DNA from: Candidatus Saccharimonadota bacterium
GTDB lineage: Bacteria; Patescibacteriota; Saccharimonadia; Saccharimonadales; Saccharimonadaceae
Assembly: GCA_015999875.1 (NCBI GenBank)
Contig: JAECRG010000001.1
Coordinates: forward strand, 607,330 to 671,329
Reading direction: 5' to 3'
Length of the DNA: 64,000 bases
The notes below the pieces were generated by a model. The model did no database searches, had not been told where the DNA came from, and saw only the letters and a list, made by a program, of their open reading frames with translations. The position numbers and the translations under genes were made by a program. Positions 1 to 64,000 of this stretch are shown in pieces; within the stretch, counting starts at the first letter, position 1, and each line of letters begins with the position of its first letter.

Positions 1-1222
1 TACCCTCGGTTCGTGCGGTCTCAGTGAAGTCTGTCGTCGACACCTTAGTAACGCCTGGTTTTTTCTCAACTTTTGCTGCAATACCGCTTGTTTCAAGGTA
101 GCGCTTCACACGATCTGGCTCGATGACATAGAGTAGCCGCGGCGGAGGAGTTGGCGTGCCGTCGTTTTTGTCTTCTGGTGTATAGGCTTTAAAAGACAGC
201 CAGCCTTTTACGGTCGCCGCACGAACCTGTGTGGTCTCACCTGCAGCCTGCAGGGGCATGTCATTTTTGAGATTGTTGTTAAGCTCATCTCCAAGTTGCT
301 GTGCGATTTCATTTGTCAGTGGCGCAGCTACCGACTTGATGTTTGTCTTGACCTTGAAGCCGCTTGCATATGTAGTCTTGCCGACTGCCTCTTTAAATTC
401 AGTTAGGTTACACTTTCCGCCAGCCTCTGCAGATATGACGCTGAAGCGATCATCATCAAGCTTGAGCGAGGCATTTTTGGGCGGAATCACACAGTCCTGG
501 CCAAGATTTTTGAGTGCATACGTGTCGAGAGTGGCCTTGTCGTAGTTGTATACCGGCTCACCTACACCCGAAAGACTCGATGCCCACCAGTAGGAAGTCG
601 GTACAAACCGCAGTGCAAACGGATATGATGCATTTGCCAGGCGTGTCGTATTGTCCACCTGGATACCCAGCTCACTCGCTGTTGGGGTTTTGTAAGGCAC
701 TGTTGCATCACCAAAAAACAAATTTACCTTGAGCTTGCCATAGGCTTCATTTAGCTTAGCGACAGCCTCGTCACGATCCATACCACCTACCTTAATACCA
801 TCTACCGCCAGACCTGGCGCAAGACTATTCATAGGGTACAAAACCTGCCACAAGATATTTCCAATAAGAACCAGAGCAAGGAGCGCACCGATCGGCACAT
901 ACCAGTGACCCTTCAACCACTCCGCAAAACGTACAGCAGCAGGTGCTTTTCCATAGACACGAGGCCGCGGCGGAGGAGTACTACTCGCACCTGGGTACGC
1001 AGACATGTCGTGAGGTTGCGGCACCTGGGGTGCCTGCGGATAGGCAGGCTGCTGTGGGGTAGCCCACTGATTCTGAGGCTGTTGATACGGCTGCGGAGAA
1101 GGCATAGCGCTAGCCTGCGGATAGGTCGACTCACCACTATACGGAGGTTGCTGTAAAGGCGCAGCACTTGGTGCTGGTGTAGGAGCGGGCGTCTGCGGCT
1201 GATATTGTGAGTTTTGATCCAT
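1..1222 (-). CDS. Membrane-anchored VanW/YoaR-like protein (partial, C-terminus off window)
   Basis: The reading frame opens with ATG at 1222 (MDQNSQYQPQ...) and continues past the left edge, so about 407 residues are visible. The first ~100 residues are cytoplasmic-looking and very rich in Pro, Gln, Ala and Tyr, followed by a single hydrophobic segment at roughly residues 107-127 (VPIGALLALVLIGNILWQVL). The extracellular part begins with LAPGLAVDGIKVGGMDRDEA, a pattern typical of the YoaR/peptidoglycan-binding_4 repeat that precedes VanW domains. A VanW domain itself would lie beyond the window. Inferred role: a cell-envelope protein contacting peptidoglycan. The TGTTATGAT about 14 nt upstream of the ATG could be its promoter. 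Family assignment is from pattern recognition of the N-terminal repeat only; the catalytic function, if any, is unknown. Confidence 0.6.
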   Translation of the reverse strand, partial: MDQNSQYQPQTPAPTPAPSAAPLQQPPYSGESTYPQASAMPSPQPYQQPQNQWATPQQPAYPQAPQVPQPHDMSAYPGASSTPPPRPRVYGKAPAAVRFAEWLKGHWYVPIGALLALVLIGNILWQVLYPMNSLAPGLAVDGIKVGGMDRDEAVAKLNEAYGKLKVNLFFGDATVPYKTPTASELGIQVDNTTRLANASYPFALRFVPTSYWWASSLSGVGEPVYNYDKATLDTYALKNLGQDCVIPPKNASLKLDDDRFSVISAEAGGKCNLTEFKEAVGKTTYASGFKVKTNIKSVAAPLTNEIAQQLGDELNNNLKNDMPLQAAGETTQVRAATVKGWLSFKAYTPEDKNDGTPTPPPRLLYVIEPDRVKRYLETSGIAAKVEKKPGVTKVSTTDFTETARTEG

Positions 1223-1270
1223 AAATAGTTATGCTTATCATAACAGTTATTCACGGTATTTTGAAGATAT

Positions 1271-1648
1271 TTATAGCGTGATGTCGAATAGCGCCGCAAC
1301 CCTATCGATAGACTCGATCGCCCGTACTGCTTCTGCCGAATTAACACCTTCGAATTGATGTCGACGCGTCTTGAGTTCCTGCGCAAGCCATTGTTCTCGA
1401 GTTTGGTGTCGATCCAGCTGCTTCACCACTGCAAGCGAGCGGGCTGAGGTGCTTGTTTTTTCTAAATACCCTCTTGCGATCAGGCCATCAACGTGCGCAG
1501 CAACTGTCGAGACAGATTTATACTCTAGCGCACGCATAACCTCACGGTAGCTCGGACCATACCCGTTGCCTTTGATAAACCCGTCAATAAAATTAAGCAG
1601 CTCTTTTTGCTTTTTTGTGGCTCTTTCGTTTTGTAGGGGTTTTTCCAT
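1271..1648 (-). CDS. LexA-type winged-helix DNA-binding protein lacking the S24 peptidase domain
   Basis: This protein has 125 residues. Residues ~10-65 match the LexA N-terminal DNA-binding domain (TKKQKELLNFIDGF, then GYGPSYREVMRAL and STVAAHVDGLIARGYLEK). The rest is charged and shows no Ala-Gly cleavage site and no Ser/Lys catalytic dyad; at about 200 residues LexA would be much longer. It therefore looks like a stand-alone regulator rather than a self-cleaving SOS repressor. Its first 56 bases overlap the 3' end of the O-antigen polymerase-like gene on the same strand. No Shine-Dalgarno sequence is visible. A TGA-TATCAT extended -10 lies 8 nt upstream of the ATG, inside the preceding gene, suggesting a separate leaderless transcript. 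Target genes are unknown; they could be the adjacent surface genes or DNA-damage genes. Confidence 0.7.
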   Translation of the reverse strand: MEKPLQNERATKKQKELLNFIDGFIKGNGYGPSYREVMRALEYKSVSTVAAHVDGLIARGYLEKTSTSARSLAVVKQLDRHQTREQWLAQELKTRRHQFEGVNSAEAVRAIESIDRVAALFDITL

Positions 1649-2945
1649 GTGTCTTGATGATATCAGAGGAGCCGAGTGCGAGTCCAGCTAGCCCCCACCA
1701 GTAGAGACTTATTGTGTCATCCGCCCACACTGGCTGCAAGAGGCCGATGAGTACAAGCCCCACCCCAGCCGCACACAAGCCAAATGCCAGCCAATCTGCT
1801 TTTCGCGCGCGCCACAAGCCAATCAGCACCACTGCAAGCAACAAAAGTTGCAGCCCCAGGCCTAGCCAACCAGATTCATGAGCCATAAATAAATACTGAT
1901 TTTCGACAATAACCGGCGTATCAGATAATAGCGATGCTGATCCGGTGCTGCCTATACCATTGCCAAACGGCTCATTGGCGGCTGTCTCGACACCATACTG
2001 CAGAGAAGTTGCATGACCCTCATCGGACTTCTGAGGACTGCCACCAGTTGGATTACTATGAAAAAACACATTCGACACGACAGGCACATCGCGTAGAGTC
2101 CATAGTGTACCGAGCGCAAGCACCCCGAGAACACCTACGGTCACTAAGCTATAAAGCGCCATGCGCCGAGGCACTACCCCGACAAGCAACATAGTCGCCG
2201 CTCCCACAGCAGCAATCCATGCACTACGCGAGTGACTTGCCACTAGAGCGATCAGACAACCCACACTAGCAATGATGGTTGCCACGCTCCATCGCCAATC
2301 CCTCAGACTCTGCCTATGGCGAAGTGCCCAAGCACCCACAAGTGCAAGCACTATGACGGCAAACGCCCCGACTGGGTTTGGTCCGCGAAGCGTGCTGTTG
2401 ATACGAATATAGTCATGGTTCATATCAACAGTAAGATATGGTTTGATTGTTTGATCCGAATAGCCAATGCCGCTCAAAATATCCTTTGGGAGCGCTACTG
2501 CCTGCAACGCGCCAAAAAGTATCACGATACCAGCACCGATCACTGCTGCGCGCAGCATATCACGCCGAGTACCCGTAAGGTACTTACCGGCCACATACAA
2601 TTCCACAAACAAAAGATAGTATCGCAAATCTATCAAAAGACCGGCAAGTTCACTCACGTACGCATTATCAAATACTAGAAGGAGTACTACGTGCACCAGC
2701 GCAATACCTGCCACCAACAGTACTATTTTGTCAGATAATACTTCTCTGAGTAAACTGCGTCGCCAGAGCACTACAGCGAGCAATACACCGATCAAGCCGA
2801 GCAGCAGCTCTTTCCATGACTTCACTAGCAATTCATACTCAGGCCACCGTGATTCGATAAACACAGTTACAGGAGTATGAATAGCCACACCAATCACCAC
2901 AATAATCAGTAGCCATTTGATTGCTCGCTCTATATAGCCCGTCAT
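1593..2945 (-). CDS. O-antigen ligase/polymerase-like (Wzy/WaaL superfamily) membrane protein
   Basis: A 450-residue polytopic membrane protein with about ten or more hydrophobic segments, beginning MTGYIERAIKWLLIIVVIGV. The central loop-flanking segment SHSRSAWIAAVGAATML resembles the Wzy_C/O-antigen ligase signature region (R-S-x-W). Proteins of this superfamily polymerise lipid-linked repeat units or ligate glycan chains at the outer face of the membrane. It is divergent from the initiating sugar-phosphate transferase at 2987, consistent with a role in polymerising or attaching the surface glycan made by this region. The ATG at 2945 sits 8 nt after TATACT (2959-2954, minus strand), so the mRNA is probably leaderless. 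The basic C-terminal tail (TPTKRKSHKKAKRAA) overlaps the LexA-like gene. Polymerase versus ligase cannot be decided from sequence. Confidence 0.75.
   Translation of the reverse strand: MTGYIERAIKWLLIIVVIGVAIHTPVTVFIESRWPEYELLVKSWKELLLGLIGVLLAVVLWRRSLLREVLSDKIVLLVAGIALVHVVLLLVFDNAYVSELAGLLIDLRYYLLFVELYVAGKYLTGTRRDMLRAAVIGAGIVILFGALQAVALPKDILSGIGYSDQTIKPYLTVDMNHDYIRINSTLRGPNPVGAFAVIVLALVGAWALRHRQSLRDWRWSVATIIASVGCLIALVASHSRSAWIAAVGAATMLLVGVVPRRMALYSLVTVGVLGVLALGTLWTLRDVPVVSNVFFHSNPTGGSPQKSDEGHATSLQYGVETAANEPFGNGIGSTGSASLLSDTPVIVENQYLFMAHESGWLGLGLQLLLLAVVLIGLWRARKADWLAFGLCAAGVGLVLIGLLQPVWADDTISLYWWGLAGLALGSSDIIKTHGKTPTKRKSHKKAKRAA
1657..1665 (-). promoter_or_regulatory. Extended -10 for the LexA-like gene (leaderless type)
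   Basis: On the minus strand this reads TGA-TATCAT, ending 8 nt before the ATG at 1648. It lies inside the coding sequence of the upstream gene. The spacing would place transcription initiation at or next to the start codon. No clear -35 box was identified, so this is a moderate prediction. Confidence 0.4.
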
Positions 2946-2986
2946 CTACCACTAGTATACGGCAAAAAGTGCTACAATATCAGTAC
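2946..2986. promoter_or_regulatory. Divergent leaderless promoter pair in a 41-bp intergenic region
   Basis: The plus-strand -10 is TGC-TACAAT, with TACAAT at 2973-2978 and the ATG at 2987 (8 nt gap). The minus-strand -10 is TATACT at 2959-2954 with the ATG at 2945 (8 nt gap). Neither gene has a Shine-Dalgarno sequence. Both transcripts should start at or within a few bases of their start codons. Confidence 0.55.
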
Positions 2987-4423
2987 ATGCTCGGACGAAA
3001 CTCTCAGTATTACAGCCTATTTCTCTTGTTGGTTGACGCGTTTGTACTTATCTTGGCACTAACGCTTGCCTATGTATTGCGTGTGCAATACGACAATCGA
3101 CCACTAGTCGCGGATGTCTATGCGTTTGAATACCTGGGCGGACTACTCGTTATCTTGCCGTTTTGGATTGGCACTTTCGCACTTCTAGGCCTCTACTCGC
3201 CATCAGTCTACAACAGACGTCTCGCAGAGTGGGGGAGAGTTGCCGCTGGATCGTTCGTCGGTATACTTCTGATACTTGGCTGGGAATTTGTCTCAGGCGA
3301 GACGCTCCTACCTGCCCGCCTCGTGGCGCTCTATGCGCTCGTTGGCTCATTTTTGCTTATTGTGCTTGAGCGAGAATTTCTACGAGCACTTCGCACTACA
3401 CTATTTCGCTACGGCGTCGGTACGAGCCGTGTCCTACTCATCGGATCTGGGTCTGCGCTCACCGACTTAGCTGTGAACCTAGCCGACACAAAACATAGTG
3501 GCTACGAGATTGTCGCTATCGCTGGCCCGAAGCGCCTAGTGCCAGACACACTCAATGTACTTCACTACCCACAGGTAGAATCTGCACTTAAATTTATCGA
3601 CTCCAACAAGATAACTACTATCATTCAGACCGACCTGTATGAACAAGAGGAGCGCAATCAGCAGATTCTTTCAGCCGCACAGACGCGCCATATTAGCTAC
3701 AATTTCATACCGGGTGAGCCTGAGTTTTATACAGGCAAAAATACCGTCGATGTATTTCTCGGCTACCCTATGATATCCGTGAGTCAAACACCTCTCATCG
3801 GCTGGGGCGCTATCGCCAAGGTCATATTTGATCGAGTGGTGTCAATCATTCTAGTCATACTACTTTCGCCAGTATTTTTACTGTTATTTATTACTCAAAA
3901 GATCTTCAATCCTGGCCCAATTTTTTACGTAAGCAAACGTCTCAGTCAATTCTCTAAACCAGTCGCGCTGATCAAGTTTCGCAGTATGAGTAGTAAGTAT
4001 GGCAAGAAAGATGCTGCCGAGGAGTTTCGTGACATGGGCAGAGAAGATTTGGCACTAGAATATGAGAAAAACCGAAAAGTTGCCAATGACCCCCGTATCA
4101 CACGATTTGGTAATTTCTTGCGCAGAACATCACTCGACGAATTACCGCAACTTTTCAACGTAGTACGCGGCGACCTTAGCCTCGTCGGACCCCGCCCTAT
4201 TCTACCGCAAGAAGCTAAGTTCTCCCGTAGTCGCACCGCACTACTCCATAGTGTAAAATCTGGCGTTACTGGTTTATGGCAGGTGAGTGGTCGTAGCAAT
4301 CTCAACTTTGAAGAACGTATCGAGCTCGAACTTTTTTATGCACAAAACTGGTCATTTTGGCTCGACATCAAGATTCTTTTTAAAACAGTGAGTGTCGTGT
4401 TGTTTGGTCGAGGAGCGAAATAA
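2987..4423 (+). CDS. Undecaprenyl-phosphate sugar-phosphate transferase (initiating glycosyltransferase, WbaP/WcaJ type)
   Basis: A protein of 478 residues from the ATG at 2987; an in-frame ATG at 2921 lies within the divergent gene and upstream of the -10 element, so it is rejected. The N-terminal half has four to five membrane segments ([20 protein letters not shown] onward) and a CoA-binding-like/NAD-fold region near residues 145-260 ([15 protein letters not shown]). The C-terminal ~200 residues form the bacterial sugar transferase domain: a membrane re-entrant helix, [13 protein letters not shown], a basic KFRSM segment, [34 protein letters not shown] and [15 protein letters not shown], all hallmarks of polyprenyl glycosylphosphotransferases. 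It transfers a sugar-1-phosphate from a nucleotide sugar onto undecaprenyl phosphate at the cytoplasmic face and so starts the lipid-linked glycan. The sugar specificity is not evident. Confidence 0.9.
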
Positions 4424-4426
4424 ATC

Positions 4427-5563
4427 ATGCCTTCATCGTCACCAAAAATAGCTATCGTCTGCGACTTCCTTACTATGATGGGTGGGGCCGAAAACGTGAT
4501 TCTTGCCATGCACGAAGCCTTTCCGTCTGCGCCAATCTATACCGCAATCTACAATAAAGATAAATTGCCTCTTTTCAAAGAAGTAGACGTTCGGCCTTCA
4601 AGATTACAAAAAATACCTGCCAAACTACGCAAATACTACAAGCTTTTCCCTACTCTAGCCGTAAAATCGATGCGCAAGCTCGATCTCGATGAGTTCGATA
4701 TTATCCTCACTAGCTCCTACTTGCACGCAAACCAAGTCACGAAGACACGGCCAGACCAGCTCATCATCAGCTACTGCCACACACCAGCACGCTACTACTG
4801 GAGTCACTACGATCTATACCGAAAAGATCCTGGATACGGCAAACTCAATCCCCTAATTCGGTCACTCATGCCGCTCATGATTCCACGCCAGCGCAAGCTT
4901 GACTACAATGCCGCCCAAAACGTCGATGTCTTTATGGCAAATTCTACCGAAACCCAAGAGCGAATCAAAAAATACTATGACAAACCAAGCATGGTATTAC
5001 ATCCACCTGTCGACATCAAGCGCTTCTCGCCCGCTCGCGTGAGAGAAGATCACTATGTTACGCTTGGGCGTCAACTACCAAACAAACGATTCGATCTAGC
5101 CATAGAAGCCTGTACGCAACTTGGCCTCAAGCTCAAGGTGTTCGGAAACGGACCGCTCCACGACACACTCGTACGTAAGGCCGGTCCCACTATCGAGTTT
5201 CATACCGATCGCTTCGGTGACGCTTCAGACGAAGAGGTTGAGAAGGCACTCAACACTGCCAAAGGTTTTGTGTTTCCGTCTGATGAAGATTTTGGCATAG
5301 TCGCTGTCGAAGCCCTGGCCGCAGGCGCGCCAGTGATTGCCTATGACAAAGCTGGTACTCGCGATATCATTCAAGACAACATAAGTGGCGTAATGTTTGG
5401 AGAGCAGACGGTTGAGGCTGTCGCGTCTGCTATCCAAAAAGCCGACAAAATGACGTTTCTGCCTAGCACACTTGCTCGCAAAGCAAAACGATTTGAGCGG
5501 TCAATGTTTATCGACAAACTCCGCCGTGTTGTCTCACAAGAGTACGCAAAACACTCTCGCTAG
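4427..5563 (+). CDS. Glycosyltransferase family 4 (WbaZ-like, probable mannosyl- or hexosyltransferase)
   Basis: A GT-B fold enzyme of 378 residues. The N-terminal acceptor domain starts with KIAIVCDFLTMMGGAENVI (GG-A-E loop), and the C-terminal donor-binding domain carries FPSDEDFGIVAVEALAAG, the E-x7-E motif of retaining GT4 enzymes, followed by PVIAYDKAGTRDII. The CHTPARYYWSHYD segment is typical of WbaZ-type O-antigen mannosyltransferases. It lies 3 bp after the initiating transferase and is probably cotranscribed, which suggests an early step in assembling the lipid-linked repeat unit. Its stop codon is separated by one base from the convergent glmS stop. The sugar donor is inferred only by family resemblance. 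Confidence 0.85.
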   Translation: MPSSSPKIAIVCDFLTMMGGAENVILAMHEAFPSAPIYTAIYNKDKLPLFKEVDVRPSRLQKIPAKLRKYYKLFPTLAVKSMRKLDLDEFDIILTSSYLHANQVTKTRPDQLIISYCHTPARYYWSHYDLYRKDPGYGKLNPLIRSLMPLMIPRQRKLDYNAAQNVDVFMANSTETQERIKKYYDKPSMVLHPPVDIKRFSPARVREDHYVTLGRQLPNKRFDLAIEACTQLGLKLKVFGNGPLHDTLVRKAGPTIEFHTDRFGDASDEEVEKALNTAKGFVFPSDEDFGIVAVEALAAGAPVIAYDKAGTRDIIQDNISGVMFGEQTVEAVASAIQKADKMTFLPSTLARKAKRFERSMFIDKLRRVVSQEYAKHSR

Positions 5564-5564
5564 A

Positions 5565-7391
5565 CTATTCGACAGTTACACTCTTCGCAAGGTTGCGTGG
5601 CTGATCTACGTCGCTGCCTCGTTCGATAGCGATATAATACGCTAGAAGCTGCGATACGATATTAAACAGAAGTGGCGTAAGCAACTCTAGCTTAGAATTC
5701 ACCCGGACGACTACTTCTGCATCAACTTTACGAGCCGTATCAGTGATCACTATCGCATGCGCCCCGCGCGCATTCATCTCAATCAAATTGCTTTGCGATT
5801 TTTCGTATAGCCAGTTATCCAACAAATAGAACACTTCGAAAAACGTATCATCTATGAGCGCAATCGGGCCGTGTTTGAGCTCACCTGCAGCATAACCCTC
5901 GGCGTGCACATAACTAATTTCCTTAAGCTTAAGCGAACCCTCTAGGGCCACTGGGAACAGCGTATCGCGCCCCACATAAAGTGAATTGTCATACTTCGCA
6001 TACCGCTTGGCAATCTTCTTCACCTCCGCTTCGTGCGCCTTTAGTACACGCTCAATCTCACCTGGCAATAAATCAAGTTCATCGATCAAAGTGGCGCGTC
6101 GCTCAGGGTCTACACCTTTTGCGTCTGCTGCTGTCAGGCCAAAGAGTAGCATCGCCACAACTTGAGATGTAAAGGCTTTGGTACTCGCCACACTCACCTC
6201 TGCCCCCACATGCACATACACACCACCATCAACTTCGCGAGCGATAGAACTACCCACTGCATTTACGACGCCGAGACAGTGTACACCGCGACGCTTGAGC
6301 TCGGTCAGGCAGGCAAGCGTATCTGCCGTCTCACCTGATTGGCTTACAATCAGTGCCAACGTACCCTCAGGAACAGTAAACGAGCGGTAGCGTAGCTCGC
6401 TCGCTATCTCAACAGATATCACTACGTCGCCAAGTAGCTGCTCGATATAATATTTCGCGAGCACGCCTGCATAATACGCCGTGCCACAGCCGACAATCAT
6501 GATGTGATGAACATCACGAAGCTCATCATTTGTCATATTGACACCACCCAGTCGTGCAGTGTGCGCTTCGGCATCGATACGACCTCGAAGAGTCGCACGC
6601 ACTGTATCTGGTTGCTCATGAATTTCCTTGAGCAGGAAATGATCGTAGCCTTTCTTCTGCACCGCCTCAAGATCCATTTCGAGCGTTTCGACGGTAGGCT
6701 CGAGTATTTTGTTGCTCATATCGTAGAGCTCTACTCCTGATGCTTTGCATACTGCAAGTTCACCATCCTGGAGATAGATTACTTGCTTGGTGTAACCAAG
6801 TAGGGCAGAGGCGTCACTCGCTATAAACACTTCCCCGTTACCCACGCCAAGAATTAATGGGCTACCTTTTCGTGCTACTACAATCTCGTCTGGATGCTTC
6901 GTATCAAGCACGGCTATACCATATGCACCCACTACCATACCAAGAGCACTGCGTACCGCCTCCAGTAAACTGCTCGTATCACGCGACACGTAGTCTATCA
7001 GTGCAGCCAGTACTTCGGTATCCGTGTCACTTTTGAAATCATAGTCGTGCTGCTGTAGAGTTATCCGCAGATCTTGATAGTTTTCGATGATGCCGTTATG
7101 CACCAAATGAATACTACCGGCTACGTGAGGGTGTGCGTTGCGCTTGCTTGGCTCGCCATGAGTCGCCCAACGCGTATGACCGATGCCCACGCTATCTGTC
7201 TTCTGGTGAGTTGCTACGAGATCTACAAGTTCCTGCACTTTGCCTTTTGTGCGCAGTACAGTTGCCGCACCCCGTGGGCCAAGTGTCGCGACACCAGCAG
7301 AGTCATACCCTCTGTACTCAAGTCGCTTAAGTCCACTTACTAATACATCCTGAGCTTGTTTTGTTCCGATATAGCCGACGATGCCGCACAT
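5565..7391 (-). CDS. glmS: Glutamine--fructose-6-phosphate aminotransferase (isomerizing)
   Basis: The enzyme makes glucosamine-6-phosphate from fructose-6-phosphate and glutamine, the first step to UDP-GlcNAc for peptidoglycan and surface glycans. The full length of 608 residues matches the family. The N-terminal nucleophile Cys2 is present in MCGIVGYIG, followed by YRGYDSAGVA, GIGHTRWATHG and SDTDTEV of the class II glutaminase domain. Two SIS domains follow (GCGTAYYAG, SQSGETADTLA, GAEVSVASTKAFTSQ; then EGSLKLKEISYVHAEGYAAGELKHGPIALI). It ends with the family-typical PRNLAKSVTVE. A Shine-Dalgarno AAGGAT is 4-5 nt upstream of the ATG, unlike the many leaderless genes nearby. Confidence 0.97.
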   Translation of the reverse strand: MCGIVGYIGTKQAQDVLVSGLKRLEYRGYDSAGVATLGPRGAATVLRTKGKVQELVDLVATHQKTDSVGIGHTRWATHGEPSKRNAHPHVAGSIHLVHNGIIENYQDLRITLQQHDYDFKSDTDTEVLAALIDYVSRDTSSLLEAVRSALGMVVGAYGIAVLDTKHPDEIVVARKGSPLILGVGNGEVFIASDASALLGYTKQVIYLQDGELAVCKASGVELYDMSNKILEPTVETLEMDLEAVQKKGYDHFLLKEIHEQPDTVRATLRGRIDAEAHTARLGGVNMTNDELRDVHHIMIVGCGTAYYAGVLAKYYIEQLLGDVVISVEIASELRYRSFTVPEGTLALIVSQSGETADTLACLTELKRRGVHCLGVVNAVGSSIAREVDGGVYVHVGAEVSVASTKAFTSQVVAMLLFGLTAADAKGVDPERRATLIDELDLLPGEIERVLKAHEAEVKKIAKRYAKYDNSLYVGRDTLFPVALEGSLKLKEISYVHAEGYAAGELKHGPIALIDDTFFEVFYLLDNWLYEKSQSNLIEMNARGAHAIVITDTARKVDAEVVVRVNSKLELLTPLLFNIVSQLLAYYIAIERGSDVDQPRNLAKSVTVE

Positions 7392-7499
7392 ACAAATCCT
7401 TTCGGTTATGCTTTATCTGTGTAGCTACGATACGCTCTTGTAACATGAATAGCAAGTTTTTCTGATTATTTATTAAAATGTATCAATTACAACGATACG
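7392..7499 (-). promoter_or_regulatory. glmS upstream region with repeated ACGATACG
   Basis: This 108-bp AT-rich gap lies between glmS and the cytidylyltransferase gene, both leftward. It contains the glmS ribosome binding site next to 7391. The octamer ACGATACG occurs twice, near 7427 and at 7492-7499, on the same strand about 65 bp apart. No glmS ribozyme-like core was recognised. The exact promoter is unclear. Confidence 0.3.
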
Positions 7500-7934
7500 T
7501 TATTTTGCGTGCCCTAGCGCCTGATTGATTCGAGTAGACGAGTCAGGTTTTCCTTCACCCGCATCAAACCGCATCTCGATACCAAACTCACGACATGTTA
7601 CAGCTTCTGGTATCTCTTTTTCACTGTCACGGTCACCACCATTTGCAAACACCAGCTCATCACCTGGGTGCTGTCCTGCTACCATCTCTAAAGTTTTGCA
7701 AATTGTCGGGTCGTCGTCTATCGATAACACCGACTGATCAACACCCTTGATAGAACGCAGTACGCGCAAACGATTTGCTTCGTCAAGAATGATTTTGCCT
7801 TTTTTAAGTAACTGTTGCTTGTCATTATTTACGATGACAATGAGGTGATCGCCCATCTTGGCTGCTGCCTCTATCATATCTAGATGTCCACCATGAAGTG
7901 GGTTGAAATATCCGCTGACTATCACTACTTTCAT
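7500..7934 (-). CDS. Cytidylyltransferase-family nucleotidyltransferase (GCT/RfaE C-terminal type)
   Basis: A small 144-residue enzyme of the HIGH-superfamily nucleotidyltransferases. The N-terminal phosphate-binding motif is VSGYFNPLHGGHLDMI (H-x-G-H), and the C-terminal nucleotide-binding motif is DSSTRI, matching the ISSTxxR consensus. Family members such as glycerol-3-phosphate cytidylyltransferase (TagD) and the ADP-heptose synthase C-terminal domain activate a sugar or polyol phosphate with CTP or ATP. It sits amid glycan precursor genes, so it probably makes an activated donor such as a CDP- or ADP-linked polyol or sugar. The ATG at 7934 has a strong AGGAGG 4 nt upstream. The substrate is unknown. 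Confidence 0.8.
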   Translation of the reverse strand: MKVVIVSGYFNPLHGGHLDMIEAAAKMGDHLIVIVNNDKQQLLKKGKIILDEANRLRVLRSIKGVDQSVLSIDDDPTICKTLEMVAGQHPGDELVFANGGDRDSEKEIPEAVTCREFGIEMRFDAGEGKPDSSTRINQALGHAK

Positions 7935-7984
7935 ATGCCTCCTGTTCGGTCGTATACACCTAGTATACCTGCTACACTGGGTGC
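7935..7984. promoter_or_regulatory. Divergent promoters for the cytidylyltransferase and galE
   Basis: The plus-strand promoter is TGC-TACACT, with TACACT at 7973-7978, 6 nt before the galE ATG at 7985, predicting a leaderless galE mRNA. A minus-strand TATACT lies about 30 nt upstream of 7934 and gives a short leader that includes AGGAGG. Thus one side is leaderless and the other has a canonical leader, within 50 bp. Confidence 0.5.
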
Positions 7985-8992
7985 ATGAATATACTTGTTA
8001 CTGGAGGTGTTGGCTATATTGGTAGTCACACTGCCGTAAAGCTTATCGAGGCTGGTCACACACCTATCGTAGTGGATAGTCTCGTTAACAGTAACGTTGA
8101 GTCACTTGCTCGTATCGAGCAGATTACCGGTACGAAGCAGCTGTTTTATAAGGCAGATCTACGAGATAGAGATGCACTCGATGCTATCTTTTCAAGCAAC
8201 CGACTAGATGCAGTGATTCATTTTGCTGGGCTCAAGGCAGTAGGCGAAAGTACCGAGAAGCCCCTATATTACTATCAAAACAACTTAGATTCCACGCTCG
8301 TGCTTCTCGATGTTATGCAGGCGCATGCTGTCAAAAAGCTTGTATTCAGCTCAAGCGCTACTGTCTACGGATCAGCACCTGTGCCGTATGTCGAAACCTA
8401 TCCAGCCGGGCAAGGAATAACAAACCCCTACGGCCGTACAAAATACTTTGTCGAGGAGATGATGAGCGATGTTGCAAAAAGTGATGACACGCTTGAATTT
8501 ACGAGTCTTCGCTACTTCAACCCTGTTGGTGCACACCCCAGCGGCCTTATCGGAGAAAACCCAAATGGCACGCCAAATAACCTTATGCCCTACATCACCC
8601 AAGTAGCTGTCGGTAAGCGTGACAAGCTCGGTATTTTTGGCGATAATTACGACACTATCGACGGTACTGGAGTGCGAGATTACATACATGTCGATGACCT
8701 TGCTGAAGGCCATCTAGCTGCGCTCATACATGCTACACCCGGCTATCATACTGTCAATCTTGGAAGTGGGCGTGGTACTTCAGTGCTCGAGCTTGTGCAT
8801 GCATTTGAAGTTGCGGCCGGGGTTACCATTCCCTATAAGATACTGCCGCGACGTTCTGGTGATTTGCCCGCGTACTACGCAGACGCAAGCCTAGCCGCAA
8901 GCAGATTAAACTGGCGCACGACACGTACGATAGAAGACGCATGCCGCGATAGTTGGAACTGGCAATCAAAAAACCCCGAAGGGTATAATTAA
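7985..8992 (+). CDS. galE: UDP-glucose 4-epimerase
   Basis: A short-chain dehydrogenase of 335 residues, the usual length for GalE. It has the Rossmann motif GGVGYIGSHTAVKL, VIHFAGLKAVGES, the SSSATVYG strand and the catalytic YGRTK (Tyr-x3-Lys). The C-terminal part has GTPNNLMPYITQVAVGKR and GVRDYIHVDDLAEGH. It interconverts UDP-glucose and UDP-galactose, or the N-acetyl forms, supplying galactose-type residues for the surface glycan. In this sequence the usual GGNP/GC-x-R surroundings are conserved enough for a firm family call, but substrate range (Glc versus GlcNAc) cannot be read. It is expressed from its own leaderless-type promoter. Confidence 0.94.
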   Translation: MNILVTGGVGYIGSHTAVKLIEAGHTPIVVDSLVNSNVESLARIEQITGTKQLFYKADLRDRDALDAIFSSNRLDAVIHFAGLKAVGESTEKPLYYYQNNLDSTLVLLDVMQAHAVKKLVFSSSATVYGSAPVPYVETYPAGQGITNPYGRTKYFVEEMMSDVAKSDDTLEFTSLRYFNPVGAHPSGLIGENPNGTPNNLMPYITQVAVGKRDKLGIFGDNYDTIDGTGVRDYIHVDDLAEGHLAALIHATPGYHTVNLGSGRGTSVLELVHAFEVAAGVTIPYKILPRRSGDLPAYYADASLAASRLNWRTTRTIEDACRDSWNWQSKNPEGYN

Positions 8993-9031
8993 CACCCATA
9001 GACAAACTGACTGTACTTATGACGTAACATA

Positions 9032-9040
9032 TGGTGTAAT
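9032..9040 (+). promoter_or_regulatory. Extended -10 TGG-TGTAAT deciding the next start codon
   Basis: TGTAAT at 9035-9040, preceded by TGG, ends 7 nt before the ATG at 9048. The alternative in-frame ATG at 9039 overlaps the -10 element and so would not be transcribed from this promoter. This supports initiation at 9048. Confidence 0.4.
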
Positions 9041-9047
9041 GATAGCT

Positions 9048-9908
9048 ATGACAGAGGTTCGTCGGGTCAATGTGGAATCACCTCAATCTTTTCTAAAAGA
9101 AGATAATTACTCTGACGTCCTTCCTCTTCAACATGATGGTATATACGCAACAGCATGGACGGCTTTATATGACAACCAGACGCCAGTCGTCATTAAGCGC
9201 TATCAAGTACCAGTGAATCCAACAGAAAGCATAGCTGACTGGATAGAGTATAGCCAAGACATCAATAGATTCTCTGAAACAACAGGTATTACAGCTTCGC
9301 AAAACATTAGCACAGCCAATGATGATGAGTATATTTATTTTACGGACAAATTAGCTGCGACACAGGATGTTTCAAAAATTCTTGCTGATACTACTGTCGA
9401 CTTAGCTGCTCGCTACGTACTAGCTTCAGACCTCCTAGCTTCACTTATATCTATACCTAGAGACGAGCACAACCAACTTGCCTATATGATTGATGGCAAG
9501 ATATCTAATTTCTGCCCCAGCGAAACAGGCGGATTTACGTATGTAGATCTTTTTCCTGCCCATACACGGCAGCAAGACTCACGCTTCCTCAAACCATCCC
9601 CAAGTCATGCAAGTGGTGACCGTAGTCTACAGCTCGACTCATTCATTACAGGTGATGCCTATGGCGTAACTGGAAGGTTTGTGGGTATGCTAGCTCGTAA
9701 TCACCCCGACGTTTACTCTGTATTCAAAGATGAGTGGCTGCAAGCACAGCAAGCAGGCAATGAGATACCGCACGATATCCAACAATACATAGGATTCTTG
9801 ATAGAAGATAACAATCGCTTCATGTCAATGCTGTACACACACTGTAAAGATACTGAGTCGTTTAGTCGTCTCGACACTATATTGAATTCTACACTGTATA
9901 CTAAATAG
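9048..9908 (+). CDS. Uncharacterised protein, possibly a divergent kinase-fold phosphotransferase
   Basis: The product has 286 residues from the ATG at 9048. I do not recognise a named family. It is soluble, without a signal peptide. A weak resemblance to the aminoglycoside phosphotransferase/protein kinase fold is seen: PVVIKRYQV could be the strand with the ATP-contacting Lys, and MIDGKISNF followed by GGFTYVDLFP resembles the catalytic-loop Asn and the metal-binding Asp of APH-like enzymes (N...V-D-L-F-P). A clear H-x-D catalytic motif is absent, so activity is uncertain. It is followed 3 bp later by a histidine phosphatase gene, suggesting a kinase/phosphatase-like pair acting on a small molecule. 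This is inference; it could equally be an unrelated hypothetical. Confidence 0.5.
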   Translation: MTEVRRVNVESPQSFLKEDNYSDVLPLQHDGIYATAWTALYDNQTPVVIKRYQVPVNPTESIADWIEYSQDINRFSETTGITASQNISTANDDEYIYFTDKLAATQDVSKILADTTVDLAARYVLASDLLASLISIPRDEHNQLAYMIDGKISNFCPSETGGFTYVDLFPAHTRQQDSRFLKPSPSHASGDRSLQLDSFITGDAYGVTGRFVGMLARNHPDVYSVFKDEWLQAQQAGNEIPHDIQQYIGFLIEDNNRFMSMLYTHCKDTESFSRLDTILNSTLYTK

Positions 9909-9911
9909 GTT

Positions 9912-10532
9912 ATGAAAATACTTTTTATTCGCCATGGCAAAAGCATCGATGACGTCAACGGAGTGTCACAACGGGACGATTCACCACTTAGTGAAAGTGG
10001 TATTCTTCAGGCAAAAAAACGTGCTTTCGACTTCAATTCTACGATTGTAGATGCCTGTTATGCATCACATTATCAGCGAGCGCAAGATACGGCTCACATC
10101 TTATTTCCCTCGACACCGATCATTACACGCTCTGATATATACGAAATTAAACGCCCTACCAGACTAGATGGCGGCGATCACAAAGATGCCGTGCATTTCT
10201 GGGAGGTGGAGCATAGACTCGATAAGTATGCGCCCGATTGGTCATATGATGGTTCAGAGAGTTTTACAGAAGTCACCGCGCGAGCTCGTGATTTCATTGA
10301 TGAAATGGAAGAAAAGCACCGCACCGACGAAACGTCCATAGCTGTTATTTCTCATGGAGGTTTTATACGGCATTGTATAGGTGTTGCCACCATGGGAAAC
10401 GCATACCGACCGGCTGATTTCTTTGACCTACTATTTCCTATGAGGATAGACAACCTTGACGCTATCTCACTCTCATACGAAGAAGATAAAAAACCATCAT
10501 GGAAAATACTCAACAGATCAGATTTGTTGTAA
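9912..10532 (+). CDS. Histidine phosphatase family protein (phosphoglycerate mutase-like)
   Basis: Its 206 residues begin with the catalytic LFIRHGKS motif (R-H-G with the phosphorylated His near residue 9). The second catalytic His is in VISHGGFIRH near residue 146. Conserved acid/base and phosphate-pocket regions include DSPLSESG and the SHYQRAQDTA segment. Members dephosphorylate small phosphometabolites or act as cofactor-dependent mutases. The presence of one domain and absence of the cofactor-dependent mutase core motifs favour a broad-specificity phosphatase. It forms a short operon with the unidentified upstream gene. Its physiological substrate is not evident; a sugar-phosphate or nucleotide intermediate of the surrounding glycan pathway is plausible. 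Confidence 0.85.
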   Translation: MKILFIRHGKSIDDVNGVSQRDDSPLSESGILQAKKRAFDFNSTIVDACYASHYQRAQDTAHILFPSTPIITRSDIYEIKRPTRLDGGDHKDAVHFWEVEHRLDKYAPDWSYDGSESFTEVTARARDFIDEMEEKHRTDETSIAVISHGGFIRHCIGVATMGNAYRPADFFDLLFPMRIDNLDAISLSYEEDKKPSWKILNRSDLL

Positions 10533-10569
10533 ATATCACACAATTAAACATTTACCTTTTCCACAATAG

Positions 10570-11613
<1,044 letters not shown>

Positions 11614-11615
11614 TT

Positions 11616-12173
11616 ATGTCAGAATGGCAGACAAAATCTTCGAAAGTCGTCTACGAAAACCCGTGGTTAATCATAAAGGAAGATGAAGTTGTCATGCCAA
11701 ATGGTAAAGATGGACTCTATGGAGTTGTGTCGTCAAAAAGTGATGCTGTCTTCGTTGTACCCATAGATACAGCAGGCAACACATACTTAGTTCAGCAAGA
11801 GCACTACACAACACGAGAGCTTGCATGGCAATGTATTGCCGGCAGGACAGATGGTGAACCTGCGGAAATTGCCGCCAAGCGCGAGTTACTGGAAGAAGCG
11901 GGGCTCGCTGCTGAGCAAATCACAATAATGTCCAGCGCTCGCACTGCGACTGGCATGACAACATTCCGTACATCGCTCTGCTTAGCCGAACACCTATCAG
12001 AAGATATGAGTCACTTTGACAGTGGCGAGATAAACCAAGTGAAAAAAGTTCCGCTCGCGGACATACCGAGACTCATATTTGCAGGTGAGATTGCTGCCAC
12101 TGAGAGTATTGCTGCACTGCTGATGGCGACCGAGTATCTAAAAATCCATAGGAAAAATCATGCCCCGAACTGA
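11616..12173 (+). CDS. NUDIX hydrolase (ADP-ribose/nucleotide-sugar pyrophosphatase-like), copy 1
   Basis: This 185-residue protein starts 2 bp after rfbB. The NUDIX box is seen around residues 75-97 as GRTDGEPAEIAAKRELLEEA followed by GL, with the metal-binding REL-x-EE core intact, but the usual PGG before the box is IAG, a small deviation. The N-terminal antiparallel segment VVYENPWLIIKEDEV resembles ADP-ribose pyrophosphatases. Such enzymes cleave nucleoside diphosphates linked to another moiety. Position directly after a dTDP-sugar enzyme suggests control of nucleotide-sugar or ADP-ribose pools, but no substrate can be fixed. Its stop overlaps the start of the next NUDIX gene by 14 bp. 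Confidence 0.85.
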   Translation: MSEWQTKSSKVVYENPWLIIKEDEVVMPNGKDGLYGVVSSKSDAVFVVPIDTAGNTYLVQQEHYTTRELAWQCIAGRTDGEPAEIAAKRELLEEAGLAAEQITIMSSARTATGMTTFRTSLCLAEHLSEDMSHFDSGEINQVKKVPLADIPRLIFAGEIAATESIAALLMATEYLKIHRKNHAPN

Positions 12174-12711
12174 CAAACCCTGGAAGGTGCTAAGCTCTGA
12201 GATTAAATACCAGAACCCTTGGATGCGTATTCGTGAAGACAAAGTAATTACTCCTCTCGGTACAGAAGGTATCTATGGGTTACTAGAATCAAAAGACTCT
12301 GTAATGATTGCCGTACTCAACGACAAAAATGAGCTTTACGTAGTACGAACATTCGCCTACCCAGATCAGTCGTGGAATTGGGAATTGCCTGGCGGCAATA
12401 CAGACGGAGAAGACATAGCTATAGCGAGCAAGCGCGAGCTCGAAGAAGAAACGGGTATCATCGCCGCTTCATGGGAGTTGCTTGGCAAAAATCGCGTTTG
12501 CAATGGCTTCATGACCGAACGGATGGCAGTTTATCTTGCGCGTGATCTCTCGTTTACTGGAGAAAAAGAAGTGTCGACTGAGCAAATAGACGAGGCTGGC
12601 TTTTTTGACATGGAAGAAGTTGACCGTATGGTTACTACTGGCGAAATTAATGACGGCCAGAGCATCACAGGTATACACCTAGCTCAGAAATGGATTGCAC
12701 GCAATGTTTGA
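12160..12711 (+). CDS. NUDIX hydrolase, copy 2
   Basis: A 183-residue protein with a textbook NUDIX box: LPGGNTDGEDIAIASKRELE followed by EETGI. Its N-terminus (WKVLSSEIKYQNPWMRIRED) is clearly related to the same region of the preceding gene (SSKVVYENPWLIIKED), so the two are diverged tandem paralogues. Here the PGG motif is intact. It overlaps both neighbours (14 bp upstream, 8 bp downstream), implying translational coupling in one operon. Likely a nucleoside-diphosphate-X hydrolase with a different preference from copy 1. The substrate is unknown. Confidence 0.87.
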   Translation: MPRTDKPWKVLSSEIKYQNPWMRIREDKVITPLGTEGIYGLLESKDSVMIAVLNDKNELYVVRTFAYPDQSWNWELPGGNTDGEDIAIASKRELEEETGIIAASWELLGKNRVCNGFMTERMAVYLARDLSFTGEKEVSTEQIDEAGFFDMEEVDRMVTTGEINDGQSITGIHLAQKWIARNV

Positions 12712-13249
12712 ATATGAAGAACGCGAACTGCTTGATGTCGTCAATGAGAACGACGAGATAATCGACTCGATTCACCGTGGCGACATGATGAAACTCCGAG
12801 ACACGCCGGGTCGCTACCTCCGAGTAATAGAACTGTTCCTACAACGACCAGACGGAGACATATATTTACCTCGTAGATCACCTCACAAAAAGATCTTTCC
12901 AGGTTCACTTGATCACAGCGCTGCTGGGCATATCAATAAAGGCGAGACCTACGAACAGGCACTAGTGCGCGAAACACGCGAAGAGCTCGGAATCGAGACA
13001 ACACCTGACAACTTTATTTTTATCAAAAAGTTTGCACCGACAAAAGAACTTTTTTATTTTCGCAACTTTTATCTACTTCGTACTGACAAATTTCCGAAAC
13101 TAAGTCCTGAACATACCGAAGCAGCCTGGATTGCACCAAACAAGTTGGAAGAGTTTTTAAATAAAGACGTTCCCGCAAAACACACTATTTACGAAGACAT
13201 TCCTGTCCTGTTATGGTATTTTTCGCAAGAGAGCATGCAAATATCTTAA
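12704..13249 (+). CDS. NUDIX hydrolase, isopentenyl-diphosphate-isomerase-like type
   Basis: Starting at the ATG at 12704 (a TTG at 12695 is in frame but less likely), the product has 181 residues. The N-terminal LLDVVNENDEIIDSIHRGDM is typical of the YfcD/IPP-isomerase-like NUDIX group. The NUDIX box occurs as SAAGHINKGETYEQALVRET followed by REELGI. Unlike the two preceding NUDIX proteins it lacks the ENPW-type N-terminus, so it is not a recent copy of them. Such proteins hydrolyse nucleotide derivatives or isomerise isopentenyl diphosphate; the isomerase Cys and Glu residues could not be confidently located, so hydrolase is preferred. Its TAA stop shares the palindrome TTAA with the convergent exonuclease gene. 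Confidence 0.82.
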   Translation: MFEYEERELLDVVNENDEIIDSIHRGDMMKLRDTPGRYLRVIELFLQRPDGDIYLPRRSPHKKIFPGSLDHSAAGHINKGETYEQALVRETREELGIETTPDNFIFIKKFAPTKELFYFRNFYLLRTDKFPKLSPEHTEAAWIAPNKLEEFLNKDVPAKHTIYEDIPVLLWYFSQESMQIS

Positions 13250-13821
13250 TTAGTTGAGTTTAATATATTGCGAAGGATTACACCGTATCCCTGGGAATCT
13301 TCTAGAGCATTGTGTGTATGTTCAGGCATACCTTTTGTTAGAAATTCCGGTAGTTCACTACGGCGTGAATCATTGAGTGTCCTACCGAATTTACCCGATA
13401 TATACGAACGAAGATCTAGTGTTAATAAGATATCTGCTTTATTAATCGCAAAAGGATTTATGCCAACAAACTTATATAGATACCAGCTCACAAATGTATA
13501 ATCAACGGCTATCGGATGGGCTACAAATATTGGCTCAGCATCGAGCGCATTCAGCCACTCATAAAAATCTTTCATCACAACATCCGCAGGAGAAGCATCT
13601 TTGCACACTTGCTCCCACGCTTCAGGCTGCGTGCCCCACCACTTCATAGTATCAGGGTGCTCAGATGCACCTTCGATAGGCAGAATAGTCCTATAAAATG
13701 TAGCTACTTCTTCGTGCTGTGTTGTGGCGGTGGCACCTATGGCCAACATTGAATATTGTCCAGGAGTAGGACCGTTATTTTCAATATCCACAACAACATA
13801 TATCTGGTTCTTATCTAACAC
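13246..13821 (-). CDS. DEDDh-type 3'-5' exonuclease (RNase T/DnaQ-like)
   Basis: A 191-residue single-domain exonuclease. Motif I is VVVDIENNGP (D-x-E), motif II is FVAHPIAVDYTFVSW with the Asp, and motif III is HNALEDSQGYG with the His and last Asp of the DEDDh set. The family removes nucleotides from 3' ends of DNA or RNA; the short stand-alone form resembles oligoribonuclease/RNase T-like enzymes or a DNA polymerase proofreading subunit. It begins with GTG at 13821, with a GAGG about 10 nt upstream and a TGG-TATAAT extended -10 farther upstream (about 13853), so its mRNA has a leader. Its location between unrelated glycan genes gives no further functional clue. Confidence 0.82.
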   Translation of the reverse strand: MLDKNQIYVVVDIENNGPTPGQYSMLAIGATATTQHEEVATFYRTILPIEGASEHPDTMKWWGTQPEAWEQVCKDASPADVVMKDFYEWLNALDAEPIFVAHPIAVDYTFVSWYLYKFVGINPFAINKADILLTLDLRSYISGKFGRTLNDSRRSELPEFLTKGMPEHTHNALEDSQGYGVILRNILNSTN

Positions 13822-13882
13822 AACACTTGTACCTCAGGTTACTTATATTAGCATTATACCAGGTCGAGCGCGACTAAAGAGG

Positions 13883-14476
13883 TCATCTAAAAATTGACAT
13901 GGTTACTGCATGAAAATCAATGCCAGCTGCTGCTGCAGCCCGACAGTCCGCATCACTATCTCCGACCATTAAATAGCTGGAACGATCCGACTGGCCGTCA
14001 TATATTAAATTAAAACCGTCAACAAAAGGTTTGAGCATCGTGACGTCAGTTCTGCTAGCAATCGTCTTAAAACGATGTATCAGACCATACTCAATTAATG
14101 TATCTTCGATGATACTTCTACTATTTGAGGACCACACCGATAGTGTGATGTCTCCATCTAACTGCCGTATAAAATTAAGTAGTTCGTCGTTGGGCACAAT
14201 TCTTTTAAGCAATCTTTTCTCTACAATGCTGCTATTATTTGAAATTTTATTTGAAATTGATGATCCAAATTGATGAACATACATATTCTGCATATCACCC
14301 CAACTTATATCGTTTCGCATATAGCTATCGAATAAGTTCGCATCAAGCTCTTTCATGTGCATTTCGATATCATCAAAAAAATAGTCCCACTCTAAATCAA
14401 GCCAAAAGAGAGTCTTATCAAAATCAAATATTATGTGCTTTTTATCACTAGCACTATTCAATAAGTCTTTTTGCAT
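13883..14476 (-). CDS. HAD-superfamily hydrolase
   Basis: A 197-residue product from the ATG at 14476; a longer in-frame start at 14497 would lie inside the previous gene and is less likely, since the AGGTAG of that gene's stop provides ribosome-binding context. Motif I, IIFDFDKTLFWLD, carries the nucleophile Asp and the second Asp (D-x-D-x-T). Motif II is LSVWSSNS, and motif III/IV is MVGDSDADCRAAAAAG. The cap is helical, C1-type. It is probably a small-molecule phosphatase. It is the last gene of a tight five-gene leftward operon (ATP-grasp, nucleotidyltransferase-like, PLP enzyme, dehydrogenase), suggesting that it removes a phosphate from an intermediate or product of that pathway. The substrate is unknown. 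Confidence 0.8.
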   Translation of the reverse strand: MQKDLLNSASDKKHIIFDFDKTLFWLDLEWDYFFDDIEMHMKELDANLFDSYMRNDISWGDMQNMYVHQFGSSISNKISNNSSIVEKRLLKRIVPNDELLNFIRQLDGDITLSVWSSNSRSIIEDTLIEYGLIHRFKTIASRTDVTMLKPFVDGFNLIYDGQSDRSSYLMVGDSDADCRAAAAAGIDFHAVTMSIFR

Positions 14477-14477
14477 A

Positions 14478-15566
14478 CTACCTGACCGTGGCCTCAAAAT
14501 TACCTTTAAGATCGATATACTCTTCTTTCCAACGACGTATCATGATGGCATGTGTGTATGTGGATTTCTTAGAGAGGGATGGCGATTCACCGAGTAAGAC
14601 CTGGATACCTTCGTGAATAAAGTTGATGCCAACATGATCATTTGCCGCAATAGTACCTGATATACGCGGGTTTACATCATATACAAACGGCTCACCTTGT
14701 CGTCCTCGCCTATACCTCATTTGTACATTTACGTTGAGATTCAGCCCAAAAGCCTCGACAACATTAGATGCAATTCGTGATACTTTTGGCGCTTCAATAG
14801 TCTCGCCCATACTAGATACACCCCCTGTCGCCTGAAGCCTTAAGCGCGGGATGATAGCTATCGATTTACTCTCACGTGCCAGCACGTCTACACTGTAGTC
14901 TTCTCCAGATAAATACTCCATCGCTATGAGGTCTAAGTCGTTTTGTTTAGCGTGTGGCAAGTGCTTGATAATCTCAAGATACGCAGAAAATGGCAAAGAG
15001 CTGAAACCCCGCTCTGAAATATCCGAGTCCTGGTCCAACAAGCAAAAACCTCTTGCCCCACTCAGATTACGAGGTTTTACGACAACTTTTTTTGCTGGAT
15101 ATCCCAGAATTTTAACAGCAGATACAAGCTCCTGCAAAGTGTCGACACTGTGATATAAAGGAGTTGCGAAACCAAATTCTTTGAGATTATTCATTAGAAA
15201 ATACTTATCAACTACTTTGTTGATGCCGCTGACATCTGATGTAAGTATTTTTATATTATGATCCGAAAAGATTGATGCATGCTCAGCAAATATAATAGCC
15301 TCTTCGTTAGTCCAAGGCACAATTACATCAACCTTATGTTGTATACATATATCCAGCACTGCACGAGTATACCCCTCAATATCTTCCGGTGAAGGAACAA
15401 CATAGTGCTGGTCTACCCATAACCTTCCGACAGGGTAGTTTGCGACCGAATGGTCTATCCCTATAATATTGTAAGTGCAGCTAGCAACCCCTCGAAGCGT
15501 CTCTATAGCACTTGCGGTAACAGGGTGACCGACGTCCGTTATTAATATATTCCGTATATAATTCAC
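14478..15566 (-). CDS. ATP-grasp ligase (carbamoyl-phosphate-synthase-like)
   Basis: A 362-residue protein starting with GTG at 15566, with AGGA 6 nt upstream. It has an N-terminal pre-ATP-grasp Rossmann-like domain (NILITDVGHPVTASAIETL, then VDVIVPWTNEEA), followed by the ATP-grasp fold: KVVVKPRNLSGARGF is the ATP-binding strand and glycine loop, LIAMEYLSGEDYSVDVLA is the central strand pair, and VYDVNPRISGTIAANDHVG carries the metal-binding Asn/Asp. Such enzymes activate a carboxylate as an acyl phosphate and join it to an amine or other nucleophile. Amino-acid ligases of this type often occur in polysaccharide and peptide-natural-product clusters. In this operon it probably couples the product of the PLP enzyme to another compound. 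Substrates are not known. Confidence 0.85.
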   Translation of the reverse strand: MNYIRNILITDVGHPVTASAIETLRGVASCTYNIIGIDHSVANYPVGRLWVDQHYVVPSPEDIEGYTRAVLDICIQHKVDVIVPWTNEEAIIFAEHASIFSDHNIKILTSDVSGINKVVDKYFLMNNLKEFGFATPLYHSVDTLQELVSAVKILGYPAKKVVVKPRNLSGARGFCLLDQDSDISERGFSSLPFSAYLEIIKHLPHAKQNDLDLIAMEYLSGEDYSVDVLARESKSIAIIPRLRLQATGGVSSMGETIEAPKVSRIASNVVEAFGLNLNVNVQMRYRRGRQGEPFVYDVNPRISGTIAANDHVGINFIHEGIQVLLGESPSLSKKSTYTHAIMIRRWKEEYIDLKGNFEATVR

Positions 15567-15583
15567 ACAGATTCCTTCTTTAG

Positions 15584-16633
15584 TTAGGGTTGCAGAGCGA
15601 CAAAGCCTTTACCTTCATCTACCACCACGTACCGCTTACCGTTTTTGCGAGATGTGAATATTTGACCATCCACTCGAATAGCATTACCATCCCTGAATAA
15701 GCAGATATACCCCCGGGCAGTGATTACGATATCACTAAGTTCCTCGTTGTCAATTTTTAATTTCGTAGGCAAATAATAGGATTCAGAGTCATCAACCACT
15801 GTGCCAGTTAGACTTACCATATCCTCTGCCTCAAGCGTATCCCATAAGTTAAAAGACTCTTTATTAGTAGACTTACTAAACGTAAAGTCCAGCTTTACAC
15901 CGTCAACAAAAATCGTGTCAAACCGCCCCTCTACTGTTCTTTTGAGTTGATCCTCAGACATCTCATTACCAAAGCGAGCCTTTTTCTTACGTATGTATGC
16001 ATCTAGCTCATTATCTGAAAGACCCGAAAAGCGTGGATCGTTTTGTAGAGCATCTTCCGAGAACGCGCGGGCCGCTTCTACTGATTCTTCTCCGTAAAAT
16101 ATTAGATCAACATCGTTTCGAACACGATGATCAATCGCCTGTGTTAATAGTAACGATCCAGTGATGCCCACACTACCTATCAAGCGAGGACTGAACTTTT
16201 CAAGTTTATGCAGCGTATGTAGCAGCGGATTACTCTCATCCGGATTTAACGGCCGTTCTCGGCGAATCTTCGCCACAATTGATTTTGGATCATATACGTC
16301 TCTCACCTTATCGCGATCAACTTTCATAAGTACATTCCATCCCTCGGGACCATAGAAATAATCTGGCAGATTTTCTCTAATAAAATTGGGATACTCGTCC
16401 AAGGCGATGTGCCCAAGAATCTTCGAGTATTCTTTTCCCTTTACGATAATCTGCTCTTGTGCAGAAGTGCCTAATACGTCTTCCAGCTGACTTGTCGCCA
16501 TATAATATGGCATGCCATATATAGAGTCTTTGGTATGCGAATCCCCACTCACACAAAAAAGTAAATCATCATCCGTTCTAAGGTACGTATGATCACGGTC
16601 AAGATTTGGTCGATAAGTATTTCCTGTGCTCAT
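15584..16633 (-). CDS. Nucleotidyltransferase-like protein of unknown function
   Basis: A 349-residue soluble protein. The segment GSVGITGSLLLTQAIDHRV plus RNDVDLIFYG near residues 155-180 has the G-S ... D-x-D pattern of DNA-polymerase-beta-like nucleotidyltransferases; a further acidic residue at KLDFTF near residue 250 could be the third metal ligand. The N-terminal third and C-terminal ~100 residues match nothing I recognise; the C-terminal part is beta-rich. Proteins of this type modify a small molecule, RNA or protein with a nucleotide. It sits third in the five-gene operon, between the PLP enzyme and the ATP-grasp ligase, with gaps of only 5 and 17 bp. A role in activating the operon's intermediate is inferred. 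Confidence 0.6.
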   Translation of the reverse strand: MSTGNTYRPNLDRDHTYLRTDDDLLFCVSGDSHTKDSIYGMPYYMATSQLEDVLGTSAQEQIIVKGKEYSKILGHIALDEYPNFIRENLPDYFYGPEGWNVLMKVDRDKVRDVYDPKSIVAKIRRERPLNPDESNPLLHTLHKLEKFSPRLIGSVGITGSLLLTQAIDHRVRNDVDLIFYGEESVEAARAFSEDALQNDPRFSGLSDNELDAYIRKKKARFGNEMSEDQLKRTVEGRFDTIFVDGVKLDFTFSKSTNKESFNLWDTLEAEDMVSLTGTVVDDSESYYLPTKLKIDNEELSDIVITARGYICLFRDGNAIRVDGQIFTSRKNGKRYVVVDEGKGFVALQP

Positions 16634-16638
16634 AATTA

Positions 16639-17568
16639 TTAGCTTGTCAAAATTAAAACATGGCTTTTACTTTTTTGCAAGGAATCTTTATGAGCAATCA
16701 AGCCAGCGAGTACTGATGCCGACGCGGGTTGTGTAAATATATCCTCTTCACGACGGATCGTTTCTGCAGCATGCAGCATCTCTGCATCTGTCGCACCGTA
16801 CACTTTACCTCTATCATACAGAGCTTCTAGGGCCTCGTTTACTTGAAATGCTTGGTGGTTCAGCAACGGCTCGTTTACATGTGTCTCCGTTAGTGATTCT
16901 GGGTCAAGCTCAACTATCGCTTTTTGATCAAAGCTTGTCAAAATTGCGTTATTATCTTTGCTTGAGACAGCACCAACTATAGGATTCTTTCCCAAAAGAC
17001 GAAAACCTTCGCTTACACCCGCCAGCGTTGTTCCATTCCCCACTGCAACCCATACAGACTCTACTTCACCTATTATGTCACGGTCTATTTCTGACGAGAT
17101 TTTGGTATATGCTTCGATAGAAGTATGTGCCGCACGAAGAGAAGTAGGGTTTGCATCGTAGAGCTTATTGATCAATGCATAGTTTGCACTCTCTGCTACA
17201 GCTTCCTCGTAACCCTTATCGGTGTAGATAACAACTGCTCCTTCTTGCTCCATCTCACGACCTCTTGCTCCTTTATATCGTCCGGGCATAAATACTGTAC
17301 ATTGAAGATCGTAAAGATTACAAAATATAGCCAAAGAAGCGCCGAAATTTCCGCATGTCCCAATAGTAAGTCCTAGATATCCACTATTTCGTGCATCCAT
17401 GACCAAAGCTAATGCTGCCCTATCTTTTTGAGTATGCGTAGGGTTTGCACTCTCAGTTTTAAAATATAAATGAGGTAGACCGATCGACCCGCCGATCGAT
17501 ATGGACTTGATTAACGGTGTATCTCCCACCTTGGTTACACGCATGTTTATAGCTGGTGTGGATACCAT
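16639..17568 (-). CDS. PLP-dependent enzyme, fold type II (threonine synthase/cysteine synthase-like)
   Basis: A 309-residue member of the tryptophan-synthase-beta superfamily. The PLP Lys lies in NPTHTQKDRAALALV (canonical S-x-K-D-R). The substrate-binding loop is TIGTCGNFGASLA, corresponding to S/T-x-G-N-x-G, and the phosphate-binding loop is AVGNGTTLAG. It is shorter than bacterial threonine synthase and lacks that enzyme's N-terminal lid, so it may be a minimal eliminase/replacement enzyme working on a phosphorylated or acetylated hydroxy amino acid. Its ATG overlaps the TAA of the preceding dehydrogenase gene (TAATG). In this operon it would create the amino-acid building block. Exact reaction unknown. 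Confidence 0.82.
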   Translation of the reverse strand: MVSTPAINMRVTKVGDTPLIKSISIGGSIGLPHLYFKTESANPTHTQKDRAALALVMDARNSGYLGLTIGTCGNFGASLAIFCNLYDLQCTVFMPGRYKGARGREMEQEGAVVIYTDKGYEEAVAESANYALINKLYDANPTSLRAAHTSIEAYTKISSEIDRDIIGEVESVWVAVGNGTTLAGVSEGFRLLGKNPIVGAVSSKDNNAILTSFDQKAIVELDPESLTETHVNEPLLNHQAFQVNEALEALYDRGKVYGATDAEMLHAAETIRREEDIFTQPASASVLAGLIAHKDSLQKSKSHVLILTS

Positions 17569-18623
17569 TACAGTTGAGGTAAAAAGTTACGTGGTATTTG
17601 TTGTTTATTTTCCTCCGCGGATTTAATTGCCGCAAAAACCATTACCGCACTTCGAATGTTATCGTCTAAAACTGTTTCAGGCGCCGGTCCACCATCTAGC
17701 CAACGTAGAAATTCTGTCAATATTTGATGGTGACCAGATGCAAGTTCAGAAACTGGAGGTATTTCTTCTATAGTTTGTTTTCCATCCTCATCCCGAGTAT
17801 ATACTCTGACAATGCGATCACCACGATCAACAACCACTGAGCCTTTTTCACATTCGACTCTGTAATATTCTTGGTGCCAACGATTGATTGTACCCGCAGC
17901 CAACGAACTTCCTTCGTATATAGCTTTTACACCATTATCCATCTCCATCATCACCATAGCGTTGGCATTATCTTTAAAGTTAGACCAGTCTGGATTCCAA
18001 CTCGTGCATTGAATTGTCTTACAGTCAGATCCAGAAAGATTGCGTATCATATCTAGATGATGAATAGAGCCTTCTACGAGCAGGGGATGCTCCATTTCAT
18101 ATACCGATCCGACATCCCATGATCCTGGCTGCCTATAGTCCGATGCATAGCGAGCAACTATATAGTCAATGCGTCCGAGCTTCTTGCTTTCAAGAACTTT
18201 TTTAAGAGTCATGATTGGCGCTTCATAGCGATAGTTTTGTATGACAGCCATTTTGAGCTTCTTTTTAGAGACTGCGGTGTAGATCGCTTTCACATCATCA
18301 TAACTATCAGCGATCGGCTTTTCAGATAAAATAGGCAGATTATACCTAGCAGCTTTCTCTACCGCAATCCTATGTGCATGCGGAGGAAGAACAATCACAC
18401 AAAAATCAGCATTAGTAGCACTAAAAGCCTTGTCCATGTCAGTAAAAAGCACCTCCTCAGAAAGACCGAGCACTGCGCCGGAACTCAAAAGTGCTTTTTC
18501 GTTCATATCCACGAGACCCACAATCTCAACTTTATCTCTAAAATCAGGCCAGACAATATCTATCCAATGCTCGCGAGCCCAGCCTCCTGCGCCCAGTAAC
18601 AATACTCTTTTCACTGTATTCAT
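17568..18623 (-). CDS. Gfo/Idh/MocA-family NAD(P)-dependent oxidoreductase
   Basis: A 351-residue protein and the first gene of a five-gene leftward operon. The N-terminal Rossmann motif is VLLLGAGGWAREHW, followed by the family-typical LSEKPIADSYDD (E-K-P) near residue 95. The C-terminal alpha/beta domain contains HHLDMIRNLSG, where His and Asp would lie near the catalytic site. Such enzymes oxidise or reduce sugars, inositols or nucleotide sugars. The AAGGGAG about 10 nt before the ATG serves as ribosome binding site. In a glycan locus, 3-keto-sugar formation for an amino or branched sugar would be typical, but the neighbouring ATP-grasp and PLP genes also allow an amino-acid-derived substrate. 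Confidence 0.85.
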   Translation of the reverse strand: MNTVKRVLLLGAGGWAREHWIDIVWPDFRDKVEIVGLVDMNEKALLSSGAVLGLSEEVLFTDMDKAFSATNADFCVIVLPPHAHRIAVEKAARYNLPILSEKPIADSYDDVKAIYTAVSKKKLKMAVIQNYRYEAPIMTLKKVLESKKLGRIDYIVARYASDYRQPGSWDVGSVYEMEHPLLVEGSIHHLDMIRNLSGSDCKTIQCTSWNPDWSNFKDNANAMVMMEMDNGVKAIYEGSSLAAGTINRWHQEYYRVECEKGSVVVDRGDRIVRVYTRDEDGKQTIEEIPPVSELASGHHQILTEFLRWLDGGPAPETVLDDNIRSAVMVFAAIKSAEENKQQIPRNFLPQL

Positions 18624-18866
18624 TGCCGCACTTCTCCCTTGTCTATTATTAAAATCAGCTATCGACGGCCTCTTTTTACCGCATTTCTATATTCTCAAGA
18701 CCCCTTGTAGCACATTGCTGTATCGTACTGCGCTACCCCTTATGCTCATACTACAAATTTATACTAGAGCAGTCAAGATTTCTTTATTTTTATCATAAAA
18801 CTACACGCATAATCCTGCCGGTTGCTTTTCGCTAAATGATATACTACAAGTAGCAATAAAGGAGGC
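18624..18866. promoter_or_regulatory. 243-bp divergent intergenic region (five-gene operon / rhamnose genes)
   Basis: The right side holds a TGA-TATACT extended -10 (TATACT at 18840-18845) followed by AAAGGAGG next to the rfbC-rfbD start. The left side holds AT-rich sequence with a possible TAATAAT -10 and an AAGGGAG for the leftward operon. The middle (about 18650-18800) shows no convincing gene, tRNA or terminator. Confidence 0.4.
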
Positions 18867-20294
18867 ATGAAACATATAATGGCAGATATACCCCAGACGC
18901 TCGAATTTAGCAAAGAGCTTACCGTGCACGATACAACTATCGAAGGGCTTGTGGTCTACGATCTACCCGTCTTTGGCGACAATCGTGGCTGGTTCAAGGA
19001 AAATTGGCAGCGAGAAAAAATGGTCAACGCTGGACTGCCAGATTTTGGACCTGTTCAAAACAACTTCTCATACAATGACAAGCGTGGTGTGGCTCGCGGT
19101 ATTCACGCTGAGCCGTGGGACAAGTATGTGTCACTTGGTGCTGGTCGTATCTTTGGTTTTTGGGTGGATATTCGCGAAGGAAGCGACACGTATGGCAAAA
19201 CGTTCTCTATCGAAATGGATCCTTCAAAAGCCATATTTGTCCCCCGTGGTGTCGCCAACGGATACCAAACCCTCGAAGACAACACCGTTTATAGCTACCT
19301 CGTAAACGACCATTGGTCACCAAACGCAGCATATTCATTTGTGAGCATGTATGATGAGTCACTCGACATAGACTGGCCTATTCCTCTAGCAGAGTCAGAA
19401 GTGTCAGACAAAGACAAAAATCACCCCAATCTTGCCGACGCAACACCAATAAGGCCCAGGAAGACACTTATCGTGGGCGCAAACGGCCAGCTAGGCCGAG
19501 CTTTTCAAGCACTTTTCCCAGATGCAGAGTGTGTCGATCGTGAATCTCTCGACATCTCATCTCCAGATGTATTCACAGCCCGACGTTGGCGTGACTATGG
19601 CATTATCCTAAATGCCGCAGCCTACACTGCTGTCGACCTAGCTGAGACAGCCGAAGGTCGCCCGGACGCATGGAAAGCAAACGCAAGTGCTGTTGCAAAT
19701 CTCGCGCAGATCTCAACTAAATACGGCATCACTTTGGTGCACATATCGAGTGATTACGTGTTTGACGGCACAGCGAGCGAACATAGCGAAGACGAGGCAT
19801 TTGCACCACTGGGGGTATATGGTCAGTCAAAAGCCGCGGGTGATATCGTAGCAGCCACTACACCGCGACACTACATCGCGCGCACTAGCTGGGTTATCGG
19901 CGACGGCAAAAACTTCGTACTTACCATGAAATCTCTCGCTGAGCGCGACATCAAACCAAGTGTAGTTAGTGATCAAATCGGACGACTTACCTTCACTCAG
20001 GATCTCGCAGCTGGTATCAAGCACCTGCTTGATACACAGGCTCCATACGGCACTTACAACATCAGTAGCCAGGGTGAACCGGCAAGTTGGGCGCAGATTG
20101 CAGCCGAAGTATACCAGCTCAGTGGCAAATCTGGTGATGATATAACACCTGTCACCACAGAGGCATACTACGAAGGCAAGGAAGGTATTGCACCTCGCCC
20201 CTTACAAAGTACTCTTAAACTTGATAAAATAGAGGCTACAGGCTTTACTCCACGTGAGTGGAAGCAAGCATTACAAGAATATTTAGAGCAGTAG
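18867..20294 (+). CDS. rfbC-rfbD: Fused dTDP-4-dehydrorhamnose 3,5-epimerase / dTDP-4-dehydrorhamnose reductase
   Basis: A 475-residue fusion. Residues ~10-190 are the RmlC cupin: [35 protein letters not shown] (with the catalytic-type His and a Lys) and [14 protein letters not shown]. Residues ~200-475 are Rml[20 protein letters not shown] (NADPH binding), [21 protein letters not shown] and the catalytic YGQSKAAGD. It converts dTDP-4-keto-6-deoxyglucose to dTDP-L-rhamnose in two steps. The cupin has N-G-Y where many single-domain RmlC have H-G-F, and NDHWSP in place of the usual Y-Y-x-P. From memory, fused versions in actinobacteria such as Bifidobacterium share these features. A strong GGAGG lies 1 nt before the ATG at 18867 and 13 nt before a second in-frame ATG at 18879, so the exact start is uncertain. 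Confidence 0.92.
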
Positions 20295-20314
20295 TATTTC
20301 TAGCGAGGAGGAGT

Positions 20315-21163
20315 ATGAAGGGAATTATATTAGCAGGTGGATCTGGCACGCGTTTGTGGCCTATTACAAAAGGTATCAGCAAGCAACTCATGCCAATCTA
20401 CGATAAACCGATGATATATTATCCGCTCACCACTCTCATGGCAGCTGGTATCAAAGATATTCTCATCATCACTACCCCGCAAGACCAGGCTGCGTTTCAA
20501 AATCTTCTCGGAGACGGTTCGCAGTGGGGAGTTAATCTAGAGTATGCAGTACAGCCGTCACCAGATGGACTTGCACAGGCATTTATCATCGGTGAAGAAT
20601 TTATCGGCGATGACAAGGTGGCACTCGTACTTGGTGACAACATTTTCCACGGTCGCCGCCTCAGCGAATCACTCAAAAAATGTACTGATCCAGATGGCGG
20701 TATCGTCTTCGCGTATCAGGTTTCCGACCCAGAGCGTTATGGCGTAGTTGAATTCGACGAAAATAGCACCGCTATCTCTATCGAGGAAAAGCCTACTCAG
20801 CCAAAGTCAAATTATGCTGTCATCGGCCTCTACTTCTACGACAACGACGTGGTGGAGATTGCCAAAAACGTCCAGCCAAGTGAACGGGGAGAACTTGAAA
20901 TCACAGCTGTAAACGAAGAATACCTACGCCGCGGCAAGCTAAAAGTCACAACCCTAGATGATGGCGACGTGTGGCTCGACACGGGCACAATAGACAGCAT
21001 GACAGACGCCGCGGACTACGTGAAAGTACTTCAGAAACGCACTGGCCAAATCATCGGTAGTCCAGAGCAAATAGCACACGAAGAAGGATTCATCTCAAAT
21101 GAACAGCTTACAGAACTTGCTACACCGCTCAAAAAATCCGGCTACGGCAAGTACCTATCTTAA
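20315..21163 (+). CDS. rfbA: Glucose-1-phosphate thymidylyltransferase
   Basis: A 282-residue enzyme making dTDP-glucose from dTTP and glucose-1-phosphate, the first step of dTDP-L-rhamnose synthesis. The start at 20315 follows GAGGAGG with good spacing, so a longer frame from 20258 is rejected because it lies in the preceding gene. Motifs: [20 protein letters not shown] (nucleotide-binding signature), [24 protein letters not shown] (metal-binding D), [14 protein letters not shown] and [13 protein letters not shown]. Its order after the epimerase-reductase gene indicates one transcript. The C-terminal ~35 residues ([20 protein letters not shown]) are typical of RmlA. Confidence 0.96.
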
Positions 21164-21200
21164 GGGTTGGTGGTCGTATTATTGATAGTACTCTTTGGGA

Positions 21201-21206
21201 TATACT
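21201..21206 (+). promoter_or_regulatory. -10 TATACT for the gene at 21213 (leaderless type)
   Basis: TATACT is followed by GAATTA and then the ATG at 21213. This argues for translation from 21213 (MKKKLLLTLVLL) rather than from the in-frame ATG at 21195, which lies upstream of the -10. Confidence 0.5.
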
Positions 21207-21212
21207 GAATTA

Positions 21213-22037
21213 ATGAAAAAGAAGCTACTACTGACACTCGTCTTGTTATTCTCACTATTATTAGTGGCCGCAGCTATCGGTGCGTATCTTTATTTTTCTC
21301 CAGAACAGACAGCCCAACGAAAAGCCGATAATGTCATGCGCTTGCTACTGGGTAATAACCCCTCATCCCTGAGTACGTATTACCGCCAGGCAGACTCTCT
21401 GGAACAATCAATATTCCAGCGCAATTACCATCAAAAAAACTCAACGAGCGAAAACTCAGTGCTATACGTACTGTACGAGTTTTCGGACAGCCAATCACCA
21501 AAATATATTCGTATTGGAGTAGACACCCAAGGCGAAGTAAGGGCGATTGATTACTCAGACCAACTGAGTGAAAAACCTAGCAATGACCCAAAAAAGACAC
21601 AAACCACCGCCAGCTCAGATAGGTGTCTTGAAAAAAACGATCTAGCATACCTCGACTCCGTACAAATATACGCACGCTCTATCCGTGGCGCAACTATGAT
21701 CTTTCTTCCCAATAGCACGGCATACGGAGCGGGCAGCGGAGCTTCTGTACTATTCACACGTTTAGCCGGTTTTTACGAAAAGGCAAATGAAAAAGATTTT
21801 GTGTTTGAAATTAAAGGATATAGACAAGAATCGCTGAATACAAAGGAACAAGCAGACTCAGACAATCTATTCCAATCTCGCGCTGTCCGACTTCAACAAG
21901 ATTTAGCCGCAGCAGGCATCCCTCTGGCACGCATACTCATCAGTGACGCTTTTAATTACAGCGATCCAAGACTCACTACACTAGATAACGCAAACTATAT
22001 AGACATGAACATCCTTAATCGTTGCATCAAGGAATAG
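21213..22037 (+). CDS. Membrane-anchored exported protein with a degenerate OmpA-like C-terminal domain
   Basis: The 274-residue product starts MKKKLLLTLVLLFSLLLVAA, a signal anchor or signal peptide. A middle region of ~120 residues is unrecognised. The C-terminal ~120 residues resemble the OmpA/MotB peptidoglycan-binding fold: a helix (ASVLFTRLAGFYEKA), the strand DFVFEIKGY, then DNLFQSRAVRLQQDLAAAG followed by a short I-P-x-x-R-I segment. This corresponds to the N-x2-LS-x2-RA-x2-V-x3-L-x3-G pattern. The Arg of the diaminopimelate-binding pair is kept, while the GH-x-D motif is altered to G-Y-R-Q, so binding may be weak or different. It may tether a complex to the cell wall. Function is unknown. 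Confidence 0.5.
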   Translation: MKKKLLLTLVLLFSLLLVAAAIGAYLYFSPEQTAQRKADNVMRLLLGNNPSSLSTYYRQADSLEQSIFQRNYHQKNSTSENSVLYVLYEFSDSQSPKYIRIGVDTQGEVRAIDYSDQLSEKPSNDPKKTQTTASSDRCLEKNDLAYLDSVQIYARSIRGATMIFLPNSTAYGAGSGASVLFTRLAGFYEKANEKDFVFEIKGYRQESLNTKEQADSDNLFQSRAVRLQQDLAAAGIPLARILISDAFNYSDPRLTTLDNANYIDMNILNRCIKE

Positions 22038-22062
22038 GTACACCATAGGTAATTCTAATCTA

Positions 22063-22071
22063 TGGTAAACT
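22063..22071 (+). promoter_or_regulatory. Extended -10 TGG-TAAACT before a GTG start
   Basis: TAAACT (22066-22071) preceded by TGG ends 9 nt before the GTG at 22081, and no Shine-Dalgarno sequence is present. It is consistent with a leaderless transcript starting on GTG. Confidence 0.35.
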
Positions 22072-22080
22072 ATATCTATC

Positions 22081-22794
22081 GTGAGTAAAAGTAAATTAAA
22101 GGTGTGTATTATTGTGCCGGCTTACAATGAAGCGCAGGTCATCTGCAGTGTTGTCAAAAAAATGGCCGCTGTAATGGATACATCCAAGCATTACACATAC
22201 GAGATAGTCATCATAAACGATGGTTCGCGCGACGCTACTGCACAAGAAGCATCTAAAACCTCCGCAACTGTAATCAATCACATACTCAACTCTGGCGCTG
22301 GTGGGGCTACACTTACCGGCCTTTCGTATGCCAGACAAAACAATTTTGATATCGCCATCACGATGGATGCCGATGGGCAGCATGCACCAGAAGATGTGTT
22401 AGAGGGTATCAAACAATTGAGCAAACTTAATGCAGACCTATTGATCGGCAGCCGCCTTATCAACAATAAAGGCATGTCAAAAACAAAAGTCATAGGAAAT
22501 ACCGGTCTTAGTGTTGTCACTAAATTGCTTTTTGGTGTATACGTAACAGACTCTCAGTCGGGATTACGTGCATATTCTCGTCGTGCAATTGACGAACTTG
22601 ACTGGAAGTCGACTGGTTACGAGTTCTGCTCCGAAATGATTTGGCGTGCCGAGCAGTCAGACTTATCTATTGCAGAATACCCCATACAGGCAATTTATAC
22701 CGATTATTCACGCTCAAAGGGTCAAAATAACTGGAATGGTATTAATATTGTTAAACGCCTACTAAAACAGCGCCTCGTGGAGTTATTCGAATGA
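22081..22794 (+). CDS. Glycosyltransferase family 2 (polyprenyl-phosphate hexosyltransferase/DPM1-like)
   Basis: A 237-residue GT-A enzyme starting with GTG. It has the nucleotide-binding core VCIIVPAYNEAQVICSVV, VIINDGSRDATAQEAS, and the metal-binding DADGQHAPEDV (D-x-D). LLIGSRLINNKGMSKTKVIG followed by DSQSGLRAYSR is characteristic of the DPM1/GtrB-like subgroup that moves a hexose from a nucleotide sugar to polyprenyl phosphate. Membrane segments are absent from this protein, but the next overlapping gene encodes a small DUF2304-like membrane protein, the usual partner. Together they probably supply a lipid-linked monosaccharide for extracellular glycan decoration. Confidence 0.88.
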   Translation: MSKSKLKVCIIVPAYNEAQVICSVVKKMAAVMDTSKHYTYEIVIINDGSRDATAQEASKTSATVINHILNSGAGGATLTGLSYARQNNFDIAITMDADGQHAPEDVLEGIKQLSKLNADLLIGSRLINNKGMSKTKVIGNTGLSVVTKLLFGVYVTDSQSGLRAYSRRAIDELDWKSTGYEFCSEMIWRAEQSDLSIAEYPIQAIYTDYSRSKGQNNWNGINIVKRLLKQRLVELFE

Positions 22795-23141
22795 GATACC
22801 TTATACTTGTTTTATGCAATCTGCCCATCATCCTATTAGCACTCGTTAATATCATTACTCAGTATAAACTCAAAAAAGTAAGCATCACGCGCTTTCAACA
22901 TCAAATCATTATATGGACTGTTGTGCTTATTGTACTACTAGGGTCTTTTCCGCTCTACAACATACTCAACGGCCGTAGCGCATTTGACTCAAACGAGTTA
23001 AGTCTGTTCGATATCGTACAGACAACTGTGATTGTATTTTTATTTTATGCTTTCAACAATCTAAGGCAGCAGCTTGATCAAAATGAGCGTAGACTTAGAG
23101 ATCTGCATCAAGAATTATCAATTAAATTATCGGGTAAATAA
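22791..23141 (+). CDS. Small membrane protein, DUF2304-like, partner of the GT2 enzyme
   Basis: A 116-residue protein with three hydrophobic segments (around residues 2-22, 42-62 and 78-95) and a C-terminal amphipathic/coiled-coil tail (LRQQLDQNERRLRDLHQELS). Its start overlaps the GT2 stop (ATGA) and its stop overlaps the next glycosyltransferase start. Size, topology and gene order match DUF2304 proteins, which commonly accompany DPM1-like glycosyltransferases and may anchor them to the membrane. No catalytic residues are visible. Confidence 0.6.
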   Translation: MRYLILVLCNLPIILLALVNIITQYKLKKVSITRFQHQIIIWTVVLIVLLGSFPLYNILNGRSAFDSNELSLFDIVQTTVIVFLFYAFNNLRQQLDQNERRLRDLHQELSIKLSGK

Positions 23142-23950
23142 TGGCTAGTATCGATATACTGCTACCATACTGGGGTGAGTTTCCCCTCTTCAAGGAAACT
23201 GTAGATTCTATATTGAAGCAATCTTCCGCAGACTGGAGACTGTTGATAGCTGATGATTGCTACCCGTCTAGCGAGGCTCGTGAGTATATCGACAGCCTAA
23301 ACGACTCACGCATCACCTACCATAGACACGAGCAAAACATCGGTATTACTCGTAATTTTAACTACTGCGCCCAGGCCGCTTCGGCACCTTATTGCGTATT
23401 AATAGGCTGCGACGATCGTATGCTACCAAATTTTGTAGAAACGGCACTTAAAAACATTGGAGACGCCGATTTCTATCAACCTGGCGTAGAAATCATAGAT
23501 GCCAATGGAGCCGTATATCTGCCACTTACAGACAGAGTCAAACGACTCCTCATGCCAAAGAAGTCTGGCTTATACCAGGGAGAAGACTTGGCTGCCTCAC
23601 TCTGTCGTGGGAACTGGCTGTATTTCCCTTCAGTTGTATGGAAAACATCAACCCTCAAGATGCACCCATTCAACACCGAATATAAAATAGTGGAAGATTT
23701 TGACGTAGAACAAAACATCCTACTAGACGGCGGTACACTATACTTTGATACAACCAAGACCTTCCAGTATAGGCGTTTTGCCGCATCGCTCTCTAGTCGC
23801 GAAAAAGGTAAAAGTGGTATCAGATTTGAAGAAGAACATAAAATTCACAACTTACTGGCCAAGAAGTTTTCCGACAAAGGCTGGAGGCGCGCCGAAAAAG
23901 CCGCAAAGCTCCGGCTTGTATCACGTATCAACCAGATCATTTCGCGCTAG
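23141..23950 (+). CDS. Glycosyltransferase family 2
   Basis: A 269-residue GT-A enzyme with IDILLPYWGEFPLFKETVDS, the aspartate in LLIADDCYPSSEA, and LIGCDDRMLPNFV as the D-D (D-x-D-type) metal site. The C-terminal region (NWLYFPSVVWK, then KIVEDFDVEQNI, with an E-D acid pair probably acting as general base) is typical of inverting GT2 enzymes of O-antigen clusters. It is the third gene in the GTG-started operon with the DPM1-like enzyme. Its stop codon shares the palindrome CTAG with the stop of the convergent glycosyltransferase gene. Donor and acceptor are unknown. Confidence 0.85.
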   Translation: MASIDILLPYWGEFPLFKETVDSILKQSSADWRLLIADDCYPSSEAREYIDSLNDSRITYHRHEQNIGITRNFNYCAQAASAPYCVLIGCDDRMLPNFVETALKNIGDADFYQPGVEIIDANGAVYLPLTDRVKRLLMPKKSGLYQGEDLAASLCRGNWLYFPSVVWKTSTLKMHPFNTEYKIVEDFDVEQNILLDGGTLYFDTTKTFQYRRFAASLSSREKGKSGIRFEEEHKIHNLLAKKFSDKGWRRAEKAAKLRLVSRINQIISR

Positions 23951-24951
23951 CGCTGTGGGGATTTGCACCAGAACATTGCAAACACCGGAAATAATCGCAA
24001 GGTCTTTATAATCACAAACAACATCACGCTGATAGAAACTGTACTGTTTTCTCCTCGCGGTGGTATTAGTAGCTTGTATATATTTTTTACCTCAAAAGCC
24101 TTATCGTATTTCTCTAAAATAACAAATATACGCCTCGTCGCATCTAAGAAGTCATCGCGTTTTGCGACCCTACCGGAAAACAAGAGGTAAAACACTGCTG
24201 TTCGCAAGAGATAATACTTGAAATCTCTGCTGAGCTGGTTCGATATCGATAAGCTACAAAGCTCTTCGAATAATCTCTCAAGTGACGCGATCGTCTCTGG
24301 TGTCAATGTTTTTTGACTTGTATTGGAAACGCTTTTTTCATTCAAGAACCAATTATAACCTGCGTACGGTATTATTCTGTACGACGTAGTCAATTGATTC
24401 TGCTTAACCATAAACGGCAGATCCTCGCCGTAGCTATTACTAAAAAACTCTATTTTGTTTTTGCGCAGAAAGTCCGTTTTATGAATTTTTGCCCATGCAG
24501 CACTAAGAGTATAGCGACCATATGAAGTATCTGCTGGCAGAAACTTTTTGACAACCCGCCCATACACGTTCGGCCGACGATATCCCGACACAACCACATC
24601 CGCTTCGCTCTCGATAGCTTCCGTATATAAGGTAATGCAGAAATCCTCATCAAACCAGTCATCTTGATCCAAGAACACGATATATTCACCTTTAGCCAGG
24701 TCAATTGCTTTATTTCGAGTGTTCGCAACCCCCATATTCTGCTGATCCACCAGACGAATAGAAGAATTTGTTGTCGCAATAGAGTTCAAAGTATCGAGTG
24801 ACGTATCGGTCGAACCGTCATTCACTATTAATATCTCAATATCTCCTTGTACAAAACCTTGCTGCGCTAACACGGATTCAACGCAGCGAGTAATATATCC
24901 ACCACCTGCTGTCATGGCGTTATATACAGGAATTATCACACTAATTCTCAT
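23947..24951 (-). CDS. Glycosyltransferase family 2
   Basis: A 334-residue protein beginning MRISVIIPVYNAMTAGG. The GT-A motifs are EILIVNDGSTDTSLDTL and the metal-binding FLDQDDWFDEDF (D-x-D-D). YGEDLPFMVKQ provides the E-D catalytic-base segment. A C-terminal basic and hydrophobic region (SISVMLFVIIKTLRLFPVFA) may be a membrane-associated helix. Its ATG overlaps the TGA of the upstream Wzx-like gene (ATGA), so the two form one operon, suggesting that it builds the repeat unit moved by that flippase. It is most similar in pattern to EpsJ/WcaA-type enzymes. Sugar specificity is unknown. Confidence 0.87.
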   Translation of the reverse strand: MRISVIIPVYNAMTAGGGYITRCVESVLAQQGFVQGDIEILIVNDGSTDTSLDTLNSIATTNSSIRLVDQQNMGVANTRNKAIDLAKGEYIVFLDQDDWFDEDFCITLYTEAIESEADVVVSGYRRPNVYGRVVKKFLPADTSYGRYTLSAAWAKIHKTDFLRKNKIEFFSNSYGEDLPFMVKQNQLTTSYRIIPYAGYNWFLNEKSVSNTSQKTLTPETIASLERLFEELCSLSISNQLSRDFKYYLLRTAVFYLLFSGRVAKRDDFLDATRRIFVILEKYDKAFEVKNIYKLLIPPRGENSTVSISVMLFVIIKTLRLFPVFAMFWCKSPQR

Positions 24952-26186
24952 CGATTCGCACCTTTAATTCCATCATACACAAAGTATAGCGCCACCAGAA
25001 ATAGTTGCAGTATATTCGTGGCTGAAAATGCCCAGACACCACCAATCAAGCCCCACTTCTGTACAGCCACCAGTGAAACGGGCACCAAGACAATATTAGT
25101 GACAATCAGCACGATAAGAGCAAAGTTAATGCGACGCATAATTACATAAATGTTAAGGTACACAGTCACTAGGGCGCTTGCAATTCCCCCTATTAGTATC
25201 ACCATCAGCGCATACCAGTATTCCTCGAATTCAATACCAAAAATAAGATGTAGCACCCATGTACCGCATATTGCCGCCAAGCTGAGTATAGCTACGCCCA
25301 CACAAAGTGACACACCGAGTATCTTGTACACTATCCCTCGAAAACGCCTGAGGTCATGATTGTGATACAGTCGAGATAGTAGAAGGACATTTGGTTGCAG
25401 AATAAATGAAATCATCAAGACAACGAGTGTAATCGGCATGGCTAAGATTCCAAAATACCCCACCTCCCTCTCATCGTATATGTCTATGAAATACCGTGGA
25501 ATGTTAAGCGAAAACATTGCTAAAAAAAATATCACAAATACTCCGAAACACCGGCGAATAATTGAACCTGCTTCTCGTATATATTGCTGCACCTTGTTGC
25601 GAGGAAAACGGACTGACTCCAGCGCGTCAGCCTGCACCAGGTCGTAAAACACAAACACCGCAATATTTACGCTGATAATCCCCGTCACCGCCAACAATAG
25701 ATTTTCCGTCGCCAGATCGATCACGACAAACGCCAATAATCCCAATACCGCCTTAACCGCCAACGATCTTCCACTGATATATAGTCTATTATGGACCTGC
25801 AGGATTCCGTACATCACATCAGCAAATGACTCCAGTATTTTGAATGCTACAAGTACAAAAATAAGGCCCGTCTTAAATGCGTCGTACTGATTAAGAAGGC
25901 AAAATATACCCGTCACCAACAAGACCACCGTAGCCAATATGACACGAACTGCAATATAGCTTCGATGCTCAAACTCAGACTGACTGTCCGAAACTTGATA
26001 TGTTCGCCCTCCCCACATAGCCAACGACCACATTAACAATGACACCGCAAAAGCGAACGAAAACACTCCTACCGCCTCTACACCGTTGAGTCGCGCCACA
26101 GCAACAAGTAGCAGAGGCGAGATAGCATTTTGCAATATAACACCCAAAGTATTCCACATGTAGTCTCGTTTTATATTCGCAGCCAT
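24948..26186 (-). CDS. Wzx-type polysaccharide flippase (MOP superfamily)
   Basis: A 412-residue polytopic membrane protein from the ATG at 26186 (MAANIKRDYMWNTLGVILQN). A longer frame from 26285 runs through the divergent promoter and into the opposite gene, so it is rejected. About twelve hydrophobic segments are evident, with a charged first amphipathic loop and FLAMFSLNIPRYFIDIYD typical of Wzx/RfbX oligosaccharide flippases. Such proteins move undecaprenyl-diphosphate-linked repeat units to the outer face of the membrane, fitting the Wzy-like protein at 1593-2945. The -10 TATACT (26199-26194) preceded by TGG lies 7 nt before the ATG, so the mRNA is probably leaderless. Confidence 0.85.
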   Translation of the reverse strand: MAANIKRDYMWNTLGVILQNAISPLLLVAVARLNGVEAVGVFSFAFAVSLLMWSLAMWGGRTYQVSDSQSEFEHRSYIAVRVILATVVLLVTGIFCLLNQYDAFKTGLIFVLVAFKILESFADVMYGILQVHNRLYISGRSLAVKAVLGLLAFVVIDLATENLLLAVTGIISVNIAVFVFYDLVQADALESVRFPRNKVQQYIREAGSIIRRCFGVFVIFFLAMFSLNIPRYFIDIYDEREVGYFGILAMPITLVVLMISFILQPNVLLLSRLYHNHDLRRFRGIVYKILGVSLCVGVAILSLAAICGTWVLHLIFGIEFEEYWYALMVILIGGIASALVTVYLNIYVIMRRINFALIVLIVTNIVLVPVSLVAVQKWGLIGGVWAFSATNILQLFLVALYFVYDGIKGANR

Positions 26187-26246
26187 ATAGACAAGTATAC
26201 CAGTATACTCTAGGTGCTGAACTGATCTATTGATATAATCAGTTGT
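26187..26246. promoter_or_regulatory. Divergent leaderless promoter pair
   Basis: Minus strand: TGG-TATACT ending 7 nt before the ATG at 26186. Plus strand: TGA-TATAAT at 26231-26239, ending 7 nt before the ATG at 26247. Both are extended -10 elements without a ribosome binding site, arranged back to back in 60 bp. Confidence 0.55.
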
Positions 26247-27614
26247 ATGCGTACACGCCTTATCAGCTTTTTCAAAAAACCTCATTTTGTATTTTTAACT
26301 CTTTCTCTTTTTTTTGGTACTCTGTCGGCGTTTTTCGTACCACAACTTTCGGTAAATGATGAGTCAGCGCACTACATGCGCGCCTATGCCGTATCATCCG
26401 GTCAACTTGCTGCCAAAAAATGCCAATACCCAAAACAAGTCATGAAACAAGCACGTGACGCAGTACAAAAACAATATACAGATGAATACGCAAAAACTAT
26501 CGATCTGTCGGACGAGCAAACCGCAGGATGCGGATCCGCAGCAAGCTATTCACCAATTATGTACATTCCCCAGTCAACTGGTATTCTTGCAGCCAAGGCT
26601 GTCCATCCCTCTTCAGGATTGTTGGTTCTACTTGGGCGACTAGGAAACCTACTGTTCTATTCATTTGCTATCTTTCTTATTATTAAATACGTCAGGGTTG
26701 GTAAATGGGTCTTTGTTGCTATCGGTACTTTCCCCCTCATGATCCATTCAGCCGCATCAATGTCTGGCGACGTAGTTAATAATGTGGCAATACTCGCATT
26801 CATTGCACTTACTATTAGTCTGTTTGCTCAAAAAACCAAAATATCCCGAATTCAAATGGTCGCACTAGTATTAATAGGTGGCATAGTTGCACTCACTAAG
26901 CCAACCAATGTTCTACTTTTCTTTCCGTTACTGTTCCTGCCTACAAAAATATTTGTGAAAAACTCTGTTAATCATATTCCATTTAATGTACATAAATGGG
27001 GGCTCGGGTTATTGCTCGCGGTATTTAGCCTGTTATGTATAGCGCTATGGCAGCACATTTATAATGCACCTCTTATAGCTGCATCATCGCTGCATCACGA
27101 CGACGTTTCGCCTATCCGAATACTTTTCAATACATATATGAATCCAGTCCTTGGCTACACAGACTTCATCACCAAGGGCGTTGTTGGGTCATTTTCTTCC
27201 TATCAGTACAACCTACCGATAATAGGATTAGTGTTATCATATGGGCTATTCGCTACTACGCTTCTATATCGCGACCAGCTCCGTCCGATTGAGTCTAGGC
27301 AGCTGCGAAGCATCCTGATGACAAACATTGCGGTGTTTATGCTTTTTTCAATGGCAATCACCTATGCTATGTATACTCAGTGGGCCATATTACCGAGCGT
27401 ACTTGGCCACAGTGCCACTTGGGCTGAGGGTGTACAAGGCAGATACTTTACGCCATTCCTTGCCCTGCTTATTCCGATAGGTATTTGGTTAAGGCGATAC
27501 ATACGCATATCCGCATCTACTCCAGCAACTTTTGGCCTAATTGTGTTCGTGTGGGCTGGATCAATCCTAGCTTTTTATATCTTCCAGACTTACTGGACAT
27601 TCCGGCTGCTATAG
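26247..27614 (+). CDS. Polytopic membrane protein, DUF2142-like
   Basis: A 455-residue protein with about ten or more membrane segments. Near the N-terminus, after the first helix, FVPQLSVNDESAHYMRAYAV matches the pattern (P...D-E..H..RA) of DUF2142 proteins and GT-C-like glycosyltransferases, in which an acidic pair in the first outer loop is important. YFTPFLALLIPIG near the C-terminus is also typical. It probably acts on the outer face of the membrane using polyprenyl-linked sugars, for example as a GT-C transferase decorating a glycan. The DPM1-like enzyme at 22081 would be a plausible donor supplier. Specific activity is unproven. Confidence 0.7.
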   Translation: MRTRLISFFKKPHFVFLTLSLFFGTLSAFFVPQLSVNDESAHYMRAYAVSSGQLAAKKCQYPKQVMKQARDAVQKQYTDEYAKTIDLSDEQTAGCGSAASYSPIMYIPQSTGILAAKAVHPSSGLLVLLGRLGNLLFYSFAIFLIIKYVRVGKWVFVAIGTFPLMIHSAASMSGDVVNNVAILAFIALTISLFAQKTKISRIQMVALVLIGGIVALTKPTNVLLFFPLLFLPTKIFVKNSVNHIPFNVHKWGLGLLLAVFSLLCIALWQHIYNAPLIAASSLHHDDVSPIRILFNTYMNPVLGYTDFITKGVVGSFSSYQYNLPIIGLVLSYGLFATTLLYRDQLRPIESRQLRSILMTNIAVFMLFSMAITYAMYTQWAILPSVLGHSATWAEGVQGRYFTPFLALLIPIGIWLRRYIRISASTPATFGLIVFVWAGSILAFYIFQTYWTFRLL

Positions 27615-27617
27615 AAC

Positions 27618-29897
27618 TTACCTATATAAGTCTATAATTTGTGATTCAATACCTGCCCAAGATCTAGACTCAGCCGTTCGTCGTCCTTCTCTTGCCATTT
27701 GTGTAAATTTTTCTTTGTCCCCGACGAGTGTTTCTATTTTCCGTAATGCATCATCTATATCATCGTTACTATAGTACAAGGCATTTATGCCGTTTTTGAC
27801 ATACTCTTCATTCCCACCGTTTTTCACTAACACTGGCACTCCGCCCGTCGCCATAATCTCCAAAGGAGGATACGAGAAGCTTTCCAGCAGGCTAGATTTG
27901 ATCAAAATATCATGCTCTGAGTAAATTTTACTAACCTCACTGTACGGAACTTTTACATAGGACTTGTCTATTTCATACCAGCTCTTGGGCTCAGCATTAT
28001 TCGACAGATAAGAAACCTCATACTTTTCACGGTCAAGCTTATTCGCTATCTCAAAAGATGCATCGACACGTTTAAACTCACTCGCGTTATCACCCTCAAT
28101 CAGCACTTTTATTTTTTGCTGTTTCGTTAAATCACGCTCGTGATATGGAAAATTATTTACATCAATACCATTCGGCGCGTACTTTGCTGCGCGTTCAAAA
28201 TCCGATTTAAGCCAGCTCTGACACCATTTAGAAATAGTGATTGGCTCTAGTCTGTGATTATAGTATGTTGCCTGTGCCTTGCGACGAATCTTATCAGTCC
28301 CCGTATAAAAACCAGACTCCAGTCCCTGTACTAAATATAGCTTCTTGCCACCCTGATTCATGTGAGTGTACTCATCCACCATTTCAACGCTCGCCCAAAA
28401 CGTAGCTACAAACCTATCGAATGCCATTGATAATTTTACTTTATCTACTGCGCGGTGGCTGTGGACTCGAAAAATATCATATTTCTTGTCGTCTTCCCTA
28501 TTAAGATGGAGCCACTTGTCGTCTTCATGATAGCCCATATTTTCCACACCATACACAATAGAGCCGGCCTGCTGAAGTATATCCATATGCTTTTTAACAA
28601 TCATGTTGCCGCCGGACAATGCGCCTATATTTACACCCCCAAAGGCAATGACAGGTGGAGTAATCTTTTTGATAAACTTGGTTAGATCAGCTGCGCGCGG
28701 ACTCGATGTACGATAATTCTCGAGTACATATTCTCGAGCTTGTACTCCGATCTTTTCTCGCAACTTTTCACTTTCCACGAGTTGCGCGATACCATCAAAC
28801 CAGGCATCCTCCGTGTTATCAACTAAAACACCTGTTTTACCATTTTGCACTACGTCGTGGCTTGCGCCCATATCACTTGCTACAATAGGGACTTGTACAA
28901 GTGCAGAATCCGCCCATTTGAGCTCAGACTTTGCTCGGTTAAATATCGAGTCAACAAGCGGGGCAAGCGTGATGTGACAAGCCCTCATTTCGAACGGTAA
29001 GCGACGCCAATCAACAAGTGGCGTAAATATCAGTCTATCCTCGTACCCCTTAAGCTCTTCTGGCGCGTCGATTCTGCCCGTTAATTTTATCTGCACATTA
29101 CTGTATTTGTCTAAAATACGAGTCAGCGCGGGAGCTACCATCTGGAAATCTTCATTATGGGTGTTTGTGCCAGAGAAATAACCTATCACCACCTTACTGT
29201 CGTCACGAATCACCTTTTTAAGCGCATCATCCGAGTGATATATCGTCTCGTCACTTCTCATATTTCGATCAATATGCACTTCCTTGAGATTCTTATACTT
29301 AACTAGCTCATCAGCCAATGCCTGAGTAGTAGTGATAGCGTAATCACAATGTTTCATCAGTTTACCGTGCCGCTCCACACCGTCATCGTACACCTTGCGA
29401 TCTTCTTCGTTAAGTGCCTGTACTACAGCTAGAGTGTCGGTATACTTCTTGTCGACCACCAGGTCATCGACTGCATATACTGGTACTTTATTTTTTCTAC
29501 GAATCTCCTCAAAGATATTCTTGTACTCAGGCATCCAGGGACATCGATAAAACACAAACACGTTATACCTCTTAATGTGCTCTGGGCGAAGGTCATAATA
29601 CAAAACCGTCCCAACCTCAACTCCAGTAGACTCGAATGTCTCTATCATGTGCTCTGTACGATAGTGATTGAGCATATCGTTGTCGATAGTAATAATCAAC
29701 ACATCTCCTGCGTGATTCACTGGAGATGGCTTGCGCGTACGTTTCTCTATTCCATCACGCACGTACATTGATAGACCCTGCATACCGTTGGTACGATATA
29801 TATAGCCAACTGTTTTGGCTTTTTTCTTTGCGTCGCGGTATCTAGTGCGTATCCTTGTTTTGTGCTTTAACTTATGTAATGAAGACCTGGCTGTCAT
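27618..29897 (-). CDS. Large glycosyltransferase with two GT-B-like units
   Basis: A 759-residue protein. An N-terminal strongly basic segment (KHKTRIRTRYRDAKKKAK) is followed by a first GT-B-like unit (~residues 45-395; VIGYFSGTNTHNEDF is the hinge-like loop, and ADSALVQVPIVASDMGASHD the donor-binding region with GKTGVLV). A second unit (~residues 405-759) has IAFGGVNIGALSGGNMIVKK and LLESFSYPPLEIMATGGVPV, an E-x7-E-like motif. It resembles the duplicated glycosyltransferases found in teichoic-acid and rhamnan clusters. The two units could add different sugars, or the first could be structural. It lies 1 bp after the upstream GT2 gene, so the two are coexpressed. A very similar K-x-KTRIRTR segment is found in the protein at 33547-35715. 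Confidence 0.8.
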   Translation of the reverse strand: MTARSSLHKLKHKTRIRTRYRDAKKKAKTVGYIYRTNGMQGLSMYVRDGIEKRTRKPSPVNHAGDVLIITIDNDMLNHYRTEHMIETFESTGVEVGTVLYYDLRPEHIKRYNVFVFYRCPWMPEYKNIFEEIRRKNKVPVYAVDDLVVDKKYTDTLAVVQALNEEDRKVYDDGVERHGKLMKHCDYAITTTQALADELVKYKNLKEVHIDRNMRSDETIYHSDDALKKVIRDDSKVVIGYFSGTNTHNEDFQMVAPALTRILDKYSNVQIKLTGRIDAPEELKGYEDRLIFTPLVDWRRLPFEMRACHITLAPLVDSIFNRAKSELKWADSALVQVPIVASDMGASHDVVQNGKTGVLVDNTEDAWFDGIAQLVESEKLREKIGVQAREYVLENYRTSSPRAADLTKFIKKITPPVIAFGGVNIGALSGGNMIVKKHMDILQQAGSIVYGVENMGYHEDDKWLHLNREDDKKYDIFRVHSHRAVDKVKLSMAFDRFVATFWASVEMVDEYTHMNQGGKKLYLVQGLESGFYTGTDKIRRKAQATYYNHRLEPITISKWCQSWLKSDFERAAKYAPNGIDVNNFPYHERDLTKQQKIKVLIEGDNASEFKRVDASFEIANKLDREKYEVSYLSNNAEPKSWYEIDKSYVKVPYSEVSKIYSEHDILIKSSLLESFSYPPLEIMATGGVPVLVKNGGNEEYVKNGINALYYSNDDIDDALRKIETLVGDKEKFTQMAREGRRTAESRSWAGIESQIIDLYR

Positions 29898-29898
29898 G

Positions 29899-30909
29899 TT
29901 ATTCCCTTCGCTTCAATAGCGATCTAATTGTCGAAATAGGTTGCACGGCAACCTTACCGATTTTATACCTCTTAGAATTTATTATATCCGATATTTCATC
30001 GTCTTTCTTTCGAAGAGACTCATGTTGCTGTTGTAGTATTGTATCCTTGTCAACTAACATCTTTTCTTGGGATGTAATAAGTTCATGCTGACGCTGAAGG
30101 AGTCGCAACCGCTCGTCATTGTCTATATAGTGACGCAACAAATGCTCTATTATCTCACGATAACTGACGTCTTTGTATTTATCGATGTACTCAAGTTGGG
30201 TTTCAAGGAGCCGCACATCTCTAGCTTTCACCGCTTCCGAATCTGTTGGGCGTGAATCTGAACCTTCATTTACCCTATAAGAGACGGTTACATCTGGCAG
30301 ATACGTGAGGGTAGTTTTTTGAAAAAGGTCGAGTTGAATATTGAAAGTATCGTCAACAGCAGTATCACTCATCTCGGCATTAATCTGTTGCATAAGTTTT
30401 GCATCAACTAACCAAGCCGAAGGCATTGTGAAGCCTTTTGTAGCTAGCATGTCAGCATACGAAGTCGAGCGCTTGGTCGTACCCGACTCAAATACCGCAC
30501 GCTGCACGATCGTGCCGTCCGGGTTCACTGTATTACCGTCAGTAGTACACCACAATGAATTCTTGTTTTTAGCCAACAGGGCAACCTGCTTGGAAAGCTT
30601 GAGATCATCAACCCAATAATCATCTCCGTCACACCTGGCAATATATTTGCCACGTGCTTCTTTGCAGATCTTCTTCCAGGTTTTCGTAATACCTAGGTTC
30701 TCTTTATTGTAGAAAGCCCTTATTTTATTGGGGTATTTTTTAGCATATTTCTTGACTATATCTCGAGACTGATCCGTGGAGCAATCGTCGATCAAGACAA
30801 TCTCATAACGAAAGTCTGTTTCTTGACGCAAGAAACTCTCGATCGCCTCAGCAATCCATTCACCCTTGTTGTAATTTGTGCAAATAACCGATACTAACAC
30901 ATCATTCAT
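29899..30909 (-). CDS. Glycosyltransferase family 2 with C-terminal coiled coil
   Basis: A 336-residue protein. The GT-A domain (~residues 1-240) has VSVICTNYNKGEWIAEAIES, VLIDDCSTDQSRDIV and IARCDGDDYWVDDLKL (D-x-D-D). Residues ~260-315 form a Gln/Glu/Lys-rich coiled coil (LRLLQRQHELITSQEKML onward), possibly for dimerisation or docking with the two-unit glycosyltransferase that follows. The -10 TATAAT (30923-30918, minus strand) ends 8 nt before the ATG at 30909 and no Shine-Dalgarno sequence is seen, which suggests leaderless expression. It resembles rhamnan/teichoic-acid-associated GT2 enzymes. Substrate unknown. Confidence 0.85.
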   Translation of the reverse strand: MNDVLVSVICTNYNKGEWIAEAIESFLRQETDFRYEIVLIDDCSTDQSRDIVKKYAKKYPNKIRAFYNKENLGITKTWKKICKEARGKYIARCDGDDYWVDDLKLSKQVALLAKNKNSLWCTTDGNTVNPDGTIVQRAVFESGTTKRSTSYADMLATKGFTMPSAWLVDAKLMQQINAEMSDTAVDDTFNIQLDLFQKTTLTYLPDVTVSYRVNEGSDSRPTDSEAVKARDVRLLETQLEYIDKYKDVSYREIIEHLLRHYIDNDERLRLLQRQHELITSQEKMLVDKDTILQQQHESLRKKDDEISDIINSKRYKIGKVAVQPISTIRSLLKRRE

Positions 30910-31059
30910 GTGTCACGATTATACCCCAAATACCTCTTGCACGCCACCTAGGATCCGTGTTGCCGCAAGTGAACTTCAGTTATCGACAAAAAGCTACTGT
31001 TTATGTTATAATGTATACAAACTATAGTTATCTATACAAAAAATAAACAGGTATACATC
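30910..31059. promoter_or_regulatory. Divergent promoter region with an extended -10 for the exported-protein operon
   Basis: The plus-strand promoter is TCGACA (30983-30988), an 18-nt spacer, then TGT-TATAAT (TATAAT at 31007-31012). It gives a leader of about 40 nt before the ATG at 31060. The leader contains TGTATA and TATACA half-sites around 31014-31037 that could form an inverted repeat. The minus-strand -10 TATAAT is at 30923-30918. Positions 30930-30980 show nothing recognisable. Confidence 0.5.
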
Positions 31060-31635
31060 ATGAGGATACAGAAAAAAACAAGCAAAAAACCTCTCATTGT
31101 AGCTGTAGTGATAGTCGCACTGCTTGCATGCGTCAGCGTCTCAACCTATTTATGGATACACCGAAATTCTAGTCAAGATAACAGTAATCAAGCAGCTGAA
31201 TATCAACAAAAAAAGCAACCATCGCAACACAATAACAGCACGGATACTACACATTCAAACAACACCTCCGGCGATACAAACTCCCAATCGACCCATGAAA
31301 AGGAAAAAGATATCACCCCAGCCTATGAAGGCGACAACCCCAATCAGGCTAGTGACCTGTCTGGATCCATCAATTACAGTGCTGTAGCTGGCACTACCCT
31401 TATTATACGCACAACCATTAACCAAACTCTTAGCTCCGGCGCTTGCCAGCTTACACTGACAAATGGCTCAAAGACCATTACTCGCTCCAGCCAGATCGCA
31501 CAAAACCCCTCTTCATCTACCTGCGAAGGATTCGATATCCCCACATCCGAGTTAAGTGGCGGCACTTGGTCAATCACTATCAAGATAACGGGCGACAGTA
31601 AAAGCGGCTCTCTTTCAGGTAGTGCAACGATATGA
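31060..31635 (+). CDS. Membrane-anchored exported protein with Ser/Thr/Asn/Gln-rich linker and Ig-like C-terminus
   Basis: A 191-residue protein with a short basic N-terminus and one membrane helix (PLIVAVVIVALLACVSVSTY). A low-complexity linker at ~residues 35-95 is rich in Ser, Asn, Gln and Thr, typical of exposed wall-spanning stalks. The last ~90 residues form a probable beta-sandwich: GTTLIIRTTINQTLSSGACQ, then GSKTITRSSQ and GGTWSITIKI. Two Cys residues (around 129 and 155) could form a disulfide. Its stop overlaps the start of the large secreted protein (ATGA), so the two probably act together at the surface. No known function. Confidence 0.6.
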   Translation: MRIQKKTSKKPLIVAVVIVALLACVSVSTYLWIHRNSSQDNSNQAAEYQQKKQPSQHNNSTDTTHSNNTSGDTNSQSTHEKEKDITPAYEGDNPNQASDLSGSINYSAVAGTTLIIRTTINQTLSSGACQLTLTNGSKTITRSSQIAQNPSSSTCEGFDIPTSELSGGTWSITIKITGDSKSGSLSGSATI

Positions 31636-33545
31636 CAATACAGATCTCTAGATCATCTCGCACAAAAATCTTTCGTAGCGCTATAGTAGCAGCCACCTTA
31701 CTTGTCTGTATCTCGCTAAGCTACGTCGTTTTTCAGTCAACCAGTCGAGCGGCCGACATACGCAGTTTCGATCCGGGCAATATCATGTCTGATGCGGTCA
31801 TGTCCAACAAAAGTAGCATGAGCGTTCAACAAATTCAAACCTTCTTAGACAGCAAAAACGCCTGCAACAATACAAATACCCATATGGCGTCCTGGTACCC
31901 TCACCTCCAGTACAGCATACGCGATGGCAAGTTCGTATGTATGGCGAAAGAATCGTTTGGTGGTAAATCTGCGGCTCAAATTATCTGGCAAGTTGCCCAG
32001 GACTACAGTATTAACCCCCAAGCACTCATAGTACTACTCGAAAAAGAGCAAGGCCTTGTAACGGATACATGGCCAAACAGCGTACAGTACCGAACAGCTA
32101 CTGGCTACGGTTGTCCCGACACCGCTCCTTGTGATGCTCAGTACTTTGGTCTTGAAAACCAACTCAAACAATCCGCAAACCTATTCCGCGTCGTATTAAA
32201 CGGCGGTTGGAGCAATTACCCCGTTGGATATACGTTCGTACAATACAATCCAAATGCAGCATGCGGAGGATCTCTGGTGCACATCCAAAACCGAACCACC
32301 TCCGCCCTGTACCGATATACCCCATATCAGCCGAATCAGTCAGCGCTTAACGCGGGCTATGGCTCTGGCGATTCGTGCGGTGCCTACGGAAACCGTAACT
32401 TCTGGCTCCTATTTACAGATTGGTTTGGCAGTACTCATGCATCAGGGTTTGCAAGTCTAGACGACCCGAGATGGATGAAAGTCACTTCGCAAACTCAGAA
32501 GATCCGGGCATACACAGGACAACGATTCGGTCCCGTTATCAGTGCCGGTACTCAAGCAAAATTTGTTGACAAAGTACTGATAAGCAATCGTTGGATCGCG
32601 CGCACCGAATGGGACCGTAACAACGGGAACCTAGACGGCTTCCCTGCTAACGAATTATCTGAGATAGACTTCGAAAAGATACCAACCACATACATGGTTC
32701 TTAATAAAGATTCCCAAAAAAGAGATACGATTCGTGACAAGAAGTTAGAATATTCTCCTTCGGCATCATTATTTCGCGCTGCCGATAAAGTAACGGTAAA
32801 TAACACAACCTATTACCGAACCGAGTGGGAGAAAGCAAACAATCGTACTGGTGGATTTGTTGCAGCAGACGTAGAAAACTTCCGCATGTTTGACTTTGCT
32901 ACACCACGAAACATGATAACCAAGAAGACTCTTCAAAAAATTGATGTACTTACGGGCGCAATAGTCGGTTCCCTCTCGGAGAAAAATATTTACTATTTCA
33001 ATAAATTTGTACGAGTCTCTGGGGTAACGTATGCTCAACTAGCAGCAGACAACAATACCAATTACGCTGTGCCTTTTGACTCACTAGGAGAAATAGTAGC
33101 CTCCAATCCTTTTTATGATTTCACAGAACCTCGCATCATGACTACTACAGCAGCTACGTCAAAATACCAGGTGCTTACAGGTGCCGTAGTAGAAACGCCC
33201 ATTCCTTCTGGAACCACATATTACTTTGTAGATCAAATCAAAATATCGGACACATGGTATGCGCGTACAGAATCTGATCGCAAAAGCAATAAACTCATTG
33301 GGGTGCCCGTTAATAAACTGGGCGAGGTTAGTCCGGTCAGTATACAGGCCAAATGGATGACTGTTAAGAATACTACCAAGAAAGTTGATCCTGTACGCAA
33401 AAAAGAATTTGAATCTATACAAAAAGACTCGCGCGCTTTGTTCACAGACAAAATTACTGTATTAGGCAAAGATTATTATCGCACCGACTGGGAAGCGTCC
33501 CAAAACAGATTCAGATACATTTCTGCTGAGGACTTGGCTGAGTAA
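31632..33545 (+). CDS. Secreted surface protein: N-terminal lysozyme-like/cell-wall domain plus five C-terminal repeats
   Basis: A 637-residue protein with a signal peptide (IFRSAIVAATLLVCISLSYV) probably cleaved after SRA near residue 36. Residues ~40-275 form a Cys-containing domain with FDPGNIMSDAVM, INPQALIVLLEKEQGLV (a Glu-rich helix like the catalytic segment of goose-type lysozymes) and FWLLFTDWFGST, a domain I associate with actinobacterial and Saccharibacterial exported proteins. Residues ~280-637 contain about five ~70-residue repeats, each with a strand around W-M/I-M-T-x-K, a middle F-x-D-K-I/V segment, then W/Y-x-R-T-E/D-W/S-x-R/K. They are probably SH3- or GW-like wall- or glycan-binding modules. 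It may bind or cut the host or own cell wall. Confidence 0.7.
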   Translation: MTIQISRSSRTKIFRSAIVAATLLVCISLSYVVFQSTSRAADIRSFDPGNIMSDAVMSNKSSMSVQQIQTFLDSKNACNNTNTHMASWYPHLQYSIRDGKFVCMAKESFGGKSAAQIIWQVAQDYSINPQALIVLLEKEQGLVTDTWPNSVQYRTATGYGCPDTAPCDAQYFGLENQLKQSANLFRVVLNGGWSNYPVGYTFVQYNPNAACGGSLVHIQNRTTSALYRYTPYQPNQSALNAGYGSGDSCGAYGNRNFWLLFTDWFGSTHASGFASLDDPRWMKVTSQTQKIRAYTGQRFGPVISAGTQAKFVDKVLISNRWIARTEWDRNNGNLDGFPANELSEIDFEKIPTTYMVLNKDSQKRDTIRDKKLEYSPSASLFRAADKVTVNNTTYYRTEWEKANNRTGGFVAADVENFRMFDFATPRNMITKKTLQKIDVLTGAIVGSLSEKNIYYFNKFVRVSGVTYAQLAADNNTNYAVPFDSLGEIVASNPFYDFTEPRIMTTTAATSKYQVLTGAVVETPIPSGTTYYFVDQIKISDTWYARTESDRKSNKLIGVPVNKLGEVSPVSIQAKWMTVKNTTKKVDPVRKKEFESIQKDSRALFTDKITVLGKDYYRTDWEASQNRFRYISAEDLAE

Positions 33546-33546
33546 A

Positions 33547-35715
33547 TCACTTCTTGCCTAATGCAGACTGTAGCCATTCTAGACTAGTGCCCCTGAGAGC
33601 CTCAAGCCTTGCATCCACCTCAGCCCAATCAATCAGCTGCATGCTCTTTATTGCACTCGCGGTAACATCGCTATGGACCAATCGAGACTTACTTATCCCC
33701 ATACTATCGAGTAGTGTTTCGAATCGGGCGCTTCCACGCATTGAGTTGTTAAACACCACAAAATTCTTATGATTAATAATTGCAAACACTGTACCGTGGA
33801 AAGAATCGGTAATCACAAAATCAGAATCTCGAAAACCCTTCAACCACCACTCAACCGGTTCGTACTCTCTATCGAATCTTGGATGAAGGATGTAAAAATC
33901 ATGCCCATAATCTTTTGCAACCTCCTGAACTAGTCGTTTCTTCTCGTCTGTTTGATCGATAACATAACAAAAGACACGAGCTGTACGTGTATCGCTTACC
34001 TTAGACTCATCAATCAGATCAGAGTAATTTTTACTTGTTAGTAACAGAGTGGGATCAAGCACTACACTCGACCTAGAGACCTTAGCGCTCATGAGCTCAT
34101 CAACAAGTTGCGCCCCAGATTTTTCACGAACAGATATTGCCGTAAACCGCCCTAGCAGCTCACCTAGTTCATCTACCTTACTTGAATCGATACCTGCTTC
34201 ACTAAGACTATCAACCCCAAAGCTCGCCGCATAACTAATTCTTTTCGCTTGGCTGTCTTTTATAAATGCAAAAAAGTATCGGGTATAGACCTCCCAGTCA
34301 ACATCCCCCCATTTACGCCACACTTGATCGGACCCGACTATATATGCACCATAACCCTGTAGCATATCAGGATCGTATGGCACGCCACCGATATACTTAG
34401 CAACAAAATGCCTCATCTCTCCAAATATCTCATCTCCGACGGCATCGTACCATCCCGGCATGTTTACATTATCGAAAGTATATCCGTATTCTTTCAGTAC
34501 CGTTTGTAGCGCATACCTCTGAGCTACATTTCCGTAGTTGAATATAGAATTCATCGTGAGTATAACGCCGTCTTTTTGTGCGTTTTGTCGAGTTGCAGCC
34601 AACACTTTCAGTCGAGTCCTAATGCGCGTCTTCTGCTTAATATCCTTCAGTCGATTTCTAATCCTAATTTTTGAGCGCGCTTCGCGAATCCTTGAGCGTG
34701 GTCGTAGTTTTTTGCGAATTTTTTGAACTGATACATCTGTAAACACATCCATACGATTGTTCAATTCTTGATGTAGATCACTAAACTTTGGATCACTCAA
34801 AAAGTATTGCAGTTCTCGCCGTAGTCCCTGCTCCAGACTCATTAAATCACCCTGTTCAAGACCCGTCGCAGCCAGAACTTTACTATTGTCCATACGGCGA
34901 TTGTACATTCGATCGTACTGTACCTGGTATGGATTATCGTAGATTTGCAGGAACCTTTCAAGTGTTATATGTCTGATCTTAAGACCAATGTTTGACGAGT
35001 AATATCTTGCGACTTCCGACCAGGTATGGTGTTCTGAAGTTACGACGTTGAAATCTTCTTGTAATGCACTGTCATTCAATACAAGTCTGCTTATCATTTT
35101 TGCGACATCACCAGCCCAAGTCATCGTTGTGGTCTTCTCGAGCATTTCCATCGGAAACACTACGGACTTACCCTCAAGCGACCGACGCACAACGACACCA
35201 GCCTCGAGTACACCAAGCTGAAACCTGTTCTTGGAATAGGTAATTGATGGACGTACAATAGTCCAGTTTTTACGTGCATGGGTCCTCAGAATGTCCTCTT
35301 GGCGCGCTTTCTGAAGTGCATATTCGTCTGTCTCCAAATAAGTCTTATCCTCAGATACATCAAGAAGTCGAGGTGATGACTCTCGTATCGGACCCTTACT
35401 ATCCGCATACACTCGGTAAGTCGATAAGAAGATGTACTGCGAAGTGCTTTCAAGTAGTATATCTATACGCTTGCTAAACTCAGTCGTCGGATACACCATG
35501 AAATCTACCACTGCATCATAATTAGATGCCAACACCTGCACCAAGAAGTCAGTGTCGCATGCATTTCCTTGAATATAGCGCACATTCACGCCCGACCGAT
35601 ATCCAGCAGACCTAGTTGTGATATCGACTCGATAACCCTGTTTTAGTAGCTCGGGCACTAGGTACACACCCATAGCACCGGTGCCGCCAAGTAATAGTAT
35701 TCGTTTTTTCACCAT
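33547..35715 (-). CDS. Fusion of an NAD-dependent epimerase/dehydratase and a polysaccharide pyruvyl transferase
   Basis: A 722-residue two-enzyme fusion. Residues ~1-310 are an extended SDR: ILLLGGTGAMGVYLVPELL (NAD site), and FLSTYRVYAD leading to DEYALQKARQE. The SDR active-site Tyr and Lys (Y-x3-K pattern) appear as Y-A-L-Q-K. A very basic linker (~residues 335-385; RIREARSKIRIRNRLKD, then KTRIRTRLK) leads to the second domain, residues ~390-722, matching polysaccharide pyruvyl transferase: NSIFNYGNVAQRYALQTVL, the GSDQVWRKWG strand and ITDSFHGTVFAI, the S-F-H-G signature. The C-terminal enzyme would transfer pyruvyl from PEP to a sugar, as CsaB does. The gene is last in the ABC-exporter operon. 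Confidence 0.85.
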   Translation of the reverse strand: MVKKRILLLGGTGAMGVYLVPELLKQGYRVDITTRSAGYRSGVNVRYIQGNACDTDFLVQVLASNYDAVVDFMVYPTTEFSKRIDILLESTSQYIFLSTYRVYADSKGPIRESSPRLLDVSEDKTYLETDEYALQKARQEDILRTHARKNWTIVRPSITYSKNRFQLGVLEAGVVVRRSLEGKSVVFPMEMLEKTTTMTWAGDVAKMISRLVLNDSALQEDFNVVTSEHHTWSEVARYYSSNIGLKIRHITLERFLQIYDNPYQVQYDRMYNRRMDNSKVLAATGLEQGDLMSLEQGLRRELQYFLSDPKFSDLHQELNNRMDVFTDVSVQKIRKKLRPRSRIREARSKIRIRNRLKDIKQKTRIRTRLKVLAATRQNAQKDGVILTMNSIFNYGNVAQRYALQTVLKEYGYTFDNVNMPGWYDAVGDEIFGEMRHFVAKYIGGVPYDPDMLQGYGAYIVGSDQVWRKWGDVDWEVYTRYFFAFIKDSQAKRISYAASFGVDSLSEAGIDSSKVDELGELLGRFTAISVREKSGAQLVDELMSAKVSRSSVVLDPTLLLTSKNYSDLIDESKVSDTRTARVFCYVIDQTDEKKRLVQEVAKDYGHDFYILHPRFDREYEPVEWWLKGFRDSDFVITDSFHGTVFAIINHKNFVVFNNSMRGSARFETLLDSMGISKSRLVHSDVTASAIKSMQLIDWAEVDARLEALRGTSLEWLQSALGKK

Positions 35716-35719
35716 ACCC

Positions 35720-37360
35720 CTACATTCTTATTAGATCGTGCGCCGTTTGTTCGTCATCAGTATTTGTAAATACCTCAAAAATAACCGGTCGGTCAAATGA
35801 GCCTACGTCAGGTGAGCAAAATTCATCGATTTGCTGATCAAAAGTATCAATATTATCCGCGGATAAGTATCTAAACCCGACAGATTCCGCCCAAGCTTTT
35901 ACACTACCGTTATGTCCCGTGGCAGCTATCAGATCATTTGTTTTCTCTCCCCAATGGCCTTCAAGTATAGAATTAAGACGAAATTCAACTCCTTGATTGT
36001 TATTGACGACTAACATACGTAGGTTACTACCAACATGACGAATACCAAGCGCATTCATGTCATAGAAGAATGCAAGATCACCTATAAGACCGAAGTAGAG
36101 TTTATCCTCGTGTACCATAGACTGCCCGATAAGCGTCGAGACGGGTCCATCTATACCAAAGCCACCCACATTGCAGCTAGCATCAATAGATTTATCGAGT
36201 GGGTAAAAGTTCATATTTCTCAAGCTATTAAGAATGCTCATGTGTAGATTAGAGTTTGCAGGGATAGTAGCTGCGAGTCGACCAGATATGTAAGTATTAG
36301 ACAGCGGCATTTCAGGTACGATAAATCTATCGGCTTCAGTAGCGAGTGACTTAAAGTAACTGTGCTTACTGTTTTTTCGTCCCACAAGTATTTCGAAGAA
36401 TCGTCGTTCCTTGCTATCAAAAAGCTTGGTCATCCGATGGAATCGATTATGAATCTCCCCATCTTCACTGAGACGCCATACATCAATACCTTCTAATGCG
36501 CTATTGATATCATAATCACCGGTAATGCCGCCCATGTCAATCACTAGGTCTGGCTTATTCGTAGACCTCAGTGCGCCAAATATCTGAGCAATAAGTACCT
36601 GATTCTTCCCCTTATAGTTAGAGGTGTGGTCTGTGAAAAATGCAACGTCATAGGAGTCAGCGAACTGTTCGATTGACTTCAACTCATCAGATGTAAACTT
36701 CCTGTGCGAGCCAATAAATACACCTATTTTTTTATCTTTTAGCTCGTTTTTCAAGTCTTTCATACAATGAGATATCAACTCATCATCATAGTATTGTATC
36801 TTTCTTGCAATAAAGTCGGAGGGCTGCTGAGTGAAAGGGTACGAGGAGTCGACAAGCAAGTTAATATGTACCGGTCCACCGCCTCTAGTGGTTGCCTTTA
36901 TTAACGCATCGTTCACTAGTGTCTCGCAACGCTCGAAGTCCTCGGTATCTTTTACTACCGGTAGCATAGCTGATACCTTTTTAATATCATTCTGACTTAC
37001 CGAACGATCAGTAACCTGAGGCGTAAGATCTCGTCTGTCCGCCACGTGATGCTGAGATGTTAGGGCAATAATTGGCAGGTTGCGATAATACGCCTCCGTG
37101 AGTCCTGATAGATAGTTTCTAGACGCCGTTGCTCCGGTACAAGATATTACTACCGGCTCACCCGATTCGTAGGCAAGTCCTGTCGCAAAGTAGGCAGCGC
37201 TACGCTCATCTACGACAGAATACACTTCAAACCAAGGATCATTCTGAACCGTCATGGCGATAGGCACATTGGTTGTGCCTGGGGACACAACTATTTTTCT
37301 GATGCCATATTGTTTCAGTAAACTCAATACTATCTGTGCGCTTTTGTCGGTTGTGTACAT
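35720..37360 (-). CDS. Thiamine-diphosphate-dependent enzyme, MenD-like
   Basis: A 546-residue protein with the three-domain TPP-enzyme layout. The N-terminal PYR domain has VVSPGTTNVPIAMTV and SVVDERSAAYFATGLAYESG, including the catalytic Glu, then PVVISCTGATASRNYL. The C-terminal PP domain has the Mg-TPP motif G-D-L-A-F-F-Y-D-M ... V-V-N-N-N, exactly as in MenD (SEPHCHC synthase). No other menaquinone gene is in the window, and this enzyme lies in an operon with a glycan ABC exporter and a pyruvyl transferase fusion. It therefore more likely performs a 2-ketoacid decarboxylation or carboligation used to modify a sugar. The substrate is unknown. Confidence 0.8.
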   Translation of the reverse strand: MYTTDKSAQIVLSLLKQYGIRKIVVSPGTTNVPIAMTVQNDPWFEVYSVVDERSAAYFATGLAYESGEPVVISCTGATASRNYLSGLTEAYYRNLPIIALTSQHHVADRRDLTPQVTDRSVSQNDIKKVSAMLPVVKDTEDFERCETLVNDALIKATTRGGGPVHINLLVDSSYPFTQQPSDFIARKIQYYDDELISHCMKDLKNELKDKKIGVFIGSHRKFTSDELKSIEQFADSYDVAFFTDHTSNYKGKNQVLIAQIFGALRSTNKPDLVIDMGGITGDYDINSALEGIDVWRLSEDGEIHNRFHRMTKLFDSKERRFFEILVGRKNSKHSYFKSLATEADRFIVPEMPLSNTYISGRLAATIPANSNLHMSILNSLRNMNFYPLDKSIDASCNVGGFGIDGPVSTLIGQSMVHEDKLYFGLIGDLAFFYDMNALGIRHVGSNLRMLVVNNNQGVEFRLNSILEGHWGEKTNDLIAATGHNGSVKAWAESVGFRYLSADNIDTFDQQIDEFCSPDVGSFDRPVIFEVFTNTDDEQTAHDLIRM

Positions 37361-38575
37361 CTATCTACCTCCAACCTTACTCGGCTCAATTGTAAACCTC
37401 TCCTGTGGCTTCCAGTATGTATCCCATGGATGATCTGTTCTTGATTCAATTTCAAATTGCAAAATGTCCGTAAAAGTCCCATAATCCTCTGACCGGTCTC
37501 TTGACTTCACTACAAACAGAATATCGTAAGTTCCCTCTGGAAATATATTTTGTAGCTCAAGCGTGATATGTGCTGGATCGAAACTCAGCACATCTTTAGT
37601 CTTTTCGTCAGATGCCCACCTAAATACCTGTTCTCCCGTGTCACGTATCAAACCTAGTGCGACGATAGAATCTTCTTTGAGCGGTTTTTTTTGTCGCACG
37701 GTAATGTCAAACGTGAGTTTTTCTGACGTTTTCCTCAGATTAATCTTCGCCTGGATAAAGTCCGTCTCGATTGTCCCGTCTCGATTTTGTTTTTTTGTGG
37801 TAGATTGCGGTATATTACTGTCGGCAGCAAAAAGTTCTCGATATTTTTGTGCCACTTCCGACGAGCGTCCACTAGCAACTATTTTTCCTTTCTCTATCAT
37901 AATCGCTTTGTCGCAGAAACGTTGGACTGCGTCCATGTCATGAGTCACCAATATAACTGTTTTATTGTTCTTTTTGAGTTCAGCAAAGTACTGAAAGCAT
38001 TTACGCTGGAACGACTCGTCCCCCACAGCTAAGACTTCGTCAAGCAATAAGATATCCGCATTTGCACGAATCGCTATAGAGAACGCTAGGCGAACTTGCA
38101 TACCTGAACTATAGTTTTTGAGTTTTTGATCCATGAACTTTGCTAATTCTGCAAACTTAACAATATCCTCATACATAGCACTCATCTCGTCACGACTAAA
38201 ACCGAGTAGCGCGCCGTTCAGAAACACATTTTCTCGCCCGGTAAGCTCAGGGTTAAATCCAACGCCAAGCTCAATAAAAGGAACAAGAGTACCGTTTACT
38301 TGTACTGCGCCTTTATCAGGGCTGTAGATACCCGCCAAGGTTTTTAGTAGCGTACTTTTACCACTACCGTTACGTCCGACAATGCCAAAAAAATCACCTG
38401 CCTCGATCTCAAAATCGAGTCCTTTGAGCACATGATGTAGTTCATAACCTTTCTTGCGATTACGTCGTAGCGCACCAATTACCATCTGCTTTAGTCCGGA
38501 ATGTTGTTCATGAGGTAATCTAAATGTCTTATGAAGATTCTCGATAGAGATCGCGATTTCTTTTTTTGTAGTCAT
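37361..38575 (-). CDS. Polysaccharide ABC exporter ATPase (Wzt/TagH-like) with C-terminal substrate-recognition domain
   Basis: A 404-residue protein. The nucleotide-binding domain (~residues 1-245) has Walker A GRNGSGKSTLLKTLAG, the ABC signature NYSSGMQVRLAF and Walker B DILLLDEVLAVGDESFQ, followed by the switch His in LVTHDMD. Residues ~265-404 form a beta-sandwich (TDFIQAKINLRKTSEKLTF onward) corresponding to the Wzt C-terminal domain, which in O-antigen systems reads the terminal modification of the chain before export. The stop and the next start are contiguous. Together with the permease gene it exports a lipid-linked glycan. The presence of this domain implies export of a chain with a defined non-reducing-end cap. 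Confidence 0.92.
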   Translation of the reverse strand: MTTKKEIAISIENLHKTFRLPHEQHSGLKQMVIGALRRNRKKGYELHHVLKGLDFEIEAGDFFGIVGRNGSGKSTLLKTLAGIYSPDKGAVQVNGTLVPFIELGVGFNPELTGRENVFLNGALLGFSRDEMSAMYEDIVKFAELAKFMDQKLKNYSSGMQVRLAFSIAIRANADILLLDEVLAVGDESFQRKCFQYFAELKKNNKTVILVTHDMDAVQRFCDKAIMIEKGKIVASGRSSEVAQKYRELFAADSNIPQSTTKKQNRDGTIETDFIQAKINLRKTSEKLTFDITVRQKKPLKEDSIVALGLIRDTGEQVFRWASDEKTKDVLSFDPAHITLELQNIFPEGTYDILFVVKSRDRSEDYGTFTDILQFEIESRTDHPWDTYWKPQERFTIEPSKVGGR

Positions 38576-39394
38576 CTACACCCTCTCCGCAAAATATTTC
38601 TGGTTTTTCTTAAAGTAAAATATCGCCAAAACAATTACACTTGCGACAACAACATAGGGGAACGCCAAATAAAATATATTGTCCGAAAGTTGGCTGGCAG
38701 TGATCATGTACTCATGTCCTAGTACATCTGCTCTTGCCTGCTGAAATAGCACGGCGATCGGGCTTAGCATTAATATTTGTGCTGCAAAATCTCCACCTTT
38801 ATCTATTACCATCTGAAGTGGATATATAATTGGTGTTGCATAGAATAATCCCTGAAGGAATACCTCCCATAAATGCGAAATATCTCTATATTTCACATAT
38901 GCCGCTGCAAGGAAAAATGCCAGTCCCAACGAGAAAGCATAAATAATCACCAAAGTTACAGGAAATAGAAGGAAACTCCACCCAATCTGAACGCCATCAA
39001 ACATCATAAACACAAACACCACAAGTAAGTTTAGCCCTAGATTGATTAGTGCAGATATCGTGCCTGATATGACTATGATGTACTTCGGGAAATTGATTTT
39101 ACGAATCAAATCACCACGATTCACTATAGCCTGCATACCTTGGTTGGTAGACTCATTGAAAAAAGTCCACAGCACCAATCCAAGCAATAGAGATATTGCA
39201 AAGTGCGGTATCCCAGCTCCAAAGCGCATAAAATGCACAAATACAACGAACATAATTGCAAACAGCATTAATGGTTTGAGTAGTGACCAAATATAACCAA
39301 GTACAGAACCCTGGTATCGAAGTTTAAAATCCGTAATCACTAGTTCGCGCAAAAGTATGCGATTTTGGCGACTCAGTATATTTGATAGTTTCAT
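38576..39394 (-). CDS. Polysaccharide ABC exporter permease (Wzm/TagG-like)
   Basis: A 272-residue integral membrane protein of the ABC-2 family with six hydrophobic segments. Starting regions ELVITDFKLRYQGSVLGYIW and SLLKPLMLFAIMFVVFVHFM match the amphipathic connecting helix and first membrane helix of KpsM/Wzm/TagG permeases. FYATPIIYPLQMV and FPYVVVASVIVLAIFYF are typical late motifs. It forms the export channel with the ATPase encoded immediately downstream. It is the first gene of the four-gene operon 39394-33547. Its presence alongside a Wzx/Wzy-like system means the cell has two glycan export routes. Confidence 0.92.
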   Translation of the reverse strand: MKLSNILSRQNRILLRELVITDFKLRYQGSVLGYIWSLLKPLMLFAIMFVVFVHFMRFGAGIPHFAISLLLGLVLWTFFNESTNQGMQAIVNRGDLIRKINFPKYIIVISGTISALINLGLNLLVVFVFMMFDGVQIGWSFLLFPVTLVIIYAFSLGLAFFLAAAYVKYRDISHLWEVFLQGLFYATPIIYPLQMVIDKGGDFAAQILMLSPIAVLFQQARADVLGHEYMITASQLSDNIFYLAFPYVVVASVIVLAIFYFKKNQKYFAERV

Positions 39395-39429
39395 AGTTGC
39401 TCTAATAATTATATGATAGTTGATAGATT
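39395..39429. promoter_or_regulatory. Divergent promoter region, ABC exporter operon / GT2
   Basis: This 35-bp AT-rich gap holds a minus-strand TATAAT about 13 nt before the ATG at 39394. A plus-strand TATGAT at about 39412-39417 lies roughly 12 nt before the ATG at 39430. Both are weak and short-leader. No Shine-Dalgarno sequence is obvious for either gene. Confidence 0.3.
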
Positions 39430-40443
39430 ATGAACAGAGTAGCTATTATTATCCTCAACTGGAATTGCGCTGAAGATTCGATCGAGTGTGCGAATTCTCT
39501 GCTAGGCCAAACGGTCGTACCAGATATTATCTTTGTCGACAACAATTCAAGTGATGATTCCGTAGAACGAATTGAGGAATACATCCGTCAAAAAGGCGAC
39601 TCGATCACTCTTATTAAAAACCCCGTGAACTCCGGGTTTACAGGTGGCATCAATGTTGGCGTACGTACTGCCCTTAAAAAAGAATACGAATTCATAGGCA
39701 CACTCAACCCAGATGCAACCGCCGATAGCCGCTGGGTAGAGTATTTAACGAACGAGTTTACTGTAGACAAGTCGATAGGTATCACAACGGGGATACTGGC
39801 GCGAACAGACAAAAAAACCCTCGACACGAGTGGTGATTTTTATACTACTTGGGGTATACCTGGACCTCGCGGAAGAGATGGTTTAATTAGTGATGCGCCT
39901 CAGCAACATGAATATATATTTGGCGCAACAGGTGGAGGGTTTATCGCTCAAAGTGAAGTATTTCGACAAGTTGGACTACTTGATGAAGTACTTTTTATGT
40001 ATTTCGAAGACGTTGACTTTTGCTTTCGAGCGCAACTTGCTGGCTACAAAGTTCGCTACACCCCCGGCGCCATTGCCTACCATAAGCTAAGCGCAAGTAC
40101 TAACAAGGTGCCTGGGTTGGCGGTTAGGCAGACTTTTAAGAATCTTCCCGTTGTATTTCTAAAAAATGTACCGACGAAGCTCATGTTTACGATTTTGCCT
40201 CGCTTTATGCTTGCGTACCTGCTGATACTTGGAAACTCTATTGTGCATGGCCGAGGTCTACCTGCGCTACAAGGATGGTTGCTATCTTTATGGCTTATAC
40301 CTCATTCACTAAAAAAACGGCATGAGATTCAGTCAAATAAAAAAGTGTCGGCAGCATACATAGCGAGTATCATTCTCCATGACATCCCCTTAGAACAAAC
40401 TGGGTTGCGAAATTTTCGTGCATTTTTTACAGGTAAGAAATAG
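39430..40443 (+). CDS. Glycosyltransferase family 2, rhamnosyltransferase-like (WbbL type)
   Basis: A 337-residue protein. The GT-A core has AIIILNWNCAEDSIECANSL, FVDNNSSDDSVERI and TLNPDATADSRWVEY (the D-x-D-type site as N-P-D-A-T), with GGGFIAQSEVF and FMYFEDVDFCFRAQLAG carrying the E-D-x-D base segment, then GAIAYHKLSAS. This set matches dTDP-rhamnosyl/galactofuranosyl transferases of the WbbL/GlfT-like group. A C-terminal hydrophobic region (MLAYLLILGNSIVHG) suggests membrane association. With a complete dTDP-L-rhamnose pathway in the window, transfer of rhamnose is a reasonable inference. It is followed by sucCD and another glycosyltransferase in the same direction. Confidence 0.85.
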   Translation: MNRVAIIILNWNCAEDSIECANSLLGQTVVPDIIFVDNNSSDDSVERIEEYIRQKGDSITLIKNPVNSGFTGGINVGVRTALKKEYEFIGTLNPDATADSRWVEYLTNEFTVDKSIGITTGILARTDKKTLDTSGDFYTTWGIPGPRGRDGLISDAPQQHEYIFGATGGGFIAQSEVFRQVGLLDEVLFMYFEDVDFCFRAQLAGYKVRYTPGAIAYHKLSASTNKVPGLAVRQTFKNLPVVFLKNVPTKLMFTILPRFMLAYLLILGNSIVHGRGLPALQGWLLSLWLIPHSLKKRHEIQSNKKVSAAYIASIILHDIPLEQTGLRNFRAFFTGKK

Positions 40444-40457
40444 TTTAGTTGGTATAT

Positions 40458-41513
40458 ATGCGTCTTCTCGAACACGAAGCAAAACAACTCTTATCGCACT
40501 CTGGTGTGACTATACCCAACTCCGAGCTCCTCAGAACTCCTAGCGACATACCCACACTATTTCCGACTGTCATCAAAGCGCAAGTGCTCACGGGGCGACG
40601 CAACAAGTTTGGTGGTGTGAAAATTGTGCACGAGCAAGCGGCTCTAGCCACTACACTACAATCTGTATTTGCCGCAAATATTGATGGCTACATGCCAGAG
40701 AGTGTACTTGCCGAGGAATTACTCGACATCAAACAAGAGTTTTATCTAAACCTCTCAGTGAACCGCGACGAGCAAGCCGTCGTGCTACTCGCCCACCGTG
40801 ATGGTGGCGTGGATATAGAATCGCAACCAAAAGATGCGTTTTTTCGTGAAGTTATAGACAACGACTCGAAATCCCGCGCTCTCAGGTTAGCTGAGTACTT
40901 CGGTCTAGAGTCTCATGAATTTGCACTGGGCGAATTGCTCGATCAATTACTCGACTGCCTCAAGAAAAATGATGCGTTATCGCTAGAGGTCAATCCACTC
41001 GTAGTGACAAAGGCTGGTGAGCTGGTAGCTGCAGACTGTAAAATGGAACTTGACAACGCCGCAACCTTCCGCCATCCAGACTGGAATTTCTACGACATAC
41101 CCCTTAGTGCAAACTTCGTAGAGCTTAATCTACGCGGGACTGTAGCAACCATAGCCAACGGAGCTGGACTCGCTATGGCGACTGTCGACGCTGTACAAGC
41201 TGCTGGCTACACGCCTGCGAACTTTCTCGATATCGGTGGCGGTGCAAGCAAAGAGACGGTAATGGCAGCTTTTCACGAGCTAATGAAGTATTCCGAACTA
41301 GAAGCGATAGTGATTAATATATTTGCGGGTATTACACGTTGCGACGAGGTAGCTCGAGCTATCATCGCCGCACGCGAAGAAATAAAAGGTCTACCAGCCC
41401 TCAAGATTCGACTAGAAGGTACAAATGTCGCGGAGGCACATACGCTGCTTTCCGAGCACAGCATAGTGCTTTACGAATCTCTTGATGCCGCGATAGGAGC
41501 AATCAATGCCTAG
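40458..41513 (+). CDS. sucC: Succinyl-CoA ligase (ADP-forming) beta subunit-like
   Basis: A 351-residue protein from the ATG at 40458; an in-frame TTG at 40449 is a weaker alternative. It starts MRLLEHEAKQLLSHSGVTIP, as in SucC, and has the ATP-grasp fold with FPTVIKAQVLTGRRNKFGG, then LEVNPLVVTKAGELVAADCK, FLDIGGGASKETVMAAF and INIFAGITRCDEVARAI, where GIT-x-C-D-E-V-A is characteristic of the phosphohistidine-interacting domain. It is somewhat shorter than the usual ~388 residues. With SucD it would catalyse acyl-CoA + ADP + Pi to acid + CoA + ATP. It is an oddity in a genome of this type with no TCA genes in sight; the true acyl substrate may differ from succinate. Confidence 0.85.
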   Translation: MRLLEHEAKQLLSHSGVTIPNSELLRTPSDIPTLFPTVIKAQVLTGRRNKFGGVKIVHEQAALATTLQSVFAANIDGYMPESVLAEELLDIKQEFYLNLSVNRDEQAVVLLAHRDGGVDIESQPKDAFFREVIDNDSKSRALRLAEYFGLESHEFALGELLDQLLDCLKKNDALSLEVNPLVVTKAGELVAADCKMELDNAATFRHPDWNFYDIPLSANFVELNLRGTVATIANGAGLAMATVDAVQAAGYTPANFLDIGGGASKETVMAAFHELMKYSELEAIVINIFAGITRCDEVARAIIAAREEIKGLPALKIRLEGTNVAEAHTLLSEHSIVLYESLDAAIGAINA

Positions 41514-42381
41514 TACCTTCAACCCTCAGCATGTCATCGTCCAGGGTATTACTGGATCTCATGGATCGTTTCATGCTCGTGCAATGCGCGAATACGGTAC
41601 ACGCATAATTGCAGGTACCTCTCCAAACAAGGCCGGCGAAATGGTAGATGGTATACCTGTCTACAGTACAATACGAGACATACAAGCCAATCACGAAGTA
41701 GATGCAACTGTTATCTTCGTACCCGCAGCACATGCACGTGGTGCTATCTTCGAAGCTATTGAAGCTAGCGTACCTCTCATTATCTGTATCACCGAAGGTA
41801 TCCCGACACATGATATGCTAGCCGTACACCAGCGACTGGCTGGTAGCGAGTCGATACTTATTGGCCCAAACAGCCCCGGTATCGCTACACCGGGCGAGTC
41901 TAAGCTTGGTATAATTCCCAATCACATTCTGTCACCCGGTCGCATCGGTGTAGTAAGTCGCAGTGGCACCCTCACCTACGAAGTAGTCGCTGCTCTCTCA
42001 AGTGCGGGGATCGGTGAACGATATGTAGTAGGCATAGGTGGCGACCCTATAAAGGGCATGGATTTCGTCGATTGCCTAGCTGCGTTTGAAGCGGATACTA
42101 GCGTCGATGCTATTGTGATGATCGGTGAAATCGGTGGACAAAGTGAAAACAGGGCTGCTGACTATATCAAAAAGTCAGTCGCCAAACCCGTCGTAGGATA
42201 TATCGCAGGTCACGCAGCCCCACCTGGGGTACAGCTCGGACATGCGGGAGCGATACTGGGAAGTAAGCAGGAGTCGGCGGTATATAAATCAGAGAGACTA
42301 TCAGAAGCCGGCGTAACAATATGCAAGACAGTAACAGACATCACGCCGCAAATACAAAAAATATCGAGGAGTACACAATGA
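41506..42381 (+). CDS. sucD: Succinyl-CoA ligase alpha subunit-like
   Basis: A 291-residue protein overlapping sucC by 8 bp. It has an N-terminal CoA-binding Rossmann domain (HVIVQGITGSHGSFHARAM; GTSPNKAGEMVDGIPVY) and a C-terminal ligase domain with IGPNSPGIATPGESKLG, IGEIGGQSENRAADYI and the phosphohistidine motif QLGHAGAIL. The family length and motifs are intact. It forms the heteromeric ligase with SucC. The next gene, a GT4 glycosyltransferase, begins at the stop (ATGA overlap), so it is part of a glycan-gene operon, which suggests either horizontal insertion as a unit or a functional link to acylated glycan production or to substrate-level ATP synthesis. Confidence 0.9.
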   Translation: MPSTFNPQHVIVQGITGSHGSFHARAMREYGTRIIAGTSPNKAGEMVDGIPVYSTIRDIQANHEVDATVIFVPAAHARGAIFEAIEASVPLIICITEGIPTHDMLAVHQRLAGSESILIGPNSPGIATPGESKLGIIPNHILSPGRIGVVSRSGTLTYEVVAALSSAGIGERYVVGIGGDPIKGMDFVDCLAAFEADTSVDAIVMIGEIGGQSENRAADYIKKSVAKPVVGYIAGHAAPPGVQLGHAGAILGSKQESAVYKSERLSEAGVTICKTVTDITPQIQKISRSTQ

Positions 42382-43475
42382 GCCATATCGCAATCGATGC
42401 ACGCATAATCAATAGTTCGACAGGTAGGTATGTCGAGCGACTTATACACTATCTCGAGAAGATTGATCAAGTGAACACGTACACTATCCTCGTCCCCGCA
42501 AAAGACAAAGATTTTTACACCCCCAGTAATCCAAACTTCTCAATCCAGACAATTGATTTTGGAAATTATTCTTTTGCCGAGCAGACCAGTTTCTTGAAAT
42601 ACCTCAACACCTTGAAGCCTGATCTTGTGCATTTTTGTATGCCACAACAGCCAGTGTTGTATAACGGCAAGCATGTCACAACATTTCATGACCTAACACT
42701 TCTCAATACCTATAATTCTGACAAAAATTGGCTCGTATTCCACGCTAAGCAAATCGTAGGCCGGTTTGTATTTCACCGGGTACTCTCGACTAGTAGCCGC
42801 GTACTAGTACCAACATGGAACGTTAAACGTGAAGTCGAGGCATTTCACAAAGGTGTCGAAGACAAAGTAGTAGTCACCTACGAAGCAGCGGACAAACTTC
42901 AAGCAGGAAAGGTAACTCCCTACGAATCACCGTATGAAAAGTTTTTGCTCTACGTCGGGCAGCAAAGCGACTACAAAAACATCAAGCGACTCGGCGATGC
43001 ACACCAGAAACTACTCGAGAAGCACCCAGATCTCGGCCTAGTTCTCGTCGGCCGCATCAATAAAAGTGCTCAGATGACAAAAGACTATTTCGAGAAAAAA
43101 GAGTATAAAAACATTCACTTTACAGGTTTTGTCGAAGACGATCAGCGTGATTGGCTATTTGAAAACTGCGCAGCGTATGTATTCCCTTCACTCATGGAAG
43201 GTTTTGGCCTACCACCCCTCGAAGCAATGCAGTATGACGCACCCGTGGTGAGTAGTAACACTTCATGTATGCCCGAGGTACTCGGAAACGCGGCCGAATA
43301 CTTCACTCCGACAGATGTCGGTAGTATGGCACGAGCTATCGACCGAGTGCTTACCGACGAAGATCTTCGTGCGACTCTGATAGAAAATGGCAAAATACAA
43401 CGCGAGAAATATTCATGGCGAAAAATGGCCCAGGAAACTCTAGGCCAGTATAAAATCGCACTACAAGAAAAGTAG
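42378..43475 (+). CDS. Glycosyltransferase family 4
   Basis: A 365-residue GT-B enzyme from the ATG at 42378, which follows GAGGAG at good spacing; a longer in-frame start at 42321 lies within sucD. Motifs are HIAIDARIINSSTGRYVERL, TTFHDLTLLNTYNSD (acceptor-domain His), VLVGRINKSAQM and the donor-site FPSLMEGFGLPPLEAMQYDA (E-x7-E with G-F-G-L-P), then PVVSSNTSCMPEVLGNAA. The pattern matches GT4 mannosyl/rhamnosyl transferases of O-antigen clusters. It is the last gene of the glycan region before the origin block. Sugar donor unknown. Confidence 0.87.
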   Translation: MSHIAIDARIINSSTGRYVERLIHYLEKIDQVNTYTILVPAKDKDFYTPSNPNFSIQTIDFGNYSFAEQTSFLKYLNTLKPDLVHFCMPQQPVLYNGKHVTTFHDLTLLNTYNSDKNWLVFHAKQIVGRFVFHRVLSTSSRVLVPTWNVKREVEAFHKGVEDKVVVTYEAADKLQAGKVTPYESPYEKFLLYVGQQSDYKNIKRLGDAHQKLLEKHPDLGLVLVGRINKSAQMTKDYFEKKEYKNIHFTGFVEDDQRDWLFENCAAYVFPSLMEGFGLPPLEAMQYDAPVVSSNTSCMPEVLGNAAEYFTPTDVGSMARAIDRVLTDEDLRATLIENGKIQREKYSWRKMAQETLGQYKIALQEK

Positions 43476-43481
43476 TAGCTA

Positions 43482-43943
43482 CTAGGAGCTAGCTTGCGCG
43501 ATAATCAAACGTCGCTCACGACCTTCGCCCTCTGAAAAAGTGCGAATATCGCTATACTCAGTAGCCACCTGGTGTACTACTCTGCGATCTGCCGCATTAA
43601 GATCTGCGACATATGAATCACCCGTACTACGGACTTCTTCGATCCAGCCACGAGCCTTCTCGGCAAGTTTCTCGGCGCGCTGCTTCTTATAATCTGCCAC
43701 GTCAACATTCACTCGCTGCACCTCGGCGTCATGATTGCGGAGTACACTCGCCACAATAGACTGAATGCTTCGCAGAGTCTCTGCGTTACGGCCAATCAAA
43801 AGGCTGTTGAGTTCACTTGTACCTACTGACACATTGATTACACCGTCTTCAAATGAGACATCCGTATCGACATTCACTTCAAAAAACGAGATGATATCTT
43901 GCACTGTACGCTGAGCAAGTGCAATAGATTCTTGCTGACTCAT
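43482..43943 (-). CDS. jag: KH/R3H RNA-binding protein (Jag/KhpB-like)
   Basis: A 153-residue protein. The KH domain occupies ~residues 25-85 with NSLLIGRNAETLRSIQSIVA (variant of the G-x-x-G loop), and the R3H domain ~residues 85-150 with RGWIEEVRSTGDSYVADL and NAADRRVVHQVATEYSDIRT, the Arg-x3-His signature. The N-terminal Jag_N domain seen in Firmicutes is absent, giving a minimal form. It binds RNA and, in other bacteria, regulates cell division and elongation with KhpA. It is adjacent to yidC in the conserved jag-yidC-rnpA-rpmH block at the origin, which firmly supports the assignment. Confidence 0.92.
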   Translation of the reverse strand: MSQQESIALAQRTVQDIISFFEVNVDTDVSFEDGVINVSVGTSELNSLLIGRNAETLRSIQSIVASVLRNHDAEVQRVNVDVADYKKQRAEKLAEKARGWIEEVRSTGDSYVADLNAADRRVVHQVATEYSDIRTFSEGEGRERRLIIAQASS

Positions 43944-44951
43944 CTACTTGCCTCCTTTTTTGGTCGACTTCGCGACGACGCGAACAGTAGCTTTCTGAGG
44001 TTGTTTCTTTTTCTTTGACTTTTTTTCAGGAACAGTCGCGACAACTTCCGCATGCTTCGCCTTTGCTTCGCGTGCTTTAGCTTTTTTCTCAGCCTCTTTG
44101 GTTGCTTCGTCTGCGATATCAGCTATGTCTTCCATCTCTTCTTCGTCACGCTTGAGTAGGATATGTTGCTGGAGTACTGCTACTGCTGTAGATACGGCAT
44201 AGTAAAGTGCGATAGCACCCGGCAATGTGAGCATAATACCTGTCATGAAGATGGGGAGAAACTTGACCATTTTTTGCATCACAACAGCATTGATCTCTGA
44301 TTGATCTGCCTGCTTACCTTCGGTAGCTTCAGCCATGAGCTGACGTAGACCCTTTTTCTCACCCGTGGGCTGCTGAGGCATAGTCTGTTTAGATGAAATA
44401 TACTGCAACGAGCCTGCAGCGACCGCTAGGAATATCAAAAACGGACTAGCGCCACTACTACTGATAGCATGTTGAGTTAGATCTACTACACCGAAAAGAT
44501 TTTGATTGAATGTATCTGGGTACTGTATCAGATGCGCGACAGGTTGCCACTGCTCCAGAAACCAATAAGTAAAGTGAGCCAACTCATCACGATGCAGTGT
44601 GAAGATCTGAATCACATGATACAACCCGATAAATATCGGGAGCTGAACAAGCAAGATGCCGATAGTTCGAAACGGATTAACATTGTATTTCTTATAGAGC
44701 TCGAGCATCATCATACCTTCAAGCTGACGATTGCCTTTTGCTTTTTTCTTGAGACGCAGTAGTTCTGGCTGCAATTTGCGCATTGCCTTGACTTGATGTA
44801 GCTGCTTCTTGATGAGCGGCCACATAAGAAGACGGACAATGACAGTGAATATAATCACCGCGATACCAAAATCGCCGCCTGGAATTAGACCATAAAGTGC
44901 CATCAGGGCATTAAATATCGGCTGAACTATAATTAGATCAAAAGGACTCAC
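43944..44951 (-). CDS. yidC: Membrane protein insertase YidC/OxaI
   Basis: A 335-residue membrane protein and the Sec-associated insertase for inner-membrane proteins. The core is FGIAVIIFTVIVRLLMWPLI, with the conserved hydrophilic-groove Arg and the basic cytoplasmic loop KKQLHQVKAMRKLQPELL, a helical hairpin with MLELYKKYNVNP, and later helices (FLPIFMTGIMLTLPGAIALY). There is no large periplasmic P1 domain, so it is the Gram-positive type. The C-terminus is very Lys/Ala-rich (KKSKKKKQPQKA) and probably contacts ribosomes. No lipobox is seen. It is part of the rpmH-rnpA-yidC-jag leftward block. Confidence 0.96.
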   Translation of the reverse strand: MSPFDLIIVQPIFNALMALYGLIPGGDFGIAVIIFTVIVRLLMWPLIKKQLHQVKAMRKLQPELLRLKKKAKGNRQLEGMMMLELYKKYNVNPFRTIGILLVQLPIFIGLYHVIQIFTLHRDELAHFTYWFLEQWQPVAHLIQYPDTFNQNLFGVVDLTQHAISSSGASPFLIFLAVAAGSLQYISSKQTMPQQPTGEKKGLRQLMAEATEGKQADQSEINAVVMQKMVKFLPIFMTGIMLTLPGAIALYYAVSTAVAVLQQHILLKRDEEEMEDIADIADEATKEAEKKAKAREAKAKHAEVVATVPEKKSKKKKQPQKATVRVVAKSTKKGGK

Positions 44952-45002
44952 TTATTTCACCTTCCTTATCGGATTATATACTTACTACGTAGTATACCAT
45001 TT

Positions 45003-45359
45003 TTACTCTGTTGGTGCGAGTGCGTCAGACTCTCGTAATTGCTGGTAGAGCTGTGATTCTATTTCTGAATGCGGCATGAATGCTACTTCCGCGGAACATA
45101 CGATCACCACGACATCTTGCGAATCGACAAGGTGAGGGATTTGTGAGTGTAAAATATGGTACGTACGTCGACGGATTCTGTTGCGTCCGACTGCGCTCTT
45201 GAGAACCTTTTTGCTCACCACTACACTACAGCGAGAATCGCTACGACGCGAATTGGCAATCGCACGCACCACAAACAAGCGTGACCGCGACACTTTTCCG
45301 TTGCGGTAGACGTATTTGAGACTGGCATGGCCGTGAAACCTATTTTTTTGCGCTAGCAT
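45003..45359 (-). CDS. rnpA: Ribonuclease P protein component
   Basis: A 118-residue basic protein that assists the RNase P RNA in removing 5' leaders of tRNA precursors. It starts MLAQKNRFHGHASLKYVYRN and has the substrate-binding SRLFVVRAIAN strand and the RNR signature in VVSKKVLKSAVGRNRIRRRT. The length is normal. It lies downstream of rpmH, but an intrinsic terminator (45393-45424) separates them, and a TGC-TATACT extended -10 (45384-45376, minus strand) lies about 16 nt before the ATG. rnpA and yidC may thus be expressed independently of rpmH. No Shine-Dalgarno sequence is visible. Confidence 0.95.
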   Translation of the reverse strand: MLAQKNRFHGHASLKYVYRNGKVSRSRLFVVRAIANSRRSDSRCSVVVSKKVLKSAVGRNRIRRRTYHILHSQIPHLVDSQDVVVIVCSAEVAFMPHSEIESQLYQQLRESDALAPTE

Positions 45360-45392
45360 AATATATCTGTTACTTAGTATAGCATTTTATAT

Positions 45393-45424
45393 AAAACACC
45401 CGCTCATATTAGAGCGGGTGTTTT
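45393..45424 (-). terminator. Intrinsic terminator after rpmH
   Basis: A perfect 13-bp inverted repeat: AAAACACCCGCTC (45393-45405), a 6-nt loop, and GAGCGGGTGTTTT (45412-45424). On the minus strand it is followed by a T/A tract (TATATAAAATGC). It lies 16 bp past the rpmH stop. It is the only clear intrinsic terminator I found in the window. Confidence 0.85.
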
Positions 45425-45439
45425 AGTGCCTAAACGGGA

Positions 45440-45577
45440 CTAGACCGTTAGACGAGCACGGCCTTTGATTCGGCGGCGCTTGATCACAGCACGACCAGCT
45501 TTGGTCGAGATGCGAGCACGAAAACCGTGCGTACGAGCGCGGTGACGTGTGTGTGGTTGGTGTGTTCGCTTTGGCAT
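45440..45577 (-). CDS. rpmH: 50S ribosomal protein L34
   Basis: A 45-residue, extremely basic protein: [20 protein letters not shown] for the first 20 residues, then [20 protein letters not shown] and ARLTV. The H-G-F-R-x-R pattern and the K-A-G-R-x-V-I-x-R-R-R-x-K-G-R-x-x-L core are diagnostic. L34 is a component of the large ribosomal subunit, and its divergent placement from dnaA is a widely conserved origin arrangement. Start at the ATG at 45577, stop TAG at 45440-45442. It is 45 residues, near the lower end of the family. Confidence 0.97.
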
Positions 45578-45586
45578 ATCCGTTCT

Positions 45587-45615
45587 ATTTTAGCGTATCT
45601 CTGTTAATTATTCAA
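45587..45615 (-). promoter_or_regulatory. rpmH promoter
   Basis: TTGAAT (45615-45610) and TAAAAT (45592-45587), both on the minus strand, are separated by 17 nt. The -10 ends 9 nt before the ATG at 45577, so the leader is only a few bases. This is one of the best sigma-70-type matches in the window. Confidence 0.7.
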
Positions 45616-45860
45616 GGTATGGGTTTGCAAATGTGTCATATCTATACCCTACTATATGAGTTGTCCCCTTTTTACCCATGTTTATCCACAGTATTACAGA
45701 TGAAGTTCAAACCTGTGGATAAATGATCGTCATTGCGAGTTGATTTTTACATCACCCTACAACTTGTGGAAAACTCTTGGTTTCTATATAGTTTATACAC
45801 AGACACCCACGGAAATATATATGGGTAAATAACTAGTGGAGAGAGGGAGAGGAACGAACG
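45616..45860. other. Probable oriC region upstream of dnaA, with DnaA boxes
   Basis: The AT-rich rpmH-dnaA intergenic region contains perfect DnaA boxes TTATCCACA at 45682-45690 and its complement TGTGGATAA at 45714-45722, in inverted orientation. Single-mismatch sites are TGTGGAAAA (45765-45773) and TTATACACA (45793-45801). TTGTGG ... TATAGT with a 17-nt spacer (about 45764-45792) is a candidate dnaA promoter. AT-rich GGAAATATATATGGGTAAAT lies near 45811-45830. The heptamer TACCCAT or its complement occurs at 45673-45679 and 45821-45827, with a partial copy near 45619. The dnaA ribosome binding site is GGAGAGG before the ATG at 45861. Confidence 0.75.
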
Positions 45861-47222
45861 ATGGCGACTACACATTCGTTGTGGCAAAGCGTACTCGGTG
45901 AAATCGAGCTATCAGTCTCACATGCCACGTTTGCCACTTGGTTTCAAAATACCGAGCTCCTCGATGACAATGAAGACAATATTACTATTGCAGTACCGAA
46001 TGTCTTTGCTATACGTCAGTTCCAAATTAAGTACGACGATCAGGTAAAATCAATCCTGAAGAAAAATGGTGTTGATGCGAAAGTTATTAACTACGTCGTC
46101 AATACAAAAGGCAAAAAGACTGTCATCAATCGCGAGACAACAAAAACCGCCCCGCCAAAAGAAGAGTTTATGCAGCTTCCACAGACTCGCACGGAGCAGA
46201 TCGCCTCAAACACACTCAATCCCCGCTATTCTTTCGACAACTTTATAGTTGGTTCAAGTAACGATTTGGCGTATACCGCATGCCATACAGTTGCAAATAG
46301 CCCTGGCACTAAATACAACCCTCTCTTCCTTTACGGTGGCGTGGGACTTGGCAAGACACACCTCATGCAAGCCGTCGGCAATAAGATCAAGGCCACTGAT
46401 CCATCTGCGCGTATCCTGTATATAAATACGGAAACGTTTACAAAAGAGTTTATCGAGATGATTCGCTTCAAGAAAAGTGGCTTTTCCGAAAAATATCGTA
46501 ATGTCGACGTACTAATTATCGACGATATGCAGTTTATCGCAGGAAAAGAAAAAGTACAGGAAGAATTTTTCCATACGTTCAATGCTCTCCATCAGGCAAA
46601 CAAGCAAATCATAATCAGTAGCGACAAACCACCGAAGAGCATCCCGACTCTCACAGAGCGTCTGCGTAGCCGTTTTGAATGGGGTATGGCGATTGATATC
46701 CAGATGCCGGATTTTGAAACAAGGTGCGCAATCATTGAAGCAAAAGCTAACTTATCTGGCATTACGCTAGGTAAGGAAACTGTGGAGTACCTCGCAGCAA
46801 ACATCAAGACAAACGTCCGCGAACTTGAAGGTGCGCTCAACCAGCTGCTTGCATACGCCGAAATGCGAGGTATTGAGCCAGACATCTCTACAGCAGAGGG
46901 TTTGATCGGCAACGTGCGCCGCACTCGCCCTCAACACATCACATCAAAACAAATCATAGATCGAACTGCAAAATACTTCCAAATTTCAACAATCGAAATG
47001 TGTAGCGCGAAACGAGACAAACATATCGTGCTTCCGCGCCAGATCGCAATGTACCTACTTCGTAGCGAGCTACATCTCAGCTTCCCGAAGATAGCGGGCG
47101 AACTTGGACGCAAAGACCATACGACCGCCATCCATTCAATCGAAAAAATCGAAAAAGCAATCAAGCTTGATTTCAGTATTCGTGAACATGTTGCAGAGAT
47201 AAAGGATAAATTATATGCGTAG
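45861..47222 (+). CDS. dnaA: Chromosomal replication initiator protein DnaA
   Basis: A 453-residue protein that binds DnaA boxes, melts the origin and loads the replicative helicase. Domain I (~1-90) begins WQSVLGEIELSVSHATFATW; domain II is a short linker. The AAA+ domain III (~115-330) has Walker A GGVGLGKTHLMQAVG, Walker B DVLIIDDMQFIAGKE and the sensor/arginine-finger regions LTERLRSRFEWGMAIDIQ. Domain IV has the DNA-binding signature LGRKDHTTAIHSIEKIEK. The preceding GGAGAGG is a good Shine-Dalgarno sequence. It leads the dnaA-dnaN-recF block and is probably autoregulated through the upstream DnaA boxes. Confidence 0.98.
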   Translation: MATTHSLWQSVLGEIELSVSHATFATWFQNTELLDDNEDNITIAVPNVFAIRQFQIKYDDQVKSILKKNGVDAKVINYVVNTKGKKTVINRETTKTAPPKEEFMQLPQTRTEQIASNTLNPRYSFDNFIVGSSNDLAYTACHTVANSPGTKYNPLFLYGGVGLGKTHLMQAVGNKIKATDPSARILYINTETFTKEFIEMIRFKKSGFSEKYRNVDVLIIDDMQFIAGKEKVQEEFFHTFNALHQANKQIIISSDKPPKSIPTLTERLRSRFEWGMAIDIQMPDFETRCAIIEAKANLSGITLGKETVEYLAANIKTNVRELEGALNQLLAYAEMRGIEPDISTAEGLIGNVRRTRPQHITSKQIIDRTAKYFQISTIEMCSAKRDKHIVLPRQIAMYLLRSELHLSFPKIAGELGRKDHTTAIHSIEKIEKAIKLDFSIREHVAEIKDKLYA

Positions 47223-47486
47223 CTGTGGACAAGATGTGTATTCACAGGGGACTCGTGACTGGATAACTTGTGTGTTCGTATCCACAGGTGGTAAACAAAC
47301 TACACGAGTTACTCAACAGCCTGCGTACAACCCTCAATTCATCCACAATGTTCTACCCAGTTCATCCCCTATGTTTTCAACAGAAGATTCGTGCTCGATC
47401 ACCTCTGTACTGGCTCGACTTATCCACGTTATCCACAGTACCTATAATTACCCATACAAATTAAAGAAAGGAAAAAGTATATAACT
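47223..47486 (+). other. dnaA-dnaN intergenic DnaA-box cluster (second candidate origin element)
   Basis: This 264-bp spacer holds two abutting direct boxes, TTATCCACG (47420-47428) and TTATCCACA (47429-47437). Single-mismatch boxes lie at 47224-47232 (TGTGGACAA), 47278-47286 (GTATCCACA) and 47339-47347 (TCATCCACA). TACCCAT recurs at 47449-47455. A frame open from 47215 is judged non-coding. AAAGAAAGGA upstream of 47487 is the dnaN ribosome binding site. The density of boxes suggests a bipartite origin or DnaA control of dnaN. Confidence 0.7.
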
Positions 47487-48587
47487 ATGGAGCTCTCAGT
47501 TTTACAAGAAAATCTCACTCGAGCACTTAGTGCAGTTGGACGAGTAGCAAGTAGCCGTACACAATTACCGATCTTAAATAACATCTTGCTCCGTACAGAC
47601 GGTAACCGTTTATTGGTAGCTGCAATGAACATGGAAATAGCTTCCACTCAATTTGTAGGAGCCAAGATTACGACACCTGGTGCAATCACAATCCCCGCTC
47701 GTCTCGTGACTGACTTTGTCTCGAGTCTGCCAAAAGGAACTATCGAGTTACAGGTAAAAGGCACGCAGCTCCACCTATCATCTGGTAAATATAGTTCGGT
47801 CATTAATGGTCTAGGAGCTGAGGACTTTCCTGAACTACCTGTGATCGAAGAGGATGTGGCAGTACGTTATAGTATCGCTGCGAGTGATTTCAAACAAGCA
47901 GTGAGTCAGACAATCGTGACAACCTCAAATGATGCTACTAGACCCGTTTTAACAGGTGTGTACTGGCATTCACATGAAGGTGGCTTGTATCTTGCTGGCA
48001 CTGACGGGTATCGGCTCTCTGAGCGACGACTCGTGAAGACAACTAGCGAGGTTGCAGCAATCGTACCGACCACAAGTTTACAGGAGGTACTTCGTACCAT
48101 CAGCGATGACATCAAAGAGATCGAAGTGTTGTTTGATGAATCCCAAGTTCGTTTCCGTCTCGACGAAGCTGAAGTGACGAGTCAGCTGATTAGCGGCAAC
48201 TTCCCTCCCTACCGACAACTCATACCCGAAAAGACCGACACTCATGTGCTGCTTCCGAAAAACGAGTTTGTACGCATCACTAAAATAGCGGGCCTTTTTG
48301 CGCGTGATTCTGGTGGCAGTGTGACGATTCGTGCCGACGAAGATACGAAGCTTCTTTCGCTTCACTCAATCGCCTCGGAACTGGGCGAAAATACCTCGGA
48401 AGCCGATGCTAAGATCACTGGAGGTGGTACCGTCACGCTTAACTCGCGATATCTTAGTGAAGCATTGTCTGTTCTAGATGGAGATAACGTTTCATTTAGC
48501 TTCTCTGGAAAACTCGCCCCTACTGTTTTGACTGCCGATGGCAAAGACGTGAACTACAAACACATCATCATGCCACTTAAGAGCTAG
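47487..48587 (+). CDS. dnaN: DNA polymerase III sliding clamp (beta subunit)
   Basis: The 366-residue ring-forming clamp tethers DNA polymerase III to DNA. Three repeated clamp domains are visible: MELSVLQENLTRALSAVGRV (domain 1), VRYSIAASDFKQAVSQTIVT (domain 2) and THVLLPKNEFVRITKIAGLF (domain 3). Conserved TDGYRLSERR forms part of the protein-binding pocket, and the C-terminal segment ends with the typical I-M-P-L. Length and position between dnaA and recF are standard. Confidence 0.97.
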   Translation: MELSVLQENLTRALSAVGRVASSRTQLPILNNILLRTDGNRLLVAAMNMEIASTQFVGAKITTPGAITIPARLVTDFVSSLPKGTIELQVKGTQLHLSSGKYSSVINGLGAEDFPELPVIEEDVAVRYSIAASDFKQAVSQTIVTTSNDATRPVLTGVYWHSHEGGLYLAGTDGYRLSERRLVKTTSEVAAIVPTTSLQEVLRTISDDIKEIEVLFDESQVRFRLDEAEVTSQLISGNFPPYRQLIPEKTDTHVLLPKNEFVRITKIAGLFARDSGGSVTIRADEDTKLLSLHSIASELGENTSEADAKITGGGTVTLNSRYLSEALSVLDGDNVSFSFSGKLAPTVLTADGKDVNYKHIIMPLKS

Positions 48588-48592
48588 GCAAT

Positions 48593-49636
48593 ATGGAAGT
48601 ATCCGGGCTCCGTGTCCAGCACACCAGAAGTCACAGTGATGCAAAGTTCACTTTTTCTTCGCGCGTAAGTGTGATTACCGGTAAGAATGGATCTGGTAAA
48701 ACAACCTTACTCGAAGCACTTCATATTGCGCTGCGCGGCTCATCATTTCGCGGCACAGATAGCGAAATCTTGACACGCGATGAATCATGGTGGCGTATCG
48801 ATGTGGCGCTAGCTGACAACGAGCCACGTATCGTTAAATTTGACAGTGCTAAGCAGTCGGGTCGTAAACAGTTTGAAGTAGACACAAAGATATCCTATCG
48901 TCTTCCCGCTGCCAAAAAATATCCAATCATATTATTTGAACCGGACGATTTACGACTACTTAATGGTTCGCCTGCGCGCCGTCGACAGTTCGTCGATACG
49001 TTTATAGCTCAAATCAATCCACAGTACCCAGCAACTGTCCGTAAGTATGACAGAGCGCTTAAGCAGCGTAACGCACTCCTGAAGCAGCAGTATGTCTCGA
49101 GAGACAATGTATTTGTCTGGGATATGGCGATCGCAGAGTATGGTGCCGAGATAATCCGTGAGCGTACTCAAGTACTTGAACGTATCAACCAATCTCTCAC
49201 GGATACATATCAGAGTATCGCTGGTACAGACGACACCGTCTCCCTTCATTATTCCCATACTATGATAGACGGGATTGAGCAGAAGATTGTAAACGAACTG
49301 CATCAGAATTTCGAAAGAGATCAATTACTTGGCTTTACAAGCACTGGTCCACACCGGCACGACATCATCTCTGAATTCAATGGCTCACCAGCGATGGCAG
49401 TAGCCTCTCGCGGTGAAATACGAAGTGTCATCCTGGCGTTGAAGTTTATTGAGGTAGATGTAGCGGAGGCTGCGACAGGTCTCTCGCCTATTGTACTACT
49501 CGACGATGTGTTTGCTGAGCTCGACGAAACGCGTCAGCAGCGTCTGGCAGAAAAATGTCGAGGTAATCAGATGTTTATCACTAGCACGAGTGCTTATACG
49601 GGTATTGATAGTGCGGCTGTTATTTCGCTTGATTGA
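48593..49636 (+). CDS. recF: DNA replication and repair protein RecF
   Basis: A 347-residue SMC-like ATPase that assists RecA loading at gaps. Walker A is ITGKNGSGKTTLLEALHIA, the middle has LFEPDDLRLLNGSPARRRQF (a RecF hallmark), the signature region is AVASRGEIRSVILALKFIE (signature S-R-G-E), and Walker B is IVLLDDVFAELDETRQQRL. It starts 5 bp after dnaN. Its last 17 bases overlap the convergent small membrane-protein gene at 49620. The TGA stop also supports the standard genetic code. Confidence 0.95.
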   Translation: MEVSGLRVQHTRSHSDAKFTFSSRVSVITGKNGSGKTTLLEALHIALRGSSFRGTDSEILTRDESWWRIDVALADNEPRIVKFDSAKQSGRKQFEVDTKISYRLPAAKKYPIILFEPDDLRLLNGSPARRRQFVDTFIAQINPQYPATVRKYDRALKQRNALLKQQYVSRDNVFVWDMAIAEYGAEIIRERTQVLERINQSLTDTYQSIAGTDDTVSLHYSHTMIDGIEQKIVNELHQNFERDQLLGFTSTGPHRHDIISEFNGSPAMAVASRGEIRSVILALKFIEVDVAEAATGLSPIVLLDDVFAELDETRQQRLAEKCRGNQMFITSTSAYTGIDSAAVISLD

Positions 49637-50240
49637 TGTCGAGAAGAATAGAGCGATCGACATCACGGTAGAACGGAACGCTCAAGATGGGCGCAGGTGG
49701 CATGGAACGAAGTTGCCATTTACCGTCTTTTTTCTCGGCTAGAATACGCAAAGTATCTGCGTTATCCCCTAGTGGATCGCGTGCGATAAGAATCGCGCCA
49801 TAGTACTCACCTTGGTGATATAGCCTACCTCGTGCGAGAGTGTAGTCTGTTTCTGCTTTCGGGTAACTTTGACGTAGGAGTGCTTCAATCGCAGTGCGTT
49901 CATGTACGTATAGTGACCGGAGGTATGAGTCAGTGTAATTAAAGGTTGTATTAATAGTATATGTGGTGCTATCTACTGTAAGTGTGCGTGCCTCTAGTTT
50001 GATATTATTGCCAACGTTACGCATGGCGTACTCGCCTTTTTTGAGACGTACTGGCTGAGCATCGATTGGGTATAGCTTTTGTTTGTCGGCTCCAACTATC
50101 TCGACGTATCCCTGTGCTGAATTAAAGCGAAATGTTACTTCTTGAAACGAGTATATGTAGTTCCAGAGTGCATAGGCACCTATGCATGCGGCAATTATTC
50201 CTATGAGTGAAAGCGCTATGCGAATAGATTGGCGCTGCAT
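49620..50240 (-). CDS. Single-span membrane protein, cassette B gene 4
   Basis: A 206-residue protein with one N-terminal membrane helix (IALSLIGIIAACIGAYALW) and a ~175-residue extracellular domain that I do not recognise. It is clearly related to the protein at 55227-55913: both have the helix followed by SF-Q-x-x-T-x, an RLKKGEYA / RLKKGSYA strand, ALLRQSYP / QTILQKYP and the pattern G-x-Y-Y/W-x-A-x-L, then DTLRILAEKKDGKW / DTLRIIAHNEDGVW. It overlaps its upstream partner by 1 bp and recF by 17 bp. A structural or assembly role in the type IV secretion-like machine is inferred from its conserved place in both cassettes. Confidence 0.72.
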   Translation of the reverse strand: MQRQSIRIALSLIGIIAACIGAYALWNYIYSFQEVTFRFNSAQGYVEIVGADKQKLYPIDAQPVRLKKGEYAMRNVGNNIKLEARTLTVDSTTYTINTTFNYTDSYLRSLYVHERTAIEALLRQSYPKAETDYTLARGRLYHQGEYYGAILIARDPLGDNADTLRILAEKKDGKWQLRSMPPAPILSVPFYRDVDRSILLDINQAK

Positions 50241-50896
50241 CAGTTTGCCTCCAATGGATTTTTGTAGCCATCGTACTGTATGCGGTAGTCTGTCGGCTCA
50301 TAGCCTTTTTTTCGAAGGAACGTGAGCGCGGCCTGACGCTTCTCTGCGGAGGTGCCCCACACGACGAGCTCTACTGATTTATCATCATAATTTCGGTAGT
50401 CTATAGAATAATACGGATCTTTGATTGGTAGGATGTTGACGATCGGGTTGGCGGATTTGAAAAGTGTATTGTATTCACGATTTTTTTCTACGGTCAACAA
50501 CTCAAGTCGCTGGTATTCAGACTTGTGTGATTCTTGCCAATCGATCGACTCCTTGGATTTGCCGGCAAGTCCGATGTAGATATACGGTGTGGAATCTTCG
50601 GAGACTCGAAGATCTCGTGTTTGTGACGCGAAGCCCTCACGAGCAACGGTCACTTTGTATTCGCCGGGTTTGAGGTACGCTTCGCCGCGACTCGTAAGCG
50701 CTTCTCCCGTGTTTGTCTTTACTGTGGCGTCTCGGGGCACTACTTCTACAGCCACAGGTAATTTACCACGTCGCTGCTGGCTAGCTTGGTACGTAGAGTA
50801 GATGGCGACAAATATACACAAGACAACAAGCAGTACTACGCCCACTAAGATGGCGAGACGATACTTTCCTAGGTAATAAGATAATTCGTACTGCAT
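50240..50896 (-). CDS. Membrane protein with PEGA-like domain, cassette B gene 3
   Basis: A 218-residue protein with one membrane helix (AILVGVVLLVVLCIFVAIYS). Residues ~45-120 resemble a PEGA carbohydrate/peptidoglycan-binding repeat: VAVEVVPRDATVKTN, then AYLKPGEYKVTVAREGF. The C-terminal ~85 residues carry NPIVNILPIKDPYYSIDYR, nearly identical in its core to NYPIVKLLPIKDPYYSIGYL of the paralogue at 55910-56581, and both end near Y-K-N-P-L. The shared, invariant LPIKDPYYSI suggests a contact surface with a common partner. It lies between the hydrolase gene and the small membrane-protein gene with no gap. Function unknown. Confidence 0.72.
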   Translation of the reverse strand: MQYELSYYLGKYRLAILVGVVLLVVLCIFVAIYSTYQASQQRRGKLPVAVEVVPRDATVKTNTGEALTSRGEAYLKPGEYKVTVAREGFASQTRDLRVSEDSTPYIYIGLAGKSKESIDWQESHKSEYQRLELLTVEKNREYNTLFKSANPIVNILPIKDPYYSIDYRNYDDKSVELVVWGTSAEKRQAALTFLRKKGYEPTDYRIQYDGYKNPLEAN

Positions 50897-52159
50897 TTAT
50901 TTCTTCCTGTACCAATTATACCCAGGTTGGGTTGGGCTCTGCTGATTGTCAGCCATTGGCGCGCGCTCGTCTAGAGAGGCCGATGCTATCTTGGCCTGGA
51001 AGCCCGGTACTTCGCCTACATAGATAAATGTGTGGCTCGCGTTGATCGCGACATCACCGGGCTGTAGTGTACCCTCCGAGATACCAGAACTTGAACCGAG
51101 CGATTCCCAGTTTTTCTGCATCCAAGCCTCTTGAGCGCTTGTCGCACCACCCTTGCCATTATCGTTATAACCTTTTTCGTATCCGCTATCACGCACTAGA
51201 AGTGTCACGAAGCCACCACAGTCGATACCAGGAAGTGAGATGCCACCCACATATAATCCTTGAGACTGTGCGTCCTTGACGGCTTTCGCATACGAGTCTG
51301 TAGGTTTTGTGATCATACCTTTGAATTCGGGGTATGCGTATGCTTTTAAAGTCTCCTCGAAGTTACCGCCAGCAAATCCAGAAGACATACAATCACCCGA
51401 AGAGCCACTTTCGCTACTAGGTTTATCCGGGATTTCGGGGCGACCATGTTCGTCCACTGCGGCCTCTCCTGTCGGATCATTTAGTTCATTTTCTGCTTCA
51501 CTACCTGCTAGCGCTGGTGCGTTTTTGTACTGGTTATATACTTTTGTGGCGTTGCCACCACGAACACTCCTCACTGTACCGTTTGAGTCTGCTGACTTTT
51601 CGTACCCATCGTGCACCACTACTGCTGCTTCGACGGGATCATTTGTACTTCGAAGCTTGTTGAGTGTAGAGAGGTAGGGGCCGTTTAATTCTACCCACGT
51701 GAAGCTCAGCTGTCCGCCTAGGTCAGTGTTTTTTACACGCAGACTATCGACATGTTCTTGCAAAGGCTTCTGACGACCGCTAAAAGTCCACTGTACGAGG
51801 CCAAATCCCTTACCGTTCTCAAGTACGTAATCCTCGTTTTCATTAATCACACGCCCGCCTTGAACGATGTTCGGTTGCAAGTTTGACTCTTGTAGCATGT
51901 TGCCGATGATACCACTTGCTTGCGCTAGGTTAAGGCCCTTTCGCATATAAAAATTCAAGATCTTTTCTACGTTGTTGTTGCCTGCAAGTATGACCGCATT
52001 GCCACCAGGATCCTGACATTCGTCGTCGATACCCCAGGCTTCTTGGCTCATGAATCGTTGCGGATCGGTGATTGCGGCGACTTGAACTGGGAAAATAAGC
52101 TCGTTTACACAGAGGATACCCACGAAGACCAAGCAGATTAATCGGTAGATAGATCTCAT
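50897..52159 (-). CDS. Secreted cell-wall hydrolase: phage-tail-type lysozyme plus NlpC/P60-like domain (cassette B gene 2)
   Basis: A 420-residue exported protein with signal peptide YRLICLVFVGILCVNELIFP. Residues ~60-200 match the phage tail lysozyme fold: NVEKILNFYMRKGLNLAQAS, GIIGNMLQESNLQPN (catalytic Glu in Q-E-S) and GKGFGLVQWTFSGRQ. Residues ~270-420 form an NlpC/P60-like amidase/peptidase: GIDCGGFVTLLVRDSG (nucleophile Cys) and INASHTFIYVGE (His). The protein should cleave both glycan and peptide parts of peptidoglycan. Its start overlaps the stop of the M23 gene (ATGA). It is homologous over its length to the protein at 56591-58552 but lacks that protein's amidase insert. Confidence 0.82.
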   Translation of the reverse strand: MRSIYRLICLVFVGILCVNELIFPVQVAAITDPQRFMSQEAWGIDDECQDPGGNAVILAGNNNVEKILNFYMRKGLNLAQASGIIGNMLQESNLQPNIVQGGRVINENEDYVLENGKGFGLVQWTFSGRQKPLQEHVDSLRVKNTDLGGQLSFTWVELNGPYLSTLNKLRSTNDPVEAAVVVHDGYEKSADSNGTVRSVRGGNATKVYNQYKNAPALAGSEAENELNDPTGEAAVDEHGRPEIPDKPSSESGSSGDCMSSGFAGGNFEETLKAYAYPEFKGMITKPTDSYAKAVKDAQSQGLYVGGISLPGIDCGGFVTLLVRDSGYEKGYNDNGKGGATSAQEAWMQKNWESLGSSSGISEGTLQPGDVAINASHTFIYVGEVPGFQAKIASASLDERAPMADNQQSPTQPGYNWYRKK

Positions 52160-55101
52160 TCTGTGCTTCCCACCTTGGCGCCTTTGTCGAGGTATTGTCG
52201 AGGGTCTACGGGCTCACCGGTACCGCCGCCAATATTTTTGTAGCCACCATCCCATACCTCAAAGTGAAGGTGTGGCCCGGTACTCTGGCCTTCGTTTCCG
52301 ATCTTACCTATATTGTCACCTGCCTTTACCTCTTGGCCTTTTTTCACAAGCACCCCGCTTGTTGCCATGTGGCCATATACCGTGTCATAGCGACGTCCGT
52401 TATATTCGTGACGCAGTACAATCCAATTACCGAAGCCGTCTGCGGGACCAGCATCTACAACTGTCCCATCACGTGCCGCATAGATTGCTGTATCGAGCGG
52501 ACCGGCCAAGTCCGTACCGTTGTGGCGTGTACCACCGCGCATACCAAAGCCACTTGATATACTTGTTTTTGTTTTGTCGGTCGGATATGCCCAGCCGTCT
52601 TCACCAACTCCGCCATTTTCCCCGGTTGCAAAACCTTCTTCGGATCCGCCGTCCATACCTGGCAGATCTTGATCAAGCCCTTCGTTGATACCAAGACTTA
52701 GTTTAAACTTGGCGTAGTGCCAATTCTTTTCTCGGTTTACATCCGATACGCAGCCAGATCCATTTGTCGGGTCTTTTTCAATATCCTCGGTCGCACCTGG
52801 CTGCTGATCAACGCATTGTTCAATAAATTTCATGTAGTTCCATGCTTCGCCGTTATCGACAGGATCACCACTATCAGAATCAGGTGCAATCTCGTTGTGT
52901 TCTATCATCCAATTGAGATTGTCTATCGGATCTATCTCCATCGCCTCTTTTGGCAGTCCAAATACCATCACGCACGTCGGGTTGATGGCTACATTTGGCC
53001 CTAGATCAGCGTAGTCCGGGTCATTGCAGTAGGTGTAGCGATCTTTTTGTACTATATACTTATTGTTATCGTCAGCACTCACAAGTGGTAATAGGGAGCT
53101 TGTTGCGGCTGAGGCCACGAGCGGAATAGAGGACGCAAATCCCGCAAGGGTGCTACTCCGTAGGCTTGCAGTTATAGGAAGGGTGGTGCGAGCAAGCGAG
53201 CCGAGGAATGAAAACTGGTTGGTAACGTCGAATGGATCTTCTTTTGCAGCAAGCCTATCTATGTCGTCATACGCCTGCAGTACTTCACGTTTAGTATTTT
53301 GGTAGTCCGTCATGTCGTCCGGACTCATACTTACCATGCCCTGACTTCTCGCCAGACCGTTGTACATCGCGTCAGTGCCAACCGCCACACCGTTGCCGAA
53401 ATCATCATATCTTAAGCCCTCTGTAACTCGCCCCGCTACCATGTCAGCTAGCTGAGATGTTAAGTATGGAAGAGCCATAGCTAGAGCTACTGAACCGGCC
53501 ATAGAAATTGCCGTAGTGAGGCCAAACGAGCCAAGTCCTGCAGCTAGACTTATCGCCATCACTCCACTGCGCACAAAGACGTTTTGCACAACCTTGCAGC
53601 GCTGTGCAACCTCTCTCGGACTACTCGCTCCGGTAAGACGCGCGATGGCGTATTGAACATTGCCTATTTTGGACAATTTATCTCCGCCAACAATTAGCGC
53701 TTTTGAACGAAGGCTAAGCTTTTTTGTAGCACCATAGTCTTGATCTGCCACCTTAATGAGCGCTGCATCAGTAGCATTTTTGCCAGCGTTTGGCGCCCTA
53801 GTTCTGGGAAGATCTTGCCCCGCTGGTGTGCTATCTATCTTTGATTCATCTGGTATTTCCGACGCAGGAGCAGTCTCCATAATATCTTTTGAGGTCGCCT
53901 CTACGAGTGCGGGGTTTGCCATATTGGCGCGAATCGCATGAGCAGGCTGAATTACCCGGACAAATGCAAAACGGATCATCTCTGAATACTGGATGGTTTT
54001 TGCGCCTACACGTACGGCTGTGGCAAGATTATTTGCAGTACACGCTGTATCTACGCCACCCAAAAACGAAGCACCAATCGCAAGTTTACCGAGAGTACTA
54101 CCTGTCGAGGGTGATGTCTTGATTTTCTCTTCTTGATTCAACAGATTGTCATACTCCGCTTGTGAGTATACTCGCCCGGTATCGGGATCTCGATACTCGC
54201 CCGTTGGTTTTCCATCGTCATCTGTCACGGCGGTAAGCTTCTTAAACTCCACACTTGACGTTCCTTTGGTCCGCTCATCCATGTTTTTGCGTACTTCTTC
54301 TTCAGTACTTCCCTTGCCTGCAAGTGCATAACTGACCTTATTTTTCGTCAAAAAATCTACAGCCGCCCTACCTTTGTACGCGCTAAATCGAGGACTATAT
54401 ACCGAGTACATCTTCTCTCGAAAAAGTGGCTCCGTCTTCATGAGTTTGGCGAATTCATCAGGATTAGAGGCTTTAAGATTTGTGCCGTCGGCCTTAGTGA
54501 CGGTAAATGTGAGGGGTCTTCCGCGCCCCTCTCCCCATCCTGCGTCTTTGTCATATTCAATCTTTAATTTATCAGGCTTAGATGCGTTGTTGCGATCTAC
54601 GACTTTCTCTGTGGCCTTCATGTCTACCGTCGAGAATTTCTTGCACAAAGCTACAACCCCGCATGATGCAGGTGTTACCTTTTTGAGCTTTGTGCGCCAT
54701 AATTGGTTGGTAGTTTTGTCTACGGCCGAGAGTTGTGTATTTAGGTCTTTATCAAGCTTATCGGCGAGCATAAGAAGCGGCGTGCCTGGCGCAAGTGTGA
54801 TAAGAAATGCGCTACCACTACCAGCCATAAGTGTGATGATAATCACTATTGGTGATTTCTTTTTCCATCCGCGAAACGCACCTTGAAATTTCTGTCCTAC
54901 AGTCGAGAGGGAGTTTTGTCTTGAAGAGTTTGCTAACCGCTCCTCATTTGTGACGCTTGGGGTATTGTAGAAGTTGTTGTTGAGGCTGTCTATCTCGGCT
55001 TGAGCTTCTTTTTGTTTGACATAGTCTACATAATCACCCTTCTGATACTGGGGTGTGTAGTCTGTAGATTGCTTATCTTCAACAGGTGTCGGCGCCGACA
55101 T
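52156..55101 (-). CDS. Large membrane protein with C-terminal M23 peptidase (VirB6-like, cassette B gene 1)
   Basis: A 981-residue protein. Cytoplasmic N-terminal ~75 residues precede a membrane helix (PIVIIITLMAGSGSAFLITL). A soluble region of ~330 residues follows, then several hydrophobic segments (~residues 510-560: GVMAISLAAGLGSFGLTTAI, then a second helix) and SFLGSLARTTLPITASLRSS. The C-terminal ~125 residues are an M23/LytM endopeptidase: HNGTD near residue 860 (H-x3-D zinc ligands) and HLHFE near residue 944. In T4SS loci, VirB6-like membrane proteins occupy this position after VirB4; fusion to a peptidase is inferred to open peptidoglycan. It is paralogous to the 1138-residue protein at 58555-61971 outside the catalytic end. 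A good GGGGAGGAG lies 5 nt before the ATG. Confidence 0.78.
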   Translation of the reverse strand: MSAPTPVEDKQSTDYTPQYQKGDYVDYVKQKEAQAEIDSLNNNFYNTPSVTNEERLANSSRQNSLSTVGQKFQGAFRGWKKKSPIVIIITLMAGSGSAFLITLAPGTPLLMLADKLDKDLNTQLSAVDKTTNQLWRTKLKKVTPASCGVVALCKKFSTVDMKATEKVVDRNNASKPDKLKIEYDKDAGWGEGRGRPLTFTVTKADGTNLKASNPDEFAKLMKTEPLFREKMYSVYSPRFSAYKGRAAVDFLTKNKVSYALAGKGSTEEEVRKNMDERTKGTSSVEFKKLTAVTDDDGKPTGEYRDPDTGRVYSQAEYDNLLNQEEKIKTSPSTGSTLGKLAIGASFLGGVDTACTANNLATAVRVGAKTIQYSEMIRFAFVRVIQPAHAIRANMANPALVEATSKDIMETAPASEIPDESKIDSTPAGQDLPRTRAPNAGKNATDAALIKVADQDYGATKKLSLRSKALIVGGDKLSKIGNVQYAIARLTGASSPREVAQRCKVVQNVFVRSGVMAISLAAGLGSFGLTTAISMAGSVALAMALPYLTSQLADMVAGRVTEGLRYDDFGNGVAVGTDAMYNGLARSQGMVSMSPDDMTDYQNTKREVLQAYDDIDRLAAKEDPFDVTNQFSFLGSLARTTLPITASLRSSTLAGFASSIPLVASAATSSLLPLVSADDNNKYIVQKDRYTYCNDPDYADLGPNVAINPTCVMVFGLPKEAMEIDPIDNLNWMIEHNEIAPDSDSGDPVDNGEAWNYMKFIEQCVDQQPGATEDIEKDPTNGSGCVSDVNREKNWHYAKFKLSLGINEGLDQDLPGMDGGSEEGFATGENGGVGEDGWAYPTDKTKTSISSGFGMRGGTRHNGTDLAGPLDTAIYAARDGTVVDAGPADGFGNWIVLRHEYNGRRYDTVYGHMATSGVLVKKGQEVKAGDNIGKIGNEGQSTGPHLHFEVWDGGYKNIGGGTGEPVDPRQYLDKGAKVGSTE

Positions 55102-55106
55102 ATAAA

Positions 55107-55146
55107 CTCCTCCCCTAGTAGACTAGGAGAATCCTAAGAATTTAGG
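55107..55146 (-). promoter_or_regulatory. Leader hairpins overlapping the cassette B ribosome binding site
   Basis: The leader contains two inverted repeats: CCTAA/TTAGG (55133-55137 with 55142-55146) and an 8-bp arm pair CCCCTAGT/ACTAGGAG (55112-55119 with 55122-55129, one G-T wobble, 2-nt loop). The second overlaps the Shine-Dalgarno sequence (complement at 55107-55115), so folding could hide the ribosome binding site. This is a prediction from base pairing. Confidence 0.4.
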
Positions 55147-55159
55147 TTATTACAGATAG

Positions 55160-55188
55160 AGTATACAATATTTATTTGTATTATGCAA
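55160..55188 (-). promoter_or_regulatory. Promoter of cassette B
   Basis: TTGCAT (55188-55183) and TATACT (55165-55160), both on the minus strand, are separated by exactly 17 nt. The predicted start is near 55153, giving a leader of about 50 nt before the ATG at 55101. This allows cassette B to be transcribed separately from cassette A. Confidence 0.65.
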
Positions 55189-55226
55189 TCTTATCTTTGT
55201 TGCTACAAGTCTTACTTAAAAACTTC

Positions 55227-55913
55227 TTATTGGGCTCGTTCGGCAGCTGTTTTTGGCGCCGGGAGCAACGCGTTTGTATACCTGAGTATTTCTACGGGAA
55301 TTGTTGGGTATTCAGCTCGACTGATCGCAATCTGAGGAGGTGTAGCCACTTTCCATACACCATCTTCGTTATGAGCAATTATTCTTAGTGTGTCACGCAC
55401 AGTATCGTCCGGTCCCGTGTAGGATAGATATGCAACATACCAATCGCCTTGTTGGAGAATCTTCTCACCCTTAAACGAGTATAGGGATGAAACTTCAGGA
55501 TATTTCTGTAGAATTGTTTGCTGAATTACGGATCGTTGCTCATCAAGTAGAGACTTTAATGCATTGCTTGAAAGTCGAAGCTCATAATTTACAGTCTCTT
55601 CTTCGCTACCGACACTTATGAATTTAGTATTTTCTGCATATGATTCACCTTTTGTAATTAGTGCATAGCTACCTTTTTTGAGTCGGAGACGTTCTCCGCT
55701 TTTGACATCCTGAACTTTTGTAGCAATTTCCATATTATGTTCATTTCCACCCTCTTTGGCAGTGTGGAGTTCTACGACAGCTGGTTTGTACGGATTATCG
55801 TAGCTAATAGTCATGTACTGAAATGAAGTTATATAGCTCACTATCCCTATGACTATTCCTCCAAGGGTGAAAACTGCTATAACTAGTAGAATGAGCTGGG
55901 TGCGTTGATTCAC
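55227..55913 (-). CDS. Single-span membrane protein, cassette A gene 4
   Basis: A 228-residue protein with an N-terminal membrane helix (LILLVIAVFTLGGIVIGIVS) and a ~195-residue exterior domain of unknown fold. It is the paralogue of the 206-residue protein at 49620-50240: both share RLKKGSYA/RLKKGEYA, a helix with the ILQKYP-like end, and DTLRIIAHNEDGVWKV. It has about 20 more residues, including a basic Pro-containing C-terminal tail (LLPAPKTAAERAQ). Its start overlaps the stop of the PEGA-like gene. A structural role in the secretion apparatus is inferred from repeated gene order. Confidence 0.72.
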   Translation of the reverse strand: MNQRTQLILLVIAVFTLGGIVIGIVSYITSFQYMTISYDNPYKPAVVELHTAKEGGNEHNMEIATKVQDVKSGERLRLKKGSYALITKGESYAENTKFISVGSEEETVNYELRLSSNALKSLLDEQRSVIQQTILQKYPEVSSLYSFKGEKILQQGDWYVAYLSYTGPDDTVRDTLRIIAHNEDGVWKVATPPQIAISRAEYPTIPVEILRYTNALLPAPKTAAERAQ

Positions 55914-56581
55914 TGCTTTGCCTCCGTGAGTGGATTCTTGTAGTCCTGAAATACAATCTTGTAATCATAAAGGTTCACGCCAAGCCCCTGGATTCTTTTG
56001 AGGGCATTGCTACGGTAGCGAGGAGACTCGGTGTAGACAGTGAGGTAGAAGCCGCCACCTTTGCCATCTGATAGATATCCGATGCTGTAGTAGGGGTCTT
56101 TTATCGGAAGTAGTTTTACGATTGGGTAATTATTTTCGAAGTTCTCTGTAAATTCTCGAGACGCTTCTCCACTTTTACCTTCAATCTCCTGGATCTGGAC
56201 AGTCTCTTCGCGAGTAAAGGTCTTTTTACCGACCTGATCTTTGACGAGAACTCTATAGATGTTGGAAGGATTTTTATCAGTTACGGTCAGTGTGTCCTCG
56301 ACCGACTTATAGCCATCGGCTGACACTTGGTACTTGTAGTTTCCAGGCGGCAAATAGTGAACTCCTCGAGCAAGATCACCAGCACCTTCCACTGATATCT
56401 TGGCGTTATGCGGGAAAGTCGCTATTTCCACAGGAACTTTACCCTGTCGACTTATGAAAGTCCAAGCACTATATGCACTAATTAGAATCACTACGAGAAT
56501 CGTGAATACTATAACGATTCGACGGTGCCGCAAAATCCAGTCCTGTATGTTACGAAAGAAGTAATATGCAATGTCATTCAT
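55910..56581 (-). CDS. Membrane protein with PEGA-like domain, cassette A gene 3
   Basis: A 223-residue protein with one membrane helix (RIVIVFTILVVILISAYSAW). The region at ~45-120 (VEIATFPHNAKISVEG, then HYLPPGNYKYQVSADGYKSV) matches the PEGA pattern, a beta-domain found in surface and wall-associated proteins. The C-terminal half contains the same LPIKDPYYSI signature as the cassette B protein at 50240-50896, and the same Y-K-N-P-L near the end. Sequence outside these motifs is strongly diverged, so the duplication is old. Probably acts at the membrane/wall interface of the type IV-like machine. Confidence 0.72.
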   Translation of the reverse strand: MNDIAYYFFRNIQDWILRHRRIVIVFTILVVILISAYSAWTFISRQGKVPVEIATFPHNAKISVEGAGDLARGVHYLPPGNYKYQVSADGYKSVEDTLTVTDKNPSNIYRVLVKDQVGKKTFTREETVQIQEIEGKSGEASREFTENFENNYPIVKLLPIKDPYYSIGYLSDGKGGGFYLTVYTESPRYRSNALKRIQGLGVNLYDYKIVFQDYKNPLTEAKQ

Positions 56582-56590
56582 AATTGTTTC

Positions 56591-58552
56591 CTATACCTTT
56601 TTCCTATACCAGTTGAAGCCAGGTTCGTTTGCGGAGTTTCCTCCTGCCATCGGTGCCCTGTCGCAGAGGGATGCAGACGCAATATCTGTACCCTCAAATA
56701 CCCCGTCTCCTACGAAGATAAATGTGTGTTGGGCATTTATCGCAACATCACCGGGCTTGAGTTTGGCTGGATCCTGTACACCTGAACCTATAGGCTCCCA
56801 GTTTTTCTTTGCCCAATCTTCCTGGGTACTTGTTGGACCCGCACCGTCAGCGCTTTTGCCGCTGAAGTTGTAGCCGGGATCGTGACCGCTATCTATGACG
56901 AGACGCGTCACGAAGGCTCCGCAGTCTACTCCTTCGCAGCCGCCGATATAGCTATCTGCTTTGGTTTTTGCGATTGCATCGACGTATTCTTTTTTGCGCT
57001 CAGTAAACCCAGAAGGATGTGTTTCAGGCCAGGCATAGGCCTTGGCTGTTGCAGCTAGGTCTCCGGAGACCGCTCCGCCGCTACTGCCACCGCAGCCGCC
57101 GGTTGTCGGTGAACCACCCGATGGATTGGCTGCTACGATGCCCTCGATAACACCTTTTGCATAGATATCTTTATCTTCGTCAGTAAGCCCGATTGAGCCT
57201 CCTCTGCCATCTTTCGCGAATTCGTTGTATACCCATGGCACATCCGGACTAAGCATCTGTACCCACGCAAGATTACCTGCAGCGATATCTGGGCGACCGT
57301 CGAAATTCACTTTACTGACTGGGACTGGTCCACCCTCGGCTTCGGCTCGTTTCTTGGCTACTGCCTCGGAGTATTGAGTACTTTTTTGGGCAGTTTGATC
57401 ATTTTTAAACTCTATCTTGCCGTTTGAGCCTTGTCGATAAGCGCCAGTAAACTGATTAAATACCTCGCTAGCTCCAGGAGTAGAATGTAAGCTTATAGCC
57501 ATCGCCGCACCTGCTTTTTTGGCACGCTCAGCACGTTGCCTAAAATCAACAGACTCATCTTTGGAGCTACGGAGCATTTCTACTTTATAACCTTTCTCTT
57601 CGAGTCCGGCTTTCACCTTCTCGCCTACTTGCCACATATCGTCCACTTCTGGGCTGTTGGGGTAATCATATAGATCGGCTCCTGTAGTCTCTTCTGGCAC
57701 TCGTACGTCTACGGCATTATGACCAGGATCGATGGCAATAACAGCCTTGCCAGAGGTATCACCGCCCTGTGTCGACCCGTCACCACCCGTACTGAGCCCG
57801 CCTGCTGGAGGTGCATCCTTGTATTGGTCGTAGATTTTCTGTGCGTTACCACCTCGTACAGTCCTTACGGCCTCATCTGAATCGGCTGAAGCCTCGTAGC
57901 CTGGGTTAGGTGGGCCGTGAACGATGATTGCAGCATCTACAGGGTTGTCGGCACCTTTGAGCGCGGTGAGTGTGTGTTTCCATCTAGTATTCAGTTCGTC
58001 CCATATATATTCGAGCTGGACATCAATATCCCTAAAACTCTTTTTTTCACTAGGTGTACTCATTTGTTCACCTTTTGCTTTGAGCGGATCTTGGCGATCA
58101 GTAAAGGTCCATTGGATAAGTCCAAATCCTACGCCATTTTGCATCTCATAATTATCATCGGCCACAGCGCCACCTTGAATCTTCCTCGGATCTACGCCAG
58201 ATTCTTGCATCATGTTACCGACGAAGCCAGAGGCTTGCTGTAGCGTCAGACCCTTGCCCATGAAGTAGTTAAGCACTTTTTCGATATTGTCCTTGCCTGA
58301 TAGCTGCACGGTAGTACCAGAGGAGGGGTCTACGCATACATTACTGAAGAACTCGTTACGATTGAGCGAGTTGTATGCTGGGTCATCACTGTATTCGGTT
58401 GGTTGGCTCGATGCCTCTGCTGATTTATCCTCTTCGGCTGGTGCGGTAGGATCTAATGGCGCGTTATCTTGAGGTGCGGCAAGTACATTTGTGTGCATTG
58501 TCGAAGATAGTAGCATCATGCTCGCAAGAGCTATTAAAACAATACGCCGCAT
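56591..58552 (-). CDS. Secreted triple-domain cell-wall hydrolase: tail lysozyme + Amidase_3 + NlpC/P60-like (cassette A gene 2)
   Basis: A 653-residue exported protein; start at 58552 (MRRIVLIALASMMLLSSTMH signal) follows GGGGAG at 6 nt, whereas 58558 is only 2 nt away. Residues ~75-225 are the lysozyme domain (GFVGNMMQESGVDPR and GFGLIQWTFTDRQ). Residues ~265-475 are N-acetylmuramoyl-L-alanine amidase type 3: VIAIDPGHNAVDVRVP (zinc His), the glutamate segment EVDDMWQVGEKV, MAISLHSTPGA (second His) and WVYNEFAKDG. Residues ~500-653 are NlpC/P60-like (GVDCGAFVTRLVIDSG; INAQHTFIFVGDG). Compared with the cassette B protein the amidase is an insertion. It probably cuts glycan strands, the amide link and stem peptides. 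Confidence 0.82.
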   Translation of the reverse strand: MRRIVLIALASMMLLSSTMHTNVLAAPQDNAPLDPTAPAEEDKSAEASSQPTEYSDDPAYNSLNRNEFFSNVCVDPSSGTTVQLSGKDNIEKVLNYFMGKGLTLQQASGFVGNMMQESGVDPRKIQGGAVADDNYEMQNGVGFGLIQWTFTDRQDPLKAKGEQMSTPSEKKSFRDIDVQLEYIWDELNTRWKHTLTALKGADNPVDAAIIVHGPPNPGYEASADSDEAVRTVRGGNAQKIYDQYKDAPPAGGLSTGGDGSTQGGDTSGKAVIAIDPGHNAVDVRVPEETTGADLYDYPNSPEVDDMWQVGEKVKAGLEEKGYKVEMLRSSKDESVDFRQRAERAKKAGAAMAISLHSTPGASEVFNQFTGAYRQGSNGKIEFKNDQTAQKSTQYSEAVAKKRAEAEGGPVPVSKVNFDGRPDIAAGNLAWVQMLSPDVPWVYNEFAKDGRGGSIGLTDEDKDIYAKGVIEGIVAANPSGGSPTTGGCGGSSGGAVSGDLAATAKAYAWPETHPSGFTERKKEYVDAIAKTKADSYIGGCEGVDCGAFVTRLVIDSGHDPGYNFSGKSADGAGPTSTQEDWAKKNWEPIGSGVQDPAKLKPGDVAINAQHTFIFVGDGVFEGTDIASASLCDRAPMAGGNSANEPGFNWYRKKV

Positions 58553-58554
58553 GC

Positions 58555-61500
58555 TCATCTCCCCTTCCTGTCGCCAGCGTCTATATGAAGATGGTTGCAT
58601 GCATCTTCAAAATGGAGGTTGCCAGCAGCCACTACATCAATTTCAGAAGGCGGGTTATTTGTAAGATTAAAGTTGCCGCAGCCTTTTTGGCCGACACCGC
58701 CAAGAGTTTTATGGCCTCTTTTGGCAAGGTTCTTGAGCCAATCACGTGAATACGAATCCACTACTGAAGTACAGTTGGCGTCAAACGTAATATTGTCGCA
58801 GGACTTTCCTCCACTTATTTCCGAGATGCCGTTGATGTCTATTGCTCCACCCTTCGGGTGCTGGCCGTTATCGCATGGTACATCTATCCTATCCTCTATA
58901 AAACCAAAGTTATTGAGTACGATCTTGTACTTCTCTGCGTTATCTAGGATTACCTGGAGCAGCTCTGCCTTGAGTTCGTAGGGCCCACCACAGAAGCTTG
59001 TCGCTTGGCCGGTCTCTGCGTATTTTGTTAGCGCTGGTTTTGTGCCCGCCATATTAAACTCTATGTTTGGATTCTCAAGTATTTGTTTGGCAAGCTTACG
59101 GGAATCACCACTTGCAGCTGTATCTGCGGATTCTTCTTCTGCCGGGTTATCCATGTCATCGTTGGTGTTGAATGCGGAAGTGTACGCACGATATATCTTG
59201 TATACCGCCGGGCGACAACGCTCTTGAGCTTTTTCGAGCCCAACTCCGTCTTGAGGTTTATCATTCTCACTGGCAGGACATGCATTTGCATCGATACATT
59301 CTCTACCGGTAGACTGATAATCTTCTTCTACCAGGCCATCGAGAAAGCTCTTCTCTAAGCCATCAGGGTCGCCGAAGTGGGCGTTGCGGCCCTCGCCATC
59401 ACCATAGCGACAGAAGCGATACCAGTGTGCGTAGGTTCTAGTATCTTGTAGTATATCACCACCATTATCATCCTTATTCTCTGGGTAGTCGATCTGGTCT
59501 TCGGCTGTAGGAGGAAAAGGAGTAGTGGCCAGTGTTGCGGATGTCTGGTTGCCTGTAGGAGTGGCAGTATCTACGGATGCAAGCTGATCATCGTCAGGTG
59601 TCTTGGTGCCGAGCACTGCACTAATCCGCTCTTCGCCAATTGCTCGAAACAGCGACTTTTGTGCTTCGGCGGTAGTAACTGGCTCTCCTGTCGACGGTAC
59701 GATTTGTTTATGCTCGATCATCCAGTCGGCTAGCACTTCTGGATCGGCATTAAGTTCTTCTGTTGTTAGTCCGTAGCGCGGGTTGCAGTTTAGATCGGCG
59801 AAATTAAGATTTATTTCAGTGAAACTAGGGTCTGTGCATTTTTGAAAGCGGTCTATAGGGGATGCTGTATTTGCTTTTGCTGTAGGAGATATAGCACTGG
59901 CCGCGGTAGCGAGAATATTTGGAGCCATCGCGAGCATCGTGCCTCCGTTTTTTGTGGCGGTATTTAGCATAGGATAGAACGACCCTGCGAGTGAACCGAG
60001 GAATGAGTACTTGTTGTAGGCATTGAACGGATCATCTCTTGCCTCGAGACGAGCAATTTCATCATACTGATTGTTTGTTTCGGCAGTAAGTGTCATGTAG
60101 TCTGCAACTGCCTCTTTGGTAGAAAGAGGTGCGAGACCCTTGCTGCTCGCGGTACTTCCTAGTAGGCCACCTACGCCGGAGCCTGTCGCTTGGCCTAGGT
60201 CATAACCGTCTTCAGGGAGCTCTCCTTCGGCCATGTCTTTGAGGTATGACTGGAGATATGCCATTGCAAAGTATGCAGCCAGCCCAAACGCTGCGACTGT
60301 GCCAACTTTTAGCCCGGCACGTATAAGTCCACCCGAAAATGCAATAGCTACCGCTCCCACAATGAGTCCTACGCCGCGTACATATACACTCTGTACGACA
60401 GAGCATGTTTTTTGACCACCTATCACGGAACTCATTTTATCGGAAAGCTTTTGTAAGAATGAGGCACCTAGTCCTATCCCTACTGCATTTTGCGTGCTAC
60501 GAAATGTCGATTCTTCTACGGCACCGTAGGCTGAAGCGCGATACATCTGGGAGTCATAGGCATTTTTCCCCTCGTCGGGATTTGCGATTGTTTGTTGAAA
60601 CGGTGTTGCATCCTGGGGGTCATAAACACCTGCTTCATTTGTCCACTCACCCTCTTTCATAGCCGCGGATTGGTCGAGTACATCTTTCCTCAAATCTTGA
60701 TGTGAGAATTTCTCGCCCATATATTCGACTGCTTCTGGTGTTGCCGCACCTGCGATTATAGAATCTGAGGTATTGAGTGCTATGAACCCAAGGCGAATAT
60801 ACTGACTATATTTTACAACTTTTGACGCTGCGGATACGAGACGAAGCATTTTCATGACAGAACAGTACGTGTCTACGTCTCCTGCAATATTGACTGCGTT
60901 CATGCCTTTAGTGAGTAATCCACCCGTTGCTTTTTTGCCAAGCTTGTTTAATTGGGATGAATCGGGTTCTTCGTTAAGCATTTTGATCTTATCTTCACCC
61001 TCTATCCTCCTACCATCTTCATCAACCCAGTCGCCATTTTCGTTTTTTGTGGCAGTTTTTCCACCTATTGAGCCATTTCCTTCTTTTACAGCTGACTCGA
61101 ATTGGCCATCCATAGCCTTTTTGTCACCACTTAGCTTTCTGGCTTTCGTGATCTTCATCTTTTCCATGACCTTTTTTATGGCTCCGCCAGTCATCGATGT
61201 ATGACGGGCGTTGAATGACTTAAAGAGCATGGTTCTAAACTGAGCGCTTTTACGCATTTCTATGTCGTAGTTGCGTGCATCCACTGTCACCACTTCTTTT
61301 GTTCTGCCGTCTGCGCTCACCTTGTCGTATTCGATAGCTTCGACGGCATTGCGTCCAAGCATGTTTTTCTTGCGCTCCTCTGCTGCGGGGCGCACTCGAA
61401 AACCTGCATCTTCAAGCTTTTTAACTTGTTTGTCGCTCATGGTTGCGAAGCGGCATTTTATAGTAATGACTTTATTACAAACACCCTTTGTTCGCGTGAC

Positions 61501-61971
61501 AGGTTTCATTTTTTTCTTAAAAAGTACACTCTGGTTTTTGTCTTGAGCAGTCATCGTATCGTTCATGTCTTCTTTGAACGTAGACATACCTTGCACGAAG
61601 CCGATAGCTGGTCCGAAGCTGGCGATACCGAAGAATCCAAATCCAGCCAAGGCAGAGAGGATGATACCGAGTGGCCCCTTTTGCTTTACAAAATTAAGCG
61701 CTTTTGTTTTTCGAGAAGACGTCGTGTCCTCTCCTTTTTCCGTGGAGTTTACGGGCGTAGCGGGTGCAGGGGGCTGGGACTCTCGATTGTTGAGGGCGGA
61801 AATATTTGCGTTTTCATCTGTCGGGTCTGCAGAAGTGCCAAAGTTGCGCTCAATATCGGCCAGTGCACTTTGCTCAGCTTGATTTAGACTCGAGCTTTGC
61901 GCGACCTTAGCGTCCCAGTTTGCTTGGCCTGGGTTGCGAACGTCATCTTTTTCTGGCGTGAGTGTTGGCAT
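58555..61971 (-). CDS. Large membrane protein with C-terminal M15-like peptidase (VirB6-like, cassette A gene 1)
   Basis: An 1138-residue protein homologous to the 981-residue protein at 52156-55101: both share the helix after a ~70-residue N-terminus (GPLGIILSALAGFGFFGIAS), a conserved ~200-residue region, a pair of membrane helices (YVRGVGLIVGAVAIAFSGGL) and YDEIARLEARDDPFNAYNKY with YSFLGSLAGSFYPML. The last ~110 residues have HPKGGAIDI near residue 1038 (H-x6-D) and HLHID near residue 1128, the metal motif of M15 D,D-/L,D-carboxypeptidases, where its paralogue has M23. It therefore has a different cutting chemistry at the same place. It follows VirB4 by 7 bp. Role: inferred transport channel component able to breach peptidoglycan. 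Confidence 0.75.
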   Translation of the reverse strand: MPTLTPEKDDVRNPGQANWDAKVAQSSSLNQAEQSALADIERNFGTSADPTDENANISALNNRESQPPAPATPVNSTEKGEDTTSSRKTKALNFVKQKGPLGIILSALAGFGFFGIASFGPAIGFVQGMSTFKEDMNDTMTAQDKNQSVLFKKKMKPVTRTKGVCNKVITIKCRFATMSDKQVKKLEDAGFRVRPAAEERKKNMLGRNAVEAIEYDKVSADGRTKEVVTVDARNYDIEMRKSAQFRTMLFKSFNARHTSMTGGAIKKVMEKMKITKARKLSGDKKAMDGQFESAVKEGNGSIGGKTATKNENGDWVDEDGRRIEGEDKIKMLNEEPDSSQLNKLGKKATGGLLTKGMNAVNIAGDVDTYCSVMKMLRLVSAASKVVKYSQYIRLGFIALNTSDSIIAGAATPEAVEYMGEKFSHQDLRKDVLDQSAAMKEGEWTNEAGVYDPQDATPFQQTIANPDEGKNAYDSQMYRASAYGAVEESTFRSTQNAVGIGLGASFLQKLSDKMSSVIGGQKTCSVVQSVYVRGVGLIVGAVAIAFSGGLIRAGLKVGTVAAFGLAAYFAMAYLQSYLKDMAEGELPEDGYDLGQATGSGVGGLLGSTASSKGLAPLSTKEAVADYMTLTAETNNQYDEIARLEARDDPFNAYNKYSFLGSLAGSFYPMLNTATKNGGTMLAMAPNILATAASAISPTAKANTASPIDRFQKCTDPSFTEINLNFADLNCNPRYGLTTEELNADPEVLADWMIEHKQIVPSTGEPVTTAEAQKSLFRAIGEERISAVLGTKTPDDDQLASVDTATPTGNQTSATLATTPFPPTAEDQIDYPENKDDNGGDILQDTRTYAHWYRFCRYGDGEGRNAHFGDPDGLEKSFLDGLVEEDYQSTGRECIDANACPASENDKPQDGVGLEKAQERCRPAVYKIYRAYTSAFNTNDDMDNPAEEESADTAASGDSRKLAKQILENPNIEFNMAGTKPALTKYAETGQATSFCGGPYELKAELLQVILDNAEKYKIVLNNFGFIEDRIDVPCDNGQHPKGGAIDINGISEISGGKSCDNITFDANCTSVVDSYSRDWLKNLAKRGHKTLGGVGQKGCGNFNLTNNPPSEIDVVAAGNLHFEDACNHLHIDAGDRKGR

Positions 61972-61978
61972 ATTGAAA

Positions 61979-63799
61979 CTATGTCTGTTGCTGCTTTAGT
62001 TGTTCGAGCGGAGTGGTGCTTACGAGTTGGATTTCCGTTTGGCTAGCAATGATTTGAATATGGACGTGGTTTTGGCCTGCAAAGAACAGCCCCTGCCCTA
62101 CCGGGAAGTTTGCGAGCCGTTTCTTTTCTTCTTCTGTGAGTTTAAACACGTCACTCAGTACGTCGACAGCACTTGATGATTGCTTGAGTAGAAGCTGCAT
62201 AGACGAGTTGGCGACAATCGCACGGCCCATCTTGCTGCCCATAAAGTCTTCAACGTCCTGGGTGATAGTGGTGATGCCAAGGTAGTACTTACGAGCGCGT
62301 TTCGCGAGACTGAAGAGGAAGTTGGCTGAATCCTCATACTTCATAAGCTGCCATGCCTCGTCCACGATCAACATGCGTTTTTTGCGCTGTGAGCGAGTAA
62401 TATTCCAAATGTGACTTAGTACGATGTACATAGCGACTGGTCGAAGCTCATCCTCCAGGTCGCGGATATTGAACACGACCATTGAGTTGTTTATCTCAAT
62501 ATTGCTTTGTTGTGAGAAGATACCCGCGAAAGTGCCTGAGGTGTATTTGCGCAAGCGCTGAGCAAGTTTAGGGCCAGTGCCACCCATATGAAGCAATGTG
62601 TCGTACAAGTCGGCCATAGTTGGTGGCATAGAATTGTGTGTCAGCGGATCACTTGTGATACCGAGGCGTGCGTAAGTATCTATCAATGCTTGGTCGAGAT
62701 CAGCCTCTTCTTCTGGAGAGAGAGTTACGTTTGTGTTTGTGGCGGTAGCGCCACCAAGCATGAGTCGCAATAAACCGTGTAATGTGACGAGATTCGCGCG
62801 CAGTGCATCATCGGCTTCGTCGGTATCAATTACTTTTGGTAGATCAAACGGATTGATGCGCACATCCGAGCTCAGGCTGAGGCGCACATAACTACCACCT
62901 ACTGCATCGCTGAGGCGCTGGTATTCGTTTTCTGGATCGATGATAATCACGTCTGCCCCGGTCATCATGGAGCGTGCGGCCTCAAGTTTGACGGTAAATG
63001 ATTTACCTGCTCCGGACTTTGCAAACACCACCATATTGGCATTTTCTAGTGTAAAGCGATCGAAGATAACTAGCCCGTTGTTGTGCATGTTTATGCCATA
63101 TAGGATGCCTTTTTCTTGTGTGAGGTCGGCACTCGTGAACGGGAACGAGGTAGAGATAGCGCCCGTGTTCATGTTGCGGCGAATCTGCAGCTGGTCCATA
63201 AGCTGCGGCACTGTGCTATTGAGCCCTTGTTCTTGTTGAGAGCTTGCCACCTTACTGAAGACAAGTTGTTGGCCAAAGAGTGTCTCTATTTTGTTTTGTA
63301 CAAACACAAGATCGTCCATACTATCTGCATACAGTGTAATGTAGAGGCCATAGCGGAAGAACTTTTCGCTACCGACCTGTAGTTCATCTCGGAGCTCTTC
63401 GGCGTCTTGCAGGGCTGCCTCGAGGCCTGGATCACGTGTCTTGCCTTTTTCTTGATTGATCGACATGCTTGCTTCGAGTTGGGTAACCTTTTTGCGCAGA
63501 TTCTGCATGACTACCTGTGTGTCTACCGGGTACAAAAACATACTCACGTCGAGTACTTCATCCATATTGATGATACTACTAAGCCAGCCAGTGTAAATCT
63601 GGCGAGGATATCCATAGATATAGATTGTCCGGCCGTACTTGGTACCTAAGCGAAAATGATCAGCATGAAATTCTAGGCTGCTTGGTGCGATGAGGTCACG
63701 TAGTGTATTAACACCCTTAAGAAAGGCCTGCTCCACCTCTGACTGTTCACGCGCTCGCTGCTGAGCAGCTATATCAACTGCGTCTTGTCGTTTTGCCAT
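61979..63799 (-). CDS. virB4: Type IV secretion/conjugation ATPase VirB4 (TraC-like)
   Basis: A 606-residue cytoplasmic ATPase that powers assembly or substrate movement in type IV secretion. The N-terminal ~230 residues (HFRLGTKYGRTIYIYGYPRQ; a helical coiled middle) precede Walker A FAKSGAGKSFTVKLEAARS near residue 259 and the strand DVIIIDPENEYQRLSDAVGG, typical of VirB4. The region KKRMLIVDEAWQLMKYED near residue 480 is Walker B, then GITTITQDVEDFMGS, the motif shared by VirB4/TraC. Its ATG overlaps the upstream stop (TAATG). It heads the cassette A genes, anchoring the locus as T4SS-like; other core genes (VirB3-like, coupling protein) may lie beyond the right edge. Confidence 0.93.
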   Translation of the reverse strand: MAKRQDAVDIAAQQRAREQSEVEQAFLKGVNTLRDLIAPSSLEFHADHFRLGTKYGRTIYIYGYPRQIYTGWLSSIINMDEVLDVSMFLYPVDTQVVMQNLRKKVTQLEASMSINQEKGKTRDPGLEAALQDAEELRDELQVGSEKFFRYGLYITLYADSMDDLVFVQNKIETLFGQQLVFSKVASSQQEQGLNSTVPQLMDQLQIRRNMNTGAISTSFPFTSADLTQEKGILYGINMHNNGLVIFDRFTLENANMVVFAKSGAGKSFTVKLEAARSMMTGADVIIIDPENEYQRLSDAVGGSYVRLSLSSDVRINPFDLPKVIDTDEADDALRANLVTLHGLLRLMLGGATATNTNVTLSPEEEADLDQALIDTYARLGITSDPLTHNSMPPTMADLYDTLLHMGGTGPKLAQRLRKYTSGTFAGIFSQQSNIEINNSMVVFNIRDLEDELRPVAMYIVLSHIWNITRSQRKKRMLIVDEAWQLMKYEDSANFLFSLAKRARKYYLGITTITQDVEDFMGSKMGRAIVANSSMQLLLKQSSSAVDVLSDVFKLTEEEKKRLANFPVGQGLFFAGQNHVHIQIIASQTEIQLVSTTPLEQLKQQQT

Positions 63800-64000
63800 T
63801 ATCCTACTCCTCCTCCGAGATTTGGTCGTCCGGATTCGCCATCACCTTTGCGAACATAGGTGAATGTGTTGTTTTCGAAGTTTCCGAGAGGCTCACGTAC
63901 GGCTGTGTCGGGGTTGTAGTAGTTGTAGTACAGCTCGCCGAGTTGTTTTGTAGTAAGTTGTGTACAGTGCACACCCATCTGGAAAAGGCCACTCGTGACA
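63799..64000 (-). CDS. C-terminal end of a protein preceding virB4 (partial)
   Basis: The last ~66 residues of a gene that enters from the right edge: in frame from 63999 it reads ...VTSGLFQMGVHCTQLTTKQL, then GELYYNYYNPDTAVREPLGN and ends GRPNLGGGVG with TAA at 63801-63799, overlapping the virB4 ATG (TAATG). Another open frame here (62 residues) is Thr/Ser-rich and less plausible because it lacks this coupling. The G-x-L-Y-Y-N-Y-Y-N-P pattern is common near the ends of VirB4-associated TraC-type proteins in Gram-positive systems, but the visible part is too short for a firm family call. Confidence 0.6.
   Translation of the reverse strand, partial: VTSGLFQMGVHCTQLTTKQLGELYYNYYNPDTAVREPLGNFENNTFTYVRKGDGESGRPNLGGGVG

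Follow-up and report, generated by a model that had tools for sequence, protein, structure and literature searches.

The window, that is, the whole stretch of 64,000 nucleotides from a Candidatus Saccharimonadota bacterium that was analysed, contains on its minus strand eight intact open reading frames (ORFs) located 3' of virB4 and arranged in two collinear blocks, A1-A4 and B1-B4 (Table 1). All eight were found where the initial annotation had placed them, on the same strand and uninterrupted. The order of genes is virB4, A1, A2, A3, A4, a gap of 125 bp, and B1-B4, which meet recF tail to tail with an overlap of 17 bp between the 3' ends of B4 and recF. A1 begins 7 bp after virB4. Neighbouring genes of a block, or cassette, overlap or almost touch (ATGA at A1/A2; four bases at B1/B2 and at A3/A4), a spacing like that in operons. 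Translation of A2 probably begins at the ATG at 58558 and not at 58600, since that ATG produces the ATGA overlap with the stop codon of A1 and is followed by a signal peptide. The corresponding genes of both cassettes are referred to below as families g1 to g4.

Table 1. Features of the two cassettes and of virB4, in coordinates of the window
Feature	Position	Strand	Remarks
virB4	61979..63799	-	NF045971.1; single copy in genome; directly upstream of cassette A
A1, large membrane protein (g1 family), 1138 aa	58555-61971	-	homologous to B1
A1 C-terminal LAS-type metallopeptidase domain	58567..59016	-	HxxGxAxD and HxH motifs
A2, secreted wall hydrolase, 669 aa	56591-58600 (likely true start 58558)	-
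A2 phage-tail-type lysozyme domain	57821..58291	-	PF18013 E 7.7e-25
A2 Amidase_3 domain	57131..57748	-	PF01520 E 1.3e-11
A2 NlpC/P60-like domain	56597..57070	-	47% identity to B2 domain
A3, single-span membrane protein with PEGA (g3), 223 aa	55910-56581	-	PF08308 E 6e-5
A4, single-span membrane protein, PEGA-like + C4 domain (g4), 228 aa	55227-55913	-
Promoter-like element TTGCAT-N17-TATACT before cassette B	55160..55188	-	conserved in congeners
B1, large membrane protein (g1 family), 981 aa	52156-55101	-	homologous to A1
B1 C-terminal M23 peptidase	52243..52527	-	PF01551 E 3.3e-28; PDB 9gy1 E 4e-30
B2, secreted lysozyme + NlpC/P60-like protein, 420 aa	50897-52159	-
B2 phage-tail-type lysozyme domain	51527..51973	-	PF18013 E 9.7e-29
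B2 NlpC/P60-like domain	50900..51373	-	PF00877 E 0.0014, under Pfam cut-off
B3, TM + PEGA (N3) + C3 domain (g3), 218 aa	50240-50896	-
B4, TM + PEGA-like (N4) + C4 domain (g4), 206 aa	49620-50240	-

The two blocks had been described as homologous gene by gene, and pairwise BLASTP bears this out, all four protein pairs aligning far above chance. The identity is 27% over 759 columns for A1/B1 (E 6e-58), 49% and 47% in two segments for A2/B2 (E 2e-52 and 4e-39), 34% for A3/B3 (E 4e-27) and 31% for A4/B4 (E 1e-19). At the DNA level the similarity is almost gone, with 52 bp at 81% as the best blastn piece, which indicates that the A and B copies are old. The catalytic modules have diverged, as had also been supposed: A1 ends in a LAS-type domain and B1 in an M23 peptidase, and Amidase_3 is present in A2 and absent from B2.

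A promoter-like element, TTGCRT-N17-TATAMT with a 17-nt spacer, precedes B1 in all four congeners (the window and the genomes G001, G002 and G003); 0.07 such elements are expected by chance in the window. A consensus promoter scan of the region stayed at the chance level, so that the element is made credible only by its conservation across species. A hairpin over the ribosome-binding site of B1 (55110-55131) was considered and rejected, being no better than shuffled sequences (z -0.85) and not conserved.

Domains of the cassette proteins

A2 consists of a phage-tail lysozyme, an Amidase_3 and an NlpC/P60-like domain, in this order, and B2 of a lysozyme followed by an NlpC/P60-like domain. The two outer parts of A2 had been recognized in the initial annotation; the N-acetylmuramoyl-L-alanine amidase domain (Amidase_3) between them had been overlooked. 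Both g2 proteins, linked to virB4, thus have an NlpC/P60-like part as second wall-peptidase domain, and the two copies, 47% identical, keep D-C-G and N-A-x-H. Both lysozyme parts can be aligned with PDB 3csr, and the alignment covers the Glu at position 45 of that chain, which we take to be the catalytic residue. The C-terminus of A1 has no match in Pfam. However, a profile of this domain reaches LAS-type structures (PDB 9flh, E 0.0011; Sonic hedgehog, E 0.016), and H, G, D and H-x-H are invariant in an alignment of 13 members. The ORFs of the upstream cassette, all intact, retain the catalytic motifs.

It is useful to compare g2 with the VirB1-type hydrolases of the type IV secretion systems (T4SS) of monoderm conjugation, such as Orf14/CwlT of Tn916, TraG of pIP501 and PrgK of pCF10, which combine a glycosidase with a CHAP/NlpC or LytM domain. 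The g2 proteins are likewise secreted or membrane-bound, multi-domain and encoded beside T4SS genes. However, neither A2 nor B2 has the SLT-type transglycosylase domain of the SLT plus CHAP/NlpC arrangement; the PF18013 phage-tail lysozyme is found instead, and A2 also has Amidase_3. The g2 lysozyme is homologous (E about 1e-4) to that of Morphogenesis protein 1, the tail-tip lysozyme/endopeptidase of phage phi29 (PDB 3csq), and in both cases a lysozyme is paired with a peptidase. Unlike the phage protein, g2 is no part of a phage structure; it is secreted, or else linked with a membrane protein and with T4SS genes.

The AlphaFold2 model of B1 is moderately confident (pLDDT 75), and its g1 core has no fold match in the PDB. 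A homology of g1 with VirB6 was rejected: g1 has few membrane spans, belongs to no Pfam family and has no PDB fold. Separate polytopic ORFs upstream of virB4 would be better candidates for VirB6. In relatives these ORFs have 705-818 aa and no Pfam match; the contig of the window ends short of this position.

Each g3 protein has one membrane span, a PEGA domain and a domain C3, and each g4 protein one span, a PEGA-like domain and a domain C4. The hydrophobic spans, one per protein, comprise residues 8-32 in B3/B4 and 7-40 in A3/A4. Related N-terminal domains (hhalign E 1.4e-5) make genes 3 and 4 partly paralogous to each other; C3 and C4 are unrelated. A joint alignment of g3, g4 and the fused proteins was dropped, since the C-terminal domains were misaligned. 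A single fused protein TM-PEGA-C3-C4 occurs at nine other loci, which suggests that g3 and g4 work together.

The g3/g4 pair resembles the VirB8-like proteins TcpC, TraM and PrgL in its single N-terminal membrane span, its domains on the wall side and the position of the gene beside a hydrolase gene. It differs from them in the PEGA-like first domain and in the lack of a significant match to the NTF2-like VirB8 fold, by sequence or by structure. The model of B4 is confident (pLDDT 92), and TcpC (3ub1) is among its weak fold matches at rank 7 (Foldseek E 0.03, TM 0.25). Sequence searches with g4 (Pfam over 12 members and a PDB profile) returned no VirB8 match, and the likeness of g4 to VirB8 is weak. 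According to PMC12857230, the wall is opened in monoderm T4SS by VirB1-type hydrolases, which VirB8-type proteins position. A recent account of Patescibacterial T4SS (PMC12102498) found almost no VirB8 outside class ABY1, and the g3/g4 pair is a candidate for the scaffold reported as missing.

In many upstream cassettes of relatives, g3 and g4 are replaced by a single-span protein of ~470-570 aa, here called X, partly with a PEGA-like N-terminus; it is also present in some single cassettes (loci L050 10718-12208, L051 4364-6001, L052 4780-6372, L059/L080, L060, L061, L092 and L096).

The type IV secretion locus in relatives

The virB4 product matches NF045971.1 (CD1110 family) with 374.9 bits, above the curated cut-off of 325, and the genome, which is 98.6% complete, has one copy of the gene. 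Genome contigs of relatives were searched with VirB4, and the order virB4-g1-g2-g3-g4 facing recF-dnaN-dnaA was found to be the rule across Saccharibacteria relatives. The T4SS association proposed in the initial annotation is confirmed by the VirB4 score and by this recurrent order. Of the 62 loci that could be read from virB4 as far as recF/dnaN, a single g1 is present in 50 and two are present in five, including the window; the 10-kb flanks make this count biased against long loci. Five further genomes (G002, G003, G050, G065 and G162) likewise have two cassettes. G065 has two complete g1-g4 sets, as in the window; in most two-cassette relatives the upstream cassette is without genes 3-4 and has a protein of ~500-570 aa there instead. 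In the two-cassette genomes that can be read through, both cassettes lie between virB4 and recF, and thus not in unrelated loci. As a standard wall-facing module, the block belongs to the T4SS locus of Saccharibacteria; it usually occurs once and is doubled in a minority of genomes that includes the whole genus of the window (four congeners).

The locus resembles the Patescibacterial MPF_FATA-type T4SS (Quinonero-Coronel et al. 2025, PMC12102498) in the VirB4 family, the location beside dnaA, the presence of genes for a peptidase and a lysozyme immediately 3' of virB4 and, in relatives, a PrgI/VirB3-like protein upstream. The last was found near virB4 in the relative L080 (PF12666 E 3.7e-12); in the genome of the window, an ORF that starts in the same way (MAVYKVPQDVEADDKL...) lies two genes before virB4. 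The same account describes the coupling protein and the relaxase as mostly away from virB4 in Patescibacteria; in Southlakia, the genes for peptidase and lysozyme immediately 3' of virB4 are given there as essential for growth as an epibiont. The T4SS as such, its location near dnaA and the essential hydrolase genes by virB4 have already been published. The two tandem g1-g4 cassettes and the g3/g4 pair are not described in the available part of that account, and no description of the tandem cassettes, the variable upstream slot or the g3/g4 pair was found in the literature, searchable mostly in its open-access part. The role of the T4SS in Saccharibacteria has been described as completely unknown (PMC11665869). 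It is essential for epibiotic growth in the one species tested, according to papers that cite that experiment.

Within the genus, the cassette next to recF is stable, whereas that next to virB4 has a different hydrolase set in each of the four species. The identity among the congeners is 94-97% for VirB4, 54-60% for B1, 56-74% for B2, 59-61% for B3 and 46-48% for B4, but 24-36% for A1. The upstream g2 combines lysozyme, Amidase_3 and NlpC in the window, GH3 and lysozyme in G001, SLT and M23 in G002, and GDSL, Beta-lactamase2 and SLT with an NlpC-like part in G003. The SLT domain was confined to upstream g2 proteins of certain relatives (G002, G003 and G050). The downstream g2 is a lysozyme plus NlpC-like protein in all four congeners and also in six other genomes; two of these proteins have an additional GDSL/SGNH-type part. 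The variability is partly a trait of the family, since hydrolase content varies among single-cassette relatives as well. In G001 the cassettes are separated by an iron-permease-like gene (OFeT_1) and a small membrane protein (L050 9389-10728).

History of the two cassettes

The initial annotation interpreted the locus as a tandem duplication of a four-gene block. This does not hold in that form: a sister relation of A1 and B1 in the g1 tree is rejected (AU p 1.2e-71), and genes 3-4 of the upstream cassette are absent in most two-cassette relatives. B1 falls in a supported clade made up of nine recF-proximal g1 proteins from six genera, A1 groups only with the upstream g1 of the congeners G002 and G003, and the upstream g1 proteins of different genomes fall in different clades. 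The split between A and B is older than the genus. A genuine recent tandem duplication exists elsewhere, in G015 (L068 / L119), where L068 has two g1 copies that are sisters.

A2 appears to be a mosaic. Its lysozyme part falls with the B2 clade (98/90), and its grouping with the kin from UBA1944, UBA6223 and G018 is rejected (AU p 1.3e-4). Its Amidase_3 is closest to the single-cassette loci of UBA1944 and UBA6223, and its amidase and NlpC parts together are closest to UBA1944, which has a single cassette with lysozyme, Amidase_3 and NlpC. The non-sister position of A1 and B1 and the mosaic A2 imply that the tandem arrangement arose from an old duplication or from acquisition, with replacement.

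There is rather less than an even chance that cassette A was gained horizontally from another Saccharibacterium and not duplicated, an origin compatible with the account of function given below. The discordant affinities of the parts of A2, amidase and NlpC nearest UBA1944 and lysozyme nearest the B2 clade with the UBA1944 alternative rejected, speak for such a gain, as does the scatter of upstream g1 proteins over different clades. However, A1 is shared with two other congeners, so that the acquisition would be older than part of the genus, and a placement of the A2 NlpC part with the B2 clade is not rejected (p 0.096).

Proposed function

We consider it rather probable that the locus encodes one T4SS machine with a single VirB4 and two diverged wall modules, with the roles and origin outlined here. 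The block would be the wall-facing module of a chromosomal, MPF_FATA-derived Saccharibacterial T4SS, and both cassettes would serve one VirB4. The g2 protein would act as a secreted multi-domain peptidoglycan hydrolase in the role of VirB1, and g1 as a membrane protein bearing a second hydrolase, its C-terminus, outside the membrane. The single-span g3 and g4, with their PEGA-like outer domains, together probably form a scaffold as VirB8-type proteins do elsewhere. The pair of cassettes may go back to an ancient duplication or acquisition, the upstream slot having since undergone replacement and domain swapping, rather than to one recent duplication.

The initial annotation had put forward two machines, or else one heteromeric machine. 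A pair of separate secretion machines, with one wall module apiece, could be read from the two full g1-g4 sets and from the promoter-like element proper to cassette B. However, a 98.6% complete genome with only one virB4, behind which both cassettes lie, makes this very improbable, and the single virB4 renders one machine with two wall modules the likelier arrangement.

In this one machine, cassette B, with its own promoter, would open the epibiont's own wall and hold the channel, and cassette A, continuous with virB4, would supply exchangeable enzymes for a variable substrate, most plausibly the wall of the partner cell. This division into own-wall and host-wall roles is plausible; we infer it from the sequences, as a reading of the stable against the variable cassette in a small sample of four congeners. 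The more specific idea that the upstream cassette is an exchangeable tool slot, its hydrolases fitted to the host wall while the downstream cassette keeps the own wall open, is tentative, and we hold it to be possible but doubtful. If it were true, the enzyme content of the slot would predict the host range. A stable module beside a fast-changing one makes the slot enzymes comparable with the wall chemistry of known hosts.

The same variability might reflect plain paralogy under relaxed constraint, an extra cassette that drifts and swaps domains and provides redundancy or dosage without a host-directed role. Extra cassettes are patchy among relatives, hydrolase domains are swapped in single-cassette genomes also, and A1 evolves fast, all of which would fit. 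On the other hand, the upstream ORFs are all intact with their catalytic motifs kept, retention in all four congeners with a reduced (~1 Mb) genome argues for use, and whole new domains (GH3, GDSL and Amidase_3) were gained, not lost. We regard this explanation as rather unlikely.

Some further features of the secretion genes were observed. VirB4 has a mean column identity of 82% among 11 relatives, compared with about 20-40% for g1-g4. The ORF just upstream of virB4 in the genome of the window (L155 14129-15337) holds a masked N/X stretch. A third g1-like protein, of 901 aa and without a peptidase domain, is encoded outside the window (L156 8323-15514; C3 of the same genome, about 441-448 kb). 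Its neighbours there are a ClpB-like AAA ATPase and a TrbL/VirB6 protein (PF04610 E 5e-8). The orthologue of this g1-like protein in two relatives (L161 and L163/L080) is located upstream of virB4 within the T4SS locus.
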